From contig NZ_JANAVO010000008.1 in assembly GCF_024213555.1 (NCBI RefSeq), positions 124,001 through 188,000 on the forward strand: 64,000 nucleotides of DNA, written 5' to 3'. A model generated the notes under the pieces. The model did no database searches, was not told the DNA's origin, and worked only from the letters and a program-made list of their open reading frames with translations. The DNA comes from Allokutzneria sp. A3M-2-11 16. GTDB lineage: Bacteria > Actinomycetota > Actinomycetes > Mycobacteriales > Pseudonocardiaceae. The number at the start of each line of letters is the position of its first letter. The stretch's first letter is position 1. The translations under genes were made by a program, and so were the position numbers. Shown piece after piece: positions 1-64,000 of the stretch.

Positions 1-202
1 CCACCGCGAGCACCCGGTCCGCGCCACCGTCGACGGTCCCGGCGAGCTTGGCGGCGGCCGCGTCCAGCTCCTCGGCCTTGCGCGCGGTGATGGTCACCGA
101 GGCGCCCCTGGAGAGCAGTTCCTCGGCGATGGCGAACCCGATGCCCCGGCTGCCGCTGGTGATCAGCGCGGTCCGGCCGGCGAAGTCGTTCGGCGTGGTC
201 AT
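1..202 (-). CDS. SDR family oxidoreductase, N-terminal part (runs off the window)
   Basis: Only the first 67 codons are present; the gene continues past base 1. The N-terminus reads as a Rossmann-fold short-chain dehydrogenase/reductase: beta strand TALI, then TSGSRGIG at residues 15-22 (NAD(P)-binding loop, with Ser where most members have Gly at the second position), helix FAIAEELLSRG, then the second strand SVTITAR that ends in the cofactor-selecting region. A basic Arg-Lys pair after that strand hints at NADP(H) preference (inference). The ATG at 202-200 is chosen because a TAGAGT -10 hexamer lies exactly 6 nt upstream, fitting leaderless transcription. The substrate cannot be told from this fragment. 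It is divergent from the ABC-F gene. Confidence 0.85.
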   Translation of the reverse strand, partial: MTTPNDFAGRTALITSGSRGIGFAIAEELLSRGASVTITARKAEELDAAAAKLAGTVDGGADRVLAV

Positions 203-208
203 GCCAGC

Positions 209-230
209 ACTCTAGGGCCGGTTACCGGCC
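209..230 (-). promoter_or_regulatory. Leaderless promoter with adjoining palindrome for the SDR gene
   Basis: On the minus strand TAGAGT (214-209) sits 6 nt before the SDR ATG. Directly upstream is a near-perfect palindrome, GGCCGGTTACCGGCC (216-230, 7-bp arms, 1-nt centre), placed where a repressor would cover the spacer between -10 and -35. The -10 spacing is seen directly; the operator role is inference. Confidence 0.4.
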
Positions 231-283
231 AGTAGCCAGGGCGCGTGGCAAAACCGGTCGAACGCGTCGCGTAAACTGGCAGC

Positions 284-301
284 GTGGTCTTGATGGATTA
301 G
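284..301 (+). CDS. Putative five-codon leader peptide (uORF) upstream of the ABC-F gene
   Basis: The reading frame is GTG GTC TTG ATG GAT TAG (Met-Val-Leu-Met-Asp). A TAAACT -10 hexamer (272-277) ends 6 nt before the GTG, so transcription would start at the GTG and the uORF would be translated leaderlessly. It lies 90 nt upstream of the ABC-F start and is followed by competing hairpins, the usual layout of ribosome-mediated attenuation. The peptide is too short for homology; the call rests on position and context only. Confidence 0.4.
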   Translation: MVLMD

Positions 302-390
302 CGGCGCGCGTGGCCCACCCCCGACTTTCGTGAGGGAGGTGGGCGGATGCCCCCTGTCTTCCGCCACGCGATTCGTCTGGAGTTCTTCCC
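302..390 (+). promoter_or_regulatory. Attenuator-like leader with mutually exclusive hairpins (ABC-F gene)
   Basis: Three stems can form. Stem A: GCCCACC (313-319) with GGTGGGC (338-344), extended by 3 bp across an A bulge. Stem B: CGCGTGGC (307-314) with the complementary segment at 363-370, enclosing A. Stem C: GGCGGA (342-347) with TCCGCC (360-365). C excludes both A and B. A ribosome pausing on the uORF at 284-301 would cover the 5' side of B and could shift the balance. The GGAG at 379-382 is the ribosome binding site of the TTG at 391. There is no clear U-tract, so control could act on transcription or translation. Pairings are seen in the sequence; the switch is inference. Confidence 0.5.
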
Positions 391-2016
391 TTGATCACTG
401 TCACGGACCTGGAGCTGCGCGCGGGCTCCCGCATCCTGCTGTCCGACACCACCCTTCGCGTCCAGCCCGGTGACCGGATCGGCCTCGTCGGCCGCAACGG
501 CGCGGGCAAGACCACCACGCTGCGCGTGCTCGCGGGCGAGGGCGAGCCCTACGCGGGCACCGTCCTGCGCTCCGGCGAGCTGGGCTACCTCCCGCAGGAC
601 CCGCGCGAGGGCGACCTGTCGATGACCGCGAAGGACCGGGTGCTGTCGGCGCGCGGGTTGGACGAGATCCTGCGCGAGATGGAGAAGTCGCAGGCCATCA
701 TGGCCGAACTGGTCGACGAGAAGGCCCGCGACGCCGCCGTGCGCAAGTACGGTCGCCTGGAGGACCGCTTCGCCGCGCTGGGCGGGTACGCCGCCGAGAG
801 CGAGGCGGCCCGCATCTGCGCCAACCTCGGCCTGGCCGACCGCGTGCTCGCGCAGGAGACCGGCACGCTCTCCGGTGGTCAGCGCCGCCGCGTCGAACTG
901 GCCCGCATCCTGTTCGCCGCGACCGAGGCGGGCTCGGGCAAGTCCGACACGATCCTGCTGCTGGACGAGCCGACCAACCACCTCGACGCCGACTCGATCA
1001 CCTGGCTGCGCGGGTTCCTCAAGGGCCACAGCGGCGGCCTGATCGTGATCAGCCACGACGTCGACCTGCTGGCCGACGTCGTCAACAAGGTGTGGTTCCT
1101 CGACGCCGTGCGCGCCGAGGTCGACATCTACAACATGGGGTGGAAGCGCTACCAGGAGGCGCGCGCCGCCGACGAGAAGCGCCGCAAGCGCGAGCGCGCC
1201 AACGCCGAGAAGAAGGCGGGCGTGCTCAAGGCGCAGGCCGACAAGATGCGCGCCAAGGCCACCAAGGCCGTCGCCGCGCAGAACATGGCCCGCCGCGCGG
1301 ACAAGCTGCTCGCCGGGCTGGACGAGGTGCGCGTCTCGGACAAGGTCGCCAAGATCCGCTTCCCGCAGCCCGCCCCGTGCGGCAAGACGCCGCTGATGGC
1401 CGAGGGCCTGTCCAAGTCCTACGGCTCGCTGGAGATCTTCGCCGGGGTGGACCTGGCGATCGACCGCGGCTCCCGCGTGGTGGTGCTCGGCCTCAACGGC
1501 GCGGGCAAGACCACGCTGCTGCGGCTGCTCGGCGGCTCGGAGACCTTCGACGCCGGGGAGGTCGTGCCCGGTCACGGCCTGCGCCTGGGCTACTACGCGC
1601 AGGAGCACGAGACCCTGGACCACGACGCGTCGGTCTGGGAGAACATCCGGCACGCCGCCCCGGACACCGACGCCCAGCAGCTGCGCTCGCTGCTCGGCGC
1701 GTTCCTGTTCACCGGCGAGCAGCTGGACCAGCCCGCGGGCACGCTCTCCGGCGGTGAGAAGACCCGGCTGGCGCTGGCCGGCCTGGTCTCCAGCGCGGCG
1801 AACGTGCTGCTGCTGGACGAGCCGACGAACAACCTCGACCCGGCCAGCCGGGAGCAGGTGCTCGACGCGCTGCGCAGCTACCAGGGCGCGGTCGTGCTGG
1901 TCACGCACGATCCGGGCGCGGTGGAGGCGCTGGAGCCCGAGCGCGTCATCCTTTTGCCCGATGGCACCGAGGACCACTGGTCGGCCGATTACCTAGAGCT
2001 GGTGCAGCTGGCCTGA
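391..2016 (+). CDS. ABC-F family ATPase (ribosome-associated, antibiotic-resistance/translation-factor type)
   Basis: This 541-residue protein has two ATP-binding cassettes and no membrane segment. Cassette 1: Walker A GRNGAGKTT near residue 34, signature LSGGQ near 160, Walker B LLLLDEPTNHLD near 190. A charged Lys/Arg/Ala-rich linker (about 230-310) corresponds to the interdomain arm that reaches the ribosome in the family. Cassette 2: GLNGAGKTT near 367, LSGGE near 452, LLLLDEPTNNLD near 472. ABC-F proteins act on the ribosomal E site, either protecting against PTC/exit-tunnel antibiotics or aiding translation; which applies here is unknown. The TTG start is set by GGAG 8 nt upstream. The structured leader suggests induction by ribosome stalling. 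Confidence 0.95.
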   Translation: MITVTDLELRAGSRILLSDTTLRVQPGDRIGLVGRNGAGKTTTLRVLAGEGEPYAGTVLRSGELGYLPQDPREGDLSMTAKDRVLSARGLDEILREMEKSQAIMAELVDEKARDAAVRKYGRLEDRFAALGGYAAESEAARICANLGLADRVLAQETGTLSGGQRRRVELARILFAATEAGSGKSDTILLLDEPTNHLDADSITWLRGFLKGHSGGLIVISHDVDLLADVVNKVWFLDAVRAEVDIYNMGWKRYQEARAADEKRRKRERANAEKKAGVLKAQADKMRAKATKAVAAQNMARRADKLLAGLDEVRVSDKVAKIRFPQPAPCGKTPLMAEGLSKSYGSLEIFAGVDLAIDRGSRVVVLGLNGAGKTTLLRLLGGSETFDAGEVVPGHGLRLGYYAQEHETLDHDASVWENIRHAAPDTDAQQLRSLLGAFLFTGEQLDQPAGTLSGGEKTRLALAGLVSSAANVLLLDEPTNNLDPASREQVLDALRSYQGAVVLVTHDPGAVEALEPERVILLPDGTEDHWSADYLELVQLA

Positions 2017-2208
2017 TCAGCCAGGCCGGCCACCACTGCCGAGGCCAGGCACCGCCTTTAGCGCGTCCGGATGATCCACAGGGCGTGACTCGCCGATCAC
2101 GTGGCGATGATTTTTCATGATCGCCTGGCGTTTGCGGCTTCCGTGTTCGATCATTGCGGCGACGGGGGCCATGATCGGCCCCACTGGTCAATCGGAAGGC
2201 GGGACAAG

Positions 2209-2418
2209 GTGGCTGACCTGAAGAAGGGCGCCCGGATCACGGGGACGGCCCGGGACAAGCTTGCCGCTGACCTCAAGAAGAAGTACGAGAAGGGGGCGAG
2301 CATTCGCTCCCTCGCTGAATCTACCGGCCGCTCGTACGGCTTCGTGCACCGGGTCCTCAGTGAATCGGGGGTGACTCTCCGCGGCCGTGGCGGCGCCACG
2401 CGGAGCAAGAAGAAGTAG
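2209..2418 (+). CDS. Small helix-turn-helix DNA-binding protein
   Basis: This is a 69-residue basic protein starting with VADLKKG, with a helix-turn-helix at about residues 27-53 (the segment containing GASIRSLAESTGRSYGFVHR) and a Gly/Arg/Lys-rich tail ending in SKKK. The same short HTH protein is widespread in actinobacteria and I recall it near crotonase genes; its function is not established. GTG at 2209 is preferred over the upstream ATG because the upstream extension looks non-coding and GGAAGG lies about 11 nt before. The crotonase start follows 49 nt after the stop, so co-transcription is likely. Confidence 0.8.
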   Translation: MADLKKGARITGTARDKLAADLKKKYEKGASIRSLAESTGRSYGFVHRVLSESGVTLRGRGGATRSKKK

Positions 2419-2467
2419 ACCCGGCGAGGCAGCGCAACCTTTCTCACTGTTACGGACAGGAGCCCGA

Positions 2468-3271
2468 GTGTCGATCGTCGACGCTGGCCTGCTCGACGCC
2501 GGGGGCGTCCAGCTCGCGCTGGACGGCCCCCTGGCAACCATCACCCTGCACCGTCCGGAGGTGCTCAACGCGCAGACCCCCGCGATGTGGGCGGCGCTGC
2601 GCGGGATCGGGGAGGCGCTCTCCCCCGAGGTGCGGGTGGTCGTGGTGCGCGGGTCCGGCCGGGCTTTCTCGGCCGGACTCGACCGCGGTCTGTTCACGGC
2701 CGGTGATGGCGAGGGCGGCCCGGGGCTCATGTCGATCGCGACGATGCCCACCGAGCGCGCGGACGCGGTCATCGCCGAGTTCCAGCGCGCGTTCAGCTGG
2801 CTCCGCGATCCGGCGCGGGTGACCGTCGCCGGGGTGCAGGGCCACGCGATCGGGGCGGGCTTCCAGCTCGCCCTCGCCTGCGACCTGCGGGTCGCGGCGA
2901 CCGACGCCAAGTTCGCCATGGCCGAGACCGGGCTCGGCCTGGTCCCCGACCTCGGCGGCACGCTGCCGCTGGTCCGCTGCGTCGGCTACGCGCGGGCGGT
3001 GGAGATCTGCCTGACCGGCCGTCGCGTCGGCGCGGAGGAGGCCGAGCGGATCGGCCTGGTCAACTCCGTCACACCGGTCGAGGAGCTCGACGACGCGGTG
3101 GACAACCTGGTCCGCGCGCTGCTCGTCCCGCAGCCCGGCGCCACGCGGGAAACGTTGGCGCTGCTGCACTCCGCGGCCGACAACCCCGTTCCCGAACTCC
3201 AGCTCTCCGCCGAGCGCGCCGCGCAGATCCGCCGCCTGGCCGACCTTCGCGCCCTCCTCAACCCCTCCTGA
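2468..3271 (+). CDS. Enoyl-CoA hydratase/isomerase (crotonase) family protein
   Basis: The protein has 267 residues, typical for the family. The oxyanion-hole segments are visible: SGRAFSAGLDRG near residue 71 and GHAIGAGFQLALACDL near 125. In mitochondrial enoyl-CoA hydratase the two catalytic glutamates follow these; here the first aligns with Gln (GFQLA) while the second is kept (MAETGLGLVPDLGG). That pattern is common among isomerases and other crotonases, so strict hydratase activity is doubtful. GTG at 2468 is chosen because AGGAG lies 5 nt upstream. A role in acyl-CoA degradation is family knowledge; the substrate is unknown. Confidence 0.88.
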   Translation: MSIVDAGLLDAGGVQLALDGPLATITLHRPEVLNAQTPAMWAALRGIGEALSPEVRVVVVRGSGRAFSAGLDRGLFTAGDGEGGPGLMSIATMPTERADAVIAEFQRAFSWLRDPARVTVAGVQGHAIGAGFQLALACDLRVAATDAKFAMAETGLGLVPDLGGTLPLVRCVGYARAVEICLTGRRVGAEEAERIGLVNSVTPVEELDDAVDNLVRALLVPQPGATRETLALLHSAADNPVPELQLSAERAAQIRRLADLRALLNPS

Positions 3272-3292
3272 CCCGAACCCCACCCGACCTGC

Positions 3293-3528
3293 GGGGTTCC
3301 CCGGTCTTCAAGTACCGCGAACCCCCCTCCCCGCGGTCTCAAACCGCCCCCACCCCCCCGCCTGTATGCCCTGAATGAGTCATTGAGGGCCTTGAACTCC
3401 CCCAATGACTCATTCAGGGCCTTCCAACGCACCAAATGCGGCATTGGCGGTGGGTGTGGGGTGGGGGTTGGGGGCGGTTTGAGACCGTTCGGGGTGGGGT
3501 CGGGGGTACTTGAAGACCGGCTTACCCC
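3293..3528. repeat. GTCTTCAAGTAC-type long inverted-repeat element, copy 1
   Basis: The outer arms CCGGTCTTCAAGTACC (3301-3316) and its exact complement (3505-3520) are flanked by GGGGT/ACCCC. A second nested perfect pair, GGTCTCAAACCGCCCC (3335-3350) with 3471-3486, lies inside. The element starts 22 nt after the crotonase stop. Its centre holds a member of the 30-bp palindromic array family (3369-3447). It fills the 341-bp gap between the crotonase and the ABC exporter; nothing else is seen there. Confidence 0.85.
3369..3447. repeat. Modular 30-bp palindromic array (a), two units plus 18-bp terminal unit
   Basis: Unit 1 (3369-3398) and unit 2 (3399-3429) carry the 18-bp inverted pair GCCCTGAATGAGTCATTG (3368-3385) and its exact complement (3403-3420). 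The array closes with CACCAAATGCGGCATTGG (3430-3447). The same architecture recurs at 34428, 44624 and 44784. This copy is nested inside the longer inverted-repeat element. Confidence 0.8.
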
Positions 3529-3612
3529 GGGCGGGACGTGGAAGTCTCTCGGGCGGGAAGATATCGGGACCTCCTGCTGTTGTGCTCGACGCAACCTGGG
3601 GAGAGGACCGCC

Positions 3613-5793
3613 GTGGACGGAACGTGGATGCTGATGCGCAGCGCGATGGAGAGCGCTGACGTACCGAACAAGATTCGCAAGGGCACGCTGAAACGCGTCC
3701 TCTCCTTCGCCCGGCCGCACCGGCGCACGCTGATCGCGTTCCTGGCGATCACCGTGGTCACCGCGGTGCTGGCGGTCGCGACGCCGGTGCTCGCGGGCCG
3801 GGTGGTCAACGAGATCAGCGGCGGCGGGGACTCCGGCGTCGTGGTCGGCATCGCGTTGCTGATCGCCGGGCTCGCCGTGGTGGAGGCCGGGGTCGGGCTG
3901 TTCGAGCGCTGGTTGTCCGCGCGCATCGGCGAGGGGCTGATCTACGACCTGCGCCGCGCCGTCGTCGGCCACGTGCAGCAGATGCCGGTCGCCTTCTTCT
4001 CCCGCACGCGCACGGGCGCGCTGGTCAGCCGCCTCAACAACGACGTGATCGGCGCGCAGCGGGCGTTCACCTCGACCCTGTCCGGTGTGGTCGCCAACGT
4101 CATCCAGCTCGCGCTGGCGCTTGCGGTGATGCTGACGTTGTCCTGGCAGGTCACGGTGATCGCGCTGGCGCTGCTGCCGGTGTTCGTGCTGCCCGCGCGG
4201 CGGATGGGCCGCAGGATGGCCGCGCTGCAACGGGAGGCGGCCGGGCACAACGCGACCATGACCACCCAGATGACCGAGCGGTTCTCCGCGCCGGGCGCGA
4301 CCCTCGTCAAGCTCTTCGGCCGCCCCAAGGACGAGGCCGACGAGTTCGGCGCGCGGGCCGCGCGGGTGCGCGACATCGGCATCCGCACCGCCATGACCAC
4401 GCGCGTGTTCATCACCGCGCTGACCCTGGTGTCGAGCTTGGCGCTGGCGCTGGTGTACGGCCTCGGCGGGTGGCTCGCCCTGGAGGGACAGCTCGCCGCG
4501 GGCACGGTCGTCTCGCTCGCGCTGCTGCTGACCCGGCTCTACACGCCGCTGACCGCGCTGGCCAACGCGCGCGTGGACGTGATGAGCGCGCTGGTCTCCT
4601 TCGAGCGCGTGTTCGAGGTGCTCGACCTCCCACCCGCGATCACCGAGAAGCCCGACGCCGCAACGGTTCCGGACGGCCCGGTGGCGGTGGAGTTCGACGA
4701 CGTGCGCTTCGCCTACCCTGCGGCGAACAAGGTTTCCCTTGCCTCCCTTGAGGAAGTCAAGACCCTGGACACCCGTGGCGGCGAGGAGGTGTTGCACGGC
4801 TTGAGCTTCCGCGCCGAGCCCGGTCAGCTCGTCGCGCTCGTCGGCTCCTCGGGTGCGGGCAAGTCGACCATCGCCAGCCTGGTGCCGCGGCTCTACGACG
4901 TGGACTCCGGAGCCGTCCGGCTGTCCGATGTGGACGTTCGGGAGCTGTCGTTCGACTCGATCAGGCAGACGGTGGGCGTGGTGACCCAGGACGGGCACCT
5001 CTTCCACGACACGATCGGCGCGAACCTGCTCTACGCGCGCCCCGCCGCCACCGAGGAGGAGATCTGGGACGCGCTGCGCGGAGCCAGGCTCGCCGACCTG
5101 GTGCGCTCACTCCCGGACGGCTTGGAAACCGTTGTGGGAGAACGGGGTTACCGGCTCTCCGGGGGTGAGCGGCAGCGGCTGACCATCGCCCGCCTGCTGC
5201 TGGCGCGGCAGCGCGTGGTGATCCTGGACGAGGCCACCGCGCACCTGGACTCCGAGTCGGAGGCGGCGGTGCAGGAAGCCCTCGCCGAGGCGTTGGCGGG
5301 GCGGACCGCTCTGGTGATCGCGCACCGGCTGTCCACGATCCGCGCCGCCGACCAGATCCTGGTCGTCGAGGCGGGCGAGATCGTCGAGCGCGGCACTCAC
5401 GACGAACTCCTTGCCGCAGAAGGACGTTACGCCGACCTGTACCGGACGCAGTTCCGCCAAGCCGAGCCCGCCGCGCCGGTGGCGCTGCCGCACGCGCTCG
5501 ACGACTTCGGCGCGCTGTGGCGGCAGAGCCTGGTGCAGGTGCAGCGGCTGTTCCCGACGCGGCTGCGGATGGTGCTCGACGGCGACAAGGGAACCGAGGC
5601 GCGACTGCGCGAGCTGGTCCGTGCGGAAGAGGTGTGCTGCCCGTTCTTCGCCTTCACGGTGACGCGCGAGGGCGACCGGCTCGTGCTGGACACCGACGTG
5701 CCGGAGACCGCGGCCGTCGTCCTCGACGAGATGGCGACCGCGGCGCTGCGCTCACGAGAGCCGGGGGACCCGCTTGCCGTAGTGGGCGAGTAG
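3613..5793 (+). CDS. ABC exporter (fused TMD-NBD) with extra C-terminal CC-motif domain
   Basis: This 726-residue protein starts at GTG 3613 behind GGGGAGAGG. Residues about 25-330 form a six-helix type IV exporter membrane domain. The NBD has Walker A GSSGAGKST, Q-loop VTQDG, signature LSGGERQR, Walker B VVILDEATAHLD and H-loop AHRLS. An insert of about 20 residues follows the A-loop FAYP, as in many actinobacterial homologues. Unusually, about 110 residues follow the NBD, ending in a compact alpha/beta module with AEEVCCPFFAFTVTREG. I recall a similar CC-F module in small free-standing proteins and in some MerR-type regulators. A metal- or thiol-sensing role is inference. The 3' end overlaps the convergent SIS gene by 42 nt. 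Confidence 0.88.
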   Translation: MDGTWMLMRSAMESADVPNKIRKGTLKRVLSFARPHRRTLIAFLAITVVTAVLAVATPVLAGRVVNEISGGGDSGVVVGIALLIAGLAVVEAGVGLFERWLSARIGEGLIYDLRRAVVGHVQQMPVAFFSRTRTGALVSRLNNDVIGAQRAFTSTLSGVVANVIQLALALAVMLTLSWQVTVIALALLPVFVLPARRMGRRMAALQREAAGHNATMTTQMTERFSAPGATLVKLFGRPKDEADEFGARAARVRDIGIRTAMTTRVFITALTLVSSLALALVYGLGGWLALEGQLAAGTVVSLALLLTRLYTPLTALANARVDVMSALVSFERVFEVLDLPPAITEKPDAATVPDGPVAVEFDDVRFAYPAANKVSLASLEEVKTLDTRGGEEVLHGLSFRAEPGQLVALVGSSGAGKSTIASLVPRLYDVDSGAVRLSDVDVRELSFDSIRQTVGVVTQDGHLFHDTIGANLLYARPAATEEEIWDALRGARLADLVRSLPDGLETVVGERGYRLSGGERQRLTIARLLLARQRVVILDEATAHLDSESEAAVQEALAEALAGRTALVIAHRLSTIRAADQILVVEAGEIVERGTHDELLAAEGRYADLYRTQFRQAEPAAPVALPHALDDFGALWRQSLVQVQRLFPTRLRMVLDGDKGTEARLRELVRAEEVCCPFFAFTVTREGDRLVLDTDVPETAAVVLDEMATAALRSREPGDPLAVVGE

Positions 5794-6468
5794 GTCCTTG
5801 TTCGCCTGGTCACCGCCCTCGGTGTTGGCGCTGCGCCACAGCGGCAGGTCCAGGCCGTCGCGCTCGGCCCGCGCGTGCAGCGAGACCAGCAGCAGGTTCC
5901 ACACGAACATGGTGGCCAGCGAGGACAGCGGCGCGGTGACCGGCGCGGCGGCCGGGTGCGCGGCGTCGCCGGGCGGCACCAGGGTGTCCAGCACGATGCT
6001 CGACTCGGCGGCCAGGGTGGTGCCCGACCGCTTCGGCGCCGCGGAGCTGGCGGGCCCGGAGGTCACCCCGATCACCGGCAGCCCGGCGGCGCGCCCGGCG
6101 CTGGCCAGCTCCACCGGGTAGGGGTTCACGCCCGAGGTGGAGAAGACGATCAGCACGTCGTTCGGCCCGAGCGGGTCGGCCGTCAGCACCTCGGCGGCCA
6201 GGCCGGAGCGCCGCTCGGCGTCGGTGCTGGACTTCGCGCCGTGCATCGGCAGCAGGTCGGGGTGGTAGAGCGGGCGCACGCAGGACAGCCCGCCCGCGCG
6301 GTAGAAGGTCTCGGCGACCGCGGCCAGCGAGTGGCCCGCGCCCGCGGTGACGATCAGCCCGTCCTTGGTGATCGCCGTGGTCAGCGCGTCGACGGCGCGC
6401 TCGACCGCCTCGGCGTTGTGCCGTTCCAGCCTGTCGAGGTGCTCGTGCACCGTGCCCGCGTATCCCAT
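5752..6468 (-). CDS. SIS-domain sugar-phosphate isomerase/aminosugar-related protein
   Basis: The protein has 238 residues and a single SIS (sugar isomerase) fold. The phosphosugar-binding loops are visible: VTAGAGHSLAAVAETFYRAGG near residue 41 and VFSTSGVNPYPVELA near 109, with a further loop GVTSGPASS. SIS proteins bind phosphorylated ketoses/aldoses such as amino-sugar phosphates in the cytoplasm. A DasR-like operator immediately upstream suggests control by the GlcNAc regulator; NagS of Streptomyces is a SIS protein under DasR (recalled). The tail contains LLAHYGKRV. The exact substrate is unknown. It is divergent from the C69-like gene. Confidence 0.85.
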   Translation of the reverse strand: MGYAGTVHEHLDRLERHNAEAVERAVDALTTAITKDGLIVTAGAGHSLAAVAETFYRAGGLSCVRPLYHPDLLPMHGAKSSTDAERRSGLAAEVLTADPLGPNDVLIVFSTSGVNPYPVELASAGRAAGLPVIGVTSGPASSAAPKRSGTTLAAESSIVLDTLVPPGDAAHPAAAPVTAPLSSLATMFVWNLLLVSLHARAERDGLDLPLWRSANTEGGDQANKDLLAHYGKRVPRLS

Positions 6469-6472
6469 GCAT

Positions 6473-6486
6473 GTGGTCTAAACCAC
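6473..6486 (-). promoter_or_regulatory. DasR-type operator (dre-like)
   Basis: GTGGTCTAAACCAC matches the dre core TGGTCTAGACCA at all but one position. It lies 4-18 nt upstream of the SIS-gene ATG. DasR/NagR GntR-family repressors bind such sites and are released by amino-sugar phosphates (family knowledge). The position, overlapping the ribosome binding or transcription start region, fits repression of the SIS gene. Confidence 0.55.
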
Positions 6487-6596
6487 TCGGCGCACCGGTG
6501 TCAACCCGGGGCCGGGGGAGGTGTTCGTCTGAACAGCGTGCCGCGCCCGGTCGCGAGGGGTTAGCCTGCCGCGCCGTCGACCTTCGAGGAGCGCGC

Positions 6597-8339
6597 ATGC
6601 GGTGGGCCGCCCTGATTCTTCCCCTCTGCCTCGCGGTGCTGATGACCTCCGGTCCGCCCGCCGGGGCCCGAGCGCGGGAGAAGACGGCCCCGGACAAGAG
6701 TTTCGCGGTCTACGTCGGCAAGAACCTCACCCGGAACGGCCGTCCGTTCCTCGGTGGGTTCGGCCACGAGCCGTCGAGCCACTGGATCGACATCGTGCCG
6801 AGGAAGCGGCATCCCGAGGGCTCCACCATCGAGGTCGGGGCCACCGCGGAGGCGAACATCCCCGGTGAGCTGACGCGCATCCCCCAGGTTCCGGAGACGG
6901 CCCGCTACATCACGTCGAACTACTCGGAGTTCGCCGGGTTCCCCGCCCCGCTGACCAACGGCGGCCTCAACGAGCACGGCGTCGCGGCCCGCGACGTCTG
7001 GTCGCCCTCGCGGCCCGAGCCGGTCAAACAGACACCGACGCCGCAGCGCGGCCCGAACTACAGCGACCTCTCGCGGATCGCGATGGAGCGCGCCCGCACC
7101 GCCCGCGAGGCGGTGGAGATCGTCGGCGGGCTGATCGACCGGTACGGCTACACCACCTACGGCGGCAACTCCCACCTGTTCGCCGACGCGAACGAGGGCT
7201 GGGTCCTGATCGAGTTCGCGGGCGGCCGAGGGTTGTGGGCCGCGCAGCGGCTCGGCCCGGACGAGGTGCGCGTCTCCTATCCCGGCTACATCGGCGCGTT
7301 CCCGACCACGCCCGGCGCGGATCACCTGTCGTCCCCGAACCTGGTCGGCTACGCGGTCGACCGCGGCTGGTGGCGGCCCGACTCGGGGCAGCCGTTCGAC
7401 CTGCGGGCCGTGTACGGCACGCCGTTCCCGGGCGCGCCCTTCGCGGTCGGGGCCAAGATCTCGCCCGATGACGAAGGGCCCTACCGCCACCCGCCTTCGT
7501 TGGAGGCCGAGTTCCGGCGGCTGGCACCGGTCACGCTCCAGGACGTCATGCGCATCGTGCGCGATCCGCGCTGGGCCGACGACCGCGCGGGATACGGCCA
7601 CGTCGCCGAGCTGGACGCGTCGGTCCGCGACCCGGAGCTGGCGACGCTGTGGGTGGCAGTCACCTCCGCGGTCACCGCGCCCTACCTCCCGGTGCACATC
7701 GGCACGCGGTCTGTGCCGCCGGAGTACCGCCAGCACCGGTACCTGACCCACAACTCGGCGAGGACGTACCTCGACCCGGAGTTCGCCGAGCAGGAGGCGA
7801 CCGAGTACGCCACACAGACCTACAAGCGCCTGTTCTACGCGACCTGCGCGCGACCGCGGAAGTACCTCGGGCAGGTCACCCGGGCGTTGGAGGGGTTCGA
7901 GGCGCGAATCCTCGGGGAACTGAGCGCGGTGGAGCGACGCGCGGCCACGGCGTACGCCTCCGGTGCGCGGGAGGAGGCCCGGCGGATTCTCACCTCAGCG
8001 AGCGACGGCTGGGCCGCCGACGGCCTCGCGCTCGGCGGGTACCTCCTCGCCCGGCAGCTCGCCGAGAGCAGGGCCGACGGCGGGCTCCGCAGCCCCTCCG
8101 CCGACATCCCGGACATGTCCTTGCGCGGCAAGGTTTCCGCGCGTGATCGGATCAACTGCGACCTCGGCGGCGGCTGGGCCGAGGGAGGCACGCTGGCCCG
8201 GAGGGGCAGCTACGGGAACCCGGCCGACGTGCCGGACTACCGGGCCCGCCCCGCCGGTGCGTCCGCGTGGTGGTTCGTGCTGGCCGTGGCCGGTGGGCTC
8301 ATCGTCGGCTGGTTCCTGCGGAGGCCGCGACTCCGCTGA
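6597..8339 (+). CDS. Secreted, membrane-anchored C69 (dipeptidase)-family protein, probably lacking the catalytic Cys
   Basis: The protein has 580 residues with ATG behind GAGGAG. There is a signal peptide (residues 1-26, LILPLCLAVLMTSGPPAGA) and a C-terminal anchor (WWFVLAVAGGLIVGWFL followed by RRPRLR). The body matches the Ntn-hydrolase C69 family: VGKNLTRNG near the mature start, NGGLNEHGVAARD, and GGNSHLFADANEGWVLIEFAGG. In active members the mature N-terminus is a Cys followed by a strand ending in VGK; here the equivalent residues are Phe-Ala (SFAVYVGKN), so autoprocessing/peptidase activity may be lost. It may be an extracytoplasmic pseudo-enzyme. A broken gene is unlikely because the frame is intact. 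Confidence 0.8.
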   Translation: MRWAALILPLCLAVLMTSGPPAGARAREKTAPDKSFAVYVGKNLTRNGRPFLGGFGHEPSSHWIDIVPRKRHPEGSTIEVGATAEANIPGELTRIPQVPETARYITSNYSEFAGFPAPLTNGGLNEHGVAARDVWSPSRPEPVKQTPTPQRGPNYSDLSRIAMERARTAREAVEIVGGLIDRYGYTTYGGNSHLFADANEGWVLIEFAGGRGLWAAQRLGPDEVRVSYPGYIGAFPTTPGADHLSSPNLVGYAVDRGWWRPDSGQPFDLRAVYGTPFPGAPFAVGAKISPDDEGPYRHPPSLEAEFRRLAPVTLQDVMRIVRDPRWADDRAGYGHVAELDASVRDPELATLWVAVTSAVTAPYLPVHIGTRSVPPEYRQHRYLTHNSARTYLDPEFAEQEATEYATQTYKRLFYATCARPRKYLGQVTRALEGFEARILGELSAVERRAATAYASGAREEARRILTSASDGWAADGLALGGYLLARQLAESRADGGLRSPSADIPDMSLRGKVSARDRINCDLGGGWAEGGTLARRGSYGNPADVPDYRARPAGASAWWFVLAVAGGLIVGWFLRRPRLR

Positions 8340-8370
8340 TCTTGTCAGGGGTCGGCCGTAGCTTCGGGGC

Positions 8371-8847
8371 ATGCGGGAGACGCGGATCCGCCCGGCGCGG
8401 GCGGCGGACGCGGAGGCGATCACCGAGCTGGTGCACGCCTCCTCGGCCTACCAGGGCAGTTATGCGTCCATTTTGGACGGTTATGCGGTCTCGGGCGCGC
8501 AGGTGGAGGCGACGGTGACGTTCGTCGCCGAGGACGACGTCGGTGCGGTCGTCGGGTGCTACAGCCTGGTGCCCGGCAACGCCGAGCTGGACCTGCTGTT
8601 CGTCGCCGACGCGGCGCAGGGCACCGGGCTGGGCGCGCGGCTCGTCCAGCACATGTTGGAGCGCGCTCGGGACCTCGGGTTGCGCGAGGTGCGCGTGGTG
8701 TCGCACCCGCCCGCCGAGGGCTTCTACCTGCGCACGGGCGCGCGCCGGGTCGGCGTGGTGCCCGCCAAGCCGCCGAAGGTTCCGTACGAGCGGCCGGAGC
8801 TGCGCTGGAATCTGGTTGCGGATCGAACAGGGAGTGTGTTCGTATGA
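8371..8847 (+). CDS. GNAT family N-acetyltransferase
   Basis: The protein has 158 residues. The GNAT acetyl-CoA pyrophosphate loop is seen at about residues 83-95 (DAAQGTGLGARLV) after the beta-4 strand AELDLLFV, and the C-terminal strand pair holds GFYLRTGARRVG. The final segment RPELRW is typical of small-molecule or protein GNATs of actinobacteria; the acceptor is unknown. ATG 8371 has TAGCTT 6 nt upstream, consistent with leaderless transcription. The last codons overlap the putative DeoR operator and lie just before the DeoR start. Confidence 0.88.
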   Translation: MRETRIRPARAADAEAITELVHASSAYQGSYASILDGYAVSGAQVEATVTFVAEDDVGAVVGCYSLVPGNAELDLLFVADAAQGTGLGARLVQHMLERARDLGLREVRVVSHPPAEGFYLRTGARRVGVVPAKPPKVPYERPELRWNLVADRTGSVFV

Positions 8848-8850
8848 ACA
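8824..8850 (+). promoter_or_regulatory. Operator-like half-sites at the DeoR regulator start
   Basis: Three half-sites lie in 27 nt: CGAACA (8824-8829), TGTTCG (8837-8842) and GAACA (8846-8850). The latter two form the palindrome TGTTCGTATGAACA. They overlap the GNAT stop codon and abut the GTG start of the DeoR gene at 8852. Autoregulation is plausible; DeoR-family operators are often built from such repeats (inference). Confidence 0.4.
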
Positions 8851-8851
8851 T

Positions 8852-9607
8852 GTGGAGAGTGCGGAACGCTATGACCTGATCGCGAGCACGTTGCGTGAGC
8901 GGGACCGCGTCGAGGTCGCCGAGCTGGCCGAGCTGACCGGCTGCTCGGAGATGACCATCCGGCGGGACCTGGACGTGCTGGAGCGCGACGGGCTGCTGCG
9001 CCGGGTGCGCGGCGGCGCGGTCAGCACGCTCAGCGGCGAAGGCTCGCCCTACGGCGTGCGCGCCCGGCAGCGGGTGGAGGTCAAGCAGCGCATCGGCAAG
9101 CTCGCCGCCGAACTGCTGGACGACGGCGAGAGCGTGGTGATCGACGCGGGCACGACGACGCTGGAGGTCGCGCGCGTGGTCGTGGGCCGCAGGCTGACCG
9201 TGCTGCCGCTGTCCCTGCACGTGGCCAACGTCCTCGCCGAGGGGTCGGGGATGCGCCTGGTCCTGCCCGGCGGCGAGGTGAGCCCGCGCGAGATGGCCTT
9301 CTACGGCCAGCTGACCCGCGGCGCCTTCGACCGGATGCGGTTCGACACGGTCGTGCTCGGCGTGTGCGGGCTGACCGTGACGGACGGGGTCAGCTCGTTC
9401 GACCTGTGCGACGCCGAGACCAAGCAGGCCGCGATCCGCGCCTCCGCGAGGGTGATCGCCGTGACCGACTCGACCAAGCTCGGCCGGGTCGCCTTCGGCC
9501 GCGTCTGCCCGATCACCGACCTCGACGTCCTGGTCACCGACCGGGACGCGCCCGCAGATCAACTCGACCGGTTCCGCGAGGCCGGTGTGGAGGTTCACCT
9601 TGCCTGA
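8852..9607 (+). CDS. DeoR/GlpR family transcriptional regulator of sugar metabolism
   Basis: The protein has 251 residues. The N-terminal winged HTH is diagnostic: VEVAELAELTGCSEMTIRRD (residues 18-37), then LERDGLLRRVRGGAV. The C-terminal DeoR sensor domain shows VIDAGTTTLEVAR and an EMAFYGQLTRGAFDRMRFD stretch, the site that binds phosphorylated sugars in the family. GTG 8852 fits family starts (residues ESAERYDLIA follow); GTG 8834 would add six residues. The next gene, an MFS transporter, overlaps by 8 nt and is probably its target. Confidence 0.88.
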   Translation: MESAERYDLIASTLRERDRVEVAELAELTGCSEMTIRRDLDVLERDGLLRRVRGGAVSTLSGEGSPYGVRARQRVEVKQRIGKLAAELLDDGESVVIDAGTTTLEVARVVVGRRLTVLPLSLHVANVLAEGSGMRLVLPGGEVSPREMAFYGQLTRGAFDRMRFDTVVLGVCGLTVTDGVSSFDLCDAETKQAAIRASARVIAVTDSTKLGRVAFGRVCPITDLDVLVTDRDAPADQLDRFREAGVEVHLA

Positions 9608-10778
9608 CGCCACAGTCGCTGTTCCCGCCGCAGTGCGGACGGCCCGGCGCGCGACCTCGCTCGTCTTCGGCATGCACGCGGGCCTGTTCGCCGCGTGGAC
9701 GCCGCACATCCCGCTGGTCAAGGAGCGCCTCGCGGTGGGTGACGGGGTGCTCGGCCTGCTGCTGCTCGGCGCCCCGATCGGCGCGCTGCTGGCCATCCTG
9801 GCGGCGGGCCCGATGATCGCCCGCTGGGGCAGCAGACCGATGATGATGATCACCGCGGTCGGCTACGGCGGGGTGTCGTTCCTGCTCGGCCTCGCCGGTT
9901 CCGGAGTGGCGCTGTTCCTCGCGCTGATGGTGTGGGGCGCGTTCCAGAGCGCGCTCGACGTGGCGATGAACGCCCAGGCGGTGCTGGTCGAGCGGCACTA
10001 CGACCGCCCGGTCATGTCCAGTTTCCACGGGTTCTGGAGCCTCGGCGGTTTCGTCGGGGCCGGCGTGGGAGCGCTCGCAGTGGGTGCAAACGTCGGCTTG
10101 ACGGTGCAGATGCTCGTGCTGGGCGTGCTGCTGGTCGTTGTCGTCTTCGGGGTGAACCGGGTGCTGCTGACCGGCGACCACGCCGGGGACACCGAGGCCG
10201 ACGCGAAGGTCCGCACCCGCGACGTGCTGCGCGACGGACGGCTGCTCGCCTTGGGAGCGCTCATGTTCGCCGCGCTGCTGTGCGAGGGCGCCGCGGCGGA
10301 CTGGGCGGCGATCTACCTCCGCGACTGGCTCGGCACCACGGCGTCCTTCGCCGGGGCGGGCTACTCGGTGTTCGCGATCGCGATGTTCGTCGGTCGGGGG
10401 CTGGGGGACCGGTGGGTCGCCCGGTACGGCCCGCGCCTGGTGGTCGGCGGCCTCTCGGTGCTGGCCGCGGTCGTGTTCGCGGCGGGCCTCGCCGTTGCCC
10501 AGCCGTGGGCGGCGCTGCTCGGCTTCGCCGCGCTGGGCCTGGGAGTCGCGTGCGGCGTTCCGGTGGTGTTCTCCAGCGCGGCGGAGCTGCCCGGTCGGCA
10601 CGCCGCCCAGTCGATCGCGGCGGTCTCGGCGATCGCCTGGCCCGGTTTCCTGTTGGGCCCCACGGCGATCGGCGGGTTGTCGGAGGCGGTGACGCTGCCC
10701 TTCGCGCTCATCCTGCTGCCGGTGTTGTGCCTGGCGATCGGGCTCGGCGCCCGCCTCATCCTCCGTGGCCGCCGCTAG
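9600..10778 (+). CDS. MFS transporter, YbjJ-like
   Basis: This 392-residue protein has 12 predicted hydrophobic helices. The first loop between helices 2 and 3 holds MIARWGSRPMM, an MFS motif-A variant; a second copy, GRGLGDRWVARYG, precedes helix 8-9. The N-terminal stretch FGMHAGLFAAWTPHIPLVKE resembles the YbjJ group of sugar-permease-like MFS proteins. The start is taken as TTG 9600 because GGAGG ends 6 nt upstream; it overlaps the DeoR stop. The DeoR neighbour suggests a sugar or sugar-phosphate derivative as substrate (inference). The end overlaps the convergent CGNR gene by 23 nt. Confidence 0.85.
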   Translation: MPDATVAVPAAVRTARRATSLVFGMHAGLFAAWTPHIPLVKERLAVGDGVLGLLLLGAPIGALLAILAAGPMIARWGSRPMMMITAVGYGGVSFLLGLAGSGVALFLALMVWGAFQSALDVAMNAQAVLVERHYDRPVMSSFHGFWSLGGFVGAGVGALAVGANVGLTVQMLVLGVLLVVVVFGVNRVLLTGDHAGDTEADAKVRTRDVLRDGRLLALGALMFAALLCEGAAADWAAIYLRDWLGTTASFAGAGYSVFAIAMFVGRGLGDRWVARYGPRLVVGGLSVLAAVVFAAGLAVAQPWAALLGFAALGLGVACGVPVVFSSAAELPGRHAAQSIAAVSAIAWPGFLLGPTAIGGLSEAVTLPFALILLPVLCLAIGLGARLILRGRR

Positions 10779-11298
10779 ACCGCGAGCGGGCGCGGTGGTC
10801 GGCGACGTAGATGCGATTGGCGCACTGCGTCGAGCAGAACCGCCTGCGCCCGTTGCGCGAGGTGTCGATGAACACCACCGTGCAGCCCTCGCGGTCGCAG
10901 CAGCCGAGGCGCCCGCCACCGGAGGCGCAGATCACGTGCGCCAGTCCGGTGGCGGTGCGCGCCTTCACCCGCTTCACCGTGCTGTCGGTGTCCAGCGAGT
11001 AGTGCAGGTGCGGCGTCATCTCGCCCTCGTGCCGCGCGATAGTCGGCCGGATCGCGGCCTCGTCGAGCAGCCGGTTCAGCACGGCGATGCGCTCGTCGAG
11101 GTCGGTGGTCTCGAAGACCACGCGCAGTTTTGCCGCCCACACAAGGAGATCCGCGGTCTCCTCGGCGTCGACGGAGGGCTTGGTGGTCTTGTACGCCAGC
11201 AGCAGCTCGTTCATCCCGCGCGGGTCGATGTCCGGGTCGGCGTTGACCAGGCCGACCGCCAACGACGCCTTGTCGCTGCCGTAAGGGTTGATCTGCAC
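10756..11298 (-). CDS. CGNR zinc-finger (ABATE domain) putative stress-induced regulator
   Basis: The protein has 180 residues starting at GTG 11298 (VQINPYGSDKASLAVGLVN, the normal family N-terminus). The N-terminal region is the ABATE-type domain; the C-terminal treble-clef finger has CDREGCTVVFIDTSRNGRRR followed by FCSTQCANR, with Cys-Ala-Asn-Arg in place of CGNR. Such proteins are presumed transcription regulators. Longer upstream starts would overlap the divergent zinc-ribbon gene and lack conserved sequence. The 3' end overlaps the MFS gene. Confidence 0.85.
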   Translation of the reverse strand: MQINPYGSDKASLAVGLVNADPDIDPRGMNELLLAYKTTKPSVDAEETADLLVWAAKLRVVFETTDLDERIAVLNRLLDEAAIRPTIARHEGEMTPHLHYSLDTDSTVKRVKARTATGLAHVICASGGGRLGCCDREGCTVVFIDTSRNGRRRFCSTQCANRIYVADHRARSRSSGGHGG

Positions 11299-11323
11299 TA
11301 GCCCATGACAGCAGGCTGGGGGC

Positions 11324-11521
11324 ATGCAGCGCAATGAGATTCCGGACGCGGTGACCTGCCCGAACTGCGGATGGCCCGCCGGGGACGCGGTGACCTCCGC
11401 CCACCACACCTCGACCGGCGCGGTCCGCTACGCGCACTGCGTCTGCGGGCTGCGCCTTGTGTTGCTCGGCGAGACCCTGATCGGCACGGCGGGCGCGCCG
11501 GACGCGGCGATGGCGGGCTGA
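11324..11521 (+). CDS. Small zinc-ribbon protein
   Basis: The protein has 65 residues with ATG behind GGGGG. Four metal-ligand cysteines are spaced as CPNCG (residues 12-16) and CVCG (residues 39-42), with a His pair (AHHTSTG) between, giving a rubredoxin-like ribbon. Short proteins of this pattern are common in actinobacteria; no function is known to me. It is divergent from the CGNR gene and 8 nt from the convergent DinB gene. Confidence 0.65.
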   Translation: MQRNEIPDAVTCPNCGWPAGDAVTSAHHTSTGAVRYAHCVCGLRLVLLGETLIGTAGAPDAAMAG

Positions 11522-11529
11522 TCGTCTAC

Positions 11530-12051
11530 TTAGGACGCTCGGCGGAGCAGGCAGAGCTCGCCGATCTCGGCGACGTTCTTCATCAGCTCCGCGTTCAGCC
11601 AGGCGATCATGTGCGCGACCTGGTGCTCGGGGCCGGGCGGCCACGGGAACCGCGCCTCGACGTCGAGATCGGCCTCGGAGAGCCCGTCCAGCACGGTCAC
11701 CCACTCCGCGCGCAGATCGCGCAGCCACGCCACCGCGGACGCGCCGTCACCCGGCCACGTGATCTCGACGCGCTCGCGCGGGGTCCGGCCGCGCGCGTGG
11801 TCGATCGCGGTGCTCCACCACCAGCCGATGTGCCAGGTGATCCACGCGATCGTGGGTACCGGGATCGGGTCCGGTTCGGTCTCGTCCCAGTCCGGGCGCC
11901 ACACGCCGTCCTCGCCGCGGTGCACGGTCCAGCAGAGCTTTCCGGGCTCCCACAGGAAATCCTCGGGTTCGACGCGGTCGAGGTGGTACTCGAACAGCGA
12001 CCACGTGAAGTCGAACTGCCAGCGCAGCAGGGCACAACGGGAAACGGACAT
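11530..12051 (-). CDS. DinB superfamily protein
   Basis: The protein has 173 residues and a four-helix DinB/YfiT-like fold predicted from the pattern: FTWSLFEYHLDRV (helix 1), IAWITWHIGWWW (metal-ligand His of helix 2) and EHQVAHMIAWLNAELMKN (second His region). DinB-like proteins are metal-binding; several are thiol transferases using mycothiol or bacillithiol (family knowledge). A mycothiol-dependent role is possible since mshC is present, but it is not shown. No strong ribosome binding site is seen. Confidence 0.82.
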   Translation of the reverse strand: MSVSRCALLRWQFDFTWSLFEYHLDRVEPEDFLWEPGKLCWTVHRGEDGVWRPDWDETEPDPIPVPTIAWITWHIGWWWSTAIDHARGRTPRERVEITWPGDGASAVAWLRDLRAEWVTVLDGLSEADLDVEARFPWPPGPEHQVAHMIAWLNAELMKNVAEIGELCLLRRAS

Positions 12052-12171
12052 GGCGCAGACCTTGGCACAGCGCGGAAGGACGCACGACCTGGTTTCGGCG
12101 GGGCCCGAGTGGCCGAACCCGCGGCACCACAGTTAGGGTACCCCTGTTGTGGTAGTTGGGCGGGGACGGAT

Positions 12172-12903
12172 ATGGCTTCTGGAGTACGGGCACACTCGCG
12201 CCGCGAGCTGCTGGCGGACGCGGCGATCGAGGTGCTGGCCAGGGAGGGCGGCCGCGGTCTCACCCATCGCGCGGTGGATCGCGAGGCCGAAGTTCCCCTT
12301 GGTACCGCCAAGAACTACTTTCCCACACGCAACGCGCTGCTCGTCGCCGCCGCGCGGCGGATGGCCGACGAGCACGGCGCCGCCGTGCAGGTGCTCCGCG
12401 AGACCACGCCCGTCGGGGTGCGCCCGGACCAGGTCCGCGAGCTGTACCCGGCGATGCTGGCCAGGGCCGTTTCCGGTGACCGCACCCAAACGTTGGCGTT
12501 GTTCGAGCTGTACCTGGAGGGCGTGCGCCGCCCCGAGGTGCGCGAGGCCCTGGGGGAGATGGTCCGCGCCAACGCCGAGGGCGTGATCGCCGTGCACCGC
12601 TCCGCCGGGCTGGACACCACTCCGCGCGACGCGGCGCTGCTGGACGCGTACTTCCTCGGTGTCTCCATTTCCCTGCTGGCCCTGCCCGATGACGCGCTCG
12701 GCAAGCTCGGCCTCGACGACCCGCACGACCTCGGCCGCGGCCTGTTCGCCGCCGCCGTCCCCGGTGTCTCAGACCGCTGCGATGATCATGGCGATCGGGG
12801 CGTTGACCAGCCCGTGAGCCAGGATCAGCGCCCAGGGGTTGCGGTGCCGGGACCAGAGGTAGCCGAGGAAGATCCCGGTGACCCCCTGGTTGGCCACGAC
12901 TGA
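12172..12903 (+). CDS. TetR/AcrR family transcriptional regulator
   Basis: The protein has 243 residues, start ATG behind GGGGACGG. The HTH spans about residues 11-56 (RRELLADAAIEVLAREGG, then HRAVDREAEVPLGTAKNYF with the recognition helix). The ligand-binding domain follows. The natural C-terminus probably lies near GRGLFAAAVPGV; the frame then runs another 40 or so residues as antisense of the CPBP gene, giving a 135-nt convergent overlap and a Pro/Asp-rich tail unlike the family. The target is unknown. Confidence 0.83.
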   Translation: MASGVRAHSRRELLADAAIEVLAREGGRGLTHRAVDREAEVPLGTAKNYFPTRNALLVAAARRMADEHGAAVQVLRETTPVGVRPDQVRELYPAMLARAVSGDRTQTLALFELYLEGVRRPEVREALGEMVRANAEGVIAVHRSAGLDTTPRDAALLDAYFLGVSISLLALPDDALGKLGLDDPHDLGRGLFAAAVPGVSDRCDDHGDRGVDQPVSQDQRPGVAVPGPEVAEEDPGDPLVGHD

Positions 12904-13584
12904 GGCCAGGTCCAGCGGCAGGCCGTTGCCGCCGCCCTGGATCGCCACGTGCCAGGCGGCCCACAGCAGCGCGGACACGATGATCGCGGGCCACCGCCCG
13001 TAGAGGGATTCCAACCGCGTCTGCAACCAGAACCGGTAGAACACCTCTTCCAGCAAGGAGTTCGCCAGGAACACCGTCACCATCACCACGATCGGCGCGG
13101 ACGGCCCGCTCCACGGCATCAGCACGGTGATCAGTCCGATGTAGACGGTCACGACCGCGATCGGCCGCAGCCACCGCCCTTGGAGGTCCACAGTGGACCA
13201 TTCCCGCCAGCCCACCCGCACAACGGCGAGCGGGATCACCAACAGCAACGCGAGCTTCAATCCCAGGAACCACAGATCGCCACGCGGCGACAGGTAGTAG
13301 CCCACCGCGAACGCGGCGGCCAACCCCGCCAACGCCCATGCCTGCCAGGCGATCCGACGCGGTTCCGTCCCTGTGAACGGATCGGCCGCCGGTTTTTTCG
13401 GTGCCAGCAGCATCGCCGCCACCAGTCCGGCGACTACCGGTGTCCACATCAGCCACAACGGCCGCGTCCCATCGTGGTCCGCTGTGTACCGCAACGCCGT
13501 GTGTCCGCTGAGGAACACCCCCAGCAGCGCCGCCGCGTACACCGCGATCCCGCCCAGGAGCACTGTTCTGCCGGTCTTCGTCAT
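12769..13584 (-). CDS. CPBP family intramembrane metalloprotease (CAAX prenyl protease-like)
   Basis: The protein has 271 residues with 7-8 hydrophobic helices. The Abi/CPBP catalytic motifs are clear: EEVFYRFWLQTRLE (Glu-Glu-x3-Arg), then WAAWH (His) and AHGLVNA (His/Asn). Members are membrane proteases or serve in bacteriocin immunity and protein maturation. The start ATG has GAGGGGGAT upstream. The gene is convergent with the TetR regulator and overlaps it by 135 nt. Confidence 0.88.
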   Translation of the reverse strand: MTKTGRTVLLGGIAVYAAALLGVFLSGHTALRYTADHDGTRPLWLMWTPVVAGLVAAMLLAPKKPAADPFTGTEPRRIAWQAWALAGLAAAFAVGYYLSPRGDLWFLGLKLALLLVIPLAVVRVGWREWSTVDLQGRWLRPIAVVTVYIGLITVLMPWSGPSAPIVVMVTVFLANSLLEEVFYRFWLQTRLESLYGRWPAIIVSALLWAAWHVAIQGGGNGLPLDLASVVANQGVTGIFLGYLWSRHRNPWALILAHGLVNAPIAMIIAAV

Positions 13585-13608
13585 CGTGATCCCCCTCGGA
13601 GGATCATG

Positions 13609-14727
13609 TTAGAAGGGCGCGGGTTCTCCGATGGGCTCGATTTCTGATTCGTAGACCGTGCCATCTGGCGTGGTCCACACGTGGCGTCCGTCTTCGAGGT
13701 TCTGGCACTGCCAGCTGGTTTCGTGCTTCATCCGGTGGTGCCGCCGACACTTCGGCCGGAGGTTGTCGACTGACGTGTTGCTTCCGTCAAAGGGGCAGCA
13801 GTGGTCGAGGTCGCAGCGGTGCACCGGCTGTCGGCATCCGATCATCGTGCAGTGGGGGTAGCGGGCGGCAATCAGTTCCCGCTGCTTCGCGGTGGGCCGG
13901 TAGGTGGTGACGTCCTCGGCGATCCCGGTGACCGGGTCGGTCAGGATGCGCTTCCAGATCCCTCCTGCGGCGACATCCCGGGCGATCTTGATCGGCAGCG
14001 GCCCGTGCCCTTGCAGGATGGCCGGATCGTCGTCCATGCCGATCAGGGAGCTGATCGCCATGGTGAGGTTCACCGTCACCTGACCCTGCGCGGCACCGGT
14101 TTCCTTACCCAACAACAAGTCCAGGGCCACATCGACGCGCTTCTGGTCCAATGTGCGGCCGTCTTTGGGCAGACCGCGTGCGATGGCGTCGATGTGATCG
14201 AAGGCCAGGGCGGTGTCGAGGGCGGGCAGGATCAGCCGCAGTGATGCCATGCCGTCGTCAAGGTTGGTCTTCTCCACCCTGCGCTGCTTGCGCTTCTCCT
14301 CATGACGGTGTTCGACCGCCTTGGGGTCGAGCCGGTCGATGTAGCGGCGCGCGTACTGGCGAGTGGCGGAGTAGGCGTTCTTCTCCGCATGCGCCAACAG
14401 AGCTTCCTCAGCGGTGGCGGCCTGCACCGCCGAGAGACCCTGAAGGAGTTCGACGATCATCAACGCCTTCCCCTCGTCCACGCGGCCTTCGGCCAGCGCC
14501 TGCAAGACCACGGGGCGCGCGGTGAGATCGGCGGCTTTGGCCAGGAGTCGTGATGCTTTCTCCTTGGAGATCCGCAACAGTGGCATCAGTAGCTCTTCGG
14601 CGTACTCACGTTCAGCGGGCCGGAGCTGAGCGACATACTCCATCAACGCCACCAGAAATGCAACGACCGCTGTGCCGATGCCGGTGAAGGTTGATTTGAC
14701 TCGCGCGTCAGTAGTATCGAGGATCAT
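13609..14727 (-). CDS. HNH endonuclease, DUF222/13E12 repeat family
   Basis: The protein has 372 residues: an N-terminal DUF222 (13E12) helical region (about 1-230, including RYIDRLDPKAVEHRHEEK), then a C-terminal HNH nuclease with CTMIGCRQPVHRCDLDHCCP (His/Asp metal residues), NLRPKCRRHHRMKH and trailing Trp-rich tail. Such genes are multicopy in mycolata and behave as selfish or repeat-associated elements; targets are not defined. The upstream DNA is AT-richer than the neighbours, with TAAAAT 6 nt before the ATG, and a 117-bp inverted repeat lies 114 nt beyond, together suggesting acquisition. Confidence 0.88.
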   Translation of the reverse strand: MILDTTDARVKSTFTGIGTAVVAFLVALMEYVAQLRPAEREYAEELLMPLLRISKEKASRLLAKAADLTARPVVLQALAEGRVDEGKALMIVELLQGLSAVQAATAEEALLAHAEKNAYSATRQYARRYIDRLDPKAVEHRHEEKRKQRRVEKTNLDDGMASLRLILPALDTALAFDHIDAIARGLPKDGRTLDQKRVDVALDLLLGKETGAAQGQVTVNLTMAISSLIGMDDDPAILQGHGPLPIKIARDVAAGGIWKRILTDPVTGIAEDVTTYRPTAKQRELIAARYPHCTMIGCRQPVHRCDLDHCCPFDGSNTSVDNLRPKCRRHHRMKHETSWQCQNLEDGRHVWTTPDGTVYESEIEPIGEPAPF

Positions 14728-14840
14728 GTCCCCATTTTATCGCACAATAATAGTCGATCATGGCTCTAAAGGATGAATTGCCAGGCGCCCGAAAAGCCCG
14801 AAACGCAACCCCCACGAAACAGCAGGCCGCGAACGAGAAT

Positions 14841-14957
14841 GGGTCGGCTTTACCTGGGGTGCGCGTGCCATACGCTTGTCGCGAGGGCCGGGGTTTCATC
14901 CCGTGCCCCTGTGAGGCCCAAGGGCACGCGCAAGGGGCCCCCAGGTCAAGCCGACCC
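14841..14957. repeat. Large imperfect inverted repeat between HNH endonuclease and sucrase-like gene
   Basis: The left arm has GGGTCGGCTT (14841-14850), ACCTGGGG (14852-14859) and GCGCGTGCC (14861-14869). The right arm has the exact complements at 14948-14957, 14939-14946 and 14923-14931. The arms differ by single-base bulges and a short asymmetric loop. The element occupies the gap between two minus-strand genes, downstream of the sucrase-like start region's partner and upstream of the HNH promoter. It may be a hairpin terminator or an element end. Confidence 0.65.
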
Positions 14958-14990
14958 CACGCTGGTACCGACGCGATCTGAAAGCCCAGC

Positions 14991-15848
14991 CTAAACCAAC
15001 CGAACATCAGAAACAGAAAAAGAAAGCCCCTCCACCGCCGCCTTGCCACAACTATTCGGCCAAGCGGGCAACGGCGTAGCGGCAAGCCGCACCACCCACT
15101 CCCGCCCATCAACATGCCGAACAGAAACCAAATCCGACGTCGCGGAAACAACCGACAGCGAGTCCGCGCCCACCTCCCGAATAATCCCGCGAACAGCTAG
15201 CTCGGCGGCCTGACCCTCCCGACTCCACGTCGCCCGGCCGCGACAGCCTTGAAGCATCATTTCCCCCGCAGCCGTCGCTTTCAGCAGTTCCCGGGTTTGC
15301 GGGCCATCGAGCCTTCCGTGCACATAACCAGTCGGCAGGGCGACGACGGCGGGGGCGAAGCGGTGCCCGCCGGTGTGGGTGCTCTCCCAGATCGCCTCGC
15401 CGTGTTCGGCGGCGAGTTCCGCGGCGATGGGGCGGCCGAGGAGGGCGCAGCAGCGGTCGCGTTTTCCGTTGGTGCACACCAACAGCAGCGGATCAGTGGT
15501 CAGTGTGCCGAAGGGGGTGGTGAAGTCGAGGTCGAGGAGTTCCTCGGGGTCCTCGATGGTGTGCCGCCGCAGCCAGCTCGTGCCCGGGCGCGTGGAGGCG
15601 AGGTAGACCCGGCGCGGGCGGGGGTGGTGCAGGTCGGGGTGGCGGCCGGGCCGCCGGATCAGCACGATCCGGATGCCGGTCTCCTTCATGCGGCGCGCGA
15701 GCTCGGCGCCGACTCGCCGGTCGAGGTGGCTGTCGACCAGGGCGTCGTTGCCCCACGGGCCCGGCTGTTCGAGGCAGAGCCAGGTGGCCGCGACCGGGGC
15801 GGTCCCGGCGAGGGGTTCGGCGGCGGCGAGGACGGCGCAGTTGGTCAC
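14991..15848 (-). CDS. Sucrase/ferredoxin-like family protein
   Basis: The protein has 285 residues. Sucrase-ferredoxin-like signature is present: VCTNGKRDRCC (two of the Cys ligands, near residue 122), then WESTHTGGHRFAPAVVALP with the conserved His pair, and YVHGRL. The fold is thioredoxin-like and related to [2Fe-2S] ferredoxins of the Apd1/AIM32 type; cluster ligands would be Cys and His. Start GTG 15848 follows GAGGAG. Physiological role is unknown despite the old sucrase name. Confidence 0.87.
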   Translation of the reverse strand: MTNCAVLAAAEPLAGTAPVAATWLCLEQPGPWGNDALVDSHLDRRVGAELARRMKETGIRIVLIRRPGRHPDLHHPRPRRVYLASTRPGTSWLRRHTIEDPEELLDLDFTTPFGTLTTDPLLLVCTNGKRDRCCALLGRPIAAELAAEHGEAIWESTHTGGHRFAPAVVALPTGYVHGRLDGPQTRELLKATAAGEMMLQGCRGRATWSREGQAAELAVRGIIREVGADSLSVVSATSDLVSVRHVDGREWVVRLAATPLPAWPNSCGKAAVEGLSFSVSDVRLV

Positions 15849-16014
15849 TGGCGCTCCTCGGTTCCGGTGAGGGGGCAGGTGAGGCTGTGCATACGCTGCC
15901 CATCATCACCCGGTTGGTTCTTGATCGGCACCCCGGGGTTGCCGAACGGCGCAGCCGGGAATGCACGTGGTCCCGCGCTGGTCGGGCGTGGCAGCCTGGG
16001 GCAGGGAGGTGGCC

Positions 16015-17967
16015 ATGGCTGAGCCCGGTAGCTACCGGTACGGACCGTGGGAGGGCGGGCGCGACCCGCTCGCGCCGCCGCCGGACCTGCGGGCGGCGCT
16101 GGACGAGATCGGGCGCGAGGTGATGGCGGGGACCTCACCGGAGTCCGCGTTGCGCGAGCTGCTGCGGCAGGGCGTGCCGGGTACCCGGGGGCTGGACGAG
16201 CTGACGCGGCAGGTGTGGCAGCGACGTGCGGCGTTGCAGCGCAGGCACCGGCTCGACGGGACTTTGCAGGAAGCTCGGCGGCTGCTGGATCGCGCTATGG
16301 CCGCGGAGCGCCGCGAGCTGGACTCGGACAGCAGCGAGGACGCCCAGTTCCGGCAGATGCGGCTGGACATGGTGCCGAACAACGTCGGCGGGGCCGTGCG
16401 CGAGCTGGCGGACTACGACTGGCGCTCCGCCGATGCGGCCGAGGCTTACCAGGAGATCCAGCAGTTGCTCGGCCAGCAGATGGTGGAGCAGCGGTTCAAG
16501 GGCATGACCGAGGCACTGAAGCAGGCGCGGCCGGAGGACGCCGAGCGCGTGCGCGAGATGCTGGCCGACCTCGACGACCTGCTGTCCGCGCACGCGCAGG
16601 GGCGCGCCGACACGCAGCAGCGCTTCGAGGAGTTCATGCGCAAGCACGGCGAGTTCTTCCCGGAGAACCCGCGCACCACCGACGAACTCATCGATTCGCT
16701 CGCGGCCCGGTCGGCGGCGGCGCAGCGGATGCTGAACTCGATGACCCCGCAGCAGCGCGCCGAACTCGCGGAGCTGTCGCGGCAGGCGTTCGGCGACCCT
16801 AGGCTGGCCGAAGCACTGTCCAAAGTGGACGACAAGCTGCGTGCGCTGCGGCCGGGCGAGGACTGGGCGGGGCGCGGCCGGTTCCGCGGTGACCAGCCGA
16901 TGGGGATGGCCGAGGCGACGGCGGCGTTGCAGGAGCTGGGCGAGCTGGACCAGCTCGCCGAACAGCTGGCGCAGGCGCATCCGGGCGCGCGGCTGGAGGA
17001 CATCGACGCCGAGCTGCTGGAGCGCCACCTCGGCGAGCAGTCCACTGTGGACGCACGAGCGCTCGCTGACCTGGAACGACAGTTGCGCGCCCAGGGAATG
17101 CTGGAGCGCGGTCCGGACGGTGACCTCCGGTTGAGCCCCAAGGCGTTGCGCCGTCTGGGGGAAGACACGTTGCGCGATGTGCTCGGCAAGCTGCGCGGCG
17201 TGCGGGGTGAGCGCGATGCCAACCGCGCGGGCGCGGCGGGGGAGCGGACCGGCTCCACGAGGCCGTGGCGCTTCGGTGACACCGAGCCGTGGGACGCGGC
17301 GCGCACGGTCGGGAACGCGGTTCTGCGCACGGCGGGAACCGGTGAGGCGCTGTCGATCGACGTCGGCGACGTGGAGATCGCCGAGACGGAGCAGCGTTCG
17401 CGGGCCGTGGTGGCGCTGTGCGTCGACACCTCGTGGTCGATGATCCAGGACGGCCGCTGGGTGCCGATGAAGCGGACCGCGCTCGCGCTGCACCACTTGG
17501 TGCGCACGCGTTTCCGCACCGACGAGCTGCAACTGATCACCTTCGGCAGGCACGCGATGAGCGTGGATATCGGCGAACTCACCGCCCTGGAAGGAACCTA
17601 CGAGCAGGGGACGAACCTGCACCACGCGCTGATGCTGGCGGGACGCCACCTTCGGCGGCACCCGGACGCGCATCCGGTGGTACTCGTTGTGACAGACGGC
17701 GAGCCGACCGCGCACCTCGAACCCGACGGCGAAGCCGTTTTCGACTACCCGCCGCGGCGCGAGACCATCGCGAAGACCATGGTCGAGGTGGACGCGCTGG
17801 CCCGCAGGGGCGTGGGCATCACGGTGTTCATGCTGGGCGAGAACCCCAGGTTGGCGGCTTTCGTCGACACCGTGGCGCGGCGGACCGGCGGCCGGGTGCT
17901 CGCACCGACGACGGACGGGCTCGGCGCCGCGGTGGTCGCGGACTACCTGCGCAACCGGCGGGGATGA
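16015..17967 (+). CDS. VWA domain-containing protein (Mg-chelatase subunit D-like)
   Basis: The protein has 650 residues with ATG behind GGGAGG. Residues 1-420 are helical, charged and Gln/Glu/Arg rich. The VWA domain lies at about 470-640 with MIDAS DTSWS (VVALCVDTSWSMIQDG), the Thr loop EQGTNLHHAL and the Asp loop VVTDGEP. Related proteins are partners of MoxR/ChlI-type AAA+ ATPases in metal insertion or complex remodelling. No AAA+ gene is next to it here; the upstream neighbour is the divergent sucrase-like gene and the downstream one is MMPL. Confidence 0.87.
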   Translation: MAEPGSYRYGPWEGGRDPLAPPPDLRAALDEIGREVMAGTSPESALRELLRQGVPGTRGLDELTRQVWQRRAALQRRHRLDGTLQEARRLLDRAMAAERRELDSDSSEDAQFRQMRLDMVPNNVGGAVRELADYDWRSADAAEAYQEIQQLLGQQMVEQRFKGMTEALKQARPEDAERVREMLADLDDLLSAHAQGRADTQQRFEEFMRKHGEFFPENPRTTDELIDSLAARSAAAQRMLNSMTPQQRAELAELSRQAFGDPRLAEALSKVDDKLRALRPGEDWAGRGRFRGDQPMGMAEATAALQELGELDQLAEQLAQAHPGARLEDIDAELLERHLGEQSTVDARALADLERQLRAQGMLERGPDGDLRLSPKALRRLGEDTLRDVLGKLRGVRGERDANRAGAAGERTGSTRPWRFGDTEPWDAARTVGNAVLRTAGTGEALSIDVGDVEIAETEQRSRAVVALCVDTSWSMIQDGRWVPMKRTALALHHLVRTRFRTDELQLITFGRHAMSVDIGELTALEGTYEQGTNLHHALMLAGRHLRRHPDAHPVVLVVTDGEPTAHLEPDGEAVFDYPPRRETIAKTMVEVDALARRGVGITVFMLGENPRLAAFVDTVARRTGGRVLAPTTDGLGAAVVADYLRNRRG

Positions 17968-18085
17968 CCGACTGTCCAACTAGGACAACTCGAAAGATCG
18001 CTGTGTCGTTGCGCAGAACAGTTGATCACACGGCATGATGAGGGTCCGGAGGAGATCGGCGACACCGGAGGGGAGGACTTCCCCA

Positions 18086-20251
18086 GTGGAGGTCGAACAG
18101 CGGCGAAGACCGCGGTGGCGGTGGGTGCTGCCAACGCTGATGGTGCTGGCGTGGCTGGTTTTCGGGGGGTTCAGCAGCCAGTTCCAGAGCCGCCTCGCCG
18201 AGGTGCAGAAGAACGACAACGCCTCCTTCCTGCCCGCGAGCGCGGAGTCCACCGAGGCGACGAACCTGCAGGCGACGTTCTCCGACAAGCGCGTGCTGCC
18301 CGCGGTGCTGGTCTTCGAGCGCCCGACCGGGCTGACCATGACCGACCAGAACGCGTTGCAGGAGCGACTGGTCCAGCTCGGCGCGCTGCCCGGCGTGAAC
18401 GGCCAGATCACCCCGCCCGACCTGGCCAAGGACGGCAAGGCGGTGCAGGCCGTGGCCGCGCTGGACGCCCAGGACGGGGCGAAGCTGGCCAGGACCATCG
18501 CCGAGCTGCGCGAGGTGATCGGCAAGAACCTGCCCGCCGGGCTCAACGCCTACATCACCGGCCCGGCCGGTCTGCTCGGCGACCTCGCCGACATCTTCAA
18601 GGGCATCGACGAGCTCCTGCTCGGGGTGACCGCCGCGGTGGTCGCGCTGATCCTCGTCGTGGTCTACCGCAGCCCCCTGCTGCCGATCCTGGTGCTGGCC
18701 TCCGCCGGGCTCGCGCTGGCCAGCTCCACGTTCGTGGTCTACGAGCTGGCCGCGAACGAGGTCCTCACGCTCTCCGGCTCCAGCCAGGGCATCCTGTTCA
18801 TCCTGGTCTTCGGTGCCGCCACCGACTACGCCCTGCTGCTGGTCGCGCGCTACCGCGAGGAGCTGCGCAGGCACGCGTCGCCCTACGTGGCGATGGGCAG
18901 GGCCTACCGGGCGTCCTTCGAACCGATCCTGGCCTCGGCGGGCACGGTCGTGCTCGGCCTGATGTGCCTGCTGCTCTCCGAGCTGAACTCCAACCGCGGC
19001 CTCGGCCCGGTCGCGGCCACCGGCATCGTGATGTCGCTGCTGGCCTCCCTGACCTTCCTGCCCGCCGTGCTGGTGATCTTCGGCCGGGTGGCGTTCTGGC
19101 CGTTCCGGCCGATGGCGGTGACCGGCAAGCACGCCAAGGTGCCCAGCGACGTCGAGCAGCACGGCTCCTGGGCCAGGGTGGCCGCGGGCGTGGGCAACCG
19201 GCCCCGGCTGACCTGGATGCTCACCGCGCTGGTGCTGCTCGGCGGGGCCGCGCTGCTGCCGCAGTTCAAGTCGGCGGGCACCTCGCAGACCGACCTGTTC
19301 CTCACCAAGGTCGAGTCGGTCACCGGCCAGGAGGCGCTGTCGGCGCACTTCCCGGGCGGTATCGGCAGCCCGGCGGCGATCATCGCCAACGCCCAGGCCG
19401 CGCCCGCGGTGATGGCGGCGGCCAGGGTGCCCGGCATCGCCGACGTCACGCTCGGGTTCGACCTGCCGCCCGGTGCCCCGCCGCCCGCGGACGTGAGCCA
19501 GCTCAAGCCCAAGGTCGTCAACGGCAAGGTGCAGATCTTCGCCACCTTCGCCGCGCCCGCGGACTCGCCGGAGTCGGTCGCGACGGTGCGCACGCTGCGC
19601 GAGGCGGTGCACAGGGTGCCCGGCGCGGAGGCCAAGGTCGGCGGCTTCACGGCGCTGCAGTACGACGTGCAGGAGGCGTCCTCGCGGGACCGGTGGGTGA
19701 TCATCCCGGCGGTGCTCGTGGTGATCGTCCTCGTGCTCGCGCTGCTGCTGCGTTCGTTGCTGGCGCCGTTGCTGCTGACCGCGACGGTGGTGCTGTCCTT
19801 CGCCGCCACCCTCGGCGTCAGCGGGCTGATCTTCGAGCACCTGCTGGGCTGGGGCGGCGCCGATCCGAGCGTGCCGCTGTTCGCCTTCGTGTTCCTGGTC
19901 GCGCTCGGCATCGACTACAACATCTTCCTGATGACGCGTGTCCGCGAGGAGACGGTCAAGCACGGCACGGTCACCGGCACGCTGCGCGGGCTCACCGTGA
20001 CCGGCGGCGTGATCACCTCCGCCGGGGTGGTGCTCGCGGCTACCTTCGCGGCGCTGGCCGTGCTGCCGCTGCTGTTCCTGGCGCAGCTGGCGTTCCTGGT
20101 GGCCTTCGGTGTGCTGCTGGACACGCTGGTGGTGCGCTCGCTGCTGGTGCCCGCGCTGACCATCCACATCGGCCGGTCGGTGTGGTGGCCGGGGCGGCTG
20201 TGGCGGGCCGAACCACCTCGGCGGCGGGATGACGACGAGCCAGGTGGTTAA
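18086..20251 (+). CDS. MMPL/RND family transporter
   Basis: The protein has 721 residues. Topology is the MMPL two-fold repeat: TM1, a large external domain, five TMs, then the same again. The proton-relay motif is visible in both halves: GAATDYALLLVARYREEL (Asp-Tyr) and ALGIDYNIFLMTRVREE. MMPL proteins export lipids or hydrophobic compounds by proton antiport. GTG 18086 follows GGGGAGG by 9 nt; ATG codons at 18035/18038 give longer alternatives of lower quality. The C-terminus is short and charged (RRRDDDEPGG), and its stop lies in a 16-bp tandem repeat. Confidence 0.87.
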   Translation: MEVEQRRRPRWRWVLPTLMVLAWLVFGGFSSQFQSRLAEVQKNDNASFLPASAESTEATNLQATFSDKRVLPAVLVFERPTGLTMTDQNALQERLVQLGALPGVNGQITPPDLAKDGKAVQAVAALDAQDGAKLARTIAELREVIGKNLPAGLNAYITGPAGLLGDLADIFKGIDELLLGVTAAVVALILVVVYRSPLLPILVLASAGLALASSTFVVYELAANEVLTLSGSSQGILFILVFGAATDYALLLVARYREELRRHASPYVAMGRAYRASFEPILASAGTVVLGLMCLLLSELNSNRGLGPVAATGIVMSLLASLTFLPAVLVIFGRVAFWPFRPMAVTGKHAKVPSDVEQHGSWARVAAGVGNRPRLTWMLTALVLLGGAALLPQFKSAGTSQTDLFLTKVESVTGQEALSAHFPGGIGSPAAIIANAQAAPAVMAAARVPGIADVTLGFDLPPGAPPPADVSQLKPKVVNGKVQIFATFAAPADSPESVATVRTLREAVHRVPGAEAKVGGFTALQYDVQEASSRDRWVIIPAVLVVIVLVLALLLRSLLAPLLLTATVVLSFAATLGVSGLIFEHLLGWGGADPSVPLFAFVFLVALGIDYNIFLMTRVREETVKHGTVTGTLRGLTVTGGVITSAGVVLAATFAALAVLPLLFLAQLAFLVAFGVLLDTLVVRSLLVPALTIHIGRSVWWPGRLWRAEPPRRRDDDEPGG

Positions 20252-20278
20252 TGAGCCAGGTGGTTAATGAGCCAGGTA
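20237..20278 (+). repeat. 16-bp tandem repeat at the end of the MMPL gene
   Basis: GAGCCAGGTGGTTAAT is present twice (20237-20252, 20253-20268), followed by a partial third copy (20269-20278). The TAA in the first copy is the MMPL stop codon. The array sits just upstream of the mshC promoter. Confidence 0.8.
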
Positions 20279-20297
20279 ACTGTCTAGGGTCGTAACC

Positions 20298-21533
20298 ATG
20301 CAACCCTGGTCATCCGTCCCGGTCCCGCGCGTGCCCGGCACGCCCCGCCCGCTTCGGCTCTACGACACCGCATCCGCCGAGGTCAGGCCGACCTCGCCGG
20401 GTCAGGTGGCCAAGCTCTACGTCTGCGGGATCACCCCCTACGACGCCACGCACCTCGGGCACGCGTCGACCTACCTGGCCTTCGACCTGGTGCACCGGAT
20501 CTGGCTGGACAACGGCCACGAGGTGCACTACGTGCAGAACGTCACCGACATCGACGACCCGCTGCTGGAGCGGGCGCGGCGGGACAACCAGGACTGGGTC
20601 GTGCTCGGGCTGCGCGAGACCGCGCTGTTCCGGGAGGACATGGAGGCGCTGCGGGTGGTGCCGCCGCGCGAGTACGTCGGCGCGGTCGCGGCCATCCCGG
20701 AGATCATCGAGGCGGTCGGCAAGCTGCTCGCCTCCGGTGCCGCCTACCGGATCGACGACGAGCACCCGGACGTCTACTTCGACCACGCCGCCACCGGGCG
20801 CTTCGGCTACGAGTCCGGCTACGACGAGCCGACGATGCTGAAGTACTTCGCCGAGCGCGGCGGGGACCCGGACCGGCCGGGCAAGCGGCACCCGCTGGAC
20901 GCGCTGCTGTGGCGCGCGGCCCGGGACGGGGAGCCCTCGTGGGACGGCGAGCTGGGTCCTGGCCGCCCCGGCTGGCACATCGAGTGCACGGCGATCGCGG
21001 TCAACCGCCTCGGCGCCACGGTGGACGTGCAGGGCGGCGGCTCGGACCTGATCTTCCCGCACCACGAGTTCAGCGCCGCGCACGCGGAGCAGCTGACCGG
21101 CCAGGCGCCGTTCGCCCGGCACTACAGCCACAGCGGCATGATCGGCCTGGACGGCGAGAAGATGTCGAAGTCCAAGGGGAACCTGGTCTTCGTGTCCAAG
21201 CTGCGGGCCGACGAGGTCGACTCGATGGCGGTGCGCCTGGCGCTGCTGGCCGACCACTACCGCTCGGACCGGTCGTGGACCGCCGCGCTGCTGGCCTCGG
21301 CGGAGAACCGGCTCGGGCGGTGGCGCGAGGCCGTGTCGCTGCCTGCCGGGCCGTCCGCGGAGTCCCTTGTGGAGCGGCTGCGCGATCACCTCGGCGACGA
21401 CCTTGACACCCCGCGCGCGCTCGCGGCGGTGGACGGCTGGGCGGCGGAGGCGCTGACCCGGCGCGGCACGGACGCGGGTGCCCCGGCGCTCGTCCGGGAC
21501 GCCGTCGACGCGCTGCTCGGCATCGCGCTCTGA
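20298..21533 (+). CDS. mshC: Cysteine--1-D-myo-inosityl 2-amino-2-deoxy-alpha-D-glucopyranoside ligase
   Basis: The protein has 411 residues, the usual MshC length, and catalyses the ATP-dependent ligation of cysteine to GlcN-inositol, the penultimate step of mycothiol synthesis in the cytoplasm. It is a class I cysteinyl-tRNA synthetase paralogue: HIGH-like THLGHAST near residue 52, zinc/cysteine site residue in [10 protein letters not shown], and the KMSKS loop [10 protein letters not shown] near 290. The tRNA-binding domain of CysS is absent, as expected. ATG 20298 has TAGGGT 7 nt upstream, fitting a leaderless transcript. A strong hairpin follows the stop. Confidence 0.96.
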
Positions 21534-21542
21534 CCCCGCCGC

Positions 21543-21574
21543 GGCGCCCGTCGTTTTCTCCTGCGACGGGCGCC
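21543..21574 (+). terminator. Terminator hairpin after mshC
   Basis: GGCGCCCGTCG (21543-21553) pairs perfectly with CGACGGGCGCC (21564-21574), an 11-bp GC stem with a 10-nt loop TTTTCTCCTG. It starts 10 nt after the mshC stop. There is no U-tract, as is common in actinobacteria. Confidence 0.75.
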
Positions 21575-21698
21575 GTTGGTGCGTCTGGGTTGCGCGCAGC
21601 AACGATCTTGTTACGAGACGCTTGCCACGCAACCGCTCCGAGGAAGTCCACGTCTTACTGGTGATCACTTGATGGGGACTTCAGGGGGAGGACACACG

Positions 21699-21962
21699 AT
21701 GAGCGCTCCGGTTCACGCTTACCGGTACGGCCCCACCGCGCGCGTCCCGCAGCGCCGCAGGCGGGCCGCGCAGGCCCAGCGCGCGGCGCTCCGCGCCCGT
21801 CCCACCCACATCACGCACCCGGCGGAGAGCTGCTACTGCCCGGAGTGCTACCGCCCCACCAGCGCGGGCGACGTGCTGTTCGGCATCGTCGGCGGACTGC
21901 TGCTGGCCGGGCTCATCGTCGGCTCGGGTTGGCTGTTCGGCTTCTACAACCTGTTCGCGTAG
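21699..21962 (+). CDS. Small single-span membrane protein of unknown function
   Basis: The protein has 87 residues with ATG behind GGGGGAGG. A basic N-terminal half (RVPQRRRRAAQAQR) is followed by CYCPECY (possible metal site) and one hydrophobic helix (VLFGIVGGLLLAGLIVGSGW), ending in FYNLFA. No family is recognised. The clear ribosome binding site, codon bias and position between mshC and the IclR operon support a real gene. Confidence 0.6.
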   Translation: MSAPVHAYRYGPTARVPQRRRRAAQAQRAALRARPTHITHPAESCYCPECYRPTSAGDVLFGIVGGLLLAGLIVGSGWLFGFYNLFA

Positions 21963-21965
21963 CCC

Positions 21966-22095
21966 GGTTCGGGCGTCTTCAAGTACCACCGACCCCCGCT
22001 CCAACTGTCGTTAACCGCTACTGACCCCGCCGAGGGTTGGGGGCGGTTTGCGACGGTTTTGGGCGGGGTTCGTTGTACTTGAAGACGGGGGAACC
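21966..22095. repeat. GTCTTCAAGTAC-type inverted-repeat element, copy 2
   Basis: CGTCTTCAAGTAC (21974-21986) pairs with GTACTTGAAGACG (22075-22087); GGTTC (21966-21970) pairs with GAACC (22091-22095). It begins 4 nt after the stop of the small membrane protein. Inside are the degenerate GTCGTTAACCG and CGGTTTGCGACGG segments seen in the other copies. Confidence 0.8.
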
Positions 22096-22186
22096 ACTGC
22101 GCGGTGGGCGTGGAGTGTTCGAGTGGGCAGTTTGTGCGGGGCAGGTTTTGTAGCGGGGAATGGCTGAGCGTACAAGGAAAAGCGGG

Positions 22187-22212
22187 TTGCATTTATTGCA
22201 ACGCGGCGTTGC
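22187..22212 (+). promoter_or_regulatory. Overlapping palindromes, probable IclR operator
   Basis: TTGCATTTATTGCAA (22187-22201, 5-bp arms) overlaps GCAACGCGGCGTTGC (22198-22212, perfect 6-bp arms). They lie 24-49 nt upstream of the IclR gene start and repeat TTGC/GCAA half-sites, which resemble IclR-family operators. Autoregulation and control of the following operon are inference. Confidence 0.5.
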
Positions 22213-22235
22213 TCTGACGCGTCCGGGCGCACACG

Positions 22236-23006
22236 ATGCACGGCATGTCCGAAGGAGCGCGTTCCACCGCCGCCCGGTTGCTGGCGGCGTTGGAGGCGAT
22301 CAGCAACTCCCGGGACGGGCTGACCGTCGCGGAGTTCGCCCGCGCGCTCGGGCGGGACAAGTCGATCGCGTCGCGCCAGCTGCGGCCGCTGGTGGACCTC
22401 GGCGTGCTGGAGCGCGGTCCCGACGGCAGGCACCGGCTCGGCTGGCGGCTGTTCACCCTCGCGGCGCGGGCGGGTGACCAGCGCCTGCTGTTGCTGGCGC
22501 CGCCGGTGATGCGCAGGCTCTCCGACCTCTCCGGGGAGCGCGTGCACCTCAGCGTGCTGCACGGCCGGGAAGTGCTCACGATCCTCTCGGAGAGCTCGCG
22601 CCAGATGATCGAGGCGGTCGACTGGGTCGGCCGCACCGCGCCGGTGCACTGCACCTCCTCGGGCCGGGTGCTGCTGTTCGACCACCGCGACGACGACGTC
22701 CGCTGCCTGCTCGGCGACGAGCGGCTGGCCGTCCGGTCCTCGGCCGCCCCGGCGACCGCCGAGGACTTCCTGCGCCGCCTCTGCGAGGCGCGCAAGCTCG
22801 GATACGCGTTGGTGGACGGGGAGTTCGACGTCGACCTCGTCGCGGCCGCGGCCCCGGTGCGCGACTTCAGCGGCCGCATCGTGGCCTCGATCAACGTCTC
22901 CGCGCCCGCCTACCGGCTCAAAGAACGCCTCTGGCACACCGGGCGGCAGGTCGCTTCCGCCGCCGCTCACCTCTCCAAGGCCATTTCCTCGCAAGCCGAC
23001 CACTGA
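22236..23006 (+). CDS. IclR family transcriptional regulator
   Basis: The protein has 256 residues from ATG 22236, or 253 from ATG 22245 (MSEGARSTAARLL); neither has a good ribosome binding site. The winged HTH is at about residues 12-70 (LTVAEFARALGRDKSIASRQ then LVDLGVLERG). The effector domain follows (RVHLSVLHGREVLTI, CTSSGRVLLF, then GYALVDGEFDVDLVAAAAPV), with the conserved Cys-Thr-Ser-Ser-Gly typical of IclR sensors. IclR proteins usually control adjacent catabolic operons. The hydrolase starts 23 nt downstream, so the gene heads a nine-gene operon. Confidence 0.88.
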   Translation: MHGMSEGARSTAARLLAALEAISNSRDGLTVAEFARALGRDKSIASRQLRPLVDLGVLERGPDGRHRLGWRLFTLAARAGDQRLLLLAPPVMRRLSDLSGERVHLSVLHGREVLTILSESSRQMIEAVDWVGRTAPVHCTSSGRVLLFDHRDDDVRCLLGDERLAVRSSAAPATAEDFLRRLCEARKLGYALVDGEFDVDLVAAAAPVRDFSGRIVASINVSAPAYRLKERLWHTGRQVASAAAHLSKAISSQADH

Positions 23007-23029
23007 GCAGAAACGTTCGGAGCATCGCC

Positions 23030-23926
23030 ATGCCGAGTATTCCCCTGCCCTTTTTCAGCAGCGGGCTGCGCATCGACGCGGACCTGCACCTGCCGGACGA
23101 CGACGGGGCGGGCGCGCCCTACCCGGTCGTCGTGCCCGCGAGCGGCTACCAGGGGCTGAAGGTCATCCACCCGGAGCGCTTCGCGAGGGCGTTGGCGCCC
23201 AGGGGTTACGCGGTCCTCGCCTTCGACTACCGCGGGTTCGGCTACAGCGACGGCGAACGCGGCCGGCTCGTCCCGCAGGAGTGGGCCGAGGACGTCCGCG
23301 CCGCGGTGGACCGCGTCAGCTCGCACCCGATGCTGGACGCGAACCGGATCGCGCTGCTCGGCTGGGGGCTCGGCGGCGGCGTCGTGATCGCCGAGGCCGC
23401 CGACGATCCCCGCGTGCGGGCCGTGGTGTCCTGCAACGGGATCGCAGATGGGTACCGTTCGACGAAGGCCATGCACGACGCCACGTCCTGGGACGGCCTG
23501 GTGGACCGGATCGAGGCGGATCGGTCGGTCCGCTCACGGACGGGGCGCTCCGAGATCACCTCGCCCTGGGACATCGTCCGGCTCGACCTGGACGGCGCCA
23601 CCGATGGCTACGTCGACGAACAGCTCTACCAGGCACCGGGTTTCGGTTCCGGGGTGTCGCTGGAGTCGGCCGACTACCTGCTCCGGTTCCGCCCGGCCGA
23701 GGTGGTCGACCGGATCGCGCCGCGCCCGCTGCTGATCGTGCACGGCGACCGCAACGGACTGCACCGGCCGGAGGAGGCGCAGGACCTGTTCGCCAGGGCC
23801 GGTGCGGGCAAGCGGCTGGAGCTGCTGCCGGGGCAGGGGCACACCGAGTGGATGTTCGACGACCACCCGACCTTCAAGTCCGTTGTGGACCTCATCGAGG
23901 AGTTCTTCCGGGCTGGACTCGGCTGA
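23030..23926 (+). CDS. Alpha/beta hydrolase fold protein with altered nucleophile elbow
   Basis: The protein has 298 residues with ATG behind GGAG. Fold markers: FDYRGFGYSDGERG (oxyanion region), LLGWGLGGGVV (nucleophile elbow, near residue 107), IVHGDRNGLHRPEE (acid Asp) and GQGHTEWMF (catalytic His). The elbow reads Gly-Trp-Gly-Leu-Gly, with Gly where the catalytic Ser is expected, while acid and His remain. It may be non-hydrolytic, or use another residue. It is second in the IclR operon and its stop overlaps the permease start (TGATG). Confidence 0.82.
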   Translation: MPSIPLPFFSSGLRIDADLHLPDDDGAGAPYPVVVPASGYQGLKVIHPERFARALAPRGYAVLAFDYRGFGYSDGERGRLVPQEWAEDVRAAVDRVSSHPMLDANRIALLGWGLGGGVVIAEAADDPRVRAVVSCNGIADGYRSTKAMHDATSWDGLVDRIEADRSVRSRTGRSEITSPWDIVRLDLDGATDGYVDEQLYQAPGFGSGVSLESADYLLRFRPAEVVDRIAPRPLLIVHGDRNGLHRPEEAQDLFARAGAGKRLELLPGQGHTEWMFDDHPTFKSVVDLIEEFFRAGLG

Positions 23927-24565
23927 TGCCCTTCCACGAGTACGTCCTGCGCAACGCGCACCGGATCATGTTCCTTGCGGCACAACACGTTCAGCTGGTG
24001 TTGCTGAGCGTCGCGGTCGCCACGGCGATCGGCGTGGGCCTCGCACTGGCCACCGAACGCGCGCCCCGCCTGAGGTCCTGGCTGTTGTCCACCACCGGTG
24101 TCCTGCTCACGATGCCGTCCTTCGCGCTGTTCGGCCTGCTCGTGCCAGTGCTCGGGCTCGGGCTGGGGCCCGCCGTGGTGGCGCTGACGGTGTACGCGAT
24201 CTTCCCGATCCTGCGCAACACCGTGACCGGGCTGGAGACCGTGACGCCCGCGGTCGTCGACGCGGCCAAGGGGATGGGCATGCGCTCCGGGCAGCGGCTG
24301 CGCATGGTCCGGCTTCCCCTGGCGTGGCCGGTGATCCTCAACGGCATCCGGGTCTCCACGATCATGCTGGTGGCCATCGCGGCGATCGGCGCGGCCGTGC
24401 GCGGCCCCGGCCTCGGAGAGCTGATCTTCCGCGGTCTCGCCCGGATCGGCGGGGCCAACGCGCTCAACGAGGCGCTGAGCGGGGTGCTCGGCATCGTCGT
24501 CGTCGCGCTCCTGCTCGACCTGTCCTTCGTCCTCATCGGACGCCTGACCACCCCGCGAGGTCTCC

Positions 24566-24573
<8 letters not shown>
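23926..24573 (+). CDS. Quaternary-amine (glycine betaine/choline-type) ABC permease 1
   Basis: The protein has 215 residues with 5-6 membrane helices. The family EAA-like cytoplasmic loop is seen as VVDAAKGMGMRSGQRLRMVR, and LPLAWPVILNGIRVSTIML follows, as in OpuCB/OpuBB/YehW permeases. It pairs with a second permease (25522-26271), an ATPase and a lipoprotein in the same operon. The ATG shares a base with the hydrolase stop. Confidence 0.9.
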
Positions 24574-25521
<948 letters not shown>

Positions 25522-25525
<4 letters not shown>

Positions 25526-26271
25526 GCACCAGGGACGAGGTCGCGAACGCCACCGGGGAGGCGAAGAGCTGGGTGCTGCCGGTGATCGCGGCAGCGCTCG
25601 TCGTCATCGTGTTCGCCTCCATCAACGCCCGCGAGCTGGACTCGATCGAGGCGCGGCTGCTCTCCGGAGAGGAGATCCTCGCGCGGGTCGGTGAACACCT
25701 CCGGCTCGTCGCGATCTCCACTGTCGCCGTCATCCTCCTCGCGGTCCCGCTCGGCGTGCTGCTGAGCAGACCCGGCATGCGGCTGCTCGGAGCGCCCGTG
25801 CTGGCCGTGGCCAACGCGGGGCAGGCGATCCCGTCGATCGGAATCCTCGTGCTGCTCGCCATCCTGTTCGGCGTCGGCATCTGGATGGCGGTCATCTCGC
25901 TCGTGCTGTACGCGCTGCTTCCCGTGCTGCGCAACACGATGGTCGGCCTCAAACAGGTGGACCGGGCGCTCATCGACGCGGGGCGCGGCATGGGGATGAG
26001 CGCGCGCCAGGTCCTGGTGACGATCGAACTGCCACTGGCGGTTCCCGTGATGCTCGCGGGCATCCGGGTCGCCCTGATCCTCAACGTCGGCGTCGCCACC
26101 CTCGCGACCTACACCAACGCGGGCGGGCTGGGCTCGCTCATCGAGAGCGGCATCGTCTTCAACCGCATGCCCGTCGTGCTGGCGGGCAGCATCCTCACCG
26201 TGGCGCTCGCCCTGTCCGTCGACTGGCTCGCCGGGGTGTGCGAACGCGGCCTCCGCCCACGCGGAATCTGA
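25522..26271 (+). CDS. Quaternary-amine ABC permease 2
   Basis: The protein has 249 residues. An N-terminal helix is followed by an external segment and five to six TMs. The cytoplasmic coupling loop is LIDAGRGMGMSARQVLVTIE and the end LPLAVPVMLAGIRVALILNV parallels permease 1. The two permeases probably form a heterodimer as in OpuC-type systems. GTG 25522 overlaps the ATPase stop (GTGA). Confidence 0.9.
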
Positions 26272-26282
26272 GAGGAACCCTT

Positions 26283-27248
26283 ATGCGTCAACGACTTCGG
26301 CTGTCGATCGTGGTCGTGCTGGCCGCGTCGGTGCTCAGCGGCTGCGTCCTCGGCCAGGCTCCCGGCAGCGTCGCCCACCCTGGCTCCCTCGCCGAGCGGG
26401 GTTCCCTGGCGGGGGCGAGTATCACCGTGGGCTCGAAGGAGTTCACCGAGCAGCTCGTGCTGTGCGAGATCACCGCCAAGGCGCTGGAATCCGTTGGTGC
26501 CAAGGTGACACGGTCCTGCGGCATGTCGGGGACGGGCAGCGTGCGCTCCGCATTGCTCAGCGGTGACATCGACATGTACTGGGAGTACACCGGAACCGGC
26601 TGGGTGACCCATCTCGGGAAGACGACGCCGATCGCCGACCCGCGTGCGCAGTTCGAAGCCGTCGCACGCGGTGACCTCGAAGCCAACGGTGTGCGGTGGC
26701 TCGATCCCGCGCCCGCCAACAACACCTACGCCATCGCCGTGAGCAAGGAGAAGGCGGCGGAGCTGAGGGTGCGGACCATTAGCGACTACGCGGCGCTCGC
26801 CAGGGCCGACCCGGCCAAGGTGTCCTTCTGTGCCGCGGCGGAGTTCTTCGGCCGGGACGACGGGTGGCCCGGATTGGAGCGCAGCTACGGTTTCGTACTG
26901 CCCAGGGCGCAGAAAGCCGAACTCGCGCTGGGAGCCGTGCCGAACTCCATCGACACCGCCAACCCTTGCACTTTCGGCGAGGTTTTCGCCACGGACGGCC
27001 GGATCGAAGCGCTCGGGCTCACCGTGCTCGACGACGACAAGAAGCACTTCACCCCGTTCAACCCGTCGCTGACCGTCCGCCGTCAGGTCGCTGAGAAGCA
27101 CCCGGCGTTGGCCGCGATCATGGCGCCGATCACCCAGGCTGTCGACGACGCGACCATGCGCAAGCTCAACGCGGGTGTGGACGTCGAGGGGCTGACGGAG
27201 GAAGAGGTGGCCCACGACTGGTTGGTGCGGAAGGGTTTCATCCGATGA
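26283..27248 (+). CDS. Quaternary-amine ABC substrate-binding lipoprotein (OpuAC/ProX-type)
   Basis: The protein has 321 residues. The lipobox LSGC (Cys near residue 21) follows a hydrophobic signal, so it should be a surface lipoprotein. ITVGSKEFTEQLVLCEI and DIDMYWEYTGTGW are hallmarks of the glycine betaine/choline/carnitine-binding class; the Tyr/Trp residues form the aromatic cage in relatives. Which ligand is bound here is not determined. AGAGGAA precedes the ATG. The end overlaps the nitrilase start by 4 nt (ATGA). Confidence 0.92.
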   Translation: MRQRLRLSIVVVLAASVLSGCVLGQAPGSVAHPGSLAERGSLAGASITVGSKEFTEQLVLCEITAKALESVGAKVTRSCGMSGTGSVRSALLSGDIDMYWEYTGTGWVTHLGKTTPIADPRAQFEAVARGDLEANGVRWLDPAPANNTYAIAVSKEKAAELRVRTISDYAALARADPAKVSFCAAAEFFGRDDGWPGLERSYGFVLPRAQKAELALGAVPNSIDTANPCTFGEVFATDGRIEALGLTVLDDDKKHFTPFNPSLTVRRQVAEKHPALAAIMAPITQAVDDATMRKLNAGVDVEGLTEEEVAHDWLVRKGFIR

Positions 27249-28048
27249 CAGGGTTCCGCGTCGCGCTGCTCCAGACCGATCCCGTGCTCGGGATGGTCGA
27301 GCACAACGTGGCCGAGCTGCACGCGGGCCTGCGCCGAGTGCCGGATGTCGATCTCGCCGTTGCGGCCGAACTCGCCGTCCACGGCTACCACATCGACTCG
27401 AATCCCTTGTCCGCCAAAGAGCTTGTCGATCTCGGCGAGCACGGACCCGCTGTCGTTGTCGGGTTCGCTGAGGCCAGTGAAGGCGGTCAGCCCTACAACA
27501 GCGCGGCCGTCATCGATCGCACCGACGTGGTCGTGCAGCGCAAGCTTTACCTCGTGCAGTACCGGGGCTGGCGCGAGCGCGACCAGTTCCGGCCGGGCGA
27601 TCGCCTTGACTGCCACGAGGTTCGCGGCGCCAAGATCGCCGTGCTGGTCTGCAACGACCTGTGGCAGCCCGCGTTGCCCTGGCTGGCCGCGCACTCCGGC
27701 GCGGAGGTCCTGGTCGTGATCGCCAACAGCATGCACAGCGATGCTTCCCCGCCCGCGCAACGGGTCTGGGATGTGTTGATCACCCATGCGGCCGTTGCCC
27801 TCCAGTCCTACGTGGTGTTCGTCAACCGCTGTGGAACGGAGCTCGGACAGAGCTTCTGGGGTGGTTCGCGGGTGGTCGGGCCGGACGGTGAGGTGATCGC
27901 CGAGCTCGGTGCCGAGCCGGGGATCGCAGTGGCCGAGATCGACCTGGAAGGGCTCCGGGAGCTTCGCCGGGAATGGCCGCTGCTGAGGGATTCCGGCTTC
28001 GACCTGATCGCGACGGAGACCGCGCGTCGCGTCACCGTGGTCGGGTGA
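27245..28048 (+). CDS. Carbon-nitrogen hydrolase (nitrilase superfamily)
   Basis: The protein has 267 residues. The catalytic triad is visible: Glu in AAELAVHGYH, Lys in VVQRKLYLVQYRGW and Cys in AVLVCNDLWQPALP. The family hydrolyses amides, carbamoyl groups or nitriles in the cytoplasm. Placement directly after the importer genes, with a 4-nt overlap, suggests that it opens a C-N bond in the imported compound (inference). Wobble positions carry visibly more T from here to about 31.6 kb than in the flanks. Confidence 0.88.
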   Translation: MTGFRVALLQTDPVLGMVEHNVAELHAGLRRVPDVDLAVAAELAVHGYHIDSNPLSAKELVDLGEHGPAVVVGFAEASEGGQPYNSAAVIDRTDVVVQRKLYLVQYRGWRERDQFRPGDRLDCHEVRGAKIAVLVCNDLWQPALPWLAAHSGAEVLVVIANSMHSDASPPAQRVWDVLITHAAVALQSYVVFVNRCGTELGQSFWGGSRVVGPDGEVIAELGAEPGIAVAEIDLEGLRELRREWPLLRDSGFDLIATETARRVTVVG

Positions 28049-28052
28049 TCGC

Positions 28053-28877
28053 GTGTTCGACTGCCATGTGCACGCGGCCCCCGATGTGCTCGACCGCATC
28101 GGCGAAGACGTCGATGTCCTTGACCACTACTGGAAATCCGAGTTTGACGGCTTCGTGCTCAAGGGGCACTACGAGTCCACGGTGGGCCGTGCGCGGGCGC
28201 TGGCCAGGATGTCCGGGATGAACGTCGTCGGCGGTGTCACGCTCAACCAGGCGGCAGGAGGGATCAACCCCGCGAGCGCGGCCGCTGCGCTGATCGCTGG
28301 TGGACGAGTGGTGTGGATGCCGACTGCCGACGCGCACACGCAGGAGACCGCTGGGCTGCCCCGGTTGTGCGATCGCGAGGACCGTCTCGAAAGGACAGTG
28401 TTCGCGGTGCCGCCTGTGGAGCCCGCTGCGGCTACTGCGGCAGAACAGGTTCTCGCGCTCATCGCTGATCACGACGCGGTTCTGGCCACCGGTCACCTCA
28501 GCGGCGCGGAGTGCGCGTGGCTGCTGGATCGGGCGAAGTACTACGGTATTCGGCGCGTTCTGCTCACCCACCCGTCCTACACGGTTCCCGGTCTCAATCC
28601 CGCACAGGTCAGGGAGCTGGCCGATGCCGGGGGCTTCGTCGAGATCACGGCGTACCAACTGCTGCATCAGCCCGGCTGTTCGGCCGAGATGCTTGCCGAG
28701 GTGGCGCGTGCGGCCGGGTCACGGCTGGTGTTGTCCTCCGATGCGGGCCAGCCGGACTCGCCTCCGCCGCCGGAGGCGCTTGGCCAACTCATCGACGCGC
28801 TCGCGCGTGCGGGAGTCGACCGGCGGACGCTCGCGGAGGCTGCTTCGACCGTGCCCGCCGAGCTGTTTCTCAACTGA
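28053..28877 (+). CDS. DUF6282-type metal-dependent amidohydrolase-like protein
   Basis: The protein has 274 residues starting at GTG 28053. Metal-site residues typical of TIM-barrel hydrolases are in order: FDCHVHAAPDV (His-x-His), VLKGHY (Lys-x-His), ATGHLSG (His), THPSYT (His) and LSSDAGQPD (Asp). I assign it to the DUF6282/amidohydrolase-like group from the motif set; the reaction is unknown. It follows the nitrilase by 4 nt, so the two probably act in sequence on one substrate. Confidence 0.75.
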   Translation: MFDCHVHAAPDVLDRIGEDVDVLDHYWKSEFDGFVLKGHYESTVGRARALARMSGMNVVGGVTLNQAAGGINPASAAAALIAGGRVVWMPTADAHTQETAGLPRLCDREDRLERTVFAVPPVEPAAATAAEQVLALIADHDAVLATGHLSGAECAWLLDRAKYYGIRRVLLTHPSYTVPGLNPAQVRELADAGGFVEITAYQLLHQPGCSAEMLAEVARAAGSRLVLSSDAGQPDSPPPPEALGQLIDALARAGVDRRTLAEAASTVPAELFLN

Positions 28878-28890
28878 GGCAGGAGAATTC

Positions 28891-31689
28891 GTGTCCACGG
28901 ACTCGTTCGTCCGCACACTGCGGGCTGAGCTCGCGGGTGACGTGCTCGACGACGACGGCACCCGCGCCGCGTATGCCTGCGATGCCTCCAACCATCGCGT
29001 TCTTCCGCGCTGTGTGGTGCTGCCGCGGGATACCGAGGACGTTGTTCGTGTTGTCCAGCGTTGTGCCGAGGCTGGTGTTCCTCTGACATCGCGCGGCGCG
29101 GGCACCAACATCGCGGGCAACGCAATCGGTCCCGGCGTGGTGATGGACTTCAGCCGCCATTTGCGTGCGGTGCAACGGATCGATCCTGATGCGCGCACCG
29201 CGGTCGTCCAGCCCGGCGTTGTGCTCGACGACCTGCGGCGGCAGGCGGCCGTGCACGGGCTGACGTTCGGTGTCGATCCCTCTACGCACAGCCGATGCAC
29301 GCTCGGCGGGATGATCGGTACCAATGCGTGCGGCTCGCACTCCGTGGCGTGGGGGACCACTGCGGACAACGTCGAGTCGCTGGACGTGGTGCTGGCCGAT
29401 GGGACTTCGCTGACAATGTCCTCTGCTGGGCCTCTGGCGGAGCGCTTGACGGCGCTGAGGGATTCGTCGTTGGCGTTGATCCGTACCGAACTCGGTCGTT
29501 TTCCGCGGCAGATCTCGGGCTACGGCTTGCAGTACTTGTTGCCGGAGAAGGGATTTGACCTCGCTCGCGCCGTGGTCGGCAGCGAAGGTACATGTGCTGT
29601 CGTCACCAGTGCCACGGTCGGGCTTGTGGTGCCGCCGAAGGCGCGTGTGCTTGTCACTGTGGGCTTTCCCGATGCCGTAGCGGCTGCGGCTGCGGCACCA
29701 CGCCTGGCTGGCATGGGGACTTTGACGGTCGAAGGCATGGACGACGAGCTTGTGCGTGCCTTCGACAGCCGCCCGCGCCCTGGCGGTCGACCGGCGTTGC
29801 CGCCAGGGCGAGCATGGCTGCTGGTCGAGGTCGGCGGTGACGACCTCGACGAGGCGATGGATCGGGCCCGGCAGGTTTCCGACGTCGCGGGCGGAGCGAC
29901 AACCGTCGTCACGGATGTGTCGGATCAGGCGGCGTTCTGGCGTATCCGGGAGCAGGGCGCGGGCCTGGCCACGCGCACGGCGGACGGGCGGGAGACCTGG
30001 CCGGGTTGGGAGGATTCGGCTGTCCCACCCGAACACCTGGCCGCTTACCTCGGCGATTTCCGTGAGCTGCTGGGGCGATACGGCCGAGCTGGAGTTGTGT
30101 ACGGGCACTTCGGCGAGGGATGCGTGCACGTCCGCATCGACCACGACCTGCTCAGTCCTTCGGGTCGGGCCGACTATCGTTCGTTCCAGACCGACGCCGC
30201 GGATCTCGTTGTGGCACATGAAGGTTCGCTCTCCGGAGAGCACGGGGACGGCCGGGCCCGATCGGAGTTGCTGGCGCGGATGTACAGCGCGCCAATGCTG
30301 TCCGCGTTCGCCGCCTTCAAGCACGCGTTCGACCCCTCGGGGCTCTTCAATCCCGGTGTGCTCGTCGATCCCGCTCCGCTCGACGCGGATCTCCGTGTCG
30401 CGTTGAGCCGCCCGCACACCATTGATCTGGGCTTCGCCTACGAGAGCGATGGTGGCGATCTCGGCAAGGCGCTGCGCCGATGTGTGGGGGTCGGCGCGTG
30501 TCGTCGCACCGAGGGAGGCGGGATGTGCCCGTCCTTCCGCGCAACCCGCGACGAGCGGCACAGCACCCGTGGGCGTGCGCGCATCCTTTTCGAGATGCTG
30601 AACGGGCACATCGAGTCCGGGTGGAAGTCCGCCGATGTCGCCGAAGCGCTCGATATGTGCTTGGGCTGCAAGGCATGTAGGTCGGAGTGCCCCGTCACCG
30701 TCGACATGGCGACGTACAAGGCGGAGTTCCTGCACCAGCACCATCGCGGCCGAATCCGCCCCGCCAGCCACTACAGCATGGGGTGGCTTCCGTTGTGGCT
30801 CGCCGCCGGTCGGCTGATGCCTCGCGTCGCGAACGCTTTGCTGGCTTTGCCGGGCCTCAAGTGGTTGGGAGGCATCGACAAGCAGCGCGCGCTGCCCAGG
30901 CTGTCGACGCTGCGGTTGCGCCCATGGCTGCGTCGGCGTACGGCGTCGCGTGACGGGGAGGAGATCGTGCTGTGGATCGATTCCTTCACGTCGTCGTTCT
31001 CTCCGGAGGTCGTGATCGACGCGATCGCCGTGCTGGAGGCAGCCGGTTATCGCGTGCGGCCCTCCGCGCCCGGGTTGTGCTGTGGTCTCACGTGGATCTC
31101 CACCGGGCAGCTCGGTGTCGCGAAGCGGGTTCTGCGAAGGACTGTCCGCAAGCTCGATGGTCTTTCGGACGCTCGCCCGATCGTCGCTCTGGAGCCCAGT
31201 TGTGCCGTGGCCCTGCGTGCGGATCTGCCCGAACTCGTTGCGGGGCAAGGGGCTCGGCGCGTGGCTTCCCGCATCCGCACCCTGGCCGAGATGGTGCGCG
31301 GCCTGCCGTTCGCTGAACAGGAACCGATCACTGCCGTCACGCAGTTCCACTGCCACCAACGAGCCGTGCTCGGCACCGAGGCCGATCGCGAAGTGCTCTC
31401 GCGGGCCGGGGTGTCGCTCGACAGCGTGGAGGAGGGGTGTTGCGGCCTGGCAGGGAACTTCGGCTTCGAGAAGGGGCACTTCGAGGTGTCGAAGACGTGC
31501 GCTGAGCAGTCCTTCCTGCCGCACCTCGGAAACTCGGAGCTGGTCCTCGCGGACGGCTTCTCGTGCCGCTTGCAGATCGAGCAGTTCGGGGACCGGCGAC
31601 CGCTGCACCTCGCCCAGCTCCTGCGCCGACGCCTCGCCGAGGTTCCGCAGTCTTCAAGTACCACCAACCCGGCCCCTGGAAGTCGCTAA
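28891..31689 (+). CDS. FAD-linked dehydrogenase fused to 4Fe-4S/CCG electron-transfer domains (GlcD/GlpC-like, D-2-hydroxyacid type)
   Basis: The protein has 932 residues starting at GTG behind AGGAG. The N-terminal FAD_binding_4 domain has TSRGAGTNIAGNAIG and ACGSHSVAWG; the FAD-oxidase C-terminal domain has VVYGHFGEGCVHVRI and GEHGDGRARSELL. Ferredoxin motifs are CVGVGACRRTEGGGMCPSF and CLGCKACRSECPVTVDM, then two CCG-type segments (LCCGLTWISTG, GCCGLAGNFGFE). This matches long D-lactate/D-2-hydroxyglutarate dehydrogenases that pass electrons to the respiratory chain. The final residues and stop come from an inserted palindromic repeat (31641-31778), so the native C-terminus has been altered. 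Confidence 0.92.
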   Translation: MSTDSFVRTLRAELAGDVLDDDGTRAAYACDASNHRVLPRCVVLPRDTEDVVRVVQRCAEAGVPLTSRGAGTNIAGNAIGPGVVMDFSRHLRAVQRIDPDARTAVVQPGVVLDDLRRQAAVHGLTFGVDPSTHSRCTLGGMIGTNACGSHSVAWGTTADNVESLDVVLADGTSLTMSSAGPLAERLTALRDSSLALIRTELGRFPRQISGYGLQYLLPEKGFDLARAVVGSEGTCAVVTSATVGLVVPPKARVLVTVGFPDAVAAAAAAPRLAGMGTLTVEGMDDELVRAFDSRPRPGGRPALPPGRAWLLVEVGGDDLDEAMDRARQVSDVAGGATTVVTDVSDQAAFWRIREQGAGLATRTADGRETWPGWEDSAVPPEHLAAYLGDFRELLGRYGRAGVVYGHFGEGCVHVRIDHDLLSPSGRADYRSFQTDAADLVVAHEGSLSGEHGDGRARSELLARMYSAPMLSAFAAFKHAFDPSGLFNPGVLVDPAPLDADLRVALSRPHTIDLGFAYESDGGDLGKALRRCVGVGACRRTEGGGMCPSFRATRDERHSTRGRARILFEMLNGHIESGWKSADVAEALDMCLGCKACRSECPVTVDMATYKAEFLHQHHRGRIRPASHYSMGWLPLWLAAGRLMPRVANALLALPGLKWLGGIDKQRALPRLSTLRLRPWLRRRTASRDGEEIVLWIDSFTSSFSPEVVIDAIAVLEAAGYRVRPSAPGLCCGLTWISTGQLGVAKRVLRRTVRKLDGLSDARPIVALEPSCAVALRADLPELVAGQGARRVASRIRTLAEMVRGLPFAEQEPITAVTQFHCHQRAVLGTEADREVLSRAGVSLDSVEEGCCGLAGNFGFEKGHFEVSKTCAEQSFLPHLGNSELVLADGFSCRLQIEQFGDRRPLHLAQLLRRRLAEVPQSSSTTNPAPGSR

Positions 31690-31778
31690 CCACGGCAAAC
31701 CCCGGCCGCTGCTCGGGGGTTGGTAGCGGTTAGCGACGTTTTTCGGTGGGGTGGGGGGTACTTGAAGACTGCGGAACC
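31641..31778. repeat. GTCTTCAAGTAC-type inverted-repeat element, copy 3 (perfect termini)
   Basis: The outer arms at 31641-31662 and 31757-31778 are 22 nt long and perfectly complementary, sharing the core GTCTTCAAGTACC. An inner pair, GTCGCTAACC (31682-31691) with GGTTAGCGAC (31728-31737), is also perfect. The left arm overlaps the last 16 codons of the FAD/Fe-S dehydrogenase and provides its stop. This is the best-preserved copy of the family. Confidence 0.9.
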
Positions 31779-31834
31779 CCAGGCTGTGTGGTTCTGCGGT
31801 GGGGTTCTGCTGCGGGGTTCCGGTGGTTGTCTGG

Positions 31835-31874
31835 GACAGGGGTGGCCGATGCGGGAATATCGGCCACCCCTGTC
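31835..31874 (+). terminator. Strong 16-bp hairpin downstream of the catabolic operon
   Basis: GACAGGGGTGGCCGAT (31835-31850) pairs perfectly with 31859-31874 across an 8-nt loop. It lies 145 nt after the operon's last stop and 218 nt before the NB-ARC gene. No U-tract follows. It could be a terminator or a protein-binding palindrome. The rest of the 403-bp gap (31690-32092) holds repeat copy 3 and, near 32020-32030, an AT-rich GATAAAAA stretch that may be promoter DNA. Confidence 0.5.
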
Positions 31875-32092
31875 GCCCCCCAGTGCCACCGGCTCACGCC
31901 GATGAGCTCTCGGCCGCGGTGCGGGACACCCCCTGCGCCCCGTCCCCTCGTCCGCGACCGGCTCCACCAGCTTCCAGCGTGGCCGGAGTGCGTGCCAAGC
32001 CGTGGCGCTAAACTGGGACAGCGGGATAAAAAGGTGCCTCTGGCCTGCGATAACACCGTTCTTGGGGACGCCGGGGAGACGGAGGGACACGG

Positions 32093-34414
32093 GTGGATTC
32101 GCGGGCGTGGGCCGTGCGGCTGGCCGAGCGGTTCAGCGAGCTGAAGCAGCGGTCCGGGCGCAGCTACGACGTGCTGGCGAAGCGGGCCGGGATCAGCCGT
32201 TCGGTGCTGCACCGCTACTGCTCCGGCGCGGCCGTGCCCACGGAGTTCGGCTTCGCCGAGCGCTTCGCCAAGGTCTGCGGCGCCGACCGGGACGAGCTGA
32301 TCGAGCTGCACCGGATGTGGGTGCGGGCCAGCGGGGAGATCCCGGCGGACCCGGAACCGGTTCTCGCCCAGCCGCAGTTCGACGTGCCGCGCGTGGTCGA
32401 GGACTTCACCGGGCGCGAGACCGAGCTGAAGCGGCTGCTGGCCGCGCTGCCGGGGGAGTCCGCGCCGCTGGGCGGGTTGGTGATCAGCGCGCTGGACGGG
32501 ATGGGCGGCATCGGCAAGACCACCCTGGCCGTGCTCGCGGCGCACCGGATGCGCGAGCGTTTCCCCGACGGGCACCTGTTCATCGACCTGCACGCGCACA
32601 CCGAGGGACAGCAGCCGCTGAGCGCGGGTGCCGCTCTGGACCGGTTGCTGCGCGCGGTCGGCACGCCCGGCGAAGCCATCCCCGAGGACATCGACGAGCG
32701 GGCCGGGGCCTGGCGGGCGGCGATGGCGGGCCGCCGGGCGCTCGTGGTGCTGGACAACGCGATCGACTCCGCGCAGGTCCGGCCGCTGCTGCCGGGCAGC
32801 CCCACGTGCTTCGTGCTGATCACAAGCCGGCGCAGGCTGCTCGACCTCGAAGGCGTGCGCACGCTGACGCTGGACGTCCTCACGCCGGAGGAGGCCACGG
32901 CGCTGTTCACCACGGTCGCCGCGGTGCCGGACGGGGACCCCGTGCGCGAGGCGGTGCGACTGTGCGGATACCTGCCGCTGGCCATCCGGATCGCCGCGGC
33001 GCGTCTGCGCAGCCGTCCATCGTGGACAGTAGAACACCTGGTGCGGCGCCTGGGGAACGAGCACCGCAGGCTGGCCGAACTCCAGGTCGGTGACCGCAGC
33101 GTCGCCGCGACCTTTTCCTTGTCCTACAAGCTGCTCACGACCGAGCAGCAGTGGATGTTCCAGCTGCTGGGCCTCGCTCCCGGCGACGACATCGACGTGC
33201 TCCGGGCGGCGGCGCTCGCGCGGGTTCCCGACACGGTGGCGGAGGACCTGCTGGAATCGTTGGTCGACGCGCACCTGTTGCAGCAGCCCGCGCCCGGCCG
33301 CTACCAGTTCCACGACCTGGTCCGCGCGTACGCGGCCGACCGCGCCCGCGAGGAGATCCCCGTGGCAGAACGGGAACAGGCGCTCCGGCGGATGTTCGAG
33401 TTCTGCGTGCAGGGCGCCGTGCGCGCCGAGCGGCTGTTCAACCCGAACCGCTTGCCGTTGGCGCTGCCCGAGCCCAACGAGGAGGCCGGGCCATATCCGT
33501 TCGCGACTCCGGAAGAGGCTCTGGAGTGGTGTGAGACCGAGCGGGTCAACCTGGTCGCCTCAGCGCGCACGGCCGCCGCGGAGAACGTGCACCCCTACTC
33601 CTGGCAGCTGGCGTGGTCGCTCGGCGGTTACCTGTACCTGCGCAGCCACTGGTCCGACTCGATCGCGGTCTACGAGGCCGCGCTGGCCGCGACCTGGCGC
33701 AGCGGGGACCGCCTCGCGCAGAGCAGGATGAACTACGCGCTCGGCATCGTGTGGCGGCAGCTCGGCCGGTTCGACGAGTCCATCGCCGCCTGCGACCTCG
33801 CGCTGGCGGTGCAGCGCGCCGAAGGGATGGCGGCAGAGGAGGCGATGGCCCTCATCGGGCTCGCCGACGCCTACGCGGGCCTCGGGCGGATGGACGAGGC
33901 GATCGAGTGCAACCGGCGCGCCCTCGGTGCCTTCCGCGCGGAGGGCTACCCGTGGGGCGAGGCGCTCGCGTTGCTCGGGCTCGGTGACGCGACCCTGGCG
34001 CGCGGCGAGCTGACCGACGCCTCCGCGTACCTGAACCAGGCGATCCTGCTGGCGCACGCCCTGCACGACATCTACGCGGAGGGCCGGGCCGGTGGCAGGC
34101 TGACCGAAGTGTTGCTGCGCCAGGGAAACCCCGCTGAAGCCGTCTCGCGCGGACGGGGTTTCCTCGCGCTGCTCGAAGAGGTCGGTGATCCGTGGGAGAC
34201 CGCGAACGTGCTGTTCCACCTGGGACAGGCGTACGCGGCGCTCGGCGACACCGAGGCGGCGCAGAGGCACCTGCGCGGTGCCGAGGAGATCTTCGGGGAG
34301 CTGGGCGATTCGACCACCCGGGCCGTGCGGGAGTCGCTGCTGACGCTGGGCAAGACCCCACCACAACCCCGGAACCCGGCAGAGGCGTGCCGCCCCCACG
34401 ACGCCAGTTCCTGA
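32093..34414 (+). CDS. XRE-HTH / NB-ARC / TPR regulator (AfsR-like without BTAD)
   Basis: The protein has 773 residues with GTG behind GGAGG. Domains in order: XRE-like HTH (about 5-65, YDVLAKRAGISRSVLHRYC), NB-ARC STAND ATPase (P-loop GMGGIGKTTLAV near 140, Walker B ALVVLDNA, then CGYLPLAIRIAA), winged-helix region, and TPR repeats (about 480-760, e.g. YALGIVWRQLGRFDESIAAC). STAND proteins oligomerise on ligand binding; here the output should be DNA binding. It is a common type of regulator for secondary metabolism or defence in actinomycetes. No obvious target is adjacent. A 30-bp palindromic array follows the stop. Confidence 0.9.
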   Translation: MDSRAWAVRLAERFSELKQRSGRSYDVLAKRAGISRSVLHRYCSGAAVPTEFGFAERFAKVCGADRDELIELHRMWVRASGEIPADPEPVLAQPQFDVPRVVEDFTGRETELKRLLAALPGESAPLGGLVISALDGMGGIGKTTLAVLAAHRMRERFPDGHLFIDLHAHTEGQQPLSAGAALDRLLRAVGTPGEAIPEDIDERAGAWRAAMAGRRALVVLDNAIDSAQVRPLLPGSPTCFVLITSRRRLLDLEGVRTLTLDVLTPEEATALFTTVAAVPDGDPVREAVRLCGYLPLAIRIAAARLRSRPSWTVEHLVRRLGNEHRRLAELQVGDRSVAATFSLSYKLLTTEQQWMFQLLGLAPGDDIDVLRAAALARVPDTVAEDLLESLVDAHLLQQPAPGRYQFHDLVRAYAADRAREEIPVAEREQALRRMFEFCVQGAVRAERLFNPNRLPLALPEPNEEAGPYPFATPEEALEWCETERVNLVASARTAAAENVHPYSWQLAWSLGGYLYLRSHWSDSIAVYEAALAATWRSGDRLAQSRMNYALGIVWRQLGRFDESIAACDLALAVQRAEGMAAEEAMALIGLADAYAGLGRMDEAIECNRRALGAFRAEGYPWGEALALLGLGDATLARGELTDASAYLNQAILLAHALHDIYAEGRAGGRLTEVLLRQGNPAEAVSRGRGFLALLEEVGDPWETANVLFHLGQAYAALGDTEAAQRHLRGAEEIFGELGDSTTRAVRESLLTLGKTPPQPRNPAEACRPHDASS

Positions 34415-34427
34415 TCCCACACACATG

Positions 34428-34535
34428 CCCCGAACGACCCGTTCGGGGCGTTGAGCGCCCTGAACGGGTCGTTCAGGGAATCTAACGCCCTGAACGACCC
34501 GTTCAGGGAATCTAACGCCCCAAACGCGGCGTTCG
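34428..34535. repeat. Modular 30-bp palindromic array (d), three units plus 18-bp terminal unit
   Basis: Units lie at 34428-34457, 34458-34487 and 34488-34517, exactly 30 bp each; the last two differ only in the palindrome centre (CCTGAACGGGTCGTTCAGG versus CCTGAACGACCCGTTCAGG). The terminal unit CCCCAAACGCGGCGTTCG is at 34518-34535. The array sits between the convergent NB-ARC and DUF998 genes and includes the DUF998 stop codon (34512-34514). Confidence 0.85.
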
Positions 34536-35117
34536 CGTGAGTATCACGATCGTGAGCACGAGGGAGGCGTCGGTGGCCACGAGCTGGGCTCGTTGCACCA
34601 ATCCGACCCACGGGCCGCCGACCAGCAGTGCTGACAGCAGTCCGGACAAGGCCAACACCGCGAAGCACGTCCACAGAACGAAACGTCCTTGTGGGCCGAG
34701 GGTTTCGCGCAGGACGAGCAGGCCGATCACGGCGGTGAAGATCCCGCAGAACACCAGCACGCTCGACGCCTGGTGGATCTCGTGGGACAGCGACACGGTG
34801 TTGTCGATCTCCCGCTGGCGGCACGCGCGGTCGATGCTCGGCGCGCAGTCCATGGGCACGAGCGCGTCCAGTACCGTCACCCCGCCGAACACCGCGAGCC
34901 CGATGCCGACGAGCTTGTCGCGCAAGGAAAAAGCGGCGGCGACGAAGAGCGTGCCCGCGATGACGTCGGTGGTGCGGAACAGGAAGCGGTACGGCTGGTC
35001 GCTCGCCATGTGCTCGGAAACGTAGCTGTGCAACAGACTCAGATCGGTGGGCAGCACGAACTCCAGCAGCCACGCCGAATACACGAGCGTGCCGAGCAGC
35101 AACAACCAGCGCGTCAT
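34512..35117 (-). CDS. DUF998 family multi-span membrane protein
   Basis: The protein has 201 residues with six predicted membrane helices (LLLLGTLVYSAWLLEFVLP, IAGTLFVAAAFSL and others). It matches the DUF998 pattern, including the external MDCAPSIDRACR segment with paired Cys. Its ATG overlaps the lysX stop by 4 nt (ATGA), so it is translationally coupled to lysX and may act in the same membrane-lipid process. The last eight codons and the stop come from the 30-bp palindromic array. Confidence 0.82.
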   Translation of the reverse strand: MTRWLLLLGTLVYSAWLLEFVLPTDLSLLHSYVSEHMASDQPYRFLFRTTDVIAGTLFVAAAFSLRDKLVGIGLAVFGGVTVLDALVPMDCAPSIDRACRQREIDNTVSLSHEIHQASSVLVFCGIFTAVIGLLVLRETLGPQGRFVLWTCFAVLALSGLLSALLVGGPWVGLVQRAQLVATDASLVLTIVILTRTPRLGR

Positions 35118-38100
35118 ACCGACGAGCCCTCGGGGCGCACGAACGGGAACAGCACACTCTGCCGGATCGTGCCGCCGCACAGCATCATCAGCAGCCGGTC
35201 CACGCCGAGGCCGAGCCCGCCGGTCGGCGGCATGCCGTACTCCAGCGCCCGCAGGAAGTCCTCGTCCAGCTCCATCGCCTCGACGTCACCGCTGGCCGCC
35301 TTCATCGACTGGGACAGCAGCCGCTCGCGCTGCTCCACCGGATCGGTCAGCTCGGAGTAGGCGGTGGCGATCTCCGCGCCGAACGCGATCAGGTCCCACC
35401 GCTCGGCCAGCCTCGGGTCCTCGCGGTGCTGGCGGGTCAGCGGGGACACGTCGGTGGGGTAGTCGCGGTAGAAGGTCGGCCGCATGGTCTGCCCCTCGAC
35501 CAGGTGCTCGAACGCCTCCACCACGTACTTGCCGCGGCTCCACCCGTCCTGGAACGGCACCCCGGCGGCGTCGAAGTACTTGCGCAGGTCCTCCAGCGAC
35601 GTGTCCGGGGTGATCTCCTCGCCGAGCCGCTCCGCCAACGCCTCGTGCACGCCGACGACCGGCCACTCGCCGCTGATGTCGTGCTCGGTGACCGTGCCGT
35701 CCGGGTCGACGTGCCGCGCCACCTGAGCGCCGTGCGCCGCGACCGCCGCCTCCTGGATCAGCTCGCGGACGGTGTGCAGCATGGTGTTGTAGTCGGCGTA
35801 GGACTGGTACGCCTCCAGCATCGTGAACTCGGGGTTGTGCGTGGCGTCCGCGCCCTCGTTGCGGAAGTTGCGGTTCAGCTCGAAGACCCGGTCCACCCCG
35901 GCGACGCAGAGCCGCTTCAGGTACAGCTCCGGGGCGATCCGCAGGTACATCCGCATGTCGTAGGCGTTGATGTGGGTGATGAACGGCCGCGCGGTCGCCC
36001 CGCCGTGCACGGCCTGCAACATCGGCGTCTCGACTTCGAGGAAACCCCTGGAGTGCAAGGACTCCCGTAGCGTCCTGACCACTGTGGACCGTGCGCGCAG
36101 CATGGTCCGCGACTCCGCGTTGACCACCAGGTCCAGGTACCGCCTGCGCACCCGCGCCTCGGCGTCGGCGAGCCCCTTGCGCTTGTCCGGCAAGGGGTGC
36201 AGGCACTTCGCGGTGATCATCCACTCGGTAACCGAGACCGACAGCTCGCCGCGCTTGGAGGTGATCACCTCGCCCTCGACGCCGACCTGGTCGCCGAGGT
36301 CGATCGCGGCCTTCCACGCCGTCAGCCGCTCCCGGCCGAGCTGGTCCTCGGAGAGCATCAGCTGCAGCTCGCCGGTGAAGTCGCGCAGCACCGCGAAGCA
36401 CAGCCTGCCGACCTCGCGTTTGGCCACGACCCGGCCCGCGACGCTGACCCGGGTGCCCGTCCTGGTGTCCGGCGGCAGCTCACCCGCCGCCTCGCGCGCC
36501 TCGCTGAGCGAGCAGCCGCGGGTGAAACCGACGGGGTAGGCGTCGACGCCCTCCGCGCGCAGCCGGTCGAGCTTGTCCCGCCGCACCCGCACCTGTTCCG
36601 GCAAGCGCCGCAAGGCTTTCGGCGAACGCACGCGGTCCTCGATCGCGTGGACCTGCCGCACGAACTCCTCGGCCACCTCGGGTGTGAGCAGCTCCCGCCG
36701 CGCCGCGCTCGGCCGCAGCAACGCGCGCCTGCTCGGCACGAATCCCTCGGCCACACCGGCGATCAGGCTGACCCGCGCGAGCTGCCGGGTGCTCCGGTAG
36801 CACAGGAAGCGCGGGTCCCACTTCGGCCCGTACTTCGCGTTCGACCGGTACAGCGACTCCAGCTGGAAGAACCGGGACGCGAAGCTCAGCGCCCACCGCC
36901 ACAACCGCAGCACCGGTCCGGCGCCGATGCGCGCGCCCTCCTCGAAGACCGCGCGGAACATCGCGAAGTTCAGCGAGATGTGCTGCACCCCGAGCCGTCC
37001 ACCGGCCTCGACCAGCTCGCAGATCATGAACTCGTTGAGCCCGTTCTCGGCGGTGCGGTCGCGGCGCATGAGGTCCATCGACAGACCCGTGCGGCCCCAC
37101 GGCACGAACGAGAGCAGCCCGCGCAGCGTGTCGTCGGCGTCGTAGGCCTCGACCATCACGCAGCGCGCGTCGGAGGGATCGCCGAGCCTGCCGAGCGCCA
37201 TCGAGAAGCCGCGTTCGGTCGCCTCCCCGCGCCACGCCCGCGCCGCCGCGATCAGCTGGTCCATCTCCTCGTCCGGGATCTCGCCGTGCCTGCGCACCCG
37301 CGAGCGGTACCCGGCGCGCTCGACCCGGCTGACCGCCTGCCGCACGCCCCGGCGCTCCCGGCCGGTGAGGGTGAAGTCGCGGACGTCGAGGATCGCCTCG
37401 TCACCGATCTCCAGTGCTTTCAGCCCGGCCTCGGTGTAGGCGTGCGCGCCCTCCTCGCTCGCGCCGAGCACACCGGGCACCCAGCCGTAGCTGTAGGCCT
37501 CGGCCAGCCACGCGCCGATCGCGGCGGGCCACGCGTCCTCGTCGCCGATCGGGTCGCCACTGGCCAGGCAGGTGCCGCCGATGACGCGGTAGGTCACCGC
37601 GGCGCGGCCGGAGGGGGCGAACACCACGGACTTGTCCCTGCGGGTGGCGAAGTAGCCCAGCGAGTCGCCGTCGCCGTGCTCGGCCAGCAGCTCCCGCAGC
37701 GCCAGCTCCTCCTCCTGGGAGAGCATCCGCTTGCTGCGCGCCGACCGGAAGAACCGGGCCAGCGCGTAGGCGCCGACCAGGGTGCCGCCGAGGTCCAGCA
37801 GGAAGGTCAGCCACGAGCTGGCCGCCTGGTCGATGCCGATCTGGTCGATCGGGATCCAGTTGCCGGTGACCTGGCTGAAGGACCAGAGCAGCTGCTCCAG
37901 CGTGCCCGCCGGGGTGCTCGCCGAGAACGGCGCCAGACCCCAGCCGATCAGCGTCATCAGCACCATGCCGATGGCCAGCGAGCCCAGCGCCCGCCACCCC
38001 GCGCCCTCGTTGAGCCGGGCCGGGAACGCGGGCCGCAGGATCAGCAGCACCACGATCAGCCCGATGCCGACGAGGTTCGCCATCACCAGGTCCCACAGGG

Positions 38101-38566
38101 TGTCCGAGACGGCCAGCTCGCGCAGGTCGTCCTCGGACACCGTGGTGTCGCCGACGGCCAGCAGGTACAGCCAGATCAGCGCCACGATCGCGTTGTAGAC
38201 CACGACGTAGAGCACCTGGAACAGCACCAGCACCCACAGCGCCGCCCGCTTGCGCCTGCGCAGCGCGGCACCGAGCACCGCGAGCACCAGGACCATGAAG
38301 ATGTTGCTGTCCACCGGGAGACCGGTGTAGTCGAAGACCGTCCGGATGGCGTCGGAGAAGTCGGCGTAGTCGTCGCCGAGCAGCACGAGCACCAGCGAGC
38401 AGAGCGCGCCCAGCTCCACGACCGTGGCCACGATCGCCGCCGCGCTGTGCTTCCACGCGGGCACCTCGTGGCGCCGCGGGCGGCTGCCGCGTTTCGGCTT
38501 CCCGGCGGTATCAGCGGCGGTATTGGTGGCCGTCCGATTCCCGGCGTCGGCGGAATTACTGCCCAT
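35114..38566 (-). CDS. lysX: Bifunctional lysylphosphatidylglycerol synthetase / lysine--tRNA ligase
   Basis: The protein has 1150 residues. Residues about 45-290 are membrane helices of the MprF type; about 290-610 form the DUF2156 lysyl-transfer domain (VTYRVIGGTCLASGDPIGDE, SFVPWGRTGLSMDLMRRD). From about 650 on there is a complete class II LysRS: OB fold, motif 2 FRNEGADATHNPEFTMLEAY and motif 3 GLGLGVDRLLMML. It makes Lys-tRNA and transfers lysine to phosphatidylglycerol, reducing membrane charge and giving resistance to cationic peptides (known for mycobacterial LysX). ATG 38566 has GGAGAAG upstream; a GTG at 38590 would add eight residues. Confidence 0.95.
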   Translation of the reverse strand: MGSNSADAGNRTATNTAADTAGKPKRGSRPRRHEVPAWKHSAAAIVATVVELGALCSLVLVLLGDDYADFSDAIRTVFDYTGLPVDSNIFMVLVLAVLGAALRRRKRAALWVLVLFQVLYVVVYNAIVALIWLYLLAVGDTTVSEDDLRELAVSDTLWDLVMANLVGIGLIVVLLILRPAFPARLNEGAGWRALGSLAIGMVLMTLIGWGLAPFSASTPAGTLEQLLWSFSQVTGNWIPIDQIGIDQAASSWLTFLLDLGGTLVGAYALARFFRSARSKRMLSQEEELALRELLAEHGDGDSLGYFATRRDKSVVFAPSGRAAVTYRVIGGTCLASGDPIGDEDAWPAAIGAWLAEAYSYGWVPGVLGASEEGAHAYTEAGLKALEIGDEAILDVRDFTLTGRERRGVRQAVSRVERAGYRSRVRRHGEIPDEEMDQLIAAARAWRGEATERGFSMALGRLGDPSDARCVMVEAYDADDTLRGLLSFVPWGRTGLSMDLMRRDRTAENGLNEFMICELVEAGGRLGVQHISLNFAMFRAVFEEGARIGAGPVLRLWRWALSFASRFFQLESLYRSNAKYGPKWDPRFLCYRSTRQLARVSLIAGVAEGFVPSRRALLRPSAARRELLTPEVAEEFVRQVHAIEDRVRSPKALRRLPEQVRVRRDKLDRLRAEGVDAYPVGFTRGCSLSEAREAAGELPPDTRTGTRVSVAGRVVAKREVGRLCFAVLRDFTGELQLMLSEDQLGRERLTAWKAAIDLGDQVGVEGEVITSKRGELSVSVTEWMITAKCLHPLPDKRKGLADAEARVRRRYLDLVVNAESRTMLRARSTVVRTLRESLHSRGFLEVETPMLQAVHGGATARPFITHINAYDMRMYLRIAPELYLKRLCVAGVDRVFELNRNFRNEGADATHNPEFTMLEAYQSYADYNTMLHTVRELIQEAAVAAHGAQVARHVDPDGTVTEHDISGEWPVVGVHEALAERLGEEITPDTSLEDLRKYFDAAGVPFQDGWSRGKYVVEAFEHLVEGQTMRPTFYRDYPTDVSPLTRQHREDPRLAERWDLIAFGAEIATAYSELTDPVEQRERLLSQSMKAASGDVEAMELDEDFLRALEYGMPPTGGLGLGVDRLLMMLCGGTIRQSVLFPFVRPEGSSV

Positions 38567-38619
38567 GTTCCGACTTCTCCAGCTCGTCACGCGGTCACCT
38601 TCTGGGCGAGACTAGCCGA

Positions 38620-39477
38620 ATGGGAAGCAGCGCCCCCGCACATTCCGAGGATCTCCGTGCCGTCCACGTCGAGGTCACCGGGGAGCCGGTGCGCGCGGTG
38701 GTCGCGCTGTGCTCCGGGCTCGGCGGGCTCGCGTCGGACTGGCGCCCGGTGACGCGGTTGCTGGAGCCGGGCATCGCCGGTGTCGCGTTCGAGCTCACCC
38801 CGGGCGGCCGTCCGCTCGCCGAGTGCGTCGCCGCGGTGGAGGACATCCGCCTCCGCTACTCCGCCGGGCTGCCGTTTGTGCTGGTAGGGCACTCGATGGC
38901 GGGGATGACGGTCGAGGCCTACGCCCGGACGCACCCGACGCTGCTCGCCGGTGCCGTGCTGGTCGACCCGAGCCCGGAACCGCCCGGCAGCACGGCCGTC
39001 GATGACCCGTTGACCAAGGCGGTGCGCGTGCTGCTGCGGCGGGGCGCGGTGCCCCCGGGGCTGGCTCGGCGGCTGGGCCCGGCGCTGCGTTCGCTGATGA
39101 TGACTTTCGGCACCCTCTCGGAGCCCGATCCCGACCCGGTGGCCACGCGCGCCCGTTTTGCCGATTCCGGCCTCCTTACCGAAATCCTCGCCGAGTTCGC
39201 CAGCTATCCCGACCGGATTCGGGAACTGGAAAAGATGCGTGCGAGATCAAGGACCGTGCCCCCGATTCCGTGGACAGTCCTCACCGCCGCCTCGGCCATG
39301 GGCGGAGGCCGGTCCGCGGCCCGGTTGCTCGCCGCGCACGCCGATCTCGCGGCGGTGAGCCCGATCGGTGGGCACGAGATCGTCGGCGGGGCGGGACACC
39401 TGCTCGGCGTCGACCGCCCCGATGTGGTGGCCTCCGCCGTGCGCGAGGTCGTCCGCGCTCGCATGATGCTCGCGTGA
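38620..39477 (+). CDS. Alpha/beta hydrolase
   Basis: The protein has 285 residues. The nucleophile elbow is GHSMAG (near residue 90), with LVDPSPEPPG as the strand-6 acid region and GAGHLLGVDRPD supplying the catalytic His. It is divergent from lysX across a 53-bp gap, so the two promoters must nearly overlap. The following gene overlaps its stop by 4 nt (GTGA). The substrate is unknown; an ester or lactone is usual for the family. Confidence 0.82.
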   Translation: MGSSAPAHSEDLRAVHVEVTGEPVRAVVALCSGLGGLASDWRPVTRLLEPGIAGVAFELTPGGRPLAECVAAVEDIRLRYSAGLPFVLVGHSMAGMTVEAYARTHPTLLAGAVLVDPSPEPPGSTAVDDPLTKAVRVLLRRGAVPPGLARRLGPALRSLMMTFGTLSEPDPDPVATRARFADSGLLTEILAEFASYPDRIRELEKMRARSRTVPPIPWTVLTAASAMGGGRSAARLLAAHADLAAVSPIGGHEIVGGAGHLLGVDRPDVVASAVREVVRARMMLA

Positions 39478-40433
39478 CATTCTTCCGCCGCCGTTCAGCG
39501 GCCCCCGCGGGCGTGATCGTCAACGATCCCGCCCTGGACGACGAAGGGCTCCGCGTGGCGCGGGACCACGCCAACCGGGGCGACTGGCACCCGGCGGAGG
39601 AGCTGCTCCGCGACGCCGGTGACGACTGGGACCGCAGGGGGCACGCGATCGACGTGCTCGCCCAGGCCACCGTCGCCGACGCCGGGTGGGCGGACCGGTG
39701 GTGCGCCGAACGCCCGGCCGACGCGGGCGCGGCCGCCGTGCGCGGCTGGGGCGAGGTGCACCGCGCGTGGGCGGTGCGCGGCGCGGACTGGGCGGACAAC
39801 ACCGGCGACGAGGCGTTCCAGGGCTTCTTCGAGCGGCTGACCCTGGCGCGTGGCCTGTGCGAGCGGGCGATCGAGCTCGGGCAGGACGACCCGACGCCGT
39901 GGGCGGCGATGCTCTGGCTGGCGATCGGCCAGGACGAGCGGCCCGACGAGTTCCACCGCCGCTGGAATGAGCTCGCCGCGCGCGACCCGCACAACCGCCT
40001 CGGGCACATCGCCGCGCTCCAGTACCTCGCCGAGAAGTGGCACGGCTCGCACGAGCAGATGTACGCCTTCGCGCGGAAGGCGACGGCGCCGTGGGCCGCG
40101 GTGCTGCCCTTGCAGGCGCACATCGAGTACGTCCTCATCGAAGAGGGCAAGGGGTTCAAGCACGCCTACAAGGTCGCGGACTTCTGGAAGGACTCGCCCG
40201 AGGCGAAGGCGGACCTGGACACCGCGCTCACCTGGCTCAGCGGTCCGGAACCCGGGCACGCCATGGCACTGCACGACCTCACCGTGGTCGGTTACGCCCT
40301 AGCCCAGGCCGAGCGGTGGCCCGAGGCGCGGGAGTTGTTCTCCCGCATAGGAAACCGGGCCTACGAGTACCCGTGGTACTACAAGGGCGACCCGCTCAAG
40401 GCGTTCACCAAGGCGCTGCGGAAGGCCTACTGA
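39474..40433 (+). CDS. Conserved hypothetical protein with TPR-like helical repeats
   Basis: The protein has 319 residues starting at GTG 39474 in a GTGA overlap with the hydrolase. It is rich in Trp and in helix pairs resembling degenerate TPRs (GDWHPAEELLRDAGDDWDRR, AERWPEARELFSRIGN). No signal or membrane helix is seen. I recall similar proteins in Streptomyces of unknown role. Coupling to the hydrolase suggests a joint function. The 3' end overlaps the convergent TetR gene by 7 nt. Confidence 0.7.
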   Translation: MTFFRRRSAAPAGVIVNDPALDDEGLRVARDHANRGDWHPAEELLRDAGDDWDRRGHAIDVLAQATVADAGWADRWCAERPADAGAAAVRGWGEVHRAWAVRGADWADNTGDEAFQGFFERLTLARGLCERAIELGQDDPTPWAAMLWLAIGQDERPDEFHRRWNELAARDPHNRLGHIAALQYLAEKWHGSHEQMYAFARKATAPWAAVLPLQAHIEYVLIEEGKGFKHAYKVADFWKDSPEAKADLDTALTWLSGPEPGHAMALHDLTVVGYALAQAERWPEARELFSRIGNRAYEYPWYYKGDPLKAFTKALRKAY

Positions 40434-40960
40434 GTGAGGGCAGCGTAGGCGGCGTCGACGGCCACCTCGCGCAGCTCTTCCCTGGGCACGTGCGGGAACT
40501 GGATGGTGCAGTCCTGCAACCCGCCGAGCGCCACCACCGCCCTCGCCGACTGGGCCAGGGTCGGCGTCGGCGGGAACAGCAGCTCCGCCAGCCGCTGCCG
40601 CCAGTTCAGCACGATCTCGATCAGGCCGAGCTCGGAGAGCGTGGTCAGCTCCGTCAGCACGAGCACGATCAGGTCGCGGTGCTCGAAGTGGAAGTCGAAG
40701 TACCCCTCCAGCAGCGCGCGCTGGTCGACCTCGGCCAGCTTCTCCTGCCGCAGCAGGAACGCCTCGCCGTCCTCGATCAGCGGCAGCACGATGCTGCGCA
40801 CCAGCTCCTCGCGCGAGGCGAAGTGGTAGTACAGCGCGGGTTTGGTGATGCCCAGCTCGGCGGCGATGGCCTGGAGGCTGGTCTTCTGCACGCCGTGCCT
40901 GCGGAAGAGATCGCGCGCGACCGCCTGGATGCGCTGTCTGGTGTCCGAAGCCCTCGCCAC
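40427..40960 (-). CDS. TetR/AcrR family repressor
   Basis: The protein has 177 residues starting at GTG 40960 with TACGCT 6 nt upstream (leaderless). The HTH spans about residues 8-52 (FRRHGVQKTSLQAIAAELGI then TKPALYYHFASREELV). The effector domain is short. The most likely targets are the twin TTACTNACCG-type operators at 41284-41336, in front of the FAD monooxygenase. The regulator and that gene are divergent, separated by a decayed reading frame. Confidence 0.87.
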   Translation of the reverse strand: MARASDTRQRIQAVARDLFRRHGVQKTSLQAIAAELGITKPALYYHFASREELVRSIVLPLIEDGEAFLLRQEKLAEVDQRALLEGYFDFHFEHRDLIVLVLTELTTLSELGLIEIVLNWRQRLAELLFPPTPTLAQSARAVVALGGLQDCTIQFPHVPREELREVAVDAAYAALTQ

Positions 40961-40985
40961 CCGCCAAGCGTACTTTCGCCCCGCC

Positions 40986-41281
40986 TCACCGCCGGACCGG
41001 CGCCAGGACGCGGGCGTCGTCGCGCTTCTTCAGGACCGGCGAACCGAGGTCGCGGAGGCAGGCCGAGCTCTCGCGGCGGATGCCGAACAGCGCCGCCGTG
41101 AACGGGACGATGACGATGTCCGCCGAGTCGAGGAACGGGCGCCGGGCTCCGCCGCGGGACGTCCGCTGGAGATGAGGTCGCGGACTGCGAGCACGTCCGG
41201 GAGGTCGTCCAGCACGAGCGGTGGCTCGCGCTGCCTGACGCCGGCCGTGATCCCGCTGATCGGTTCGGACGCCCTCGACGT
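40986..41281 (-). pseudogene. Decayed hypothetical gene between the TetR and monooxygenase genes
   Basis: On the minus strand protein-like sequence is split between two frames. The 5' part (from about 41281) reads EPISGITAGVRQREPPLVLD and on to LAVRDLISSGRPAAEPG without an upstream start codon. Near 41135-41160 the sense switches frame to PFLDSADIVIVPFTAALFGI, ending KKRDDARVLAPVRR and TGA at 40986-40988. A one-base shift would join them. No family is recognised. This accounts for most of the 386-bp gap. Confidence 0.4.
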
Positions 41282-41283
41282 GT

Positions 41284-41336
41284 TTACTTAACGGTCGGTA
41301 AGTGGCAGCATGACGGCTTACTGACCGTTAAGTAAG
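41284..41336 (+). promoter_or_regulatory. Twin TetR operators upstream of the FAD monooxygenase
   Basis: O1 is TTACTTAACGGTCGGTAAG (41284-41302). O2 is CTTACTGACCGTTAAGTAAG (41317-41336). O1 equals the reverse complement of O2 with one mismatch; each has TTAC/GTAA outer arms, and together they form a larger inverted repeat. O2 abuts the AAGGAGG ribosome binding site of the ATG at 41347, so bound repressor would block transcription. Binding by the TetR at 40427-40960 is inference. Confidence 0.7.
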
Positions 41337-41346
41337 GAGGGCTCCG

Positions 41347-42552
41347 ATGCGGGTGCTGATCTCCGGGGCGAGCATCGCCGGGCCGGTGCTGGCGCACTGG
41401 TTGACCAGGTTCGGGTTCGAGGTGACTGTGGTGGAGCGCGCGCCCGCGCTGCGCAAGACCGGCGGCCACGCGGTCGACCTGTTCCGCCCGGCCATGGACA
41501 TCTCGGAGCGGATGGGCGTGCTGCCGTCGATCGAGGAGCGCGCGACCGGCACGCAGTGGATGACGGTGCACCGCGAAGGCGTCCGGCGGCCGACGTCCAT
41601 CGATCTCGGCAAGCTCTTCGGCGCCATGTCGGACCGGCACGTCGAGATCATGCGAGACGACCTGAGCGAGATCTACTACGACGCGAGCCGCGCCGACGCG
41701 GAGTACGTCTTCGGCGACTCGATCACCGCGATCGCCGACGACGGCGAAGTGCGCTTCGAGCACGCGCCGCCGCGCCGCTTCGACGTGGTCGTGGGCGCGG
41801 ACGGCCTGCACTCGAACGTGCGGCGGCTCGTCTTCGGCGACGTGCCCGAGGTGCACATCGGCGCCTACCTGGCGGTGGTCTCCGTGCCCAAGGGCCTCGC
41901 CGGGGACGGCGAGTTCCGCGGCCACCTCGGGCGGGGGCGGATGAGCGGGCTCTACGGCGCGCGGCACCTCGACGACGCGAGGGCGATCTTCCTGTTCCAC
42001 AGCCCGCCGCTCGACTACCACCACCGGGACGTGCCGAGGCAGAAAGAGCTTCTGCGCCAAGCGTTCTCGGGCGTGCACCCGGAGGTGGACGGCTGGCTGG
42101 ACGAGCTGGAGCGCACTCCGGCCTTCTACTTCGACTCGATCACCCAGCTGCGCATGGGCGCCTGGTCGCGGGGGCGCGTCACGCTCGTCGGCGACGCCGG
42201 GTACTGCCCCGGGCCCGCGGTCGGCGGGAGCACGAGCCTGGCCGTCCTCGGCGCGTACGTGCTCGCGGGCGAACTCGCCGCGGCGGGCGGTGACCACGAG
42301 CGCGCTTTCGCCGCCTACGAACGCGAAATGGCCGAACTGGTCAGGAAGAGCCGTGTGTTCGCCCTGCGAGCGGCGAAGACGCTGATCCCGAAATCCCGCC
42401 TGGGGATGTGGGGGTTGACCACCGGGGCGCGGATGCTCACGGCGCTGCCCGCGAGCGCGGCACGGGCCATCGCGAAACTGAACACCCAGGGCGTGCGCAT
42501 GCACGACTCGATGGTCGTCAAGGACTACGCGGTAGAACGACAGGCGCGCTGA
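41347..42552 (+). CDS. FAD-dependent monooxygenase (PHBH/TetX-like)
   Basis: The protein has 401 residues with ATG behind AAGGAGG. Flavoprotein hydroxylase motifs: GxGxxG variant LISGASIAGPVLA at residues 4-16, Glu/Arg after VTVVERAP, DG motif VVGADGLHSNVRRLV near 150, and GD motif VTLVGDAGYCPGPAVGGST near 278. The family hydroxylates aromatics or polyketides; some inactivate antibiotics. The TetR operators imply induction by substrate. It is convergent with the MFS gene, overlapping by 35 nt; a regulator-enzyme-exporter group is plausible. Confidence 0.9.
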   Translation: MRVLISGASIAGPVLAHWLTRFGFEVTVVERAPALRKTGGHAVDLFRPAMDISERMGVLPSIEERATGTQWMTVHREGVRRPTSIDLGKLFGAMSDRHVEIMRDDLSEIYYDASRADAEYVFGDSITAIADDGEVRFEHAPPRRFDVVVGADGLHSNVRRLVFGDVPEVHIGAYLAVVSVPKGLAGDGEFRGHLGRGRMSGLYGARHLDDARAIFLFHSPPLDYHHRDVPRQKELLRQAFSGVHPEVDGWLDELERTPAFYFDSITQLRMGAWSRGRVTLVGDAGYCPGPAVGGSTSLAVLGAYVLAGELAAAGGDHERAFAAYEREMAELVRKSRVFALRAAKTLIPKSRLGMWGLTTGARMLTALPASAARAIAKLNTQGVRMHDSMVVKDYAVERQAR

Positions 42553-43624
42553 TCGCGAGCACCACGGCGGGCAGCACGAACGCCGCCCCATGACTGAGGT
42601 GGTAGACCGGGACGAGGGCGGCGGGGGAGAGCGCGCCGCCGAGGAAACGCAGTGACTGCAACACCGACACCGCTCCGCCCCGGTTCCCGCCGTGCGAGGT
42701 CAGCACGAGCGCGTTGAGGCCGACCAGCATCAACTGCGTCGCCGCCCCCGCGAGCGCCCACGCCAGCGCGACCGTCGGCAGCCACGGCAGCAGCCCGGCC
42801 GACACCACGAGCGCACCGCCGACGAACGCGCCCACCAGCACGCACCGCGTAGAGCCGAAGCGGTCGACGGCCCGGCCCGCGGCTCGCGCCGTCAGCAACC
42901 CGCACACGCCGAAGCCGGTCAGCAGCGCGCCCCGGGCTCCCGCGCCCAGCTCGAAAGCGTCGGTCAGCCGCAATGAGACCAAAAAGGACAGTCCGCCGAG
43001 ACAACCCCAGCACACCATCGCGACCAAGCCGGATCGCAGCACCCGTGGCCGCCACGCGCTGCGCAGGCTCGGCCGGGTCGCCGGTTCCCCTTGCGGCACA
43101 CCGAGAACCGCGAGCGCGGCGGAGACGATCGCGACCCCGGCGAAGGCCCAGCGCCACGACAGCTCAGCCGCTAGCCCACCCACCAACGGCGAGAACGTCT
43201 GCCCCGCCGCCTGCAGCGAGGCGAACCACCCGAGCGCCCGGCCGAGCCGCTCCCTCGGGGTGACCGCCGCGACCGCCGACAACAGCAACGGGGTGGTGAA
43301 CGCGTTCGCCGCGCCCTGAAGCGCCCGCCCCGCAAGGAAAAGCGCCTCGGAGTCGGCGAACGCGCAGCACAGCGACGCCGCCGTGTACACCACGTACGCG
43401 AGCACGACGGTGCGCCGGGCACCCCAGCGCTCGCCGTAAGTCCCCGACACCAGCATGAGCGCGGCGAAGGGGATCATGTAGACGGTCAGCGACGCCGAGG
43501 CCGCGCCCGCCGAGACGCCGAACGCCACGCCCAGCTCGGGCAGCATCGCGGTGACCACACCGCCGCCGAAGGGCCCGAGGAACCCGCCCGCGTACAGCCC
43601 GGCCGTCAGCCAGGCCCGCCTCAC
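42518..43624 (-). CDS. MFS transporter (drug/metabolite efflux type)
   Basis: The protein has 368 residues and about 12 helices. Motif A appears as GTYGERWGARRTVV between helices 2 and 3 and motif C-like Gly/Pro pattern in helix 5. It is slightly short for DHA1 transporters. Its GTG start overlaps the PAC2 stop (GTGA), so it is translationally coupled to PAC2, an odd pairing. The C-terminus ends PVVLPRSP. Confidence 0.86.
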   Translation of the reverse strand: MRRAWLTAGLYAGGFLGPFGGGVVTAMLPELGVAFGVSAGAASASLTVYMIPFAALMLVSGTYGERWGARRTVVLAYVVYTAASLCCAFADSEALFLAGRALQGAANAFTTPLLLSAVAAVTPRERLGRALGWFASLQAAGQTFSPLVGGLAAELSWRWAFAGVAIVSAALAVLGVPQGEPATRPSLRSAWRPRVLRSGLVAMVCWGCLGGLSFLVSLRLTDAFELGAGARGALLTGFGVCGLLTARAAGRAVDRFGSTRCVLVGAFVGGALVVSAGLLPWLPTVALAWALAGAATQLMLVGLNALVLTSHGGNRGGAVSVLQSLRFLGGALSPAALVPVYHLSHGAAFVLPAVVLAISAPVVLPRSP

Positions 43625-44541
43625 AGACTGGGTCTCGGCGGCCCGTCCCCGCCCCACCGCCTGCGCAGGTAGCGCTCGAACTCGGCGGCGATCGCCTCAC
43701 CGCTGGTCTCACCCAGCTCGGTCAGCTTGTTGTCCTGGTCACCGCGCTCCTCGAGGGACCGGACGTAGTCGCGCACGTCCTCGTCCTCCTCGGCCATCTC
43801 GCTGACCGCCTGCTCCCACTCCTCCGCCTGCTCCGGCAGCGCGCCGAGCGGGACCTCCACGTCCAGCACGTCCTCGACCCGGTGCAGCAGGGCCAGCGTG
43901 GTCTTGGGCGCGGGCGGCTGCGAGACGTAGTGCGGAACGGCCGCCCAGAAGGAGATCGCGGGCACCCCCGACTGCACGCACGCGTCCTGGAACACCCCGA
44001 CGATCCCGGTCGGCCCCTCGTAGCGCGAGCGCTCCAGCGAGTACCTGGCCGCGGACTCCGCGTCGTAGGCCGTCCCGGTCACCGGCACCGGCCGGGTGTG
44101 CGGGTTGTCCATCAGCAGCGCGCCGAGCGTGATCACCGTGGTGATCTCCAGCTCGTTGACGTAGTGCAGCAGCTCGGCGCAGAAGGCCCGCCAGCGCATG
44201 TTCGGCTCGATGCCGTGCACCAGCACGATGTCCCGGTCCGAGCCGGGCGGGCGGCACACCGACAGCCGCGTCGTCGGCCACTCGATGCGCCTGGTCACGC
44301 CGTCGACGTTCTTCACCGACGGCCTGCTGACCTGGAAGTCGTAGTACTCGTCCGGGTCGATCTCGGCGAGCGGGGCGGCGTCCCAGATCAGCAGCAGGTG
44401 CTCGATCGCGGTGCTCGCCGCGTCGCCGGCGTCGTTCCACCCCTCGAACGCCGCCACCATCACCGGGTTGTTCAGCTTCGGCAGACCACCCGGGTCGCCG
44501 GAGGCCCCGTGTGCGTCGCGCGTGAGGTCTGGATCTGTCAC
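43621..44541 (-). CDS. PAC2 (proteasome assembly chaperone 2) family protein
   Basis: The protein has 306 residues starting at GTG 44541 with TAGGCT 6 nt upstream. PAC2 features: MVAAFEGWNDAGDAASTAIE at the N-terminus, VLVHGIEPNMRWRAF, VITLGALLMDNPHTRPVPV and VPAISFWAAVPHYV. Bacterial PAC2 proteins are widespread in actinobacteria that carry a proteasome, but their function is unproven. The Glu-rich tail (EEWEQAVSEMAEEDEDV) is typical. The gene lies next to metH, as in mycobacteria. Confidence 0.92.
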   Translation of the reverse strand: MTDPDLTRDAHGASGDPGGLPKLNNPVMVAAFEGWNDAGDAASTAIEHLLLIWDAAPLAEIDPDEYYDFQVSRPSVKNVDGVTRRIEWPTTRLSVCRPPGSDRDIVLVHGIEPNMRWRAFCAELLHYVNELEITTVITLGALLMDNPHTRPVPVTGTAYDAESAARYSLERSRYEGPTGIVGVFQDACVQSGVPAISFWAAVPHYVSQPPAPKTTLALLHRVEDVLDVEVPLGALPEQAEEWEQAVSEMAEEDEDVRDYVRSLEERGDQDNKLTELGETSGEAIAAEFERYLRRRWGGDGPPRPSL

Positions 44542-44623
44542 CGCGTCAGCCTACGACCCCGCACCGACCGCTTTCGCCACCGCCGCCACCACACCCCACC
44601 CGGACACCCCACCCGCCGTTGTG

Positions 44624-44701
44624 CCCTGAATGAGTCATTGAGGTACTTGAACGCCCTCAATGACTCATTCAGCACGTTCAACGCACCAAACGCGTCATTG
44701 G
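44624..44701. repeat. Modular 30-bp palindromic array (b), two units plus 18-bp terminal unit
   Basis: Units are at 44624-44653 and 44654-44683; the CTGAATGAGTCATTGAGG core of the first pairs with CTCAATGACTCATTCAG of the second. The terminal unit CACCAAACGCGTCATTGG is at 44684-44701. The array lies in the divergent PAC2-metH gap. Confidence 0.85.
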
Positions 44702-44783
44702 CTCCGCCCGCAAACTGGGGGCAAACGTGACAAAACGGGCAGGTCGAGGTGCTCGTGGACCCCCACACCGCACTCCCCAACCA

Positions 44784-44862
44784 CTCTGAACGAGTCATTG
44801 GGGTACTTGAGCGGGCTGAATGAGTCATTGAGGTACTTGAGCGCACCGAATGACTCATTCAG
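44784..44862. repeat. Modular 30-bp palindromic array (c), two units plus terminal unit
   Basis: Units at 44784-44813 and 44814-44843 share CTGAAYGAGTCATTG and GGTACTTGAGCG; the terminal unit CACCGAATGACTCATTCAG starts at 44844. It lies 82 bp from array b in the same PAC2-metH gap, ending 75 nt before the metH start. Apart from the two arrays and the metH -10 hexamer TACGCT (44925-44930), nothing else was seen in this 395-bp gap. Confidence 0.8.
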
Positions 44863-44936
44863 CCGGAAATCCCACCCTGCGGACGCGTTGGTCCGCGCCG
44901 TGGGCCGCGGCGGAGCGCTCCCACTACGCTGGCGGC

Positions 44937-47900
44937 ATGGCTGATCGCCTCGCATCGCCGCTGCTCGACGTCCTTGACCAGCGCATTCTGGTCGCAGACG
45001 GGGCGATGGGCACCATGTTGCAGTCGTGGCCGCTGACCCTGGACGACTTCCAGGGGCTGGAGGGCTGCAACGAGGTGCTCAACGTGACCCGGCCCGAGGT
45101 CGTCGCCTCGGTGCACCGCGCCTACTTCGAGGCGGGCGCCGACGCGGTCGAGACCAACACCTTCGGCGCGAACTGGGCGAACCTGGCCGAGTACGACTGC
45201 CCGGAGCGGATCTTCGAGCTGGCCGAGGCGGGCGCCAGGATCGCCCGCGGGGTCGCCGACGAGTTCGCCACCGCCGACCGGCCGCGGTTCGTGTTCGGTT
45301 CGATCGGGCCCGGCACGAAGCTGCCCACCCTCGGCCACGTGCACTTCGCCAAGCTCCGCGACGCCTACCAGGAGCAGGCCAGGGGCATGCTCGCGGGCGG
45401 CGTCGACGTGATGCTGGTGGAGACCTGCCAGGACCTGTTGCAGGCCAAGGCGGCGATCATCGGCTGCAAGCGGGCCATGGCCGAGGAGGGCGGGCGCGTC
45501 CCGATCATCGCCCACGTCACCGTGGAGACCACCGGCACCATGCTGGTCGGCAGCGAGATCGGCGCCGCGCTCAACGCGCTCGAACCGCTCGGCATCGACC
45601 TGATCGGCCTGAACTGCGCCACCGGCCCCGCCGAGATGAGCGAGCACCTGCGCCAGCTGTCCAAGCACTCCCGCGTCCCGCTGTCGGTGATGCCCAACGC
45701 GGGTCTGCCGCAGCTGGGCCCCAACGGCGCGGTGTACCCGCTCGGCGCGGACGAGCTGGCCGAGGCGCTCGCGGGTTTCGCCACCGAGTTCGGGGTCCGC
45801 CTGCTCGGCGGCTGTTGCGGCACCACCCCCGACCACGTCCGCGCGATCGCCGAGATCGCGAAGGACCTCACCCCGGCGCGCCGCAGGCCGCGGCCGGAGC
45901 CGGGCGCCTCCTCGGTCTACCAGGCCGTGCCCTTCCAGCAGGACGCGTCCGTGCTGATGATCGGCGAGCGGACGAACGCCAACGGCTCCAAGGCCTTCCG
46001 CGAGGCCATGCTCTCCGGCAAGGTCGAGGACTGCGTGGAGATCGCCCGCGGCCAGACCCGCGACGGCGCGCACATGCTCGACCTCTGCGTGGACTACGTC
46101 GGCCGGGACGGCACCGAGGACATGTCCGAGCTGGCGGGCAGGCTGGCCACCGCGTCGACCCTGCCGATCATGCTCGACTCGACCGAGCCCGACGTGCTGC
46201 GCGCGGGCCTGGAACGGCTCGGCGGGCGCAGCATCGTCAACTCCGTCAACTACGAGGACGGCGCCGGCCCCGACTCGCGTTTCCAGCGGATCATGCGGCA
46301 CGTCCAGGAGCACGGGGCGGCCGTCGTCGCGCTGTGCATCGACGAGGAGGGCCAGGCCCGCACCGCGGAGTGGAAGGTCCGGGTCGCCACGCGGCTGATC
46401 GAGGACCTGACCGCCAACTGGGGCATGCGGGTCAGCGACATCGTGGTGGACACGCTGACCTTCCCGATCTCCACCGGCCAGGAGGAGGTCCGCCGCGACG
46501 GCGTCGAGACCATCGAGGCGATCCGCAAGCTGAACCGCCGCTTCCCCGAGGTGCAGACCACCCTCGGCCTGTCCAACATCTCCTTCGGCCTCAACCCGGC
46601 CGCGCGTCAGGTGCTCAACTCGGTGTTCCTGCACGAGTGCGTGCAGGCCGGGCTGACCACCGCGATCGCGCACTCGTCGAAGATCCTGCCGATGGCGCGC
46701 ATCCCCGACGAGCAACGCGCGGTCGCCCTGGACCTGGTCTACGACCGCCGCCGCGAGGGTTACGACCCGTTGCAGCGCTTCATGGAGCTGTTCGAGGGCG
46801 TGACCGCCTCCTCCTCCAAGGAGACCCGCGCCCAGGAATTGGCCGCGCTGCCGCTGTTCGAACGGCTGGAGCGGCGCATCGTCGACGGCGAGCGCAAGGG
46901 CCTGGAGGCCGACCTCGACGCGGCGCTGGAGCAGCGCCCGGCCTTGCAGATCATCAACGACACGTTGCTCGGCGGGATGAAGACCGTCGGCGAGCTGTTC
47001 GGCTCCGGGCAGATGCAGCTGCCGTTCGTGCTCCAGTCCGCCGAGGTGATGAAGTCCTCGGTGGCCCACCTGGAACCGCACATGGAGCGCACCGACGACG
47101 ACGGCAAGGGCAGGCTGCTGCTGGCCACCGTCAAGGGCGACGTGCACGACATCGGCAAGAACCTGGTCGACATCATCCTGTCCAACAACGGCTACGACGT
47201 CGTCAACATCGGCATCAAGCAGCCGATCAGCACCATCCTGGACGCCGCCGCCGAGCACAGCGCCGACGTGATCGGCATGTCCGGCCTGCTGGTCAAGTCC
47301 ACGGTGATCATGAAGGAGAACCTGCAGGAGATGAACTCCCGCGGGGTGGCCGGGCGGTGGCCGGTCATGCTCGGCGGCGCCGCGTTGACCAGGTCCTACG
47401 TGGAGAACGACCTCTCCGAGGTCTACGAGGGCGAGGTCCGCTACGCCAGGGACGCCTTCAAGGGCCTGCGGCTGATGGACGCGATCATGGCGACCAAGCG
47501 CGGCGGCGGGCACCCCGCGCTCTCGCCGGAGGACCAGGCCAAGGCCGCCGAGCGCAAGGCCCGCCACGAACGCTCGCGCCGCATCGCCGAACAGCGCAAG
47601 GCCCAGGCGGAACCCGAGCCGTCGGTCGATCTCGGTCGTTCCGACGTCGCCGTGGACCTGCCGCTGCCGACCCCGCCCTTCTGGGGAACGCGCGTGGTCA
47701 AGGGCGTCCCGCTGGCCGACTACTCGGCGCTGCTGGACGAGCGCGCCACCTTCCTCGGCCAGTGGGGCCTGCGCGGCGGCCGCGGCGACGGCCCGAGCTA
47801 CGAGGAGCTGGTGGAGACCGAGGGCCGCCCGCGGCTGCGCTACTGGCTGGAGCGGCTGGCGACGGAGAACATCCTCCAGCACGCCGCGGTGGTCTACGGC

Positions 47901-48494
47901 TACTTCCCCGCGGTCGCCGAGGGCAACTCCGTGCACGTGCTGACCGAGCCGCGACCCGACGCGCCGGTGCGGCACACCTTCGAGTTCCCCCGCCAGCGGC
48001 GCGACCGCAGGCTGTGCGTCGCCGACTTCATTCGCCCCCGCGAGCGGGCGCTGGCCGCGGGCGAGGTGGACGTGCTGCCGTTCCACCTCGTCACCATGGG
48101 CCAGCCGATCGCCGACTTCGCCAACGAACTGTTCGCCAAGGACGCCTACCGCGACTACCTGGAGGTGCACGGCCTCGGCGTGCAGCTGACCGAGGCGCTG
48201 GCGGAGTACTGGCACAAGCGGATCCGCGAGGAGCTGGTCTGGCCCGGCGGTGGCACGGTGGCGGGGGAGGACCCCGACAGCGTGGAGGAGTTCTTCAAGC
48301 TCGGCTACCGCGGCGCCCGCTACTCGCTGGGCTACGGCGCCTGCCCGAACCTGGAGGACCGCACGAAGCTCGTGGACCTGCTGGAGCCCGGCCGCATCGG
48401 CGTCGAGCTGTCCGAGGAGCTGCAGCTGCACCCCGAGCAGTCCACCGACGCCTTCGTGCTGCACCACCACGAAGCCAAGTACTTCAACGCGTGA
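44937..48494 (+). CDS. metH: Cobalamin-dependent methionine synthase
   Basis: The protein has 1185 residues, the full four-module MetH, transferring methyl from methyl-THF via cobalamin to homocysteine. The homocysteine domain has zinc ligands in GLNCATG and LLGGCCGTT; the pterin domain begins near residue 345 (VLMIGERTNANGSKAF); the cap and B12 domain show DVHDIGKNLVDIIL (His ligand) and GMSGLLVKSTVIMKENL; the C-terminal activation (AdoMet) domain has RGARYSLGYGACPNLEDRTK. ATG 44937 has TACGCT exactly 6 nt upstream (leaderless), so there is no room for a 5' riboswitch between promoter and gene. Confidence 0.97.
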   Translation: MADRLASPLLDVLDQRILVADGAMGTMLQSWPLTLDDFQGLEGCNEVLNVTRPEVVASVHRAYFEAGADAVETNTFGANWANLAEYDCPERIFELAEAGARIARGVADEFATADRPRFVFGSIGPGTKLPTLGHVHFAKLRDAYQEQARGMLAGGVDVMLVETCQDLLQAKAAIIGCKRAMAEEGGRVPIIAHVTVETTGTMLVGSEIGAALNALEPLGIDLIGLNCATGPAEMSEHLRQLSKHSRVPLSVMPNAGLPQLGPNGAVYPLGADELAEALAGFATEFGVRLLGGCCGTTPDHVRAIAEIAKDLTPARRRPRPEPGASSVYQAVPFQQDASVLMIGERTNANGSKAFREAMLSGKVEDCVEIARGQTRDGAHMLDLCVDYVGRDGTEDMSELAGRLATASTLPIMLDSTEPDVLRAGLERLGGRSIVNSVNYEDGAGPDSRFQRIMRHVQEHGAAVVALCIDEEGQARTAEWKVRVATRLIEDLTANWGMRVSDIVVDTLTFPISTGQEEVRRDGVETIEAIRKLNRRFPEVQTTLGLSNISFGLNPAARQVLNSVFLHECVQAGLTTAIAHSSKILPMARIPDEQRAVALDLVYDRRREGYDPLQRFMELFEGVTASSSKETRAQELAALPLFERLERRIVDGERKGLEADLDAALEQRPALQIINDTLLGGMKTVGELFGSGQMQLPFVLQSAEVMKSSVAHLEPHMERTDDDGKGRLLLATVKGDVHDIGKNLVDIILSNNGYDVVNIGIKQPISTILDAAAEHSADVIGMSGLLVKSTVIMKENLQEMNSRGVAGRWPVMLGGAALTRSYVENDLSEVYEGEVRYARDAFKGLRLMDAIMATKRGGGHPALSPEDQAKAAERKARHERSRRIAEQRKAQAEPEPSVDLGRSDVAVDLPLPTPPFWGTRVVKGVPLADYSALLDERATFLGQWGLRGGRGDGPSYEELVETEGRPRLRYWLERLATENILQHAAVVYGYFPAVAEGNSVHVLTEPRPDAPVRHTFEFPRQRRDRRLCVADFIRPRERALAAGEVDVLPFHLVTMGQPIADFANELFAKDAYRDYLEVHGLGVQLTEALAEYWHKRIREELVWPGGGTVAGEDPDSVEEFFKLGYRGARYSLGYGACPNLEDRTKLVDLLEPGRIGVELSEELQLHPEQSTDAFVLHHHEAKYFNA

Positions 48495-48504
48495 GGAGAC
48501 CCCT

Positions 48505-49185
48505 GTGACCAGACCGTCCTCTGTGGACGGCCCGGCGGCCGTTCTGTGGGACATGGACGGCACGCTGGTGGACTCGGAGAAGATCTGGGACATCCCGCTG
48601 GCCGAACTGGCGGTCCGCCTCGGCGGTGAGCTGTCGGCGGAGACCAGGGCGGAGATGGTCGGCTCCAACCAGGAGCGCACCCTGCGGCTGCTCTTCGCCT
48701 CGCTCGGCCTGCCCGCCGACCCCCCGGCGCTGGCCGACGCGGGCGACTGGCTCGTCGCGCGCACCGCCGAGCTGTTCGCGGCCGGACTGCCCTGGCGGCC
48801 CGGCGCCCCCGAGGCGCTCCGGGCGATCCGCGCGAGCGGCGTCCCCACCGCGCTGGTCACCTCCACGGTCCGCGAACTGACCGAGGTGGCCCTGGACTCC
48901 ATCGGCCGCGAGCACTTCGACATCACCCTCTGCGGCGACGAGGTCACCAACCCCAAGCCCGATCCGGAGCCCTACCTCACCGCCGCCGCCCGGCTCGGCG
49001 TCGACATCACCCGATGCGTGGTGGTCGAGGATTCCCCGACCGGAGTGGCCGCCGGAGTCGCATCCGGGGCAACTGTTCTGGTAATTCCCTGTGAGGTCGC
49101 CGTCGATTCAGGCGAACGCCGGATTTTCCGCGAATCGCTTGTCGGAGTGGACCTCGCCGAATTGTCTGTAGTCCTGTCCCGCTGA
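48505..49185 (+). CDS. HAD family hydrolase (beta-phosphoglucomutase-like subfamily)
   Basis: The protein has 226 residues with GTG behind AGGAGA, 10 nt after metH. HAD motifs: I, LWDMDGTLVDSE (nucleophile Asp); II, ALVTST; III, Lys in NPKPDP; IV, VVVEDSPTGVAAG. The helical cap is of the small C1 type. It hydrolyses a phosphomonoester of unknown identity in the cytoplasm. A HAD gene commonly follows metH in actinobacteria, implying an operon. Confidence 0.9.
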   Translation: MTRPSSVDGPAAVLWDMDGTLVDSEKIWDIPLAELAVRLGGELSAETRAEMVGSNQERTLRLLFASLGLPADPPALADAGDWLVARTAELFAAGLPWRPGAPEALRAIRASGVPTALVTSTVRELTEVALDSIGREHFDITLCGDEVTNPKPDPEPYLTAAARLGVDITRCVVVEDSPTGVAAGVASGATVLVIPCEVAVDSGERRIFRESLVGVDLAELSVVLSR

Positions 49186-49240
49186 TTCGCCGTTTCTGCT
49201 TTCCTGTTTGCGGGAGATGCAAACGGGGGAGGGCTGGACC

Positions 49241-49642
49241 GTGTCGGGATCGAGTTCCGGGCAGGGCGACGCAGGCTATGTGAGTTCGAAGATTCCGCAG
49301 GTCAGCGTCGGTGGGACGGGCGCGGGCGGCGGCTATACCGTCGACCCGGACGGCGCCCCGCGATTGCTCAAGGCGTTGCGCGAGGCGCGAGAAAAGCTCG
49401 TCGAACTCAGTGACATCGACGAGCATTTCAGGCATGTGCCTAAGCCTGATGGAGATCCGTACAGCATCGCCGCTGTCGAGGCGATCGAGCGGAGACTGGG
49501 CTCCGAGCCCGGTGGCTATGTTTGGGCGAACAAGGCAGCGATCGCGCAGTTGGATGCGTTGATCGTGAAGCTGGAGGCGTCGCTGAAGATCTATCGGGAT
49601 GTCGAGGAGCGGAACCGTCGCAAGTTCGGTCGGGGGGTGTGA
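49241..49642 (+). CDS. Small helical protein of a type VII secretion substrate cassette
   Basis: The protein has 133 residues with GTG 49241 behind GGGGGAGGG. A Gly/Ser-rich N-terminus (VSGSSSGQGDAGY) is followed by helices ALREAREKLVELSDIDE and IAQLDALIVKLEASLKIYRD, a two-helix layout resembling ESX/PE-type secreted proteins, without a WxG. It overlaps the DUF3558 gene by one base (TGATG) and precedes PPE-like and EspG-like genes. The function is inferred from this context only. Confidence 0.6.
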   Translation: MSGSSSGQGDAGYVSSKIPQVSVGGTGAGGGYTVDPDGAPRLLKALREAREKLVELSDIDEHFRHVPKPDGDPYSIAAVEAIERRLGSEPGGYVWANKAAIAQLDALIVKLEASLKIYRDVEERNRRKFGRGV

Positions 49643-50217
49643 TGCGGCTTCACTGGTTGTGCTGTGCGGTCGTGTTGGTGGCGTCAGGATGCAGTCAGGC
49701 CGCGGTAGGGCAGCCGACGGAGGTGGCCCGCAGGTCAGACGGCCCGCCGCCGTTCACCCAGCCCGTCTTGTCGTTCGAGAAATTCCTCGCCAAGCCGTGC
49801 GATGTCCTCACCCGTGAGCAGTTGGCGATGATCGGCGTCCTCACGGACCCGGGCAGGATGACTTCGTATCCCCTAGGTCCTGGATGCAGGTGGCAGGCAG
49901 ACAAGTCGATGGACACCAGCATCGCGGTCACCCTGTTCGCCAACGGCGCTGGTCTGGGACCGGCCTACGAGGATCGTGACGGCTACTTCGCGGAGACCAC
50001 GATCGGTGGCTACCCGGCGCTCAACACCGACAACGCCCAGCCCATCGGGCGGACGACACCGGTGGCCAGCTGTTACACCACGGTGGGCATCGCCCCTCTG
50101 TTGGCCTACCAGGTGCAGGCGTACGCGCATAAGCCACACCCGGACTACGAGCAGCCGTGCAAGCCCGCGGACCGGGTGGCGTTGTGGGTGCTGGAGAAGC
50201 TGAAGGCGGGGAGCTGA
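49642..50217 (+). CDS. DUF3558 family lipoprotein
   Basis: The protein has 191 residues. The signal peptide and lipobox are LVASGC (Cys near residue 17). Mature-part features of DUF3558 are present: FLAKPCDVLTREQLAMIG, PGCRWQ and a conserved Cys pair (ASCYTTVGIA, EQPCKPADRVA) likely disulfide-bonded. Such lipoproteins are abundant in Pseudonocardiales and often sit beside type VII secretion genes. It should be at the outer face of the membrane. Confidence 0.85.
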   Translation: MRLHWLCCAVVLVASGCSQAAVGQPTEVARRSDGPPPFTQPVLSFEKFLAKPCDVLTREQLAMIGVLTDPGRMTSYPLGPGCRWQADKSMDTSIAVTLFANGAGLGPAYEDRDGYFAETTIGGYPALNTDNAQPIGRTTPVASCYTTVGIAPLLAYQVQAYAHKPHPDYEQPCKPADRVALWVLEKLKAGS

Positions 50218-50220
50218 GCG

Positions 50221-51369
50221 GTGTTCACCAAGACGATCGTGGGCGAGCCTCGACCGGCGGGCTACGACGCGGCGACGATCTACGACTGGTTCCACAAGCA
50301 CCAGGGGCCGCAGCCCGCCTGCTCGGCAGCCGAGGCGATGCTGAAGCAGATCACCGAGATCCACGCGGACGTCCACGGCATCCTCAAGCGGGGGATCGAG
50401 GAGTCGCGGGCGTTCTGGACCGGTGGGGCCGCCGACGCCGCGCGCGGTGGGATGAGCCCGATAGTGGCGTGGGCGGACCAGATCAAGCAGGTGGCCGACG
50501 GAGCGCAGAAGCAGGTCACCCTGTTGCGGGACGCCTTCTTCCGCGCCAAGAACAGCGTGGAGCCGCCACAGCCCGAGCCCGACCCGCGGAAGATCACCCT
50601 CGGGTTCATGGGCTTCAGCGGCTCCGGCGCCACCGACTTCGTCAACGCGGTGAAGCAGTGGCAGGCGAACCAGGAGCACAACGTCCGCGTCGCCGAGGGC
50701 TACGGGACGAGCAGCACCACCGCCGTCCAGGCCATGGCGGAGTTCGCCCAACCCGTAGGAGGCGGCGGCGAGGTGAAGCCACCGGAGACGCCACCGCGTG
50801 ATCCCAGTCCGCCATCGATCCCGCCCGGTGGCAACGACCCGCGCGGCGGCGGCCTCGGCGGAGGCGCCTGGCAAGGCGGCGTGACCCAAGGAAACGCCGG
50901 ACAGGGCAACGCCGAGCAAGGCGGAACCGGACAGGGCGGAACCGGACAACAGCAGGGCGGATCGGAGAACGCCTCGTTCGTTCCGCCTCCGCCGCAGCAC
51001 AGCGGGCCACAGCCGTGGCGCCCGGAGCAGGGCGGTCAGAGCGGCACGGACCAGAGCGGCCTCAACGGTGCGATCGGCGGCTTGGGCGCTCTCGGGGCAG
51101 GCGTCGGACTCGGCGCCGGAGACAGCGCGCGCGGCGGAACCGGACAAGGCGGCCGTGGCGCGCAGCAAGGTGGCGGCGCGGGAACGGCCCCCAACGCTCG
51201 GGGCAGCGCGAAGCCCGGGGCCACACCGATGGCCGGACCGATGGCGGGACAGCCCAACAGGGCCGAGGACGAGGAGCACCAGCGGCCGTCGTGGTTGGTG
51301 GAGGTCGACGACGTGTTCACCAACGACATGCAGAGGGTCGCCCCGCCCGTCATCGGCGAAGAGCCCTGA
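50221..51369 (+). CDS. PPE-like / WXG-type type VII secretion substrate
   Basis: The protein has 382 residues, no signal peptide. The N-terminal 170 residues are helical (AIYDWFHKHQG-like start, ACSAAEAMLKQITEIHADVH, SRAFWTGGAADAARGG near residue 65 as the WxG-like turn). Residues about 185-340 are low-complexity Gly/Gln/Pro (GNAGQGNAEQGGTGQGGTG). The C-terminus RPSWLVEVDDVFTNDMQRVA then PPVIGEEP is a block I recall in Pseudonocardiales PPE-like proteins. It starts 3 nt after the DUF3558 stop and is followed after 2 nt by the EspG-like chaperone. Confidence 0.75.
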   Translation: MFTKTIVGEPRPAGYDAATIYDWFHKHQGPQPACSAAEAMLKQITEIHADVHGILKRGIEESRAFWTGGAADAARGGMSPIVAWADQIKQVADGAQKQVTLLRDAFFRAKNSVEPPQPEPDPRKITLGFMGFSGSGATDFVNAVKQWQANQEHNVRVAEGYGTSSTTAVQAMAEFAQPVGGGGEVKPPETPPRDPSPPSIPPGGNDPRGGGLGGGAWQGGVTQGNAGQGNAEQGGTGQGGTGQQQGGSENASFVPPPPQHSGPQPWRPEQGGQSGTDQSGLNGAIGGLGALGAGVGLGAGDSARGGTGQGGRGAQQGGGAGTAPNARGSAKPGATPMAGPMAGQPNRAEDEEHQRPSWLVEVDDVFTNDMQRVAPPVIGEEP

Positions 51370-51371
51370 GC

Positions 51372-52046
51372 ATGCGAGTGAGGATCTCCACGCTCGCGTT
51401 CGACGTGCTGTGGCGGCACCACGCCCTCGGCTCGAAGCCACCCGCGCTGGCCACGGGACCCTCGCCGGGCCGAACCGCCCGGGAACGGCACGAGTTCGAA
51501 CGGCTGGCCTGGCGGGAACTCACGCCGCACGGGGACATGGCGGCGGCGATGTCGTTGCTGCGCGCGCCGTCCGTGGAGTACTTCGGGTGGTTCGGCGGCA
51601 TCGACCGGAGCTGGTCCGCGCACGTCGCGGCGGGGCACCGGGCGGCGCTGTGCGTGGTGGTCGACCGCGACCAGGTCACGCTGGAGACCGTGCCCGCCGC
51701 GCGCGCCGCCGAGGCGTTGATCTCCGCGTTGCCGCCGATGCCGCCGGGGCGCGGCGCGGTCTTCTCGATGCCCGAAAGACCGCGGGCACGCGATTCCCTG
51801 CTCGTCCAGGTGCACCCCGACGAGGCCGAGCTGCGGCGGTGCCGGTCGTTGCTCGAACGGCCCAGGACGGGCGCGGGCCTCATCTTCTCCGCGACCCCCG
51901 GCGGAATCGGGACCGCCGTGCACTACTTCGACACCGGCGGCGGCCGGTACCTGTGCGTGCGGCGGGCCGACGCCGGCGGCGAACCCTGGCTGGTCGTCGG
52001 GCCCGCCGCGGCGAGCGACCTGGTCAGCCGCCTGCGCGCCGCATGA
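51372..52046 (+). CDS. EspG-like ESX secretion-associated chaperone
   Basis: The protein has 224 residues. The EspG pattern is seen: SLLRAPSVEYFGWFG, AALCVVVDRDQVTLETV, then AAEALISALPPMPPGRG and a C-terminal RYLCVRRADAGGEPWLVVGP. In mycobacteria EspG binds PPE proteins and keeps them soluble before ESX secretion. Here it directly follows the PPE-like gene, so that protein is its likely client. The 3' end overlaps the convergent GrpB gene by 23 nt. Confidence 0.85.
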   Translation: MRVRISTLAFDVLWRHHALGSKPPALATGPSPGRTARERHEFERLAWRELTPHGDMAAAMSLLRAPSVEYFGWFGGIDRSWSAHVAAGHRAALCVVVDRDQVTLETVPAARAAEALISALPPMPPGRGAVFSMPERPRARDSLLVQVHPDEAELRRCRSLLERPRTGAGLIFSATPGGIGTAVHYFDTGGGRYLCVRRADAGGEPWLVVGPAAASDLVSRLRAA

Positions 52047-52584
52047 TCTCCTGGATCACCTCGGTCTTGGCGTCGGCGTAGTTCTGCACGTACTTCCAGG
52101 TGCGCCGGGCCAGCTCGCGCTTGGTCCGCTCGTAGAGCTCCCGGTCCTCGTCATGGGTGCGCAGGTGGTCGCGGAAGCGGACCATCCGGTCGATCTCGGA
52201 ACAGCCCGGCGAGAACACGTGCAGGTTGATGTTGGTGTCGGGACCCTTGAACAGCCGGTGCTCGAACCACTCCGGTTCGCGCACCGAGAGCCGGTACCCG
52301 GCCGCCTCCAGCCGAGGCACGTAGGCGGCCTCGTCGGCGGAGTCGGCCACCGCGACCACCATGTCGATGATCGGCTTCGCGGCCAGGCCGGGCACGGAGG
52401 TGGAACCGGCGTGCTCGGCCAGCACCAGGGTGTCGCCGAGCAGCGAACGCAGGCGTCTCGCCTCCCGCTCGAACAGCCTCGGCCACTCGGGGTCGTACTC
52501 GGCGAGGGTGATCGTGGAGTTGTGGGCGGGGTCGTCACCGACGTGCGCGGCCAGGATCTCGGCCTCGGTCAACGGGCTCGTCAT
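52024..52584 (-). CDS. GrpB family (UPF0157) nucleotidyltransferase-like protein
   Basis: The protein has 186 residues. The family core is clear: LAEYDPEWPRLFEREA, AEHAGSTSVPGLAAKPIIDM (nucleotidyltransferase-like Gly-Ser and Asp), and FKGPDTNINLHVFSPG. These proteins share the nucleotidyltransferase fold; activity is unproven. The ATG at 52584 is the first in a well-conserved start (MTSPLTEAEILAAHVG). Confidence 0.9.
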   Translation of the reverse strand: MTSPLTEAEILAAHVGDDPAHNSTITLAEYDPEWPRLFEREARRLRSLLGDTLVLAEHAGSTSVPGLAAKPIIDMVVAVADSADEAAYVPRLEAAGYRLSVREPEWFEHRLFKGPDTNINLHVFSPGCSEIDRMVRFRDHLRTHDEDRELYERTKRELARRTWKYVQNYADAKTEVIQEIMRRAGG

Positions 52585-52683
52585 GGTCGTGTTCCTTCCT
52601 GAGGGCAGTCGGCCAGAATAACCCGGGTGAGGCGGGCCACCCAAGGCATCCGTTCGGTCCAGTGAGATGAAAGGATTCAGGGC

Positions 52684-52947
52684 GTGAAGACGTTCGACGG
52701 GCTGTTCGCAGAGCTGACGGAACGGGCCGCCTCTCGCCCGGAGGGGTCCGGCACAGTGGCCGCGCTGGACGCCGGAGTGCACGCGCAGGGCAAGAAGGTG
52801 CTGGAGGAGGCGGGCGAGGTGTGGATCGCCGCCGAGTACCAGTCCGACGAGCAGCTGGCCGAGGAGATCTCGCAGCTGCTCTACCGCCTGCAGGTGCTGA
52901 TGATCGGCCGCGGCATCAGCCTCGACGACGTCTACCGTTACCTCTAG
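52684..52947 (+). CDS. hisE: Phosphoribosyl-ATP diphosphatase
   Basis: The protein has 87 residues, the stand-alone actinobacterial HisE. It hydrolyses PR-ATP to PR-AMP and PPi, the second step of histidine synthesis. The all-alpha NTP-pyrophosphatase metal motif is visible: [15 protein letters not shown] and [18 protein letters not shown] 52684 has AAAGGA about 8 nt upstream. hisG follows 35 nt later, so they form an operon. Confidence 0.95.
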
Positions 52948-52982
52948 CACGGCACTACCTCTGAGACCCGGGAGAAGAAACG

Positions 52983-53831
52983 ATGTTGCGCGTCGCTGTG
53001 CCCAACAAGGGCACACTGGCCGGTGCCGCCTCCGAGATGCTCACCGAGGCGGGCTACCGGCAGCGGCATGAGCAGCGCGACCTGACCGTGCTCGACCCGG
53101 TCAACGAGGTCGAGTTCTTCTTCCTGCGCCCCAAGGACATCGCCATCTACGTCGGCTCCGGCGAGCTGGACCTGGGCATCACCGGCCGGGACCTCGCCCA
53201 GGAGTCCGGGGCGCCGGTGGCCGAGACGTTGTCGCTGGGCTTCGGCTTCTCCACCTTCCGCTACGCGGCGCCGAGCGGGCGCGAGTGGAAGGTCGGCGAC
53301 CTGGAGGGCAAGCGGATCGCCACCGCCTACCCCCGGCTGGTCCGCACCGACCTGGCCCGGCACGGGGTCACCGCGGCCGAGGTGATCCGGCTCGACGGCG
53401 CGGTGGAGATCTCCATCCAGCTCGGCGTCGCCGACGCGGTCGCGGACGTGGTCGGTTCCGGTCGCACGCTGCGCCAGCACGGGCTGGCCGCCTTCGGCGA
53501 CGAGATCTGCCGCTCCGAGGGAGTGCTGATCGAGCGCGCGGATTCCCCGGTCTCACCGGAGAAAGCGCAACTGGCCGGGCGCCTGCAGGGCGTGGTCTTC
53601 GCCCAGCAGTACATGATGCTGGACTACAACTGCCCGCAGGACCTGCTCGACGCGGCGGTGGAGATCACCCCGGGCCTGGACTCGCCGACGATGTCCCCGC
53701 TGGCCGACCCGCAGTGGGTCGCGGTGCGCGCCATGGTCGCCCGCAAGGAGGCGAACCTGGTGATGGACCGGCTGATCGCGTTGGGCGCCAAGGCGATCCT
53801 GGTCTCCGACATCCGCTCCTGCCGCCTCTAG
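52983..53831 (+). CDS. hisG: ATP phosphoribosyltransferase, long form
   Basis: The protein has 282 residues, the long HisG with a C-terminal ACT-like domain for histidine feedback inhibition. It catalyses the committed step of histidine synthesis. Motifs: [13 protein letters not shown] at the N-terminus, [30 protein letters not shown] (PRPP-binding) and the regulatory end [15 protein letters not shown]. It overlaps the convergent mutarotase-like gene by 4 nt. Confidence 0.96.
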
Positions 53832-55018
53832 GACAGCTTCCACACCACCGGGGTGCGCACCCCCGGCCTGATCTCGCCGCTGACCACGACGGGGTGCTCC
53901 CGCCACAGCACCGCGGGCGTGGTCGCGGGCGGCGGGCCGGGGAAGTGCCCCGTGGTGCGCCAGGAGTCGCGCGCCGGGTCGTAGCGCAGCACCTCCGTGG
54001 TGAACCCGGTGTGGTGGTCGTAGATCCAGGTGATCACATCGTTGTGCTCGTGCCAGCGAGGGGAGTTCTTCGGCTCGCGGTCGCGCGACGCGGTCTGCTC
54101 CTGGATGAGGTTCCACCGCTCCAGGTCGCGGTCCCCGCCGAGCACCAGCAGCCCGTCCGCCGTGGGGTAGGCCAGCCCCGCAGTCACGCACCACGGCAGA
54201 TCGGCGATGCGCCGCCACGACTTCCGGCGAGGTGAATAGGCGTAGGCGTCGCGATGGAACCGCCAGCCCTCCGGCGTCTGCGCGCGCCCGCTGAGCAGGT
54301 AGAACCGTCCATTGTGGACCGCTCCGACCGCGACTGAACGCGGATCACCCGGCCAGGACGGCAGAGTTCGCCACCCGTCGCCAGGACGAGCGAGGTCGAG
54401 CGAGTAGAAGTCCGCTCCCTCCGCCACGTACACGACATCGTCGACGATCCCGGCCACCCCGTAGGACATGGGACGAGGCAACGGCGGTAGTTGTTCCTGT
54501 TCGATCATGCGCCGCCGCGCGTCGTAACGCAGGTAGAAGACCTCGGCGGACTTCCGCACCGGCGTGAGCGCGGAGCCTCCTGCGCCGTGGGGGAATCCTT
54601 CGCCGCCGATGACCAGGACACCACGCGAGGTGCTCACGCAGGCGGAGTAAGCGAGGCTGTTGGGCAAGGTGAACGTCGTCGGTGACCAAGAACCGTTGGG
54701 AGCCATGACGAACACGTCGTTCCAGTAGACCTTGCCGAGCGCGTTCTGCCGGTTCGAGGTCTTCGCGGGCTCGGGGAAGTTGGCGCCGCCCGCGACGATC
54801 AGGTGTCCCGCGTGCACTCCGGCGACCGGACCGGCGAGGCCGAGCTGGCGCCAGTACGGCTTCCCGACGGGGATCGCGGGGTGCCAGGCGGTCGGGTTCG
54901 GCGGCAGCGGGGCGAGCCGCGACCAGCCCGCGCCGGGACTCGTGCTCGCCCGCGCGGTCGCGGGAACGAGCGGCAGGAGTGAGGCCGCCGCGAACGCGCG
55001 CCTGCTGAACCCGACCAT
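53828..55018 (-). CDS. Secreted kelch-repeat protein, cyclically permuted mutarotase-like
   Basis: The protein has 396 residues with ATG behind GGAGG. The N-terminus carries a Tat-type signal, [19 protein letters not shown]. The body is a six-bladed kelch propeller: [53 protein letters not shown] and [11 protein letters not shown] place it in the cyclically permuted mutarotase group related to N-acetylneuraminate epimerase; the sugar is unknown. It should fold in the cytoplasm and be exported through Tat. Repeat copy 4 lies just upstream. Confidence 0.82.
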
Positions 55019-55099
55019 GCCGCCTCCAGACATAGGACGTGGGATGTCCAGTGAGCGCACGGTAAGCCTCCACCCCACTGCAGGCAACCCCCGCCACCG

Positions 55100-55232
55100 T
55101 GGTTCGCCGGTCTTCAAGTACCCCCAACCCCCGCCTCAGCGGTCGCCAACCACCACAAACCTCGCAGTGCGCGCGAGGTGCGCTGCTGTTGAAGACCGTG
55201 GCGGAGGGGGGTGTGGTGGTCTTGAAGACGGT
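55100..55232. repeat. GTCTTCAAGTAC-type inverted-repeat element, copy 4 (degenerate)
   Basis: The left arm GGTCTTCAAGTACC (55109-55122) is intact, followed by AACCCCCGCC and GGTCGCCAACC as in other copies. The right arm is decayed to GGTCTTGAAGACGG (55218-55231), with a second TTGAAGACCG relic near 55184. It ends 10 nt after (in gene sense) the stop of the Lon-like protease gene. Confidence 0.6.
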
Positions 55233-55241
55233 CCGACCCGG

Positions 55242-55997
55242 CTAGCACGAAGGGGCGTCGCGGCCCTCGCCGAGTGCAGCGAGCGCGTTCACCGCCTCTG
55301 TCAGCGTGCTCACCTTGACCAGGCGCAACCCGTCCGGGACCGTCTGCAGCGCCTCCTTGCAGTTCTCGGCGGGGGAGAGGAACGCGGTCGCGCCGACCTC
55401 CTTGGCGGCGATCATCTTCATCCGGATGCCGCCGATCCCGCCCACGACGCCGTCCGGCCTGATCTCGCCGGTGCCCGCGACGGACTTGCCGCGGAGCAGG
55501 TCGCCGGGAGTCAGCTTGTCCACGATGGTCAGCGCGAAGACCAGCCCGGCGGACGGGCCGCCGATGTTCTTGAGGTCGATGGTGACCTTCAGCGGCGAAG
55601 CGGGCTTGAGGTAGGTGCGCACCGCGTCCTCGGCAACCGACTGGGAGCCGGTGAACGCCTTGGTGTTGTCCTGCTGGACCTGCTGGAAAGTCTTGTCCGG
55701 CGGGAAGATCTGCTCCCGCGGGGCGAGCGCGTACCGCGACGACGCCCACATCCGCGCGGCGTCGAAGAGGGTCAGCTCGTCGGTGACCGAGACGGTCGGC
55801 AGGTACAGCGAGCCCGTGGTCGGGTAGGTCGGCGCGCCGGTGACGTCCACGACCGGTCTGCCGTCCACCGAGGCGAGGGTGTCCCGGATCTCGCCGGGGC
55901 CCAGCGCCACGTAAGGCACCGTCACGGCGGTCGAACCGAGGGCCAGCCCCGCGGCCAGGAACGCACTCAACACCAAGGTCACGACGCGGCGGCTCAC
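55242..55997 (-). CDS. Lon-like (YlbL family, S16) secreted protease lacking the PDZ domain
   Basis: The protein has 251 residues starting at GTG 55997 with TAGCGT 7 nt upstream. An N-terminal TM (VVTLVLSAFLAAGLALGSTA) leads to the conserved external block PYVALGPGEIRDTL and TGAPTYPTTGSLYLPTVSVT. The S16 catalytic domain is complete: LKNIGGPSAGLVFALTIVDK (Ser) and KMIAAKEVGATAFLSPAENC (Lys). Family members (e.g. Rv3194c, about 340 residues, recalled) carry a PDZ domain of about 95 residues between AAxxAxxYLK and the Lon domain; here DAVRTYLK is followed at once by PASPLKVTIDL. The deletion is in frame and clean. Confidence 0.85.
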   Translation of the reverse strand: MSRRVVTLVLSAFLAAGLALGSTAVTVPYVALGPGEIRDTLASVDGRPVVDVTGAPTYPTTGSLYLPTVSVTDELTLFDAARMWASSRYALAPREQIFPPDKTFQQVQQDNTKAFTGSQSVAEDAVRTYLKPASPLKVTIDLKNIGGPSAGLVFALTIVDKLTPGDLLRGKSVAGTGEIRPDGVVGGIGGIRMKMIAAKEVGATAFLSPAENCKEALQTVPDGLRLVKVSTLTEAVNALAALGEGRDAPSC

Positions 55998-56046
55998 AGT
56001 CCACACGCTACAAGTACCGCCGGTCAGGTCCGTGCGTAGCTCGCCG

Positions 56047-56114
56047 TAAACGCTTGCACAACCGCGCCCGCCTAGCGGTCGATTACGTTGCACTCAAAGA
56101 TGCAAGCGCTTGCA
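56047..56114 (+). promoter_or_regulatory. LacI-type operators upstream of the LacI gene
   Basis: The perfect palindrome TGCAAGCGCTTGCA (56101-56114) and the related TAAACGCTTGCA (56047-56058) carry the CG-centred core bound by LacI/GalR regulators. The proximal site covers the -35 region of a promoter with -10 TAGCGT (56133-56138), 6 nt before the ATG at 56145. This suggests autoregulation; the distal site could also act on the divergent protease gene. Confidence 0.7.
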
Positions 56115-56144
56115 GTCGAGCGTCATGGCGGTTAGCGTGCCGCC

Positions 56145-57143
56145 ATGGCCACCATCGACGATGTCGCCAGGCGAGCCGGGGTTTCCACCGCCACGGTCTC
56201 GCGGGCGCTGCGTGGCCTGCCCAACGTCGCCGAGCCGACGCGCGAGCACGTGCGCCGGGTCGCGGCCGAGCTGAACTTCGCCGTCTCGCGGTCCGCGTCC
56301 AGCCTCGCCTCCGGCCGCACCGACACCGTGGCGATCGTGGTCCCGCACGTCACCGGGTGGTTCTTCGCCAAGGTGATCAGCGGCGCCGAGGCCGTCCTGC
56401 GCGCGGCGGGCTACGACGTGCTGCTCTACTCGATCGGCGACACGGAGTCGCGCGAGCGGTTCTTCGCGCGACTCCCCCTGCGCGGGCGGGCCGACGCGGT
56501 GCTCGTGCTCGCGTTGCCGGTCACGGAGGCGGAGGTCGGGCTGCTCGAAGGGCTCGGTGTCCCGATCGGACTGGTCGGGCACGACGTGGCCGGGCTGCAC
56601 TCGGTGGGCATCGACGACGCAGCCGGGGCGCGCGTCGCGACGCGGCACCTGGTGAACCTCGGCCACAAGCGCATCGCGCTGATCTCCGGGGACGGCGATC
56701 CGCTGGGCTTCACCGTCCCGGGGATGCGGCGTGCCGCGTTCCAGGAAGTGTTGCGCGCCAACGGATTGCGCGACGCGGGGGAGGTGGTCGGCGACTTCAC
56801 GTACGCGGGCGGGGAACGTGCGATGACGGAGCTGCTGGCTCGCGAGGACCCGCCGACCGCCGTGTTCGCCATGTCCGACGAAATGGCGGTCGGCGCGCTG
56901 AAAGCCTTGCGCAGGCACCGCATTGACCCCGGCGGTGCCGTATCGGTGATCGGGTTCGACGACCACGAGATGGCCGAGGTGCTGGACCTGACCACGGTCG
57001 CCCAGCCCGTCGCGGAACAGGGCAGCACCGCCGCGTCACTGGTGCTGCGCCAGATCGGCGGCCAGCGCGCGACGGAACCGGAGCGGGTCGTGCTGCCGGT
57101 CCGGCTCGTCGTCCGGGGGACCACGGCGCCGCCGCGATCCTGA
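56145..57143 (+). CDS. LacI family transcriptional regulator
   Basis: The protein has 332 residues. The HTH is at residues 1-55: MATIDDVARRAGVSTATVSR then ALRGLPNVAEPTREHVRR; the hinge helix is SRSASSLASGRT. The periplasmic-binding-like sugar domain follows (IVVPHVTGWFFAKVISGAE, LVGHDVAGLHSVGIDD, FAMSDEMAVGALKAL, SVIGFDDHEMAEVL). Downstream lies a decayed sugar-binding protein, so the operon it once controlled appears lost here; remaining targets may be elsewhere. Confidence 0.92.
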   Translation: MATIDDVARRAGVSTATVSRALRGLPNVAEPTREHVRRVAAELNFAVSRSASSLASGRTDTVAIVVPHVTGWFFAKVISGAEAVLRAAGYDVLLYSIGDTESRERFFARLPLRGRADAVLVLALPVTEAEVGLLEGLGVPIGLVGHDVAGLHSVGIDDAAGARVATRHLVNLGHKRIALISGDGDPLGFTVPGMRRAAFQEVLRANGLRDAGEVVGDFTYAGGERAMTELLAREDPPTAVFAMSDEMAVGALKALRRHRIDPGGAVSVIGFDDHEMAEVLDLTTVAQPVAEQGSTAASLVLRQIGGQRATEPERVVLPVRLVVRGTTAPPRS

Positions 57144-57158
57144 CAGAAGGGAGCGCAG

Positions 57159-57924
57159 ATGTCCGTTCGCCTCACCGGTCTCGTCGCGGAGATGGCCGAG
57201 GCGCGCTGGATTCGCAAGGTGCTACCGGGAGTGCGCGAGGAGGTCGAGCGCGGGTAGAAGCCCAGGGGAAGTCCTACGAAGGACTGACCGTGCTCGTCAA
57301 CACGCTGGTGAACTCTGCCAACGGCAGCCTGGTCAGCGCAGACGGGCAGGAGACCACTGTGGACGGCGGAGCGGTCGCAGCCATCAAGCAGCTGAAGGAG
57401 ATCGCGTCGGCGCCCGCGACCAACCCGGCCTTCGCGAGCAGCGCCGAGGACGGCGGCAGGCGGAGCATGCAGTCCGGCCGGTCGGCGTTCATGGTGAACT
57501 GGCCGTTCGTCTACCAGTCGATGCGCTCGGAGAACCCGGGTCTGTTCCCGCACCTGGCCTGGGCGCCGTACCCGAGGATCACCGCCGACACGCCCGCGAA
57601 GGTCACAGTCGGCGGCATCGACGCCGTGCTGTGCTTGCGCAACAAGGAGACCAGCGCATCGGAGCGATCGAGGGCGGGGTGCCGCCGACCCTGGAGTCGG
57701 TCTACGACGATCCTGGCTTCGCCGGGGCGGTGCCGATGAAGGACGCGATCCTGGACACGCTGCGCACGTCGCGCGTGCGCCCGAAGGTCCCGTCCTACCA
57801 GACCGTGTCGTCAAACGTCTCCACGTTCCTGGCGGACCCCGCGAGCCTCGATCCGGCCGCCGCGGCGACCCGGCTCCGAACGTCCATTCAGGACGCTCTG
57901 GACTCGAAGGGCGTCATTCCCTGA
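57159..57924 (+). pseudogene. Remnant of an ABC sugar-binding protein (LpqY/ThuE-like)
   Basis: A short ORF (57159-57257, MSVRLTGLVAEMAEARWIRK then KVLPGVREEV) stops at TAG. The next frame (about 57259-57690) reads as the second half of an extracellular solute-binding protein: YEGLTVLVNTLVNSANGSLV, RSAFMVNWPFVYQSMRS, WAPYPRI and VGGIDAVLCL. Near 57640-57660 the sense shifts frame to IGAIEGGVPPTLESVYDDPG and ends in LRTSIQDALDSKGVIP. The signal peptide and first half are missing and a small deletion breaks the frame. The permease and ATPase partners are absent. The LacI gene upstream was probably its regulator. Confidence 0.8.
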
Positions 57925-57940
57925 CTCAGGGTCGACCGAC

Positions 57941-58237
57941 TCAGGGCATCGGTCCCGGTGGCACCGTCGGGGTGGCCGGTGGCGTGCTGGTCAGCGTCGC
58001 CGAGCCGGCCGGTGCCGCGGTGCGGACCAGGCTGGGGCTGTTGTGCTCACCGATCGTCGCCGACCCGATGGAGGTCAGCACGGACAGCACCGCGGCCATG
58101 CCCGCCGCCGACGCGGCCGCGCCCCACGGCGCGTCCAGCAACCCGACGGAGTTGGCCGCGAGCACCGCGACCGCTGCCTGCGCGAAGGTCTTGATCGCGC
58201 GCTCGAACGTCCCGAGCCAGAACAGTTTCGTCCACAT
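57941..58237 (-). CDS. Phage-type holin (r1t-like)
   Basis: The protein has 98 residues. ERAIKTFAQAAVAVLAANSV and WGAAASAAGMAAVLSVLTSI give two membrane helices, then GEHNSPSLV and a Pro/Thr-rich tail. This pattern matches the small r1t-type holins of actinophages. It lies 41 nt downstream of a GH25 lysin on the same strand, forming a lysis cassette. No other phage gene is nearby. Confidence 0.8.
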   Translation of the reverse strand: MWTKLFWLGTFERAIKTFAQAAVAVLAANSVGLLDAPWGAAASAAGMAAVLSVLTSIGSATIGEHNSPSLVRTAAPAGSATLTSTPPATPTVPPGPMP

Positions 58238-58278
58238 AGGAGTGTCCTTTCTCCCGTTGTGCCGTTACCGCTTCCGCC

Positions 58279-58884
58279 CTAGTGCGCGGTGAGCTCGTCC
58301 AGCTCGACCATGCACAGGTTGAGGTCGACGTGGCCGTCGATGCCCGGCAGGCGGCCCTTGTCGGTGTACTGGTGCGCGCAGACCTTGTCGGTGAGGTAAC
58401 CCGGTTTGCCCGGCGTCCGCCCGTAGTGCGCGACCCAGAGCCGGACCCCGTCGTCGAGCCAGTGCTCGGGGTTGAGCTTGTCGCGGAACCAGCTGGTGCT
58501 GGCGTAGACCATGATCTGGTGCCTGCCGGTGATCCGGCGGGTCTCGGCGATGAAGACCCGCACCCACTCCGCGAGGTCGCCGCCGTTGTCGCGCTCGATG
58601 TCCAGGCACGGCGGCAGGTTCCCCTCGCCGCCGAGACCGCGCGCGTTCAGCTCGGTGGCGAAGTGCTCGGCGTCGGCCTCCGGCGGGTTGGTGTCGGGCC
58701 GGGCGAAGTGGTAGCCGCCGATGGTGAAGCCGACCGAGCGGGCCGCGTTCACGTGCGCGTCGAAAACCGGGTCCACATAACCGATTCCCTCGGTGGCCTT
58801 GATGTAGGCCCACTCGTATCCGGCGTCGCGCACGCCGTACCAGTTCACGTCCTGATGTCGCGAGACGTCGATACCAGAGCTCAT
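58279..58884 (-). CDS. GH25 family lysozyme (endolysin-like muramidase)
   Basis: The protein has 201 residues with ATG behind GGGAGGGG. GH25 hallmarks: GIDVSRHQDVNWYGVRDAG (first Asp), YIKATEG, GGYHFARPD, and PPCLDIERD with the catalytic Asp-x-Glu pair; the end HQYTDKGRLPGIDGHVDLNL is also typical. It hydrolyses beta-1,4 bonds of peptidoglycan. No signal peptide is present, so release would need the adjacent holin or another route, as for phage endolysins. Confidence 0.92.
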   Translation of the reverse strand: MSSGIDVSRHQDVNWYGVRDAGYEWAYIKATEGIGYVDPVFDAHVNAARSVGFTIGGYHFARPDTNPPEADAEHFATELNARGLGGEGNLPPCLDIERDNGGDLAEWVRVFIAETRRITGRHQIMVYASTSWFRDKLNPEHWLDDGVRLWVAHYGRTPGKPGYLTDKVCAHQYTDKGRLPGIDGHVDLNLCMVELDELTAH

Positions 58885-59010
58885 TGCCCCTCCCCCGAGA
58901 CAGTGGCAACCGGCTTTTGGGGTGCCATTAATGGATACCTTGGCACCACCGTCGCCGAATACCGCCTACCGAGGGGAAACCCCGCACTTTCGCGCGACTG
59001 TTAGGTCTTC

Positions 59011-59952
59011 TTAATCCGCGCGATCGGCCATCGTCTCGGTTCCGGCGTCCGGTTCCGGCCAGCCGGGGTAGGCGGGGGGAGTGCCGCCGAAGGACGGGCA
59101 GAGCGCCTGGTGGTCGCAGAAGGCGCAGAGTTTGCCGGGATTGGGCCGGAAATCGCCGGTGCGACCGGCCCGCAGGATCGCCTGCCAGATCGCGTCGAGG
59201 GTGCGTTCGAAGCGCAGCAGCTCGCCCTCGTCGGGGGTGTAGGCCAGGTTCTGCCGGTCGGCGAGATACATGAGCAGCAATTGCCTCGGCACCACTCCGC
59301 GCAGCCGCCACAGCACCAGCGCGTAGAACTTCATCTGGAACAGCGCCTTGGCTTCGCCGATTTCCCGGGGCGCGGCGCCGGTCTTGTAGTCGACGACGCG
59401 GATCTCGCCGGTGGGCGCGACGTCGATCCGGTCGATGTAGCCGCGCAGCAGCACCCCGGACGGGAGTTCGGTCTCGACGAGCTGTTCGCACGCCTCGGGT
59501 TCCAGCCTGCGCGGGTCCTCGAGCAGGAAGTAACCGTCCACAAGCGACTTCGCCGAGTCCAGCCAGTGCGCGAGGTCCGGGTCGTCGGCGCCGTCGAACA
59601 TCTCCGCGAGCAGTTCGGGGCGCTCGGCGAGCAGGTCCGACCAGGACGGTTCGACCAGGTTCTTCGCCGTCTCCGGCACGCGCTCGCCCGCGGGCATGCC
59701 GAACAGCCGCTCCAGCACGGAGTGCACGACGGTGCCGCGCACCTGCGCCCTGGTCGCTTTCTCCGGCAACCGGTCGACCGCGCGGAACCGGTAGAGCAGC
59801 GGGCACTGCTTGAAGTCGCTGGCCCGGGAGGGCGACAACGCGGGCCGTCGGATCGGCCGCCGGGCCCCGCGCTCGTCAGCCGAACCCGCAGGCTCGTCCG
59901 CCCGAGGGCTGTCCGGTGCGCCTGCTGGGGGGTCGTTCGCGATCTCCGCCAC
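59011..59952 (-). CDS. RecB family PD-(D/E)XK exonuclease with Fe-S-type cysteines
   Basis: The protein has 313 residues from GTG 59952 (TAGGGT 7 nt upstream). The nuclease core is visible: SRASDFKQCPLLYRFR, RGTVVHSVLERLF, VLLRGYIDRIDVAPTGEIRV then VDYKTG (Asp and Lys of the active site). Four cysteines, one at the N-terminal side (KQCP) and three in LCAFCDHQALCPSF, match the Cas4/AddB-type 4Fe-4S arrangement. It probably acts in DNA repair. In mycobacteria a homologue (Rv2119, recalled) neighbours trmI as here. Confidence 0.92.
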   Translation of the reverse strand: MAEIANDPPAGAPDSPRADEPAGSADERGARRPIRRPALSPSRASDFKQCPLLYRFRAVDRLPEKATRAQVRGTVVHSVLERLFGMPAGERVPETAKNLVEPSWSDLLAERPELLAEMFDGADDPDLAHWLDSAKSLVDGYFLLEDPRRLEPEACEQLVETELPSGVLLRGYIDRIDVAPTGEIRVVDYKTGAAPREIGEAKALFQMKFYALVLWRLRGVVPRQLLLMYLADRQNLAYTPDEGELLRFERTLDAIWQAILRAGRTGDFRPNPGKLCAFCDHQALCPSFGGTPPAYPGWPEPDAGTETMADRAD

Positions 59953-60086
59953 GCCCCGCACCCTAGGCCAGTCCCCCGACAAGATCACCGGGCCCGCCCC
60001 CGTCCCAGCCCCCACCCGCCCTGGGGGGCGACCCCGCAACCATCCTCCCACCGCTCGGCGGCGCCGAGCACCGATGAGGCCCGCGC

Positions 60087-60114
60087 TGTGGACAAGCCCC
60101 ACCGATGTGGACAA
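60087..60114 (-). promoter_or_regulatory. Pair of perfect DnaA-box-like 9-mers
   Basis: TGTGGACAA occurs at 60087-60095 and 60106-60114; its complement TTGTCCACA is the actinomycete DnaA-box consensus. The two are in the same orientation, 19 bp start to start. They lie in the 490-bp gap 59953-60442 between the RecB-like and M50 genes, which otherwise holds G/C-rich non-coding DNA and the palindrome at 60248-60310. DnaA binding is inference. Confidence 0.45.
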
Positions 60115-60247
60115 CTAGCCGCACCTGCCCCCGTGACAGCCGTGCGCGCACCATCCGGACGAGTCTCCCGATGGAGAATCAGGCCCATGAACCCCGCCTC
60201 CGCACGGCCCGCCCGGACCTGACCCGGGCCGCGCAGCCCAGATCTCG

Positions 60248-60310
60248 CCCGTTTCGTACTCATAACGGGAAATGGAGCGCTCCCAAATCCGGCTATGAGT
60301 ACGAAACGGG
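60248..60310. repeat. 63-bp palindromic element with 17-bp perfect arms
   Basis: CCCGTTTCGTACTCATA (60248-60264) pairs with TATGAGTACGAAACGGG (60294-60310). The centre holds a perfect 10-bp palindrome GGAGCGCTCC (60274-60283). It is less GC-rich than its surroundings and unlike the other repeat families in the window. It lies 133 nt upstream of the M50 start. Confidence 0.8.
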
Positions 60311-60442
60311 ATTCGAGGGGCGAGGGGGAGGAGGGGGGTCGGGGCGGATGAGGGTGGACGAGGTTGGGGTGCGGCGGACGGAGGTGGTGGTGGGCGGCGG
60401 GCGATACGGCGAGGTAACACGGTCACCCCTACGCTGCTGTGC

Positions 60443-61576
60443 GTGACGACCGCGGGACGGTGGAGCGGGCACGGCGGAGGAGGGTTGCTCCTCGGCCGGT
60501 TGTCCGGTGTCCCGGTGCTGCTCGCGCCGTCGTGGTGGGTCTTCGCCGTGCTGGTCGTGCTGTTCTACACACCGCTGGTCGGCCTGTTGCTGCCGGGCAG
60601 TCCGCTGTGGGTCTCCGCTCTGCTCGCCGCGGTCTTCGCGATCCTGCTCGCGGTCTCGGTGCTGCTGCACGAACTCGGGCACTGCGTCGCGGCGCTGCGC
60701 CTGGGCCTGCCGGTGCGCCGCGTGCGGTTGCAGATGCTGGGCGGGGTCTCGGAGGTCGTGCGCACCCCGTCCACCCCCGCCCACGAGGGTGTGGTCGCGG
60801 CGGCGGGGCCGGTGGTGTCGCTGCTGCTGACCGGGGTGTTCGGCATCGCGCTGCTGCTGGCGGAGCCGGAGACGGTGGCCTGGGTCGTGCTGCTCCAGGC
60901 CACCATCGCCAACGGGGCGGTCGCGCTGTTCAACCTGCTGCCGGGTCTGCCGTTGGACGGCGGTCGCATCGTGCGCGCCGCGGTCTGGCAGGTCACCGGG
61001 CGGCGCGGCGCCGGGACCAGGGCCGCGGTGATCGGAGCCGGGATCGTCGCCGCCGGGCTGGTGTTGTGGGCGGTCCGCGGCCTCGTCGACGGCGCGCCGG
61101 ACCAGTGGTTGCGGCTGGGCGTGTGCGTGCTCATGGCCGCGTTCGTGGTGATGGGCGCGAGCGCGGAGTTCGCCGCGGAGCGCCGCACGGCCTGGCCGGA
61201 GGGGCTGACCCTGGCCGAGCTGCTGCGACCGGTGCTGCAACTGCCCGCGGAGAGCCCGGTGGCCGACGCGCTGGCAGCGGCGGCGGGCCGGGGCGTGGTG
61301 CTGGTCCGGGCGGACGGGATCGCGGTCGGGCTGCTGGACACCGCGGTCGCGGAGCGGCTGGCGGCCACCCAGCCGAACACCCCGGCGGAGCAGGCGGCCG
61401 AGCCGATCACCGCCGACACGGTGCTGCTGGACTCCGAGCCGGGCGAGGAGATCGCCGAGCGGGTGCGCGCGGGCGCGGCCTGGCAGTTCCTCGTCGTGGA
61501 CGCCGACGGCAGGCCGAGCGGGGTGCTGCGCCGGGAGGACCTGCGGGCCGCGCTGGCCTCCGCGCGGGGCCGCTGA
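60443..61576 (+). CDS. Site-2 protease family (M50) intramembrane metalloprotease with CBS-like tail
   Basis: The protein has 377 residues from GTG 60443 with TACGCT 7 nt upstream. Zinc-site HELGH (SVLLHELGHCVAALRL, near residue 74) and the second motif NLLPGLPLDGGR near 160 define M50. Five to six membrane helices are predicted, followed by a soluble CBS-type region (about 250-370, VADALAAAAGRGVVLVRADG). Rip-type proteases cut membrane anti-sigma factors; this group (M50 with CBS) usually sits beside trmI, as here. Confidence 0.92.
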   Translation: MTTAGRWSGHGGGGLLLGRLSGVPVLLAPSWWVFAVLVVLFYTPLVGLLLPGSPLWVSALLAAVFAILLAVSVLLHELGHCVAALRLGLPVRRVRLQMLGGVSEVVRTPSTPAHEGVVAAAGPVVSLLLTGVFGIALLLAEPETVAWVVLLQATIANGAVALFNLLPGLPLDGGRIVRAAVWQVTGRRGAGTRAAVIGAGIVAAGLVLWAVRGLVDGAPDQWLRLGVCVLMAAFVVMGASAEFAAERRTAWPEGLTLAELLRPVLQLPAESPVADALAAAAGRGVVLVRADGIAVGLLDTAVAERLAATQPNTPAEQAAEPITADTVLLDSEPGEEIAERVRAGAAWQFLVVDADGRPSGVLRREDLRAALASARGR

Positions 61577-61643
61577 CCGGGGAGGCCGACCGGGGATGCG
61601 ACGATCGTGCGCCGAACCACGCACGCACCGCCCCCGGAGGTAG

Positions 61644-62480
<837 letters not shown>

Positions 62481-62486
62481 GAAAAC

Positions 62487-62527
62487 CCGCGAAGGGCGCC
62501 TCCCGGCTCGGGAGGCGCCCTTCGCGG
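62487..62527. terminator. Bidirectional 18-bp terminator between trmI and the convergent gene
   Basis: CCGCGAAGGGCGCCTCCC (62487-62504) pairs perfectly with 62510-62527 around a 5-nt loop. On the minus strand the stem is followed by GTTTTC, a classic U-tract, so it terminates the 62541-63449 gene well; for trmI it lies 6 nt after the stop. Confidence 0.88.
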
Positions 62528-62540
62528 TGTCGGGCCCGGA

Positions 62541-63449
62541 TCAGCTGGTGGGCACCGGGAACGACGGGAAGCTGAACGACGGGAACGTCGGCATCGTGAA
62601 CGACGGGAAGCTGAACGACGGCCGCGAGCCCGTGGTCCTCGGGGCGGAGCTGCTGCTCGGCTCCGAACTACCACCGCCCGAGGCGGACTTGAACAGGCCG
62701 CAGACCTTCCAGTCACCGTCCTCGGTGAGCAGGTCGTAGGTGAAGTCCTGCTTCTTGTCCTCGCTGCCCGCCCGCGAGGTCGTCCGCTCGAAGATGACCT
62801 TGCCGGTCTCGCCCTCGGCCTTGACCTCCTTGACCGTGAACTTCGCGGTCGAGGCCGTGGTGCTGCGCGGCGAGGTGGTGCGGGTGTTGGTCTCCTTGCG
62901 CTTCTTCTCGGCGTCGATCCGCTTCTGCAGCGCCTCCATGTCCGACGCGCAGAGCCCCTCGCGGAACTGGTCGATGGGGTACTCCGTGACGTCCTTGCCG
63001 TAGCTCTCGGACATCAGCTGCGCGGCGCGCTGCGCGACCGTGTCCGGGCTGCTGCCGGAGAAGATGAAGTATGCGCCGATGCCACCGCCGATCAGCACCA
63101 CCACCGCGACGATGATGCCGATGATCAGGCCGGTGCGCTTCTTCGGGCCGCCGGGCGGGGTGCCGTAGCCGTCGTAGCCGGGCGGCGGGCCGTAGGGACC
63201 CTGCGGTCCGCCGGGACCGGGCTGGCCCTGCGGCGGGTAGCCGTAGGGCCCGGTCTGCCCCGGCTGACCGGGTTGTCCCTGGTAGCCCGGGTAGCCGCCC
63301 GGCTGCTGGGGCTGCTGGCCGTAGGGGTCCTGGGGCTGGTTGAAGCCCCCGGTGTTGGGGGGCTGCTGACCGTAGGGCTGCTGCCCCTGGCCACCCTGGT
63401 TGTAGGGGTCGGGCTGGCCACCGTAAGGCTGCTGGGGTGGGTAGGTCAT
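62541..63449 (-). CDS. Pro/Gln/Gly-rich single-span membrane protein with DUF4878-like external domain
   Basis: The protein has 302 residues. Residues 1-105 are cytoplasmic and low complexity (YPPQQPYGGQPDPYNQGGQG-like repeats), then one TM (TGLIIGIIVAVVVLIGGGIG). The external domain (about 135-260) includes DTVAQRAAQLMSESYGKDV and ends in FTYDLLTEDGDWKVCGLFKS, resembling NTF2-like DUF4878 domains. The tail repeats Ser-Phe-Pro units (PSFSFPSFTMPTFPSF). A related domain is encoded by the next minus-strand gene upstream, so they are tandem paralogues. Confidence 0.7.
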   Translation of the reverse strand: MTYPPQQPYGGQPDPYNQGGQGQQPYGQQPPNTGGFNQPQDPYGQQPQQPGGYPGYQGQPGQPGQTGPYGYPPQGQPGPGGPQGPYGPPPGYDGYGTPPGGPKKRTGLIIGIIVAVVVLIGGGIGAYFIFSGSSPDTVAQRAAQLMSESYGKDVTEYPIDQFREGLCASDMEALQKRIDAEKKRKETNTRTTSPRSTTASTAKFTVKEVKAEGETGKVIFERTTSRAGSEDKKQDFTYDLLTEDGDWKVCGLFKSASGGGSSEPSSSSAPRTTGSRPSFSFPSFTMPTFPSFSFPSFPVPTS

Positions 63450-63491
63450 CACCGTTCCTGTTTCACTCGTCGATCACTGTCGGACAACAGC

Positions 63492-63576
63492 GGCCACCAT
63501 CAACGGCCACCATCAACGGCCACCATCAACGGCCACCATCAACGGCCACCATCAACGGCCACCATCAACGGCCACC
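63492..63576. repeat. 13-bp tandem repeat, six full copies plus a partial copy
   Basis: GGCCACCATCAAC is repeated six times without change (63492-63569), then GGCCACC (63570-63576). It lies between two paralogous minus-strand genes; the stop codon of the upstream one (63565-63567) falls inside the last full copy. The unit is not a multiple of three, so copy-number change would not simply extend the protein. Confidence 0.92.
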
Positions 63577-64000
63577 GCCCAGGCCACCCAGGTTCCCGAG
63601 CAGGCCGAGCCCCCTGGTCACACCGCAGATCCGCCAGCCCCCGTCCTCCGTGACGAGGTCGTAGGTCTCGGTCACCGGCCGGGAGGAGCCGCTGACCCTC
63701 ATTTCCACCGTCGCCGTTCCCGTGTCCCCGTTGGCGGTCACCGAGGTCACGGCGGCGCTCTCCGGGGTGAGCGGTCCGCCGCCGAGCCCGAGGCTCTTCG
63801 TCAGCTCGCCCAGTCCCTTCGTCACCTGATCCATCGCCTCCAGGGCGGTTCTGTCCTTGCCGCACAGCAGTTTCCGGTCACTGCCGTCCGCCTTGGACAG
63901 TGCGGCGGCGTAGGCCTCCGCGACCGCCCTCGGATCGTCCTTTTCGGAGCCATTGAGCACGAACACCGAGGTCACCGCCACTCCAGCGGCCAGGATGGCA
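63565..64000 (-). CDS. Membrane-anchored protein with DUF4878-like domain, partial (N-terminus beyond window)
   Basis: The frame is open to the edge of the window. The visible 144 residues start with a hydrophobic segment (AILAAGVAVTSVFVL), then PRAVAEAYAAALSKADGSDR, KLLCGKDRTALEAMD and ETYDLVTEDGGWRICGV, aligning with FTYDLLTEDGDWKVCGL of the 62541-63449 protein. It ends in a Gly/Leu-rich tail with TGA inside the 13-bp tandem repeat. It is probably an exported NTF2-like domain protein. Confidence 0.7.
   Translation of the reverse strand, partial: AILAAGVAVTSVFVLNGSEKDDPRAVAEAYAAALSKADGSDRKLLCGKDRTALEAMDQVTKGLGELTKSLGLGGGPLTPESAAVTSVTANGDTGTATVEMRVSGSSRPVTETYDLVTEDGGWRICGVTRGLGLLGNLGGLGGGR

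Follow-up and report, generated by a model that had tools for sequence, protein, structure and literature searches.

Several ABC-F genes of the actinomycete Streptomyces are preceded by a short upstream open reading frame (uORF) in the 5' UTR and are induced through the ribosome by 50S inhibitors, as described for tiaA and are5sc (PMC12421871) and for lmrC (PMC8546547). Among Firmicutes and clostridia, the leaders of vmlR, vgaL and cplR likewise combine a very short uORF (MRI, MIN) with an induced ABC-F gene and with alternative folds that touch the Shine-Dalgarno (SD) sequence (PMC10201436). Leaderless uORF attenuators are represented in actinobacteria by the mycobacterial Polycysteine attenuators (Canestrari 2020), for which a citing paper speaks of translation attenuation, and a uORF that responds to ribosome-targeting drugs is found in the actinobacterial whiB7/wblC leader (PMC10727445). 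In mycobacteria, oxazolidinones and phenicols are blunted by ABC-F proteins of the OcrA type (PMC9159947, PMC12633451).

The locus analysed here lies in a stretch of 64,000 nt from Allokutzneria sp. A3M-2-11 16 (the window). It shares with tiaA, are5sc and lmrC a short uORF ahead of an actinomycete ABC-F gene, and induction through the ribosome by a 50S inhibitor is predicted. The first base of the message appears to be the first base of the uORF as well, and the pairing of this uORF with the ribosome-landing region of the ABC-F gene looks like a built-in antibiotic-responsive switch of unusual layout. We put slightly more than even weight on the reading that this 107-nt leader is a ribosome-mediated attenuator with a leaderless uORF, in which stalling by 50S inhibitors would relieve a pairing termed P1.

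Promoter, uORF and ABC-F gene

The features from the promoter to the coding sequence are as follows.
250-260, + strand: promoter element AAAACCGGTCG, consensus GAAAnCGsTkG, upstream of the -10 box, from the position-wise composition of 114 aligned promoters
272-277, + strand: -10 box TAAACT, consensus TA[C/G/A]ACT, kept 6-7 nt from the uORF in orthologues
284-301, + strand: leaderless-type uORF MVLMD* (GTG GTC TTG ATG GAT TAG), its position conserved across relatives
379-382, + strand: SD sequence of the ABC-F gene, GGAG, with almost no variation in alignment A1 (see below)
391-2016, + strand: ABC-F gene, OcrA/Rv1473-like, TTG start, 541 aa

The TAAACT box, the six bases after it and the GTG-to-TAG frame lie exactly where the sequence-only reading had placed them. 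Under a rule of TAnnnT, a gap of 6-7 nt, ATG or GTG and 4-25 codons, this layout was found ahead of 111 of 143 non-redundant orthologues; 50 dinucleotide shuffles gave a mean of 1.8 and a maximum of 4. The gap measures 7 nt in 58 and 6 nt in 53 of 114 loci. One set of upstream regions came from the best 80 of 589 matches, and a second from 90 of 120 genomes, the 30 omitted being mostly less similar. Of the 89 genomes in the class sample, 81 have a relative of the OcrA-type ABC-F, and upstreams were taken from 69 of the 81; the layout is present in 32 of these 69 (shuffles: mean 0.56, maximum 5) and missing by the rule in 37, including all five of a Mycobacterium-/Nocardia-like family (f2). It is in this same group that the ABC-F protein has been studied. 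Among Pseudonocardiaceae, 102 of the 115 upstreams examined carry a uORF in the leaderless-type layout and four further ones a longer uORF overlapping the ABC-F gene. In the class sample the uORF was seen in 13 further families, and the proposal of a leaderless-type uORF before the ABC-F gene is thereby upheld, on conserved position together with signs of coding. When 52 mechanically listed long ORFs with GC-rich third positions were taken from the window as a control, the layout was met once, and that match is the same uORF viewed from an internal start of the same ABC-F gene.

The spaced promoter pattern has one exact match in the whole 8.8 Mb genome, the window site itself; with one mismatch allowed there are two genome hits, and one for the reversed control. 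Promoters activated by WblC/WhiB7 follow the consensus GAAAWY, 3 bp, TKGMNN, 16-19 bp, TANNNT (PMC7157823). Here GAAAnC and TkG are present, but only 8 bp separate the end of the TKGMNN-like hexamer from TANNNT where that class has 16-19, a spacing that does not suit such a promoter.

The downstream gene encodes an ABC-F of the ribosome-protection type, and its product probably shields ribosomes from antibiotics. It resembles OcrA/Rv1473, an ABC-F protecting against oxazolidinones and phenicols, with 76% identity to Mycolicibacter loci (L034-L036), the comparison being with these mycobacterial loci. Within its own genome it is the only strong copy (next matches at E 3e-61). Against NCBIfam NF000355 (ribosomal protection-like ABC-F) the protein scores 357.6 bits, under the curated cut-off of 380.

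The uORF peptides vary, from MVLMD* in the window to MVVRLE*, MDIQLE*, MAILLAH* and MLRCEG* in relatives. Conservation of the Met-Val-Leu-Met-Asp frame, which had been proposed as a check, was found for the exact peptide only within the genus (3/3 genomes); what the family keeps is the start, the length class and a mostly acidic last residue. Single-base differences are synonymous in 13 of 20 cases for 21-nt uORFs of Pseudonocardiaceae (0.277 expected) and in 7 of 11 for 24-nt uORFs of Streptomycetaceae (0.278 expected), the pairs being non-independent in both sets, and the 18-nt set, to which the window's own uORF belongs, gave no synonymous excess (1/5). The stop is UAG in 78/102 Pseudonocardiaceae and 42/42 Streptomycetaceae uORFs, while the readable main genes end in UGA in 51/54 and 48/48, respectively (close relatives included throughout). 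A run of Cys codons, as in the Polycysteine attenuators, was not found in MVLMD*. The stalling context for phenicols and oxazolidinones is Ala, Ser or Thr before the last residue. It was considered as a candidate signal and not adopted, because some uORFs have it (MVRTD*, MAILLAH*) and others, such as MVVRLE*, do not.

The last residue is E or D in 85 of 102 uORFs of Pseudonocardiaceae and H or D in 36 of 42 of Streptomycetaceae, and the rare codons CAT or GAT come last in 33 of 42. Together with the preference for UAG, and with the report that EttA of E. coli frees ribosomes stalled by acidic residues (PMC12421871), these counts would suit autoregulation. On this view the uORF would detect ribosomes that terminate slowly where an acidic (or His) codon is followed by UAG, and the ABC-F protein would assist those ribosomes and in doing so switch off its own production, with no drug being sensed. 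The terminal residue is nevertheless G in Micromonosporaceae and S, P, H or C elsewhere, and we hold this explanation to be quite improbable.

Pairing within the leader

The drug-responsive attenuator that we favor depends on pairing between the uORF start and the region before the SD sequence. The following strands are concerned.
284-288, + strand: P1, 5' strand, GTGGT at the uORF start, from covariation; the minimum-energy fold of 284-393 includes P1
363-367, + strand: P1, 3' strand, GCCAC; in relatives GACCAC, GTCCAC, CTCCAC and GATCAC
313-319, + strand: P2 (stem A), 5' strand, GCCCACC, two-sided covariation
338-344, + strand: P2 (stem A), 3' strand, GGTGGGC; the stem was found unaided by RNAalifold
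307-314, + strand: stem B, 5' strand, CGCGTGGC, weakly supported
363-370, + strand: stem B, 3' strand, GCCACGCG, weakly supported, vying with P1 for 363-367
342-347, + strand: stem C, 5' strand, GGCGGA, weakly supported
360-365, + strand: stem C, 3' strand, TCCGCC, weakly supported

Stems A, B and C are all present at the coordinates given for them in the sequence-only reading, which had proposed to test them for covariation and had described switchable hairpins in which A and B cannot coexist with C. Alignment A1 holds 21 of 26 leaders picked for similar layout from the 102 Pseudonocardiaceae leaders, a choice of rows that makes its counts lean towards shared structure. In these 21 leaders 99.3% of cells are paired in stem A, with two-sided changes in 5 of 7 pairs; the figures are 46.4% for stem B, which is unchanged in three congeners, and 61.5% for stem C, whose score of 0.121 compares with 0.098 for shuffles. 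Of two congeners, one (L082) has a mismatch in stem C, GGCAGA facing an unchanged TCCGCC. Covariation is strong for stem A, whereas B and C stand little above controls, and for this reason the switch of A and B against C was dropped as the main model.

Covariation sits instead in P1, a fourth pairing that would, on this evidence, matter more than B and C. Since the 5' end of A1 is out of register between five- and six-codon uORFs, P1 was counted outside it, on every non-redundant leader in which a uORF was detected (82 from Pseudonocardiaceae and 35 from Streptomycetaceae, with 108 in the set that spans families). The swap z is -7.1 over the 82 Pseudonocardiaceae and -8.2 over the 108 leaders of all families, both values being inflated because the permutations ignore relatedness. 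Six Watson-Crick pairs are formed in 31/82 leaders against 16.6 on permutation (maximum 24 in 1000), and where the start is other than GTGGTC, the commonest in the family, in 12 of 44 (2.2 expected). The window has a short P1, GTGGT/GCCAC, with stem B as a competitor, and folding of 284-430 gives three structures whose energies differ by no more than 1 kcal/mol.

P1 covariation was not found in Streptomycetaceae (z +1.5). There the uORF carries an anti-SD-like CUCC, and its Leu codons are CTC or CTT in 43/49 cases against 1289/3259 in main genes; the part bearing CUCC did not covary with the SD region (z -1.0). Blocking the uORF in silico in 108 leaders did not open the SD sequence, the average change being -0.011 (a rise in 32 leaders, a fall in 36), and only positions -25 to -12 opened (+0.07, a rise in 50, a fall in 14). 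General sequestration of the SD by the uORF was accordingly rejected over the 108 leaders and retained for Streptomycetaceae only, where it does not hold in every leader, at least L060 and L063 behaving in the opposite manner.

Folding of the window sequence by itself is unexceptional, as 52 of 200 shuffles fold at least equally well (z -0.71). Such a result would be expected of a functionless short frame that stands behind a -10 box by chance, an explanation contradicted by layout conservation, the coding signs and the covariation of P1 and P2, and one to which we assign almost no weight. A covariance model built from A1 (R1) recovers the window locus, a training member, at E 2e-13, and its next match in the genome has E 2.1. 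On 48 further loci it matched leaders at E<1e-6 in 9, some of which nearly duplicate a training row or one another (L170, L004/L088); for the four Streptomycetaceae and two Micromonosporaceae loci among the 48 it gave nothing at E<=1. An Rfam scan of positions 1-6000 returned only mir-3117 (3359-3429, other strand), at 24.9 bits under a cut-off of 80.

Proposed attenuator and competing explanations

Our preferred reading, an attenuator whose sensor is the leaderless uORF, draws on the promoter-uORF layout, signs of coding constraint, the covariation of P1 and P2 and the near absence of terminators. Transcription would start on the first G of the GTG codon at 284 or on a neighboring base, and a 70S ribosome would begin the five-codon uORF at the RNA 5' end. 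When translation runs freely, the ribosome would quit the uORF at once, and GUGGU could pair just upstream of the SD, around hairpin P2, hindering ribosome loading on the ABC-F gene. A 50S inhibitor that slows the ribosome during uORF translation, or halts it there, would prevent P1, leaving the pre-SD region single-stranded, and ABC-F would be made. We infer this direction of control, as well as drug stalling and induction.

No intrinsic terminator was found in positions 1-700 of the window, and among 141 leaders searched terminator-like sites number 2 in 102 Pseudonocardiaceae and 0 in 39 Streptomycetaceae. An intrinsic terminator was consequently discarded as a component, and with terminators nearly absent control is probably mainly translational. 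The translation state of the uORF might still decide whether polymerase stops through Rho or pausing. Rho sites are rich in C and poor in G, and the pre-SD region (-30 to -12) has C 0.48 and G 0.14 in Pseudonocardiaceae and C 0.53 and G 0.22 in Streptomycetaceae, against C 0.31 and G 0.345 upstream of 52 window ORFs; moreover, for are5sc and lmrC, other ABC-F genes from Streptomyces, attenuation takes place at the level of transcription (PMC12421871, PMC8546547). The C-rich stretch is short, however, and P1, like the anti-SD-like Leu codons, directs attention to the ribosome-landing region; with the scarcity of terminators, these points make transcriptional attenuation unlikely in our estimate, if worth keeping in mind.

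A leader that senses nothing is also conceivable, with the uORF loading ribosomes at the leaderless 5' end and passing them on, or with P1 protecting the RNA end. At some loci the stop of the uORF does touch the SD or the main start (frames of the MVATACHPSMEPYW* type overlap the main GTG in L093, L110 and L121, and the UAG abuts GAG in L058, L079 and L223), and in 8 of 69 class-sample genomes the ABC-F gene itself is apparently leaderless. The median of 77 nt from uORF stop to main start in Pseudonocardiaceae is nonetheless long for coupling, and the conserved last residue, the UAG stop and the covariation of P1 and P2 would be needless, so that we consider a constitutive leader distinctly unlikely.

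The attenuator could be taken a step further, to a reading that we give appreciable but clearly less than even weight: the start codon itself may be the switch strand, the 5'-terminal GUGGUC being either held by a 70S ribosome at initiation or early in elongation, or paired with the pre-SD region. Such a device, widespread in actinomycetes, would have been re-tooled by lineage: Pseudonocardiaceae would use uORF start and pre-SD, Streptomycetaceae anti-SD-like Leu codons, and Micromonosporaceae uORF end and pre-SD. If so, the sensor would read the whole 70S state at the first base of the RNA. It would respond to drugs that arrest 70S ribosomes as they start or shortly afterwards in elongation, and remain blind to 30S-initiation inhibitors.

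Should the leader work as proposed, many actinomycetes, including Streptomyces, would induce ABC-F through a first-base sensor that has no SD sequence. Leaderless 70S initiation under drugs could further be followed with it as a natural reporter, and tested on compensated sequences available at the scale of a family. Leaderless uORFs of this kind could escape searches that require an SD, and uORF4u includes an SD step.

Relation to described systems

A literature search found no paper that joins ABC-F attenuators with leaderless attenuators. The word "leaderless" is absent from the main texts of PMC12421871 and PMC8546547 and from PMC10201436, and the accessible parts of PMC9159947 and PMC10502375 do not treat this leader. 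The products of tiaA, are5sc and lmrC are ARE5 proteins controlled by terminator/antiterminator structures, whereas the window gene encodes another ABC-F; the uORFs of tiaA and are5sc, moreover, have their own ribosome binding sites within 5' UTRs of 194 and 232 bp (PMC12421871). The cplR leader differs in ending in a terminator with poly-U (PMC10201436), and the whiB7/wblC leader in being long, with a Rho-independent terminator, and in serving a transcription-factor gene (PMC10727445). Polycysteine attenuators sense cysteine and govern cysteine-metabolism operons, involving neither drug nor ABC-F. OcrA (Rv1473) and MAB_2736c (PMC9159947, PMC12633451) are ABC-F proteins of the same kind as the window product, judging by the N-terminus and by the similarity of mycobacterial loci, but the mycobacterium-like loci examined (L034-L036, L179-L182) lack a leaderless uORF before the gene. 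The joint form was not met in the literature searched, in which ABC-F attenuators and leaderless attenuators are each already known.

Locus, protein and leader layout

The intergenic stretch 203-283 separates two divergent genes:

from 202 to beyond the window edge, minus strand: short-chain dehydrogenase frame (67 residues readable; Pfam adh_short at 36.9 bits)
391-2016, plus strand: ABC-F gene with a TTG start, the first plus-strand gene of the window

Among NCBIfam models the ABC-F protein scores highest with NF000355 (ribosomal-protection-like ABC-F): 357.6 bits, below the cut-off of 380. Its best solved-structure matches are YheS, YbiT, PoxtA and EttA. The gene was found in all 120 sampled Pseudonocardiaceae genomes and in 81 of 89 genomes sampled across the Actinomycetes, with 76% identity to Mycolicibacter loci. 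Its mycobacterial relative Rv1473 is OcrA, named from oxazolidinone and chloramphenicol resistance (PMC9159947), and a published primer for another studied relative, MAB_2736c, encodes the start MITATDL (PMC12633451), similar to MITVTDL of the window protein. Some family genomes carry a second ABC-F copy, 59-64% identical (G019:C1:1498232-1499827, G016:C1:7952615-7954210, G062:C1:2855356-2856972).

The sequence-only reading had placed a TAAACT box at 272-277 and a leaderless-type uORF (GTG GTC TTG ATG GAT TAG) at 284-301, and both are present as claimed. The orthologue sample comprised 80 loci from a public genome set (best 80 of 589) and 90 from family genomes, the window's own included, giving 169 usable upstreams, or 143 once those at least 85% alike were removed. 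A layout of -10 box, gap of 6-7 nt, ATG or GTG and 4-25 codons occurs in 111 of the 143 (50 shuffled sets: mean 1.8, maximum 4), and in 114 with a gap of 5-8 nt (mean 4.3, maximum 10); the position of the uORF is thus conserved. The 29 upstreams without the layout under the wider rule belong to Nocardia, Gordonia, Rhodococcus, Mycolicibacter, Geodermatophilaceae- and Frankia-type loci and a few Pseudonocardiaceae; L004 was missed because its frame has a TTG start. Across the class (69 upstreams, 29 families) the layout was found in 32 upstreams from 13 families (shuffled mean 0.56, maximum 5) and was absent from family f2 (5/5 genomes), whose upstream sequences resemble those of Mycobacterium or Nocardia. 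A uORF with its stop ahead of the gene is present in 102 of the 115 upstreams from Pseudonocardiaceae and in 42 of the 48 from Streptomycetaceae. At eight of the 69 class-sample upstreams (L199, L200, L203, L274, L280, L296, L298, L300) a TAnAnT box precedes the start of the ABC-F gene by 6-11 nt, so these genes may themselves be leaderless and lack the attenuator.

Variant leaders were also seen. In the 41 nt that lead up to the ABC-F gene, L093, L102, L110, L121 and L001 have a 14-codon uORF, encoding MVATACHPSMEPYW or a related peptide, with a TGA that shares bases with the ABC-F GTG; L001, from a record titled Rhodococcus rhodnii NRRL B-16535 and possibly mislabelled, has its leader in common with L102 of Pseudonocardiaceae. 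Likewise 41 nt before the start, the short leaders of L058, L079 and L223 have an 8-codon uORF (MAVCHDHR, MAECHTHV), its UAG immediately adjoining the GAG of the Shine-Dalgarno sequence (SD). Six Nocardia loci (L022, L023, L025, L029, L031, L032), outside the uORF set by the layout rule, show, within about 100 nt before the start, a TAAAAT box and then a small TTGTGYG...CGCACAA-type hairpin, in which covariation seems apparent by eye.

A promoter element, GAAAnCGsTkG, lies at 250-260, with counterparts at the equivalent position of many loci from Pseudonocardiaceae and Streptomycetaceae; the spaced pattern has a single exact match in the genome. It shares parts with the WblC/WhiB7 motif, but 8 nt separate its TKGMNN-like hexamer from the -10 box, about one helical turn less than the 16-19 nt of the described motif (PMC7157823).

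Signs of uORF translation

The uORF looks translated, judging from its pattern of change. The third codon position is the most variable in 3/3 length sets. Among single-base differences, the pairs not being independent, 13/20 were synonymous in the 21-nt set (0.277 expected), 7/11 in the 24-nt set (0.278) and 1/5 in the 18-nt set, the length of the window uORF (0.258). The proposed conserved Met-Val-Leu-Met-Asp frame held within the genus, with the same peptide in 3/3 genomes, but not elsewhere in the family, where peptides include MVVRLE, MDIQLE, MVILIE and MVVRTD. Streptomycetaceae have MAILLAH, MAVLSGH and MAVLLTD, Micromonosporaceae MLRCEG, and loci outside the named families MTSAAS, MMPVAD and MRTPD, all followed by a stop. 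With close relatives counted throughout, the final residue is E/D in 85/102 Pseudonocardiaceae and H/D in 36/42 Streptomycetaceae; the stop is UAG in 78/102 and 42/42, respectively, and that of readable main genes UGA in 51/54 and 48/48. The final Streptomycetaceae uORF codon is CAT or GAT in 33/42, and in their main genes CAT makes up 4/322 His and GAT 69/1890 Asp codons (close relatives again counted).

Pairings within the leader

The folding energy of 284-410 is not exceptional (equally good folds in 52/200 shuffles). Three switchable stems had been proposed, A (313-319/338-344), B (307-314/363-370) and C (342-347/360-365), and their positions are borne out; covariation strongly upheld stem A and left B and C near their controls. 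Unaided, RNAalifold on 21 chosen leaders returned hairpin P2, the counterpart of stem A, with 9 pairs, 7 of them compensated.

Pairing and covariation in aligned leaders
Stem A: 99.3% of cells paired; two-sided changes at 5/7 pairs; score 0.436 against 0.210 shuffled (reached in 0/500) and at most 0.114 when slid
Longer P2 (10 pairs): 95.7%; two-sided changes at 8/10
Outer helix P3: 60.3%; two-sided changes at 2/6
Stem B: 46.4%; score 0.098 against 0.067 (reached in 5/500 shuffles)
Stem C: 61.5%; score 0.121 against 0.098 (reached in 23/500 shuffles)

Stems B and C are weakly supported among relatives. In one of two congeners (L082) stem C is mismatched (GGCAGA against TCCGCC), and stem A is compensated (GCCTGCC/GGCGGGC). 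By eye, the P2 loop is CACG or UACG in many relatives.

The strongest long-range signal joins the first uORF bases to the stretch before the SD (P1). Swapping partners among 82 Pseudonocardiaceae leaders cost 1.4 kcal/mol on average (z -7.1, 0/5000 permutations), against z -1.1 for uORF 7-21 with the pre-SD stretch, -3.1 for uORF 1-9 with SD..+25 and -2.8 for post-uORF with pre-SD, kinship being ignored in all four. Pair types include GTGGTC/GACCAC, GTGGAC/GTCCAC, GTGGAG/CTCCAC and GTGATC/GATCAC, and in one case, with an ATG start, ATGGTC/GACCGT. The window keeps a remnant:

284-288 with 363-367, plus strand: P1 remnant, only GTGGT/GCCAC, part of the most stable fold of 284-393

When gene bases are included, window folds having A and B, C or P1 all lie less than 1 kcal/mol apart.

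In Streptomycetaceae (n=35) P1 covariation is absent (z +1.5); uORF 1-9 and 7-21 with SD..+25 gave z -3.6 and -1.0. Their uORF Leu codons are CTC/CTT in 43/49 cases, against 1289/3259 in main genes, so that CUCC could face GGAG, a pairing on which covariation is uninformative because the SD hardly varies. In silico, among the leaders listed, the SD of L050-L054, L061 and L066 is almost fully paired in the free leader and freer with the uORF blocked; L060 and L063 change oppositely. In Micromonosporaceae, by eye, the uORF end GAAGGCTGA lies opposite TCAGCC, and in L068, of this type, both strands are changed (GACTGA and TCAGTC). On sequence grounds, the common feature across families is a predicted pairing of uORF bases with the ribosome-landing region of the ABC-F gene.

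Probable mode of control and known systems

This landing region would stay open while a ribosome is held on the uORF. Since blocking the uORF in silico did not open the SD on average over leaders, P1 would have to act by hindering ribosome approach. Intrinsic terminators are nearly absent from relatives' leaders, with none in positions 1-700 of the window, which favours translational control of the ABC-F gene as the probable mechanism; Rho-dependent control in the leader is a rival to which the C-rich, G-poor stretch from -30 to -12 lends itself.

Attenuation by uORFs is described for ABC-F genes of Firmicutes (PMC10201436) and for the Streptomyces ARE5 genes tiaA, are5sc and lmrC (PMC12421871, PMC8546547), and leaderless short-ORF attenuators are known from mycobacterial cysteine genes. 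In a search reaching few subscription papers or preprints, we found no paper linking the two. By analogy with tiaA, are5sc and lmrC, and by the kind of gene it precedes, the leader may be a drug sensor. The leader arrangement itself is real and conserved, unusual in design and reach, and of a kind already known.
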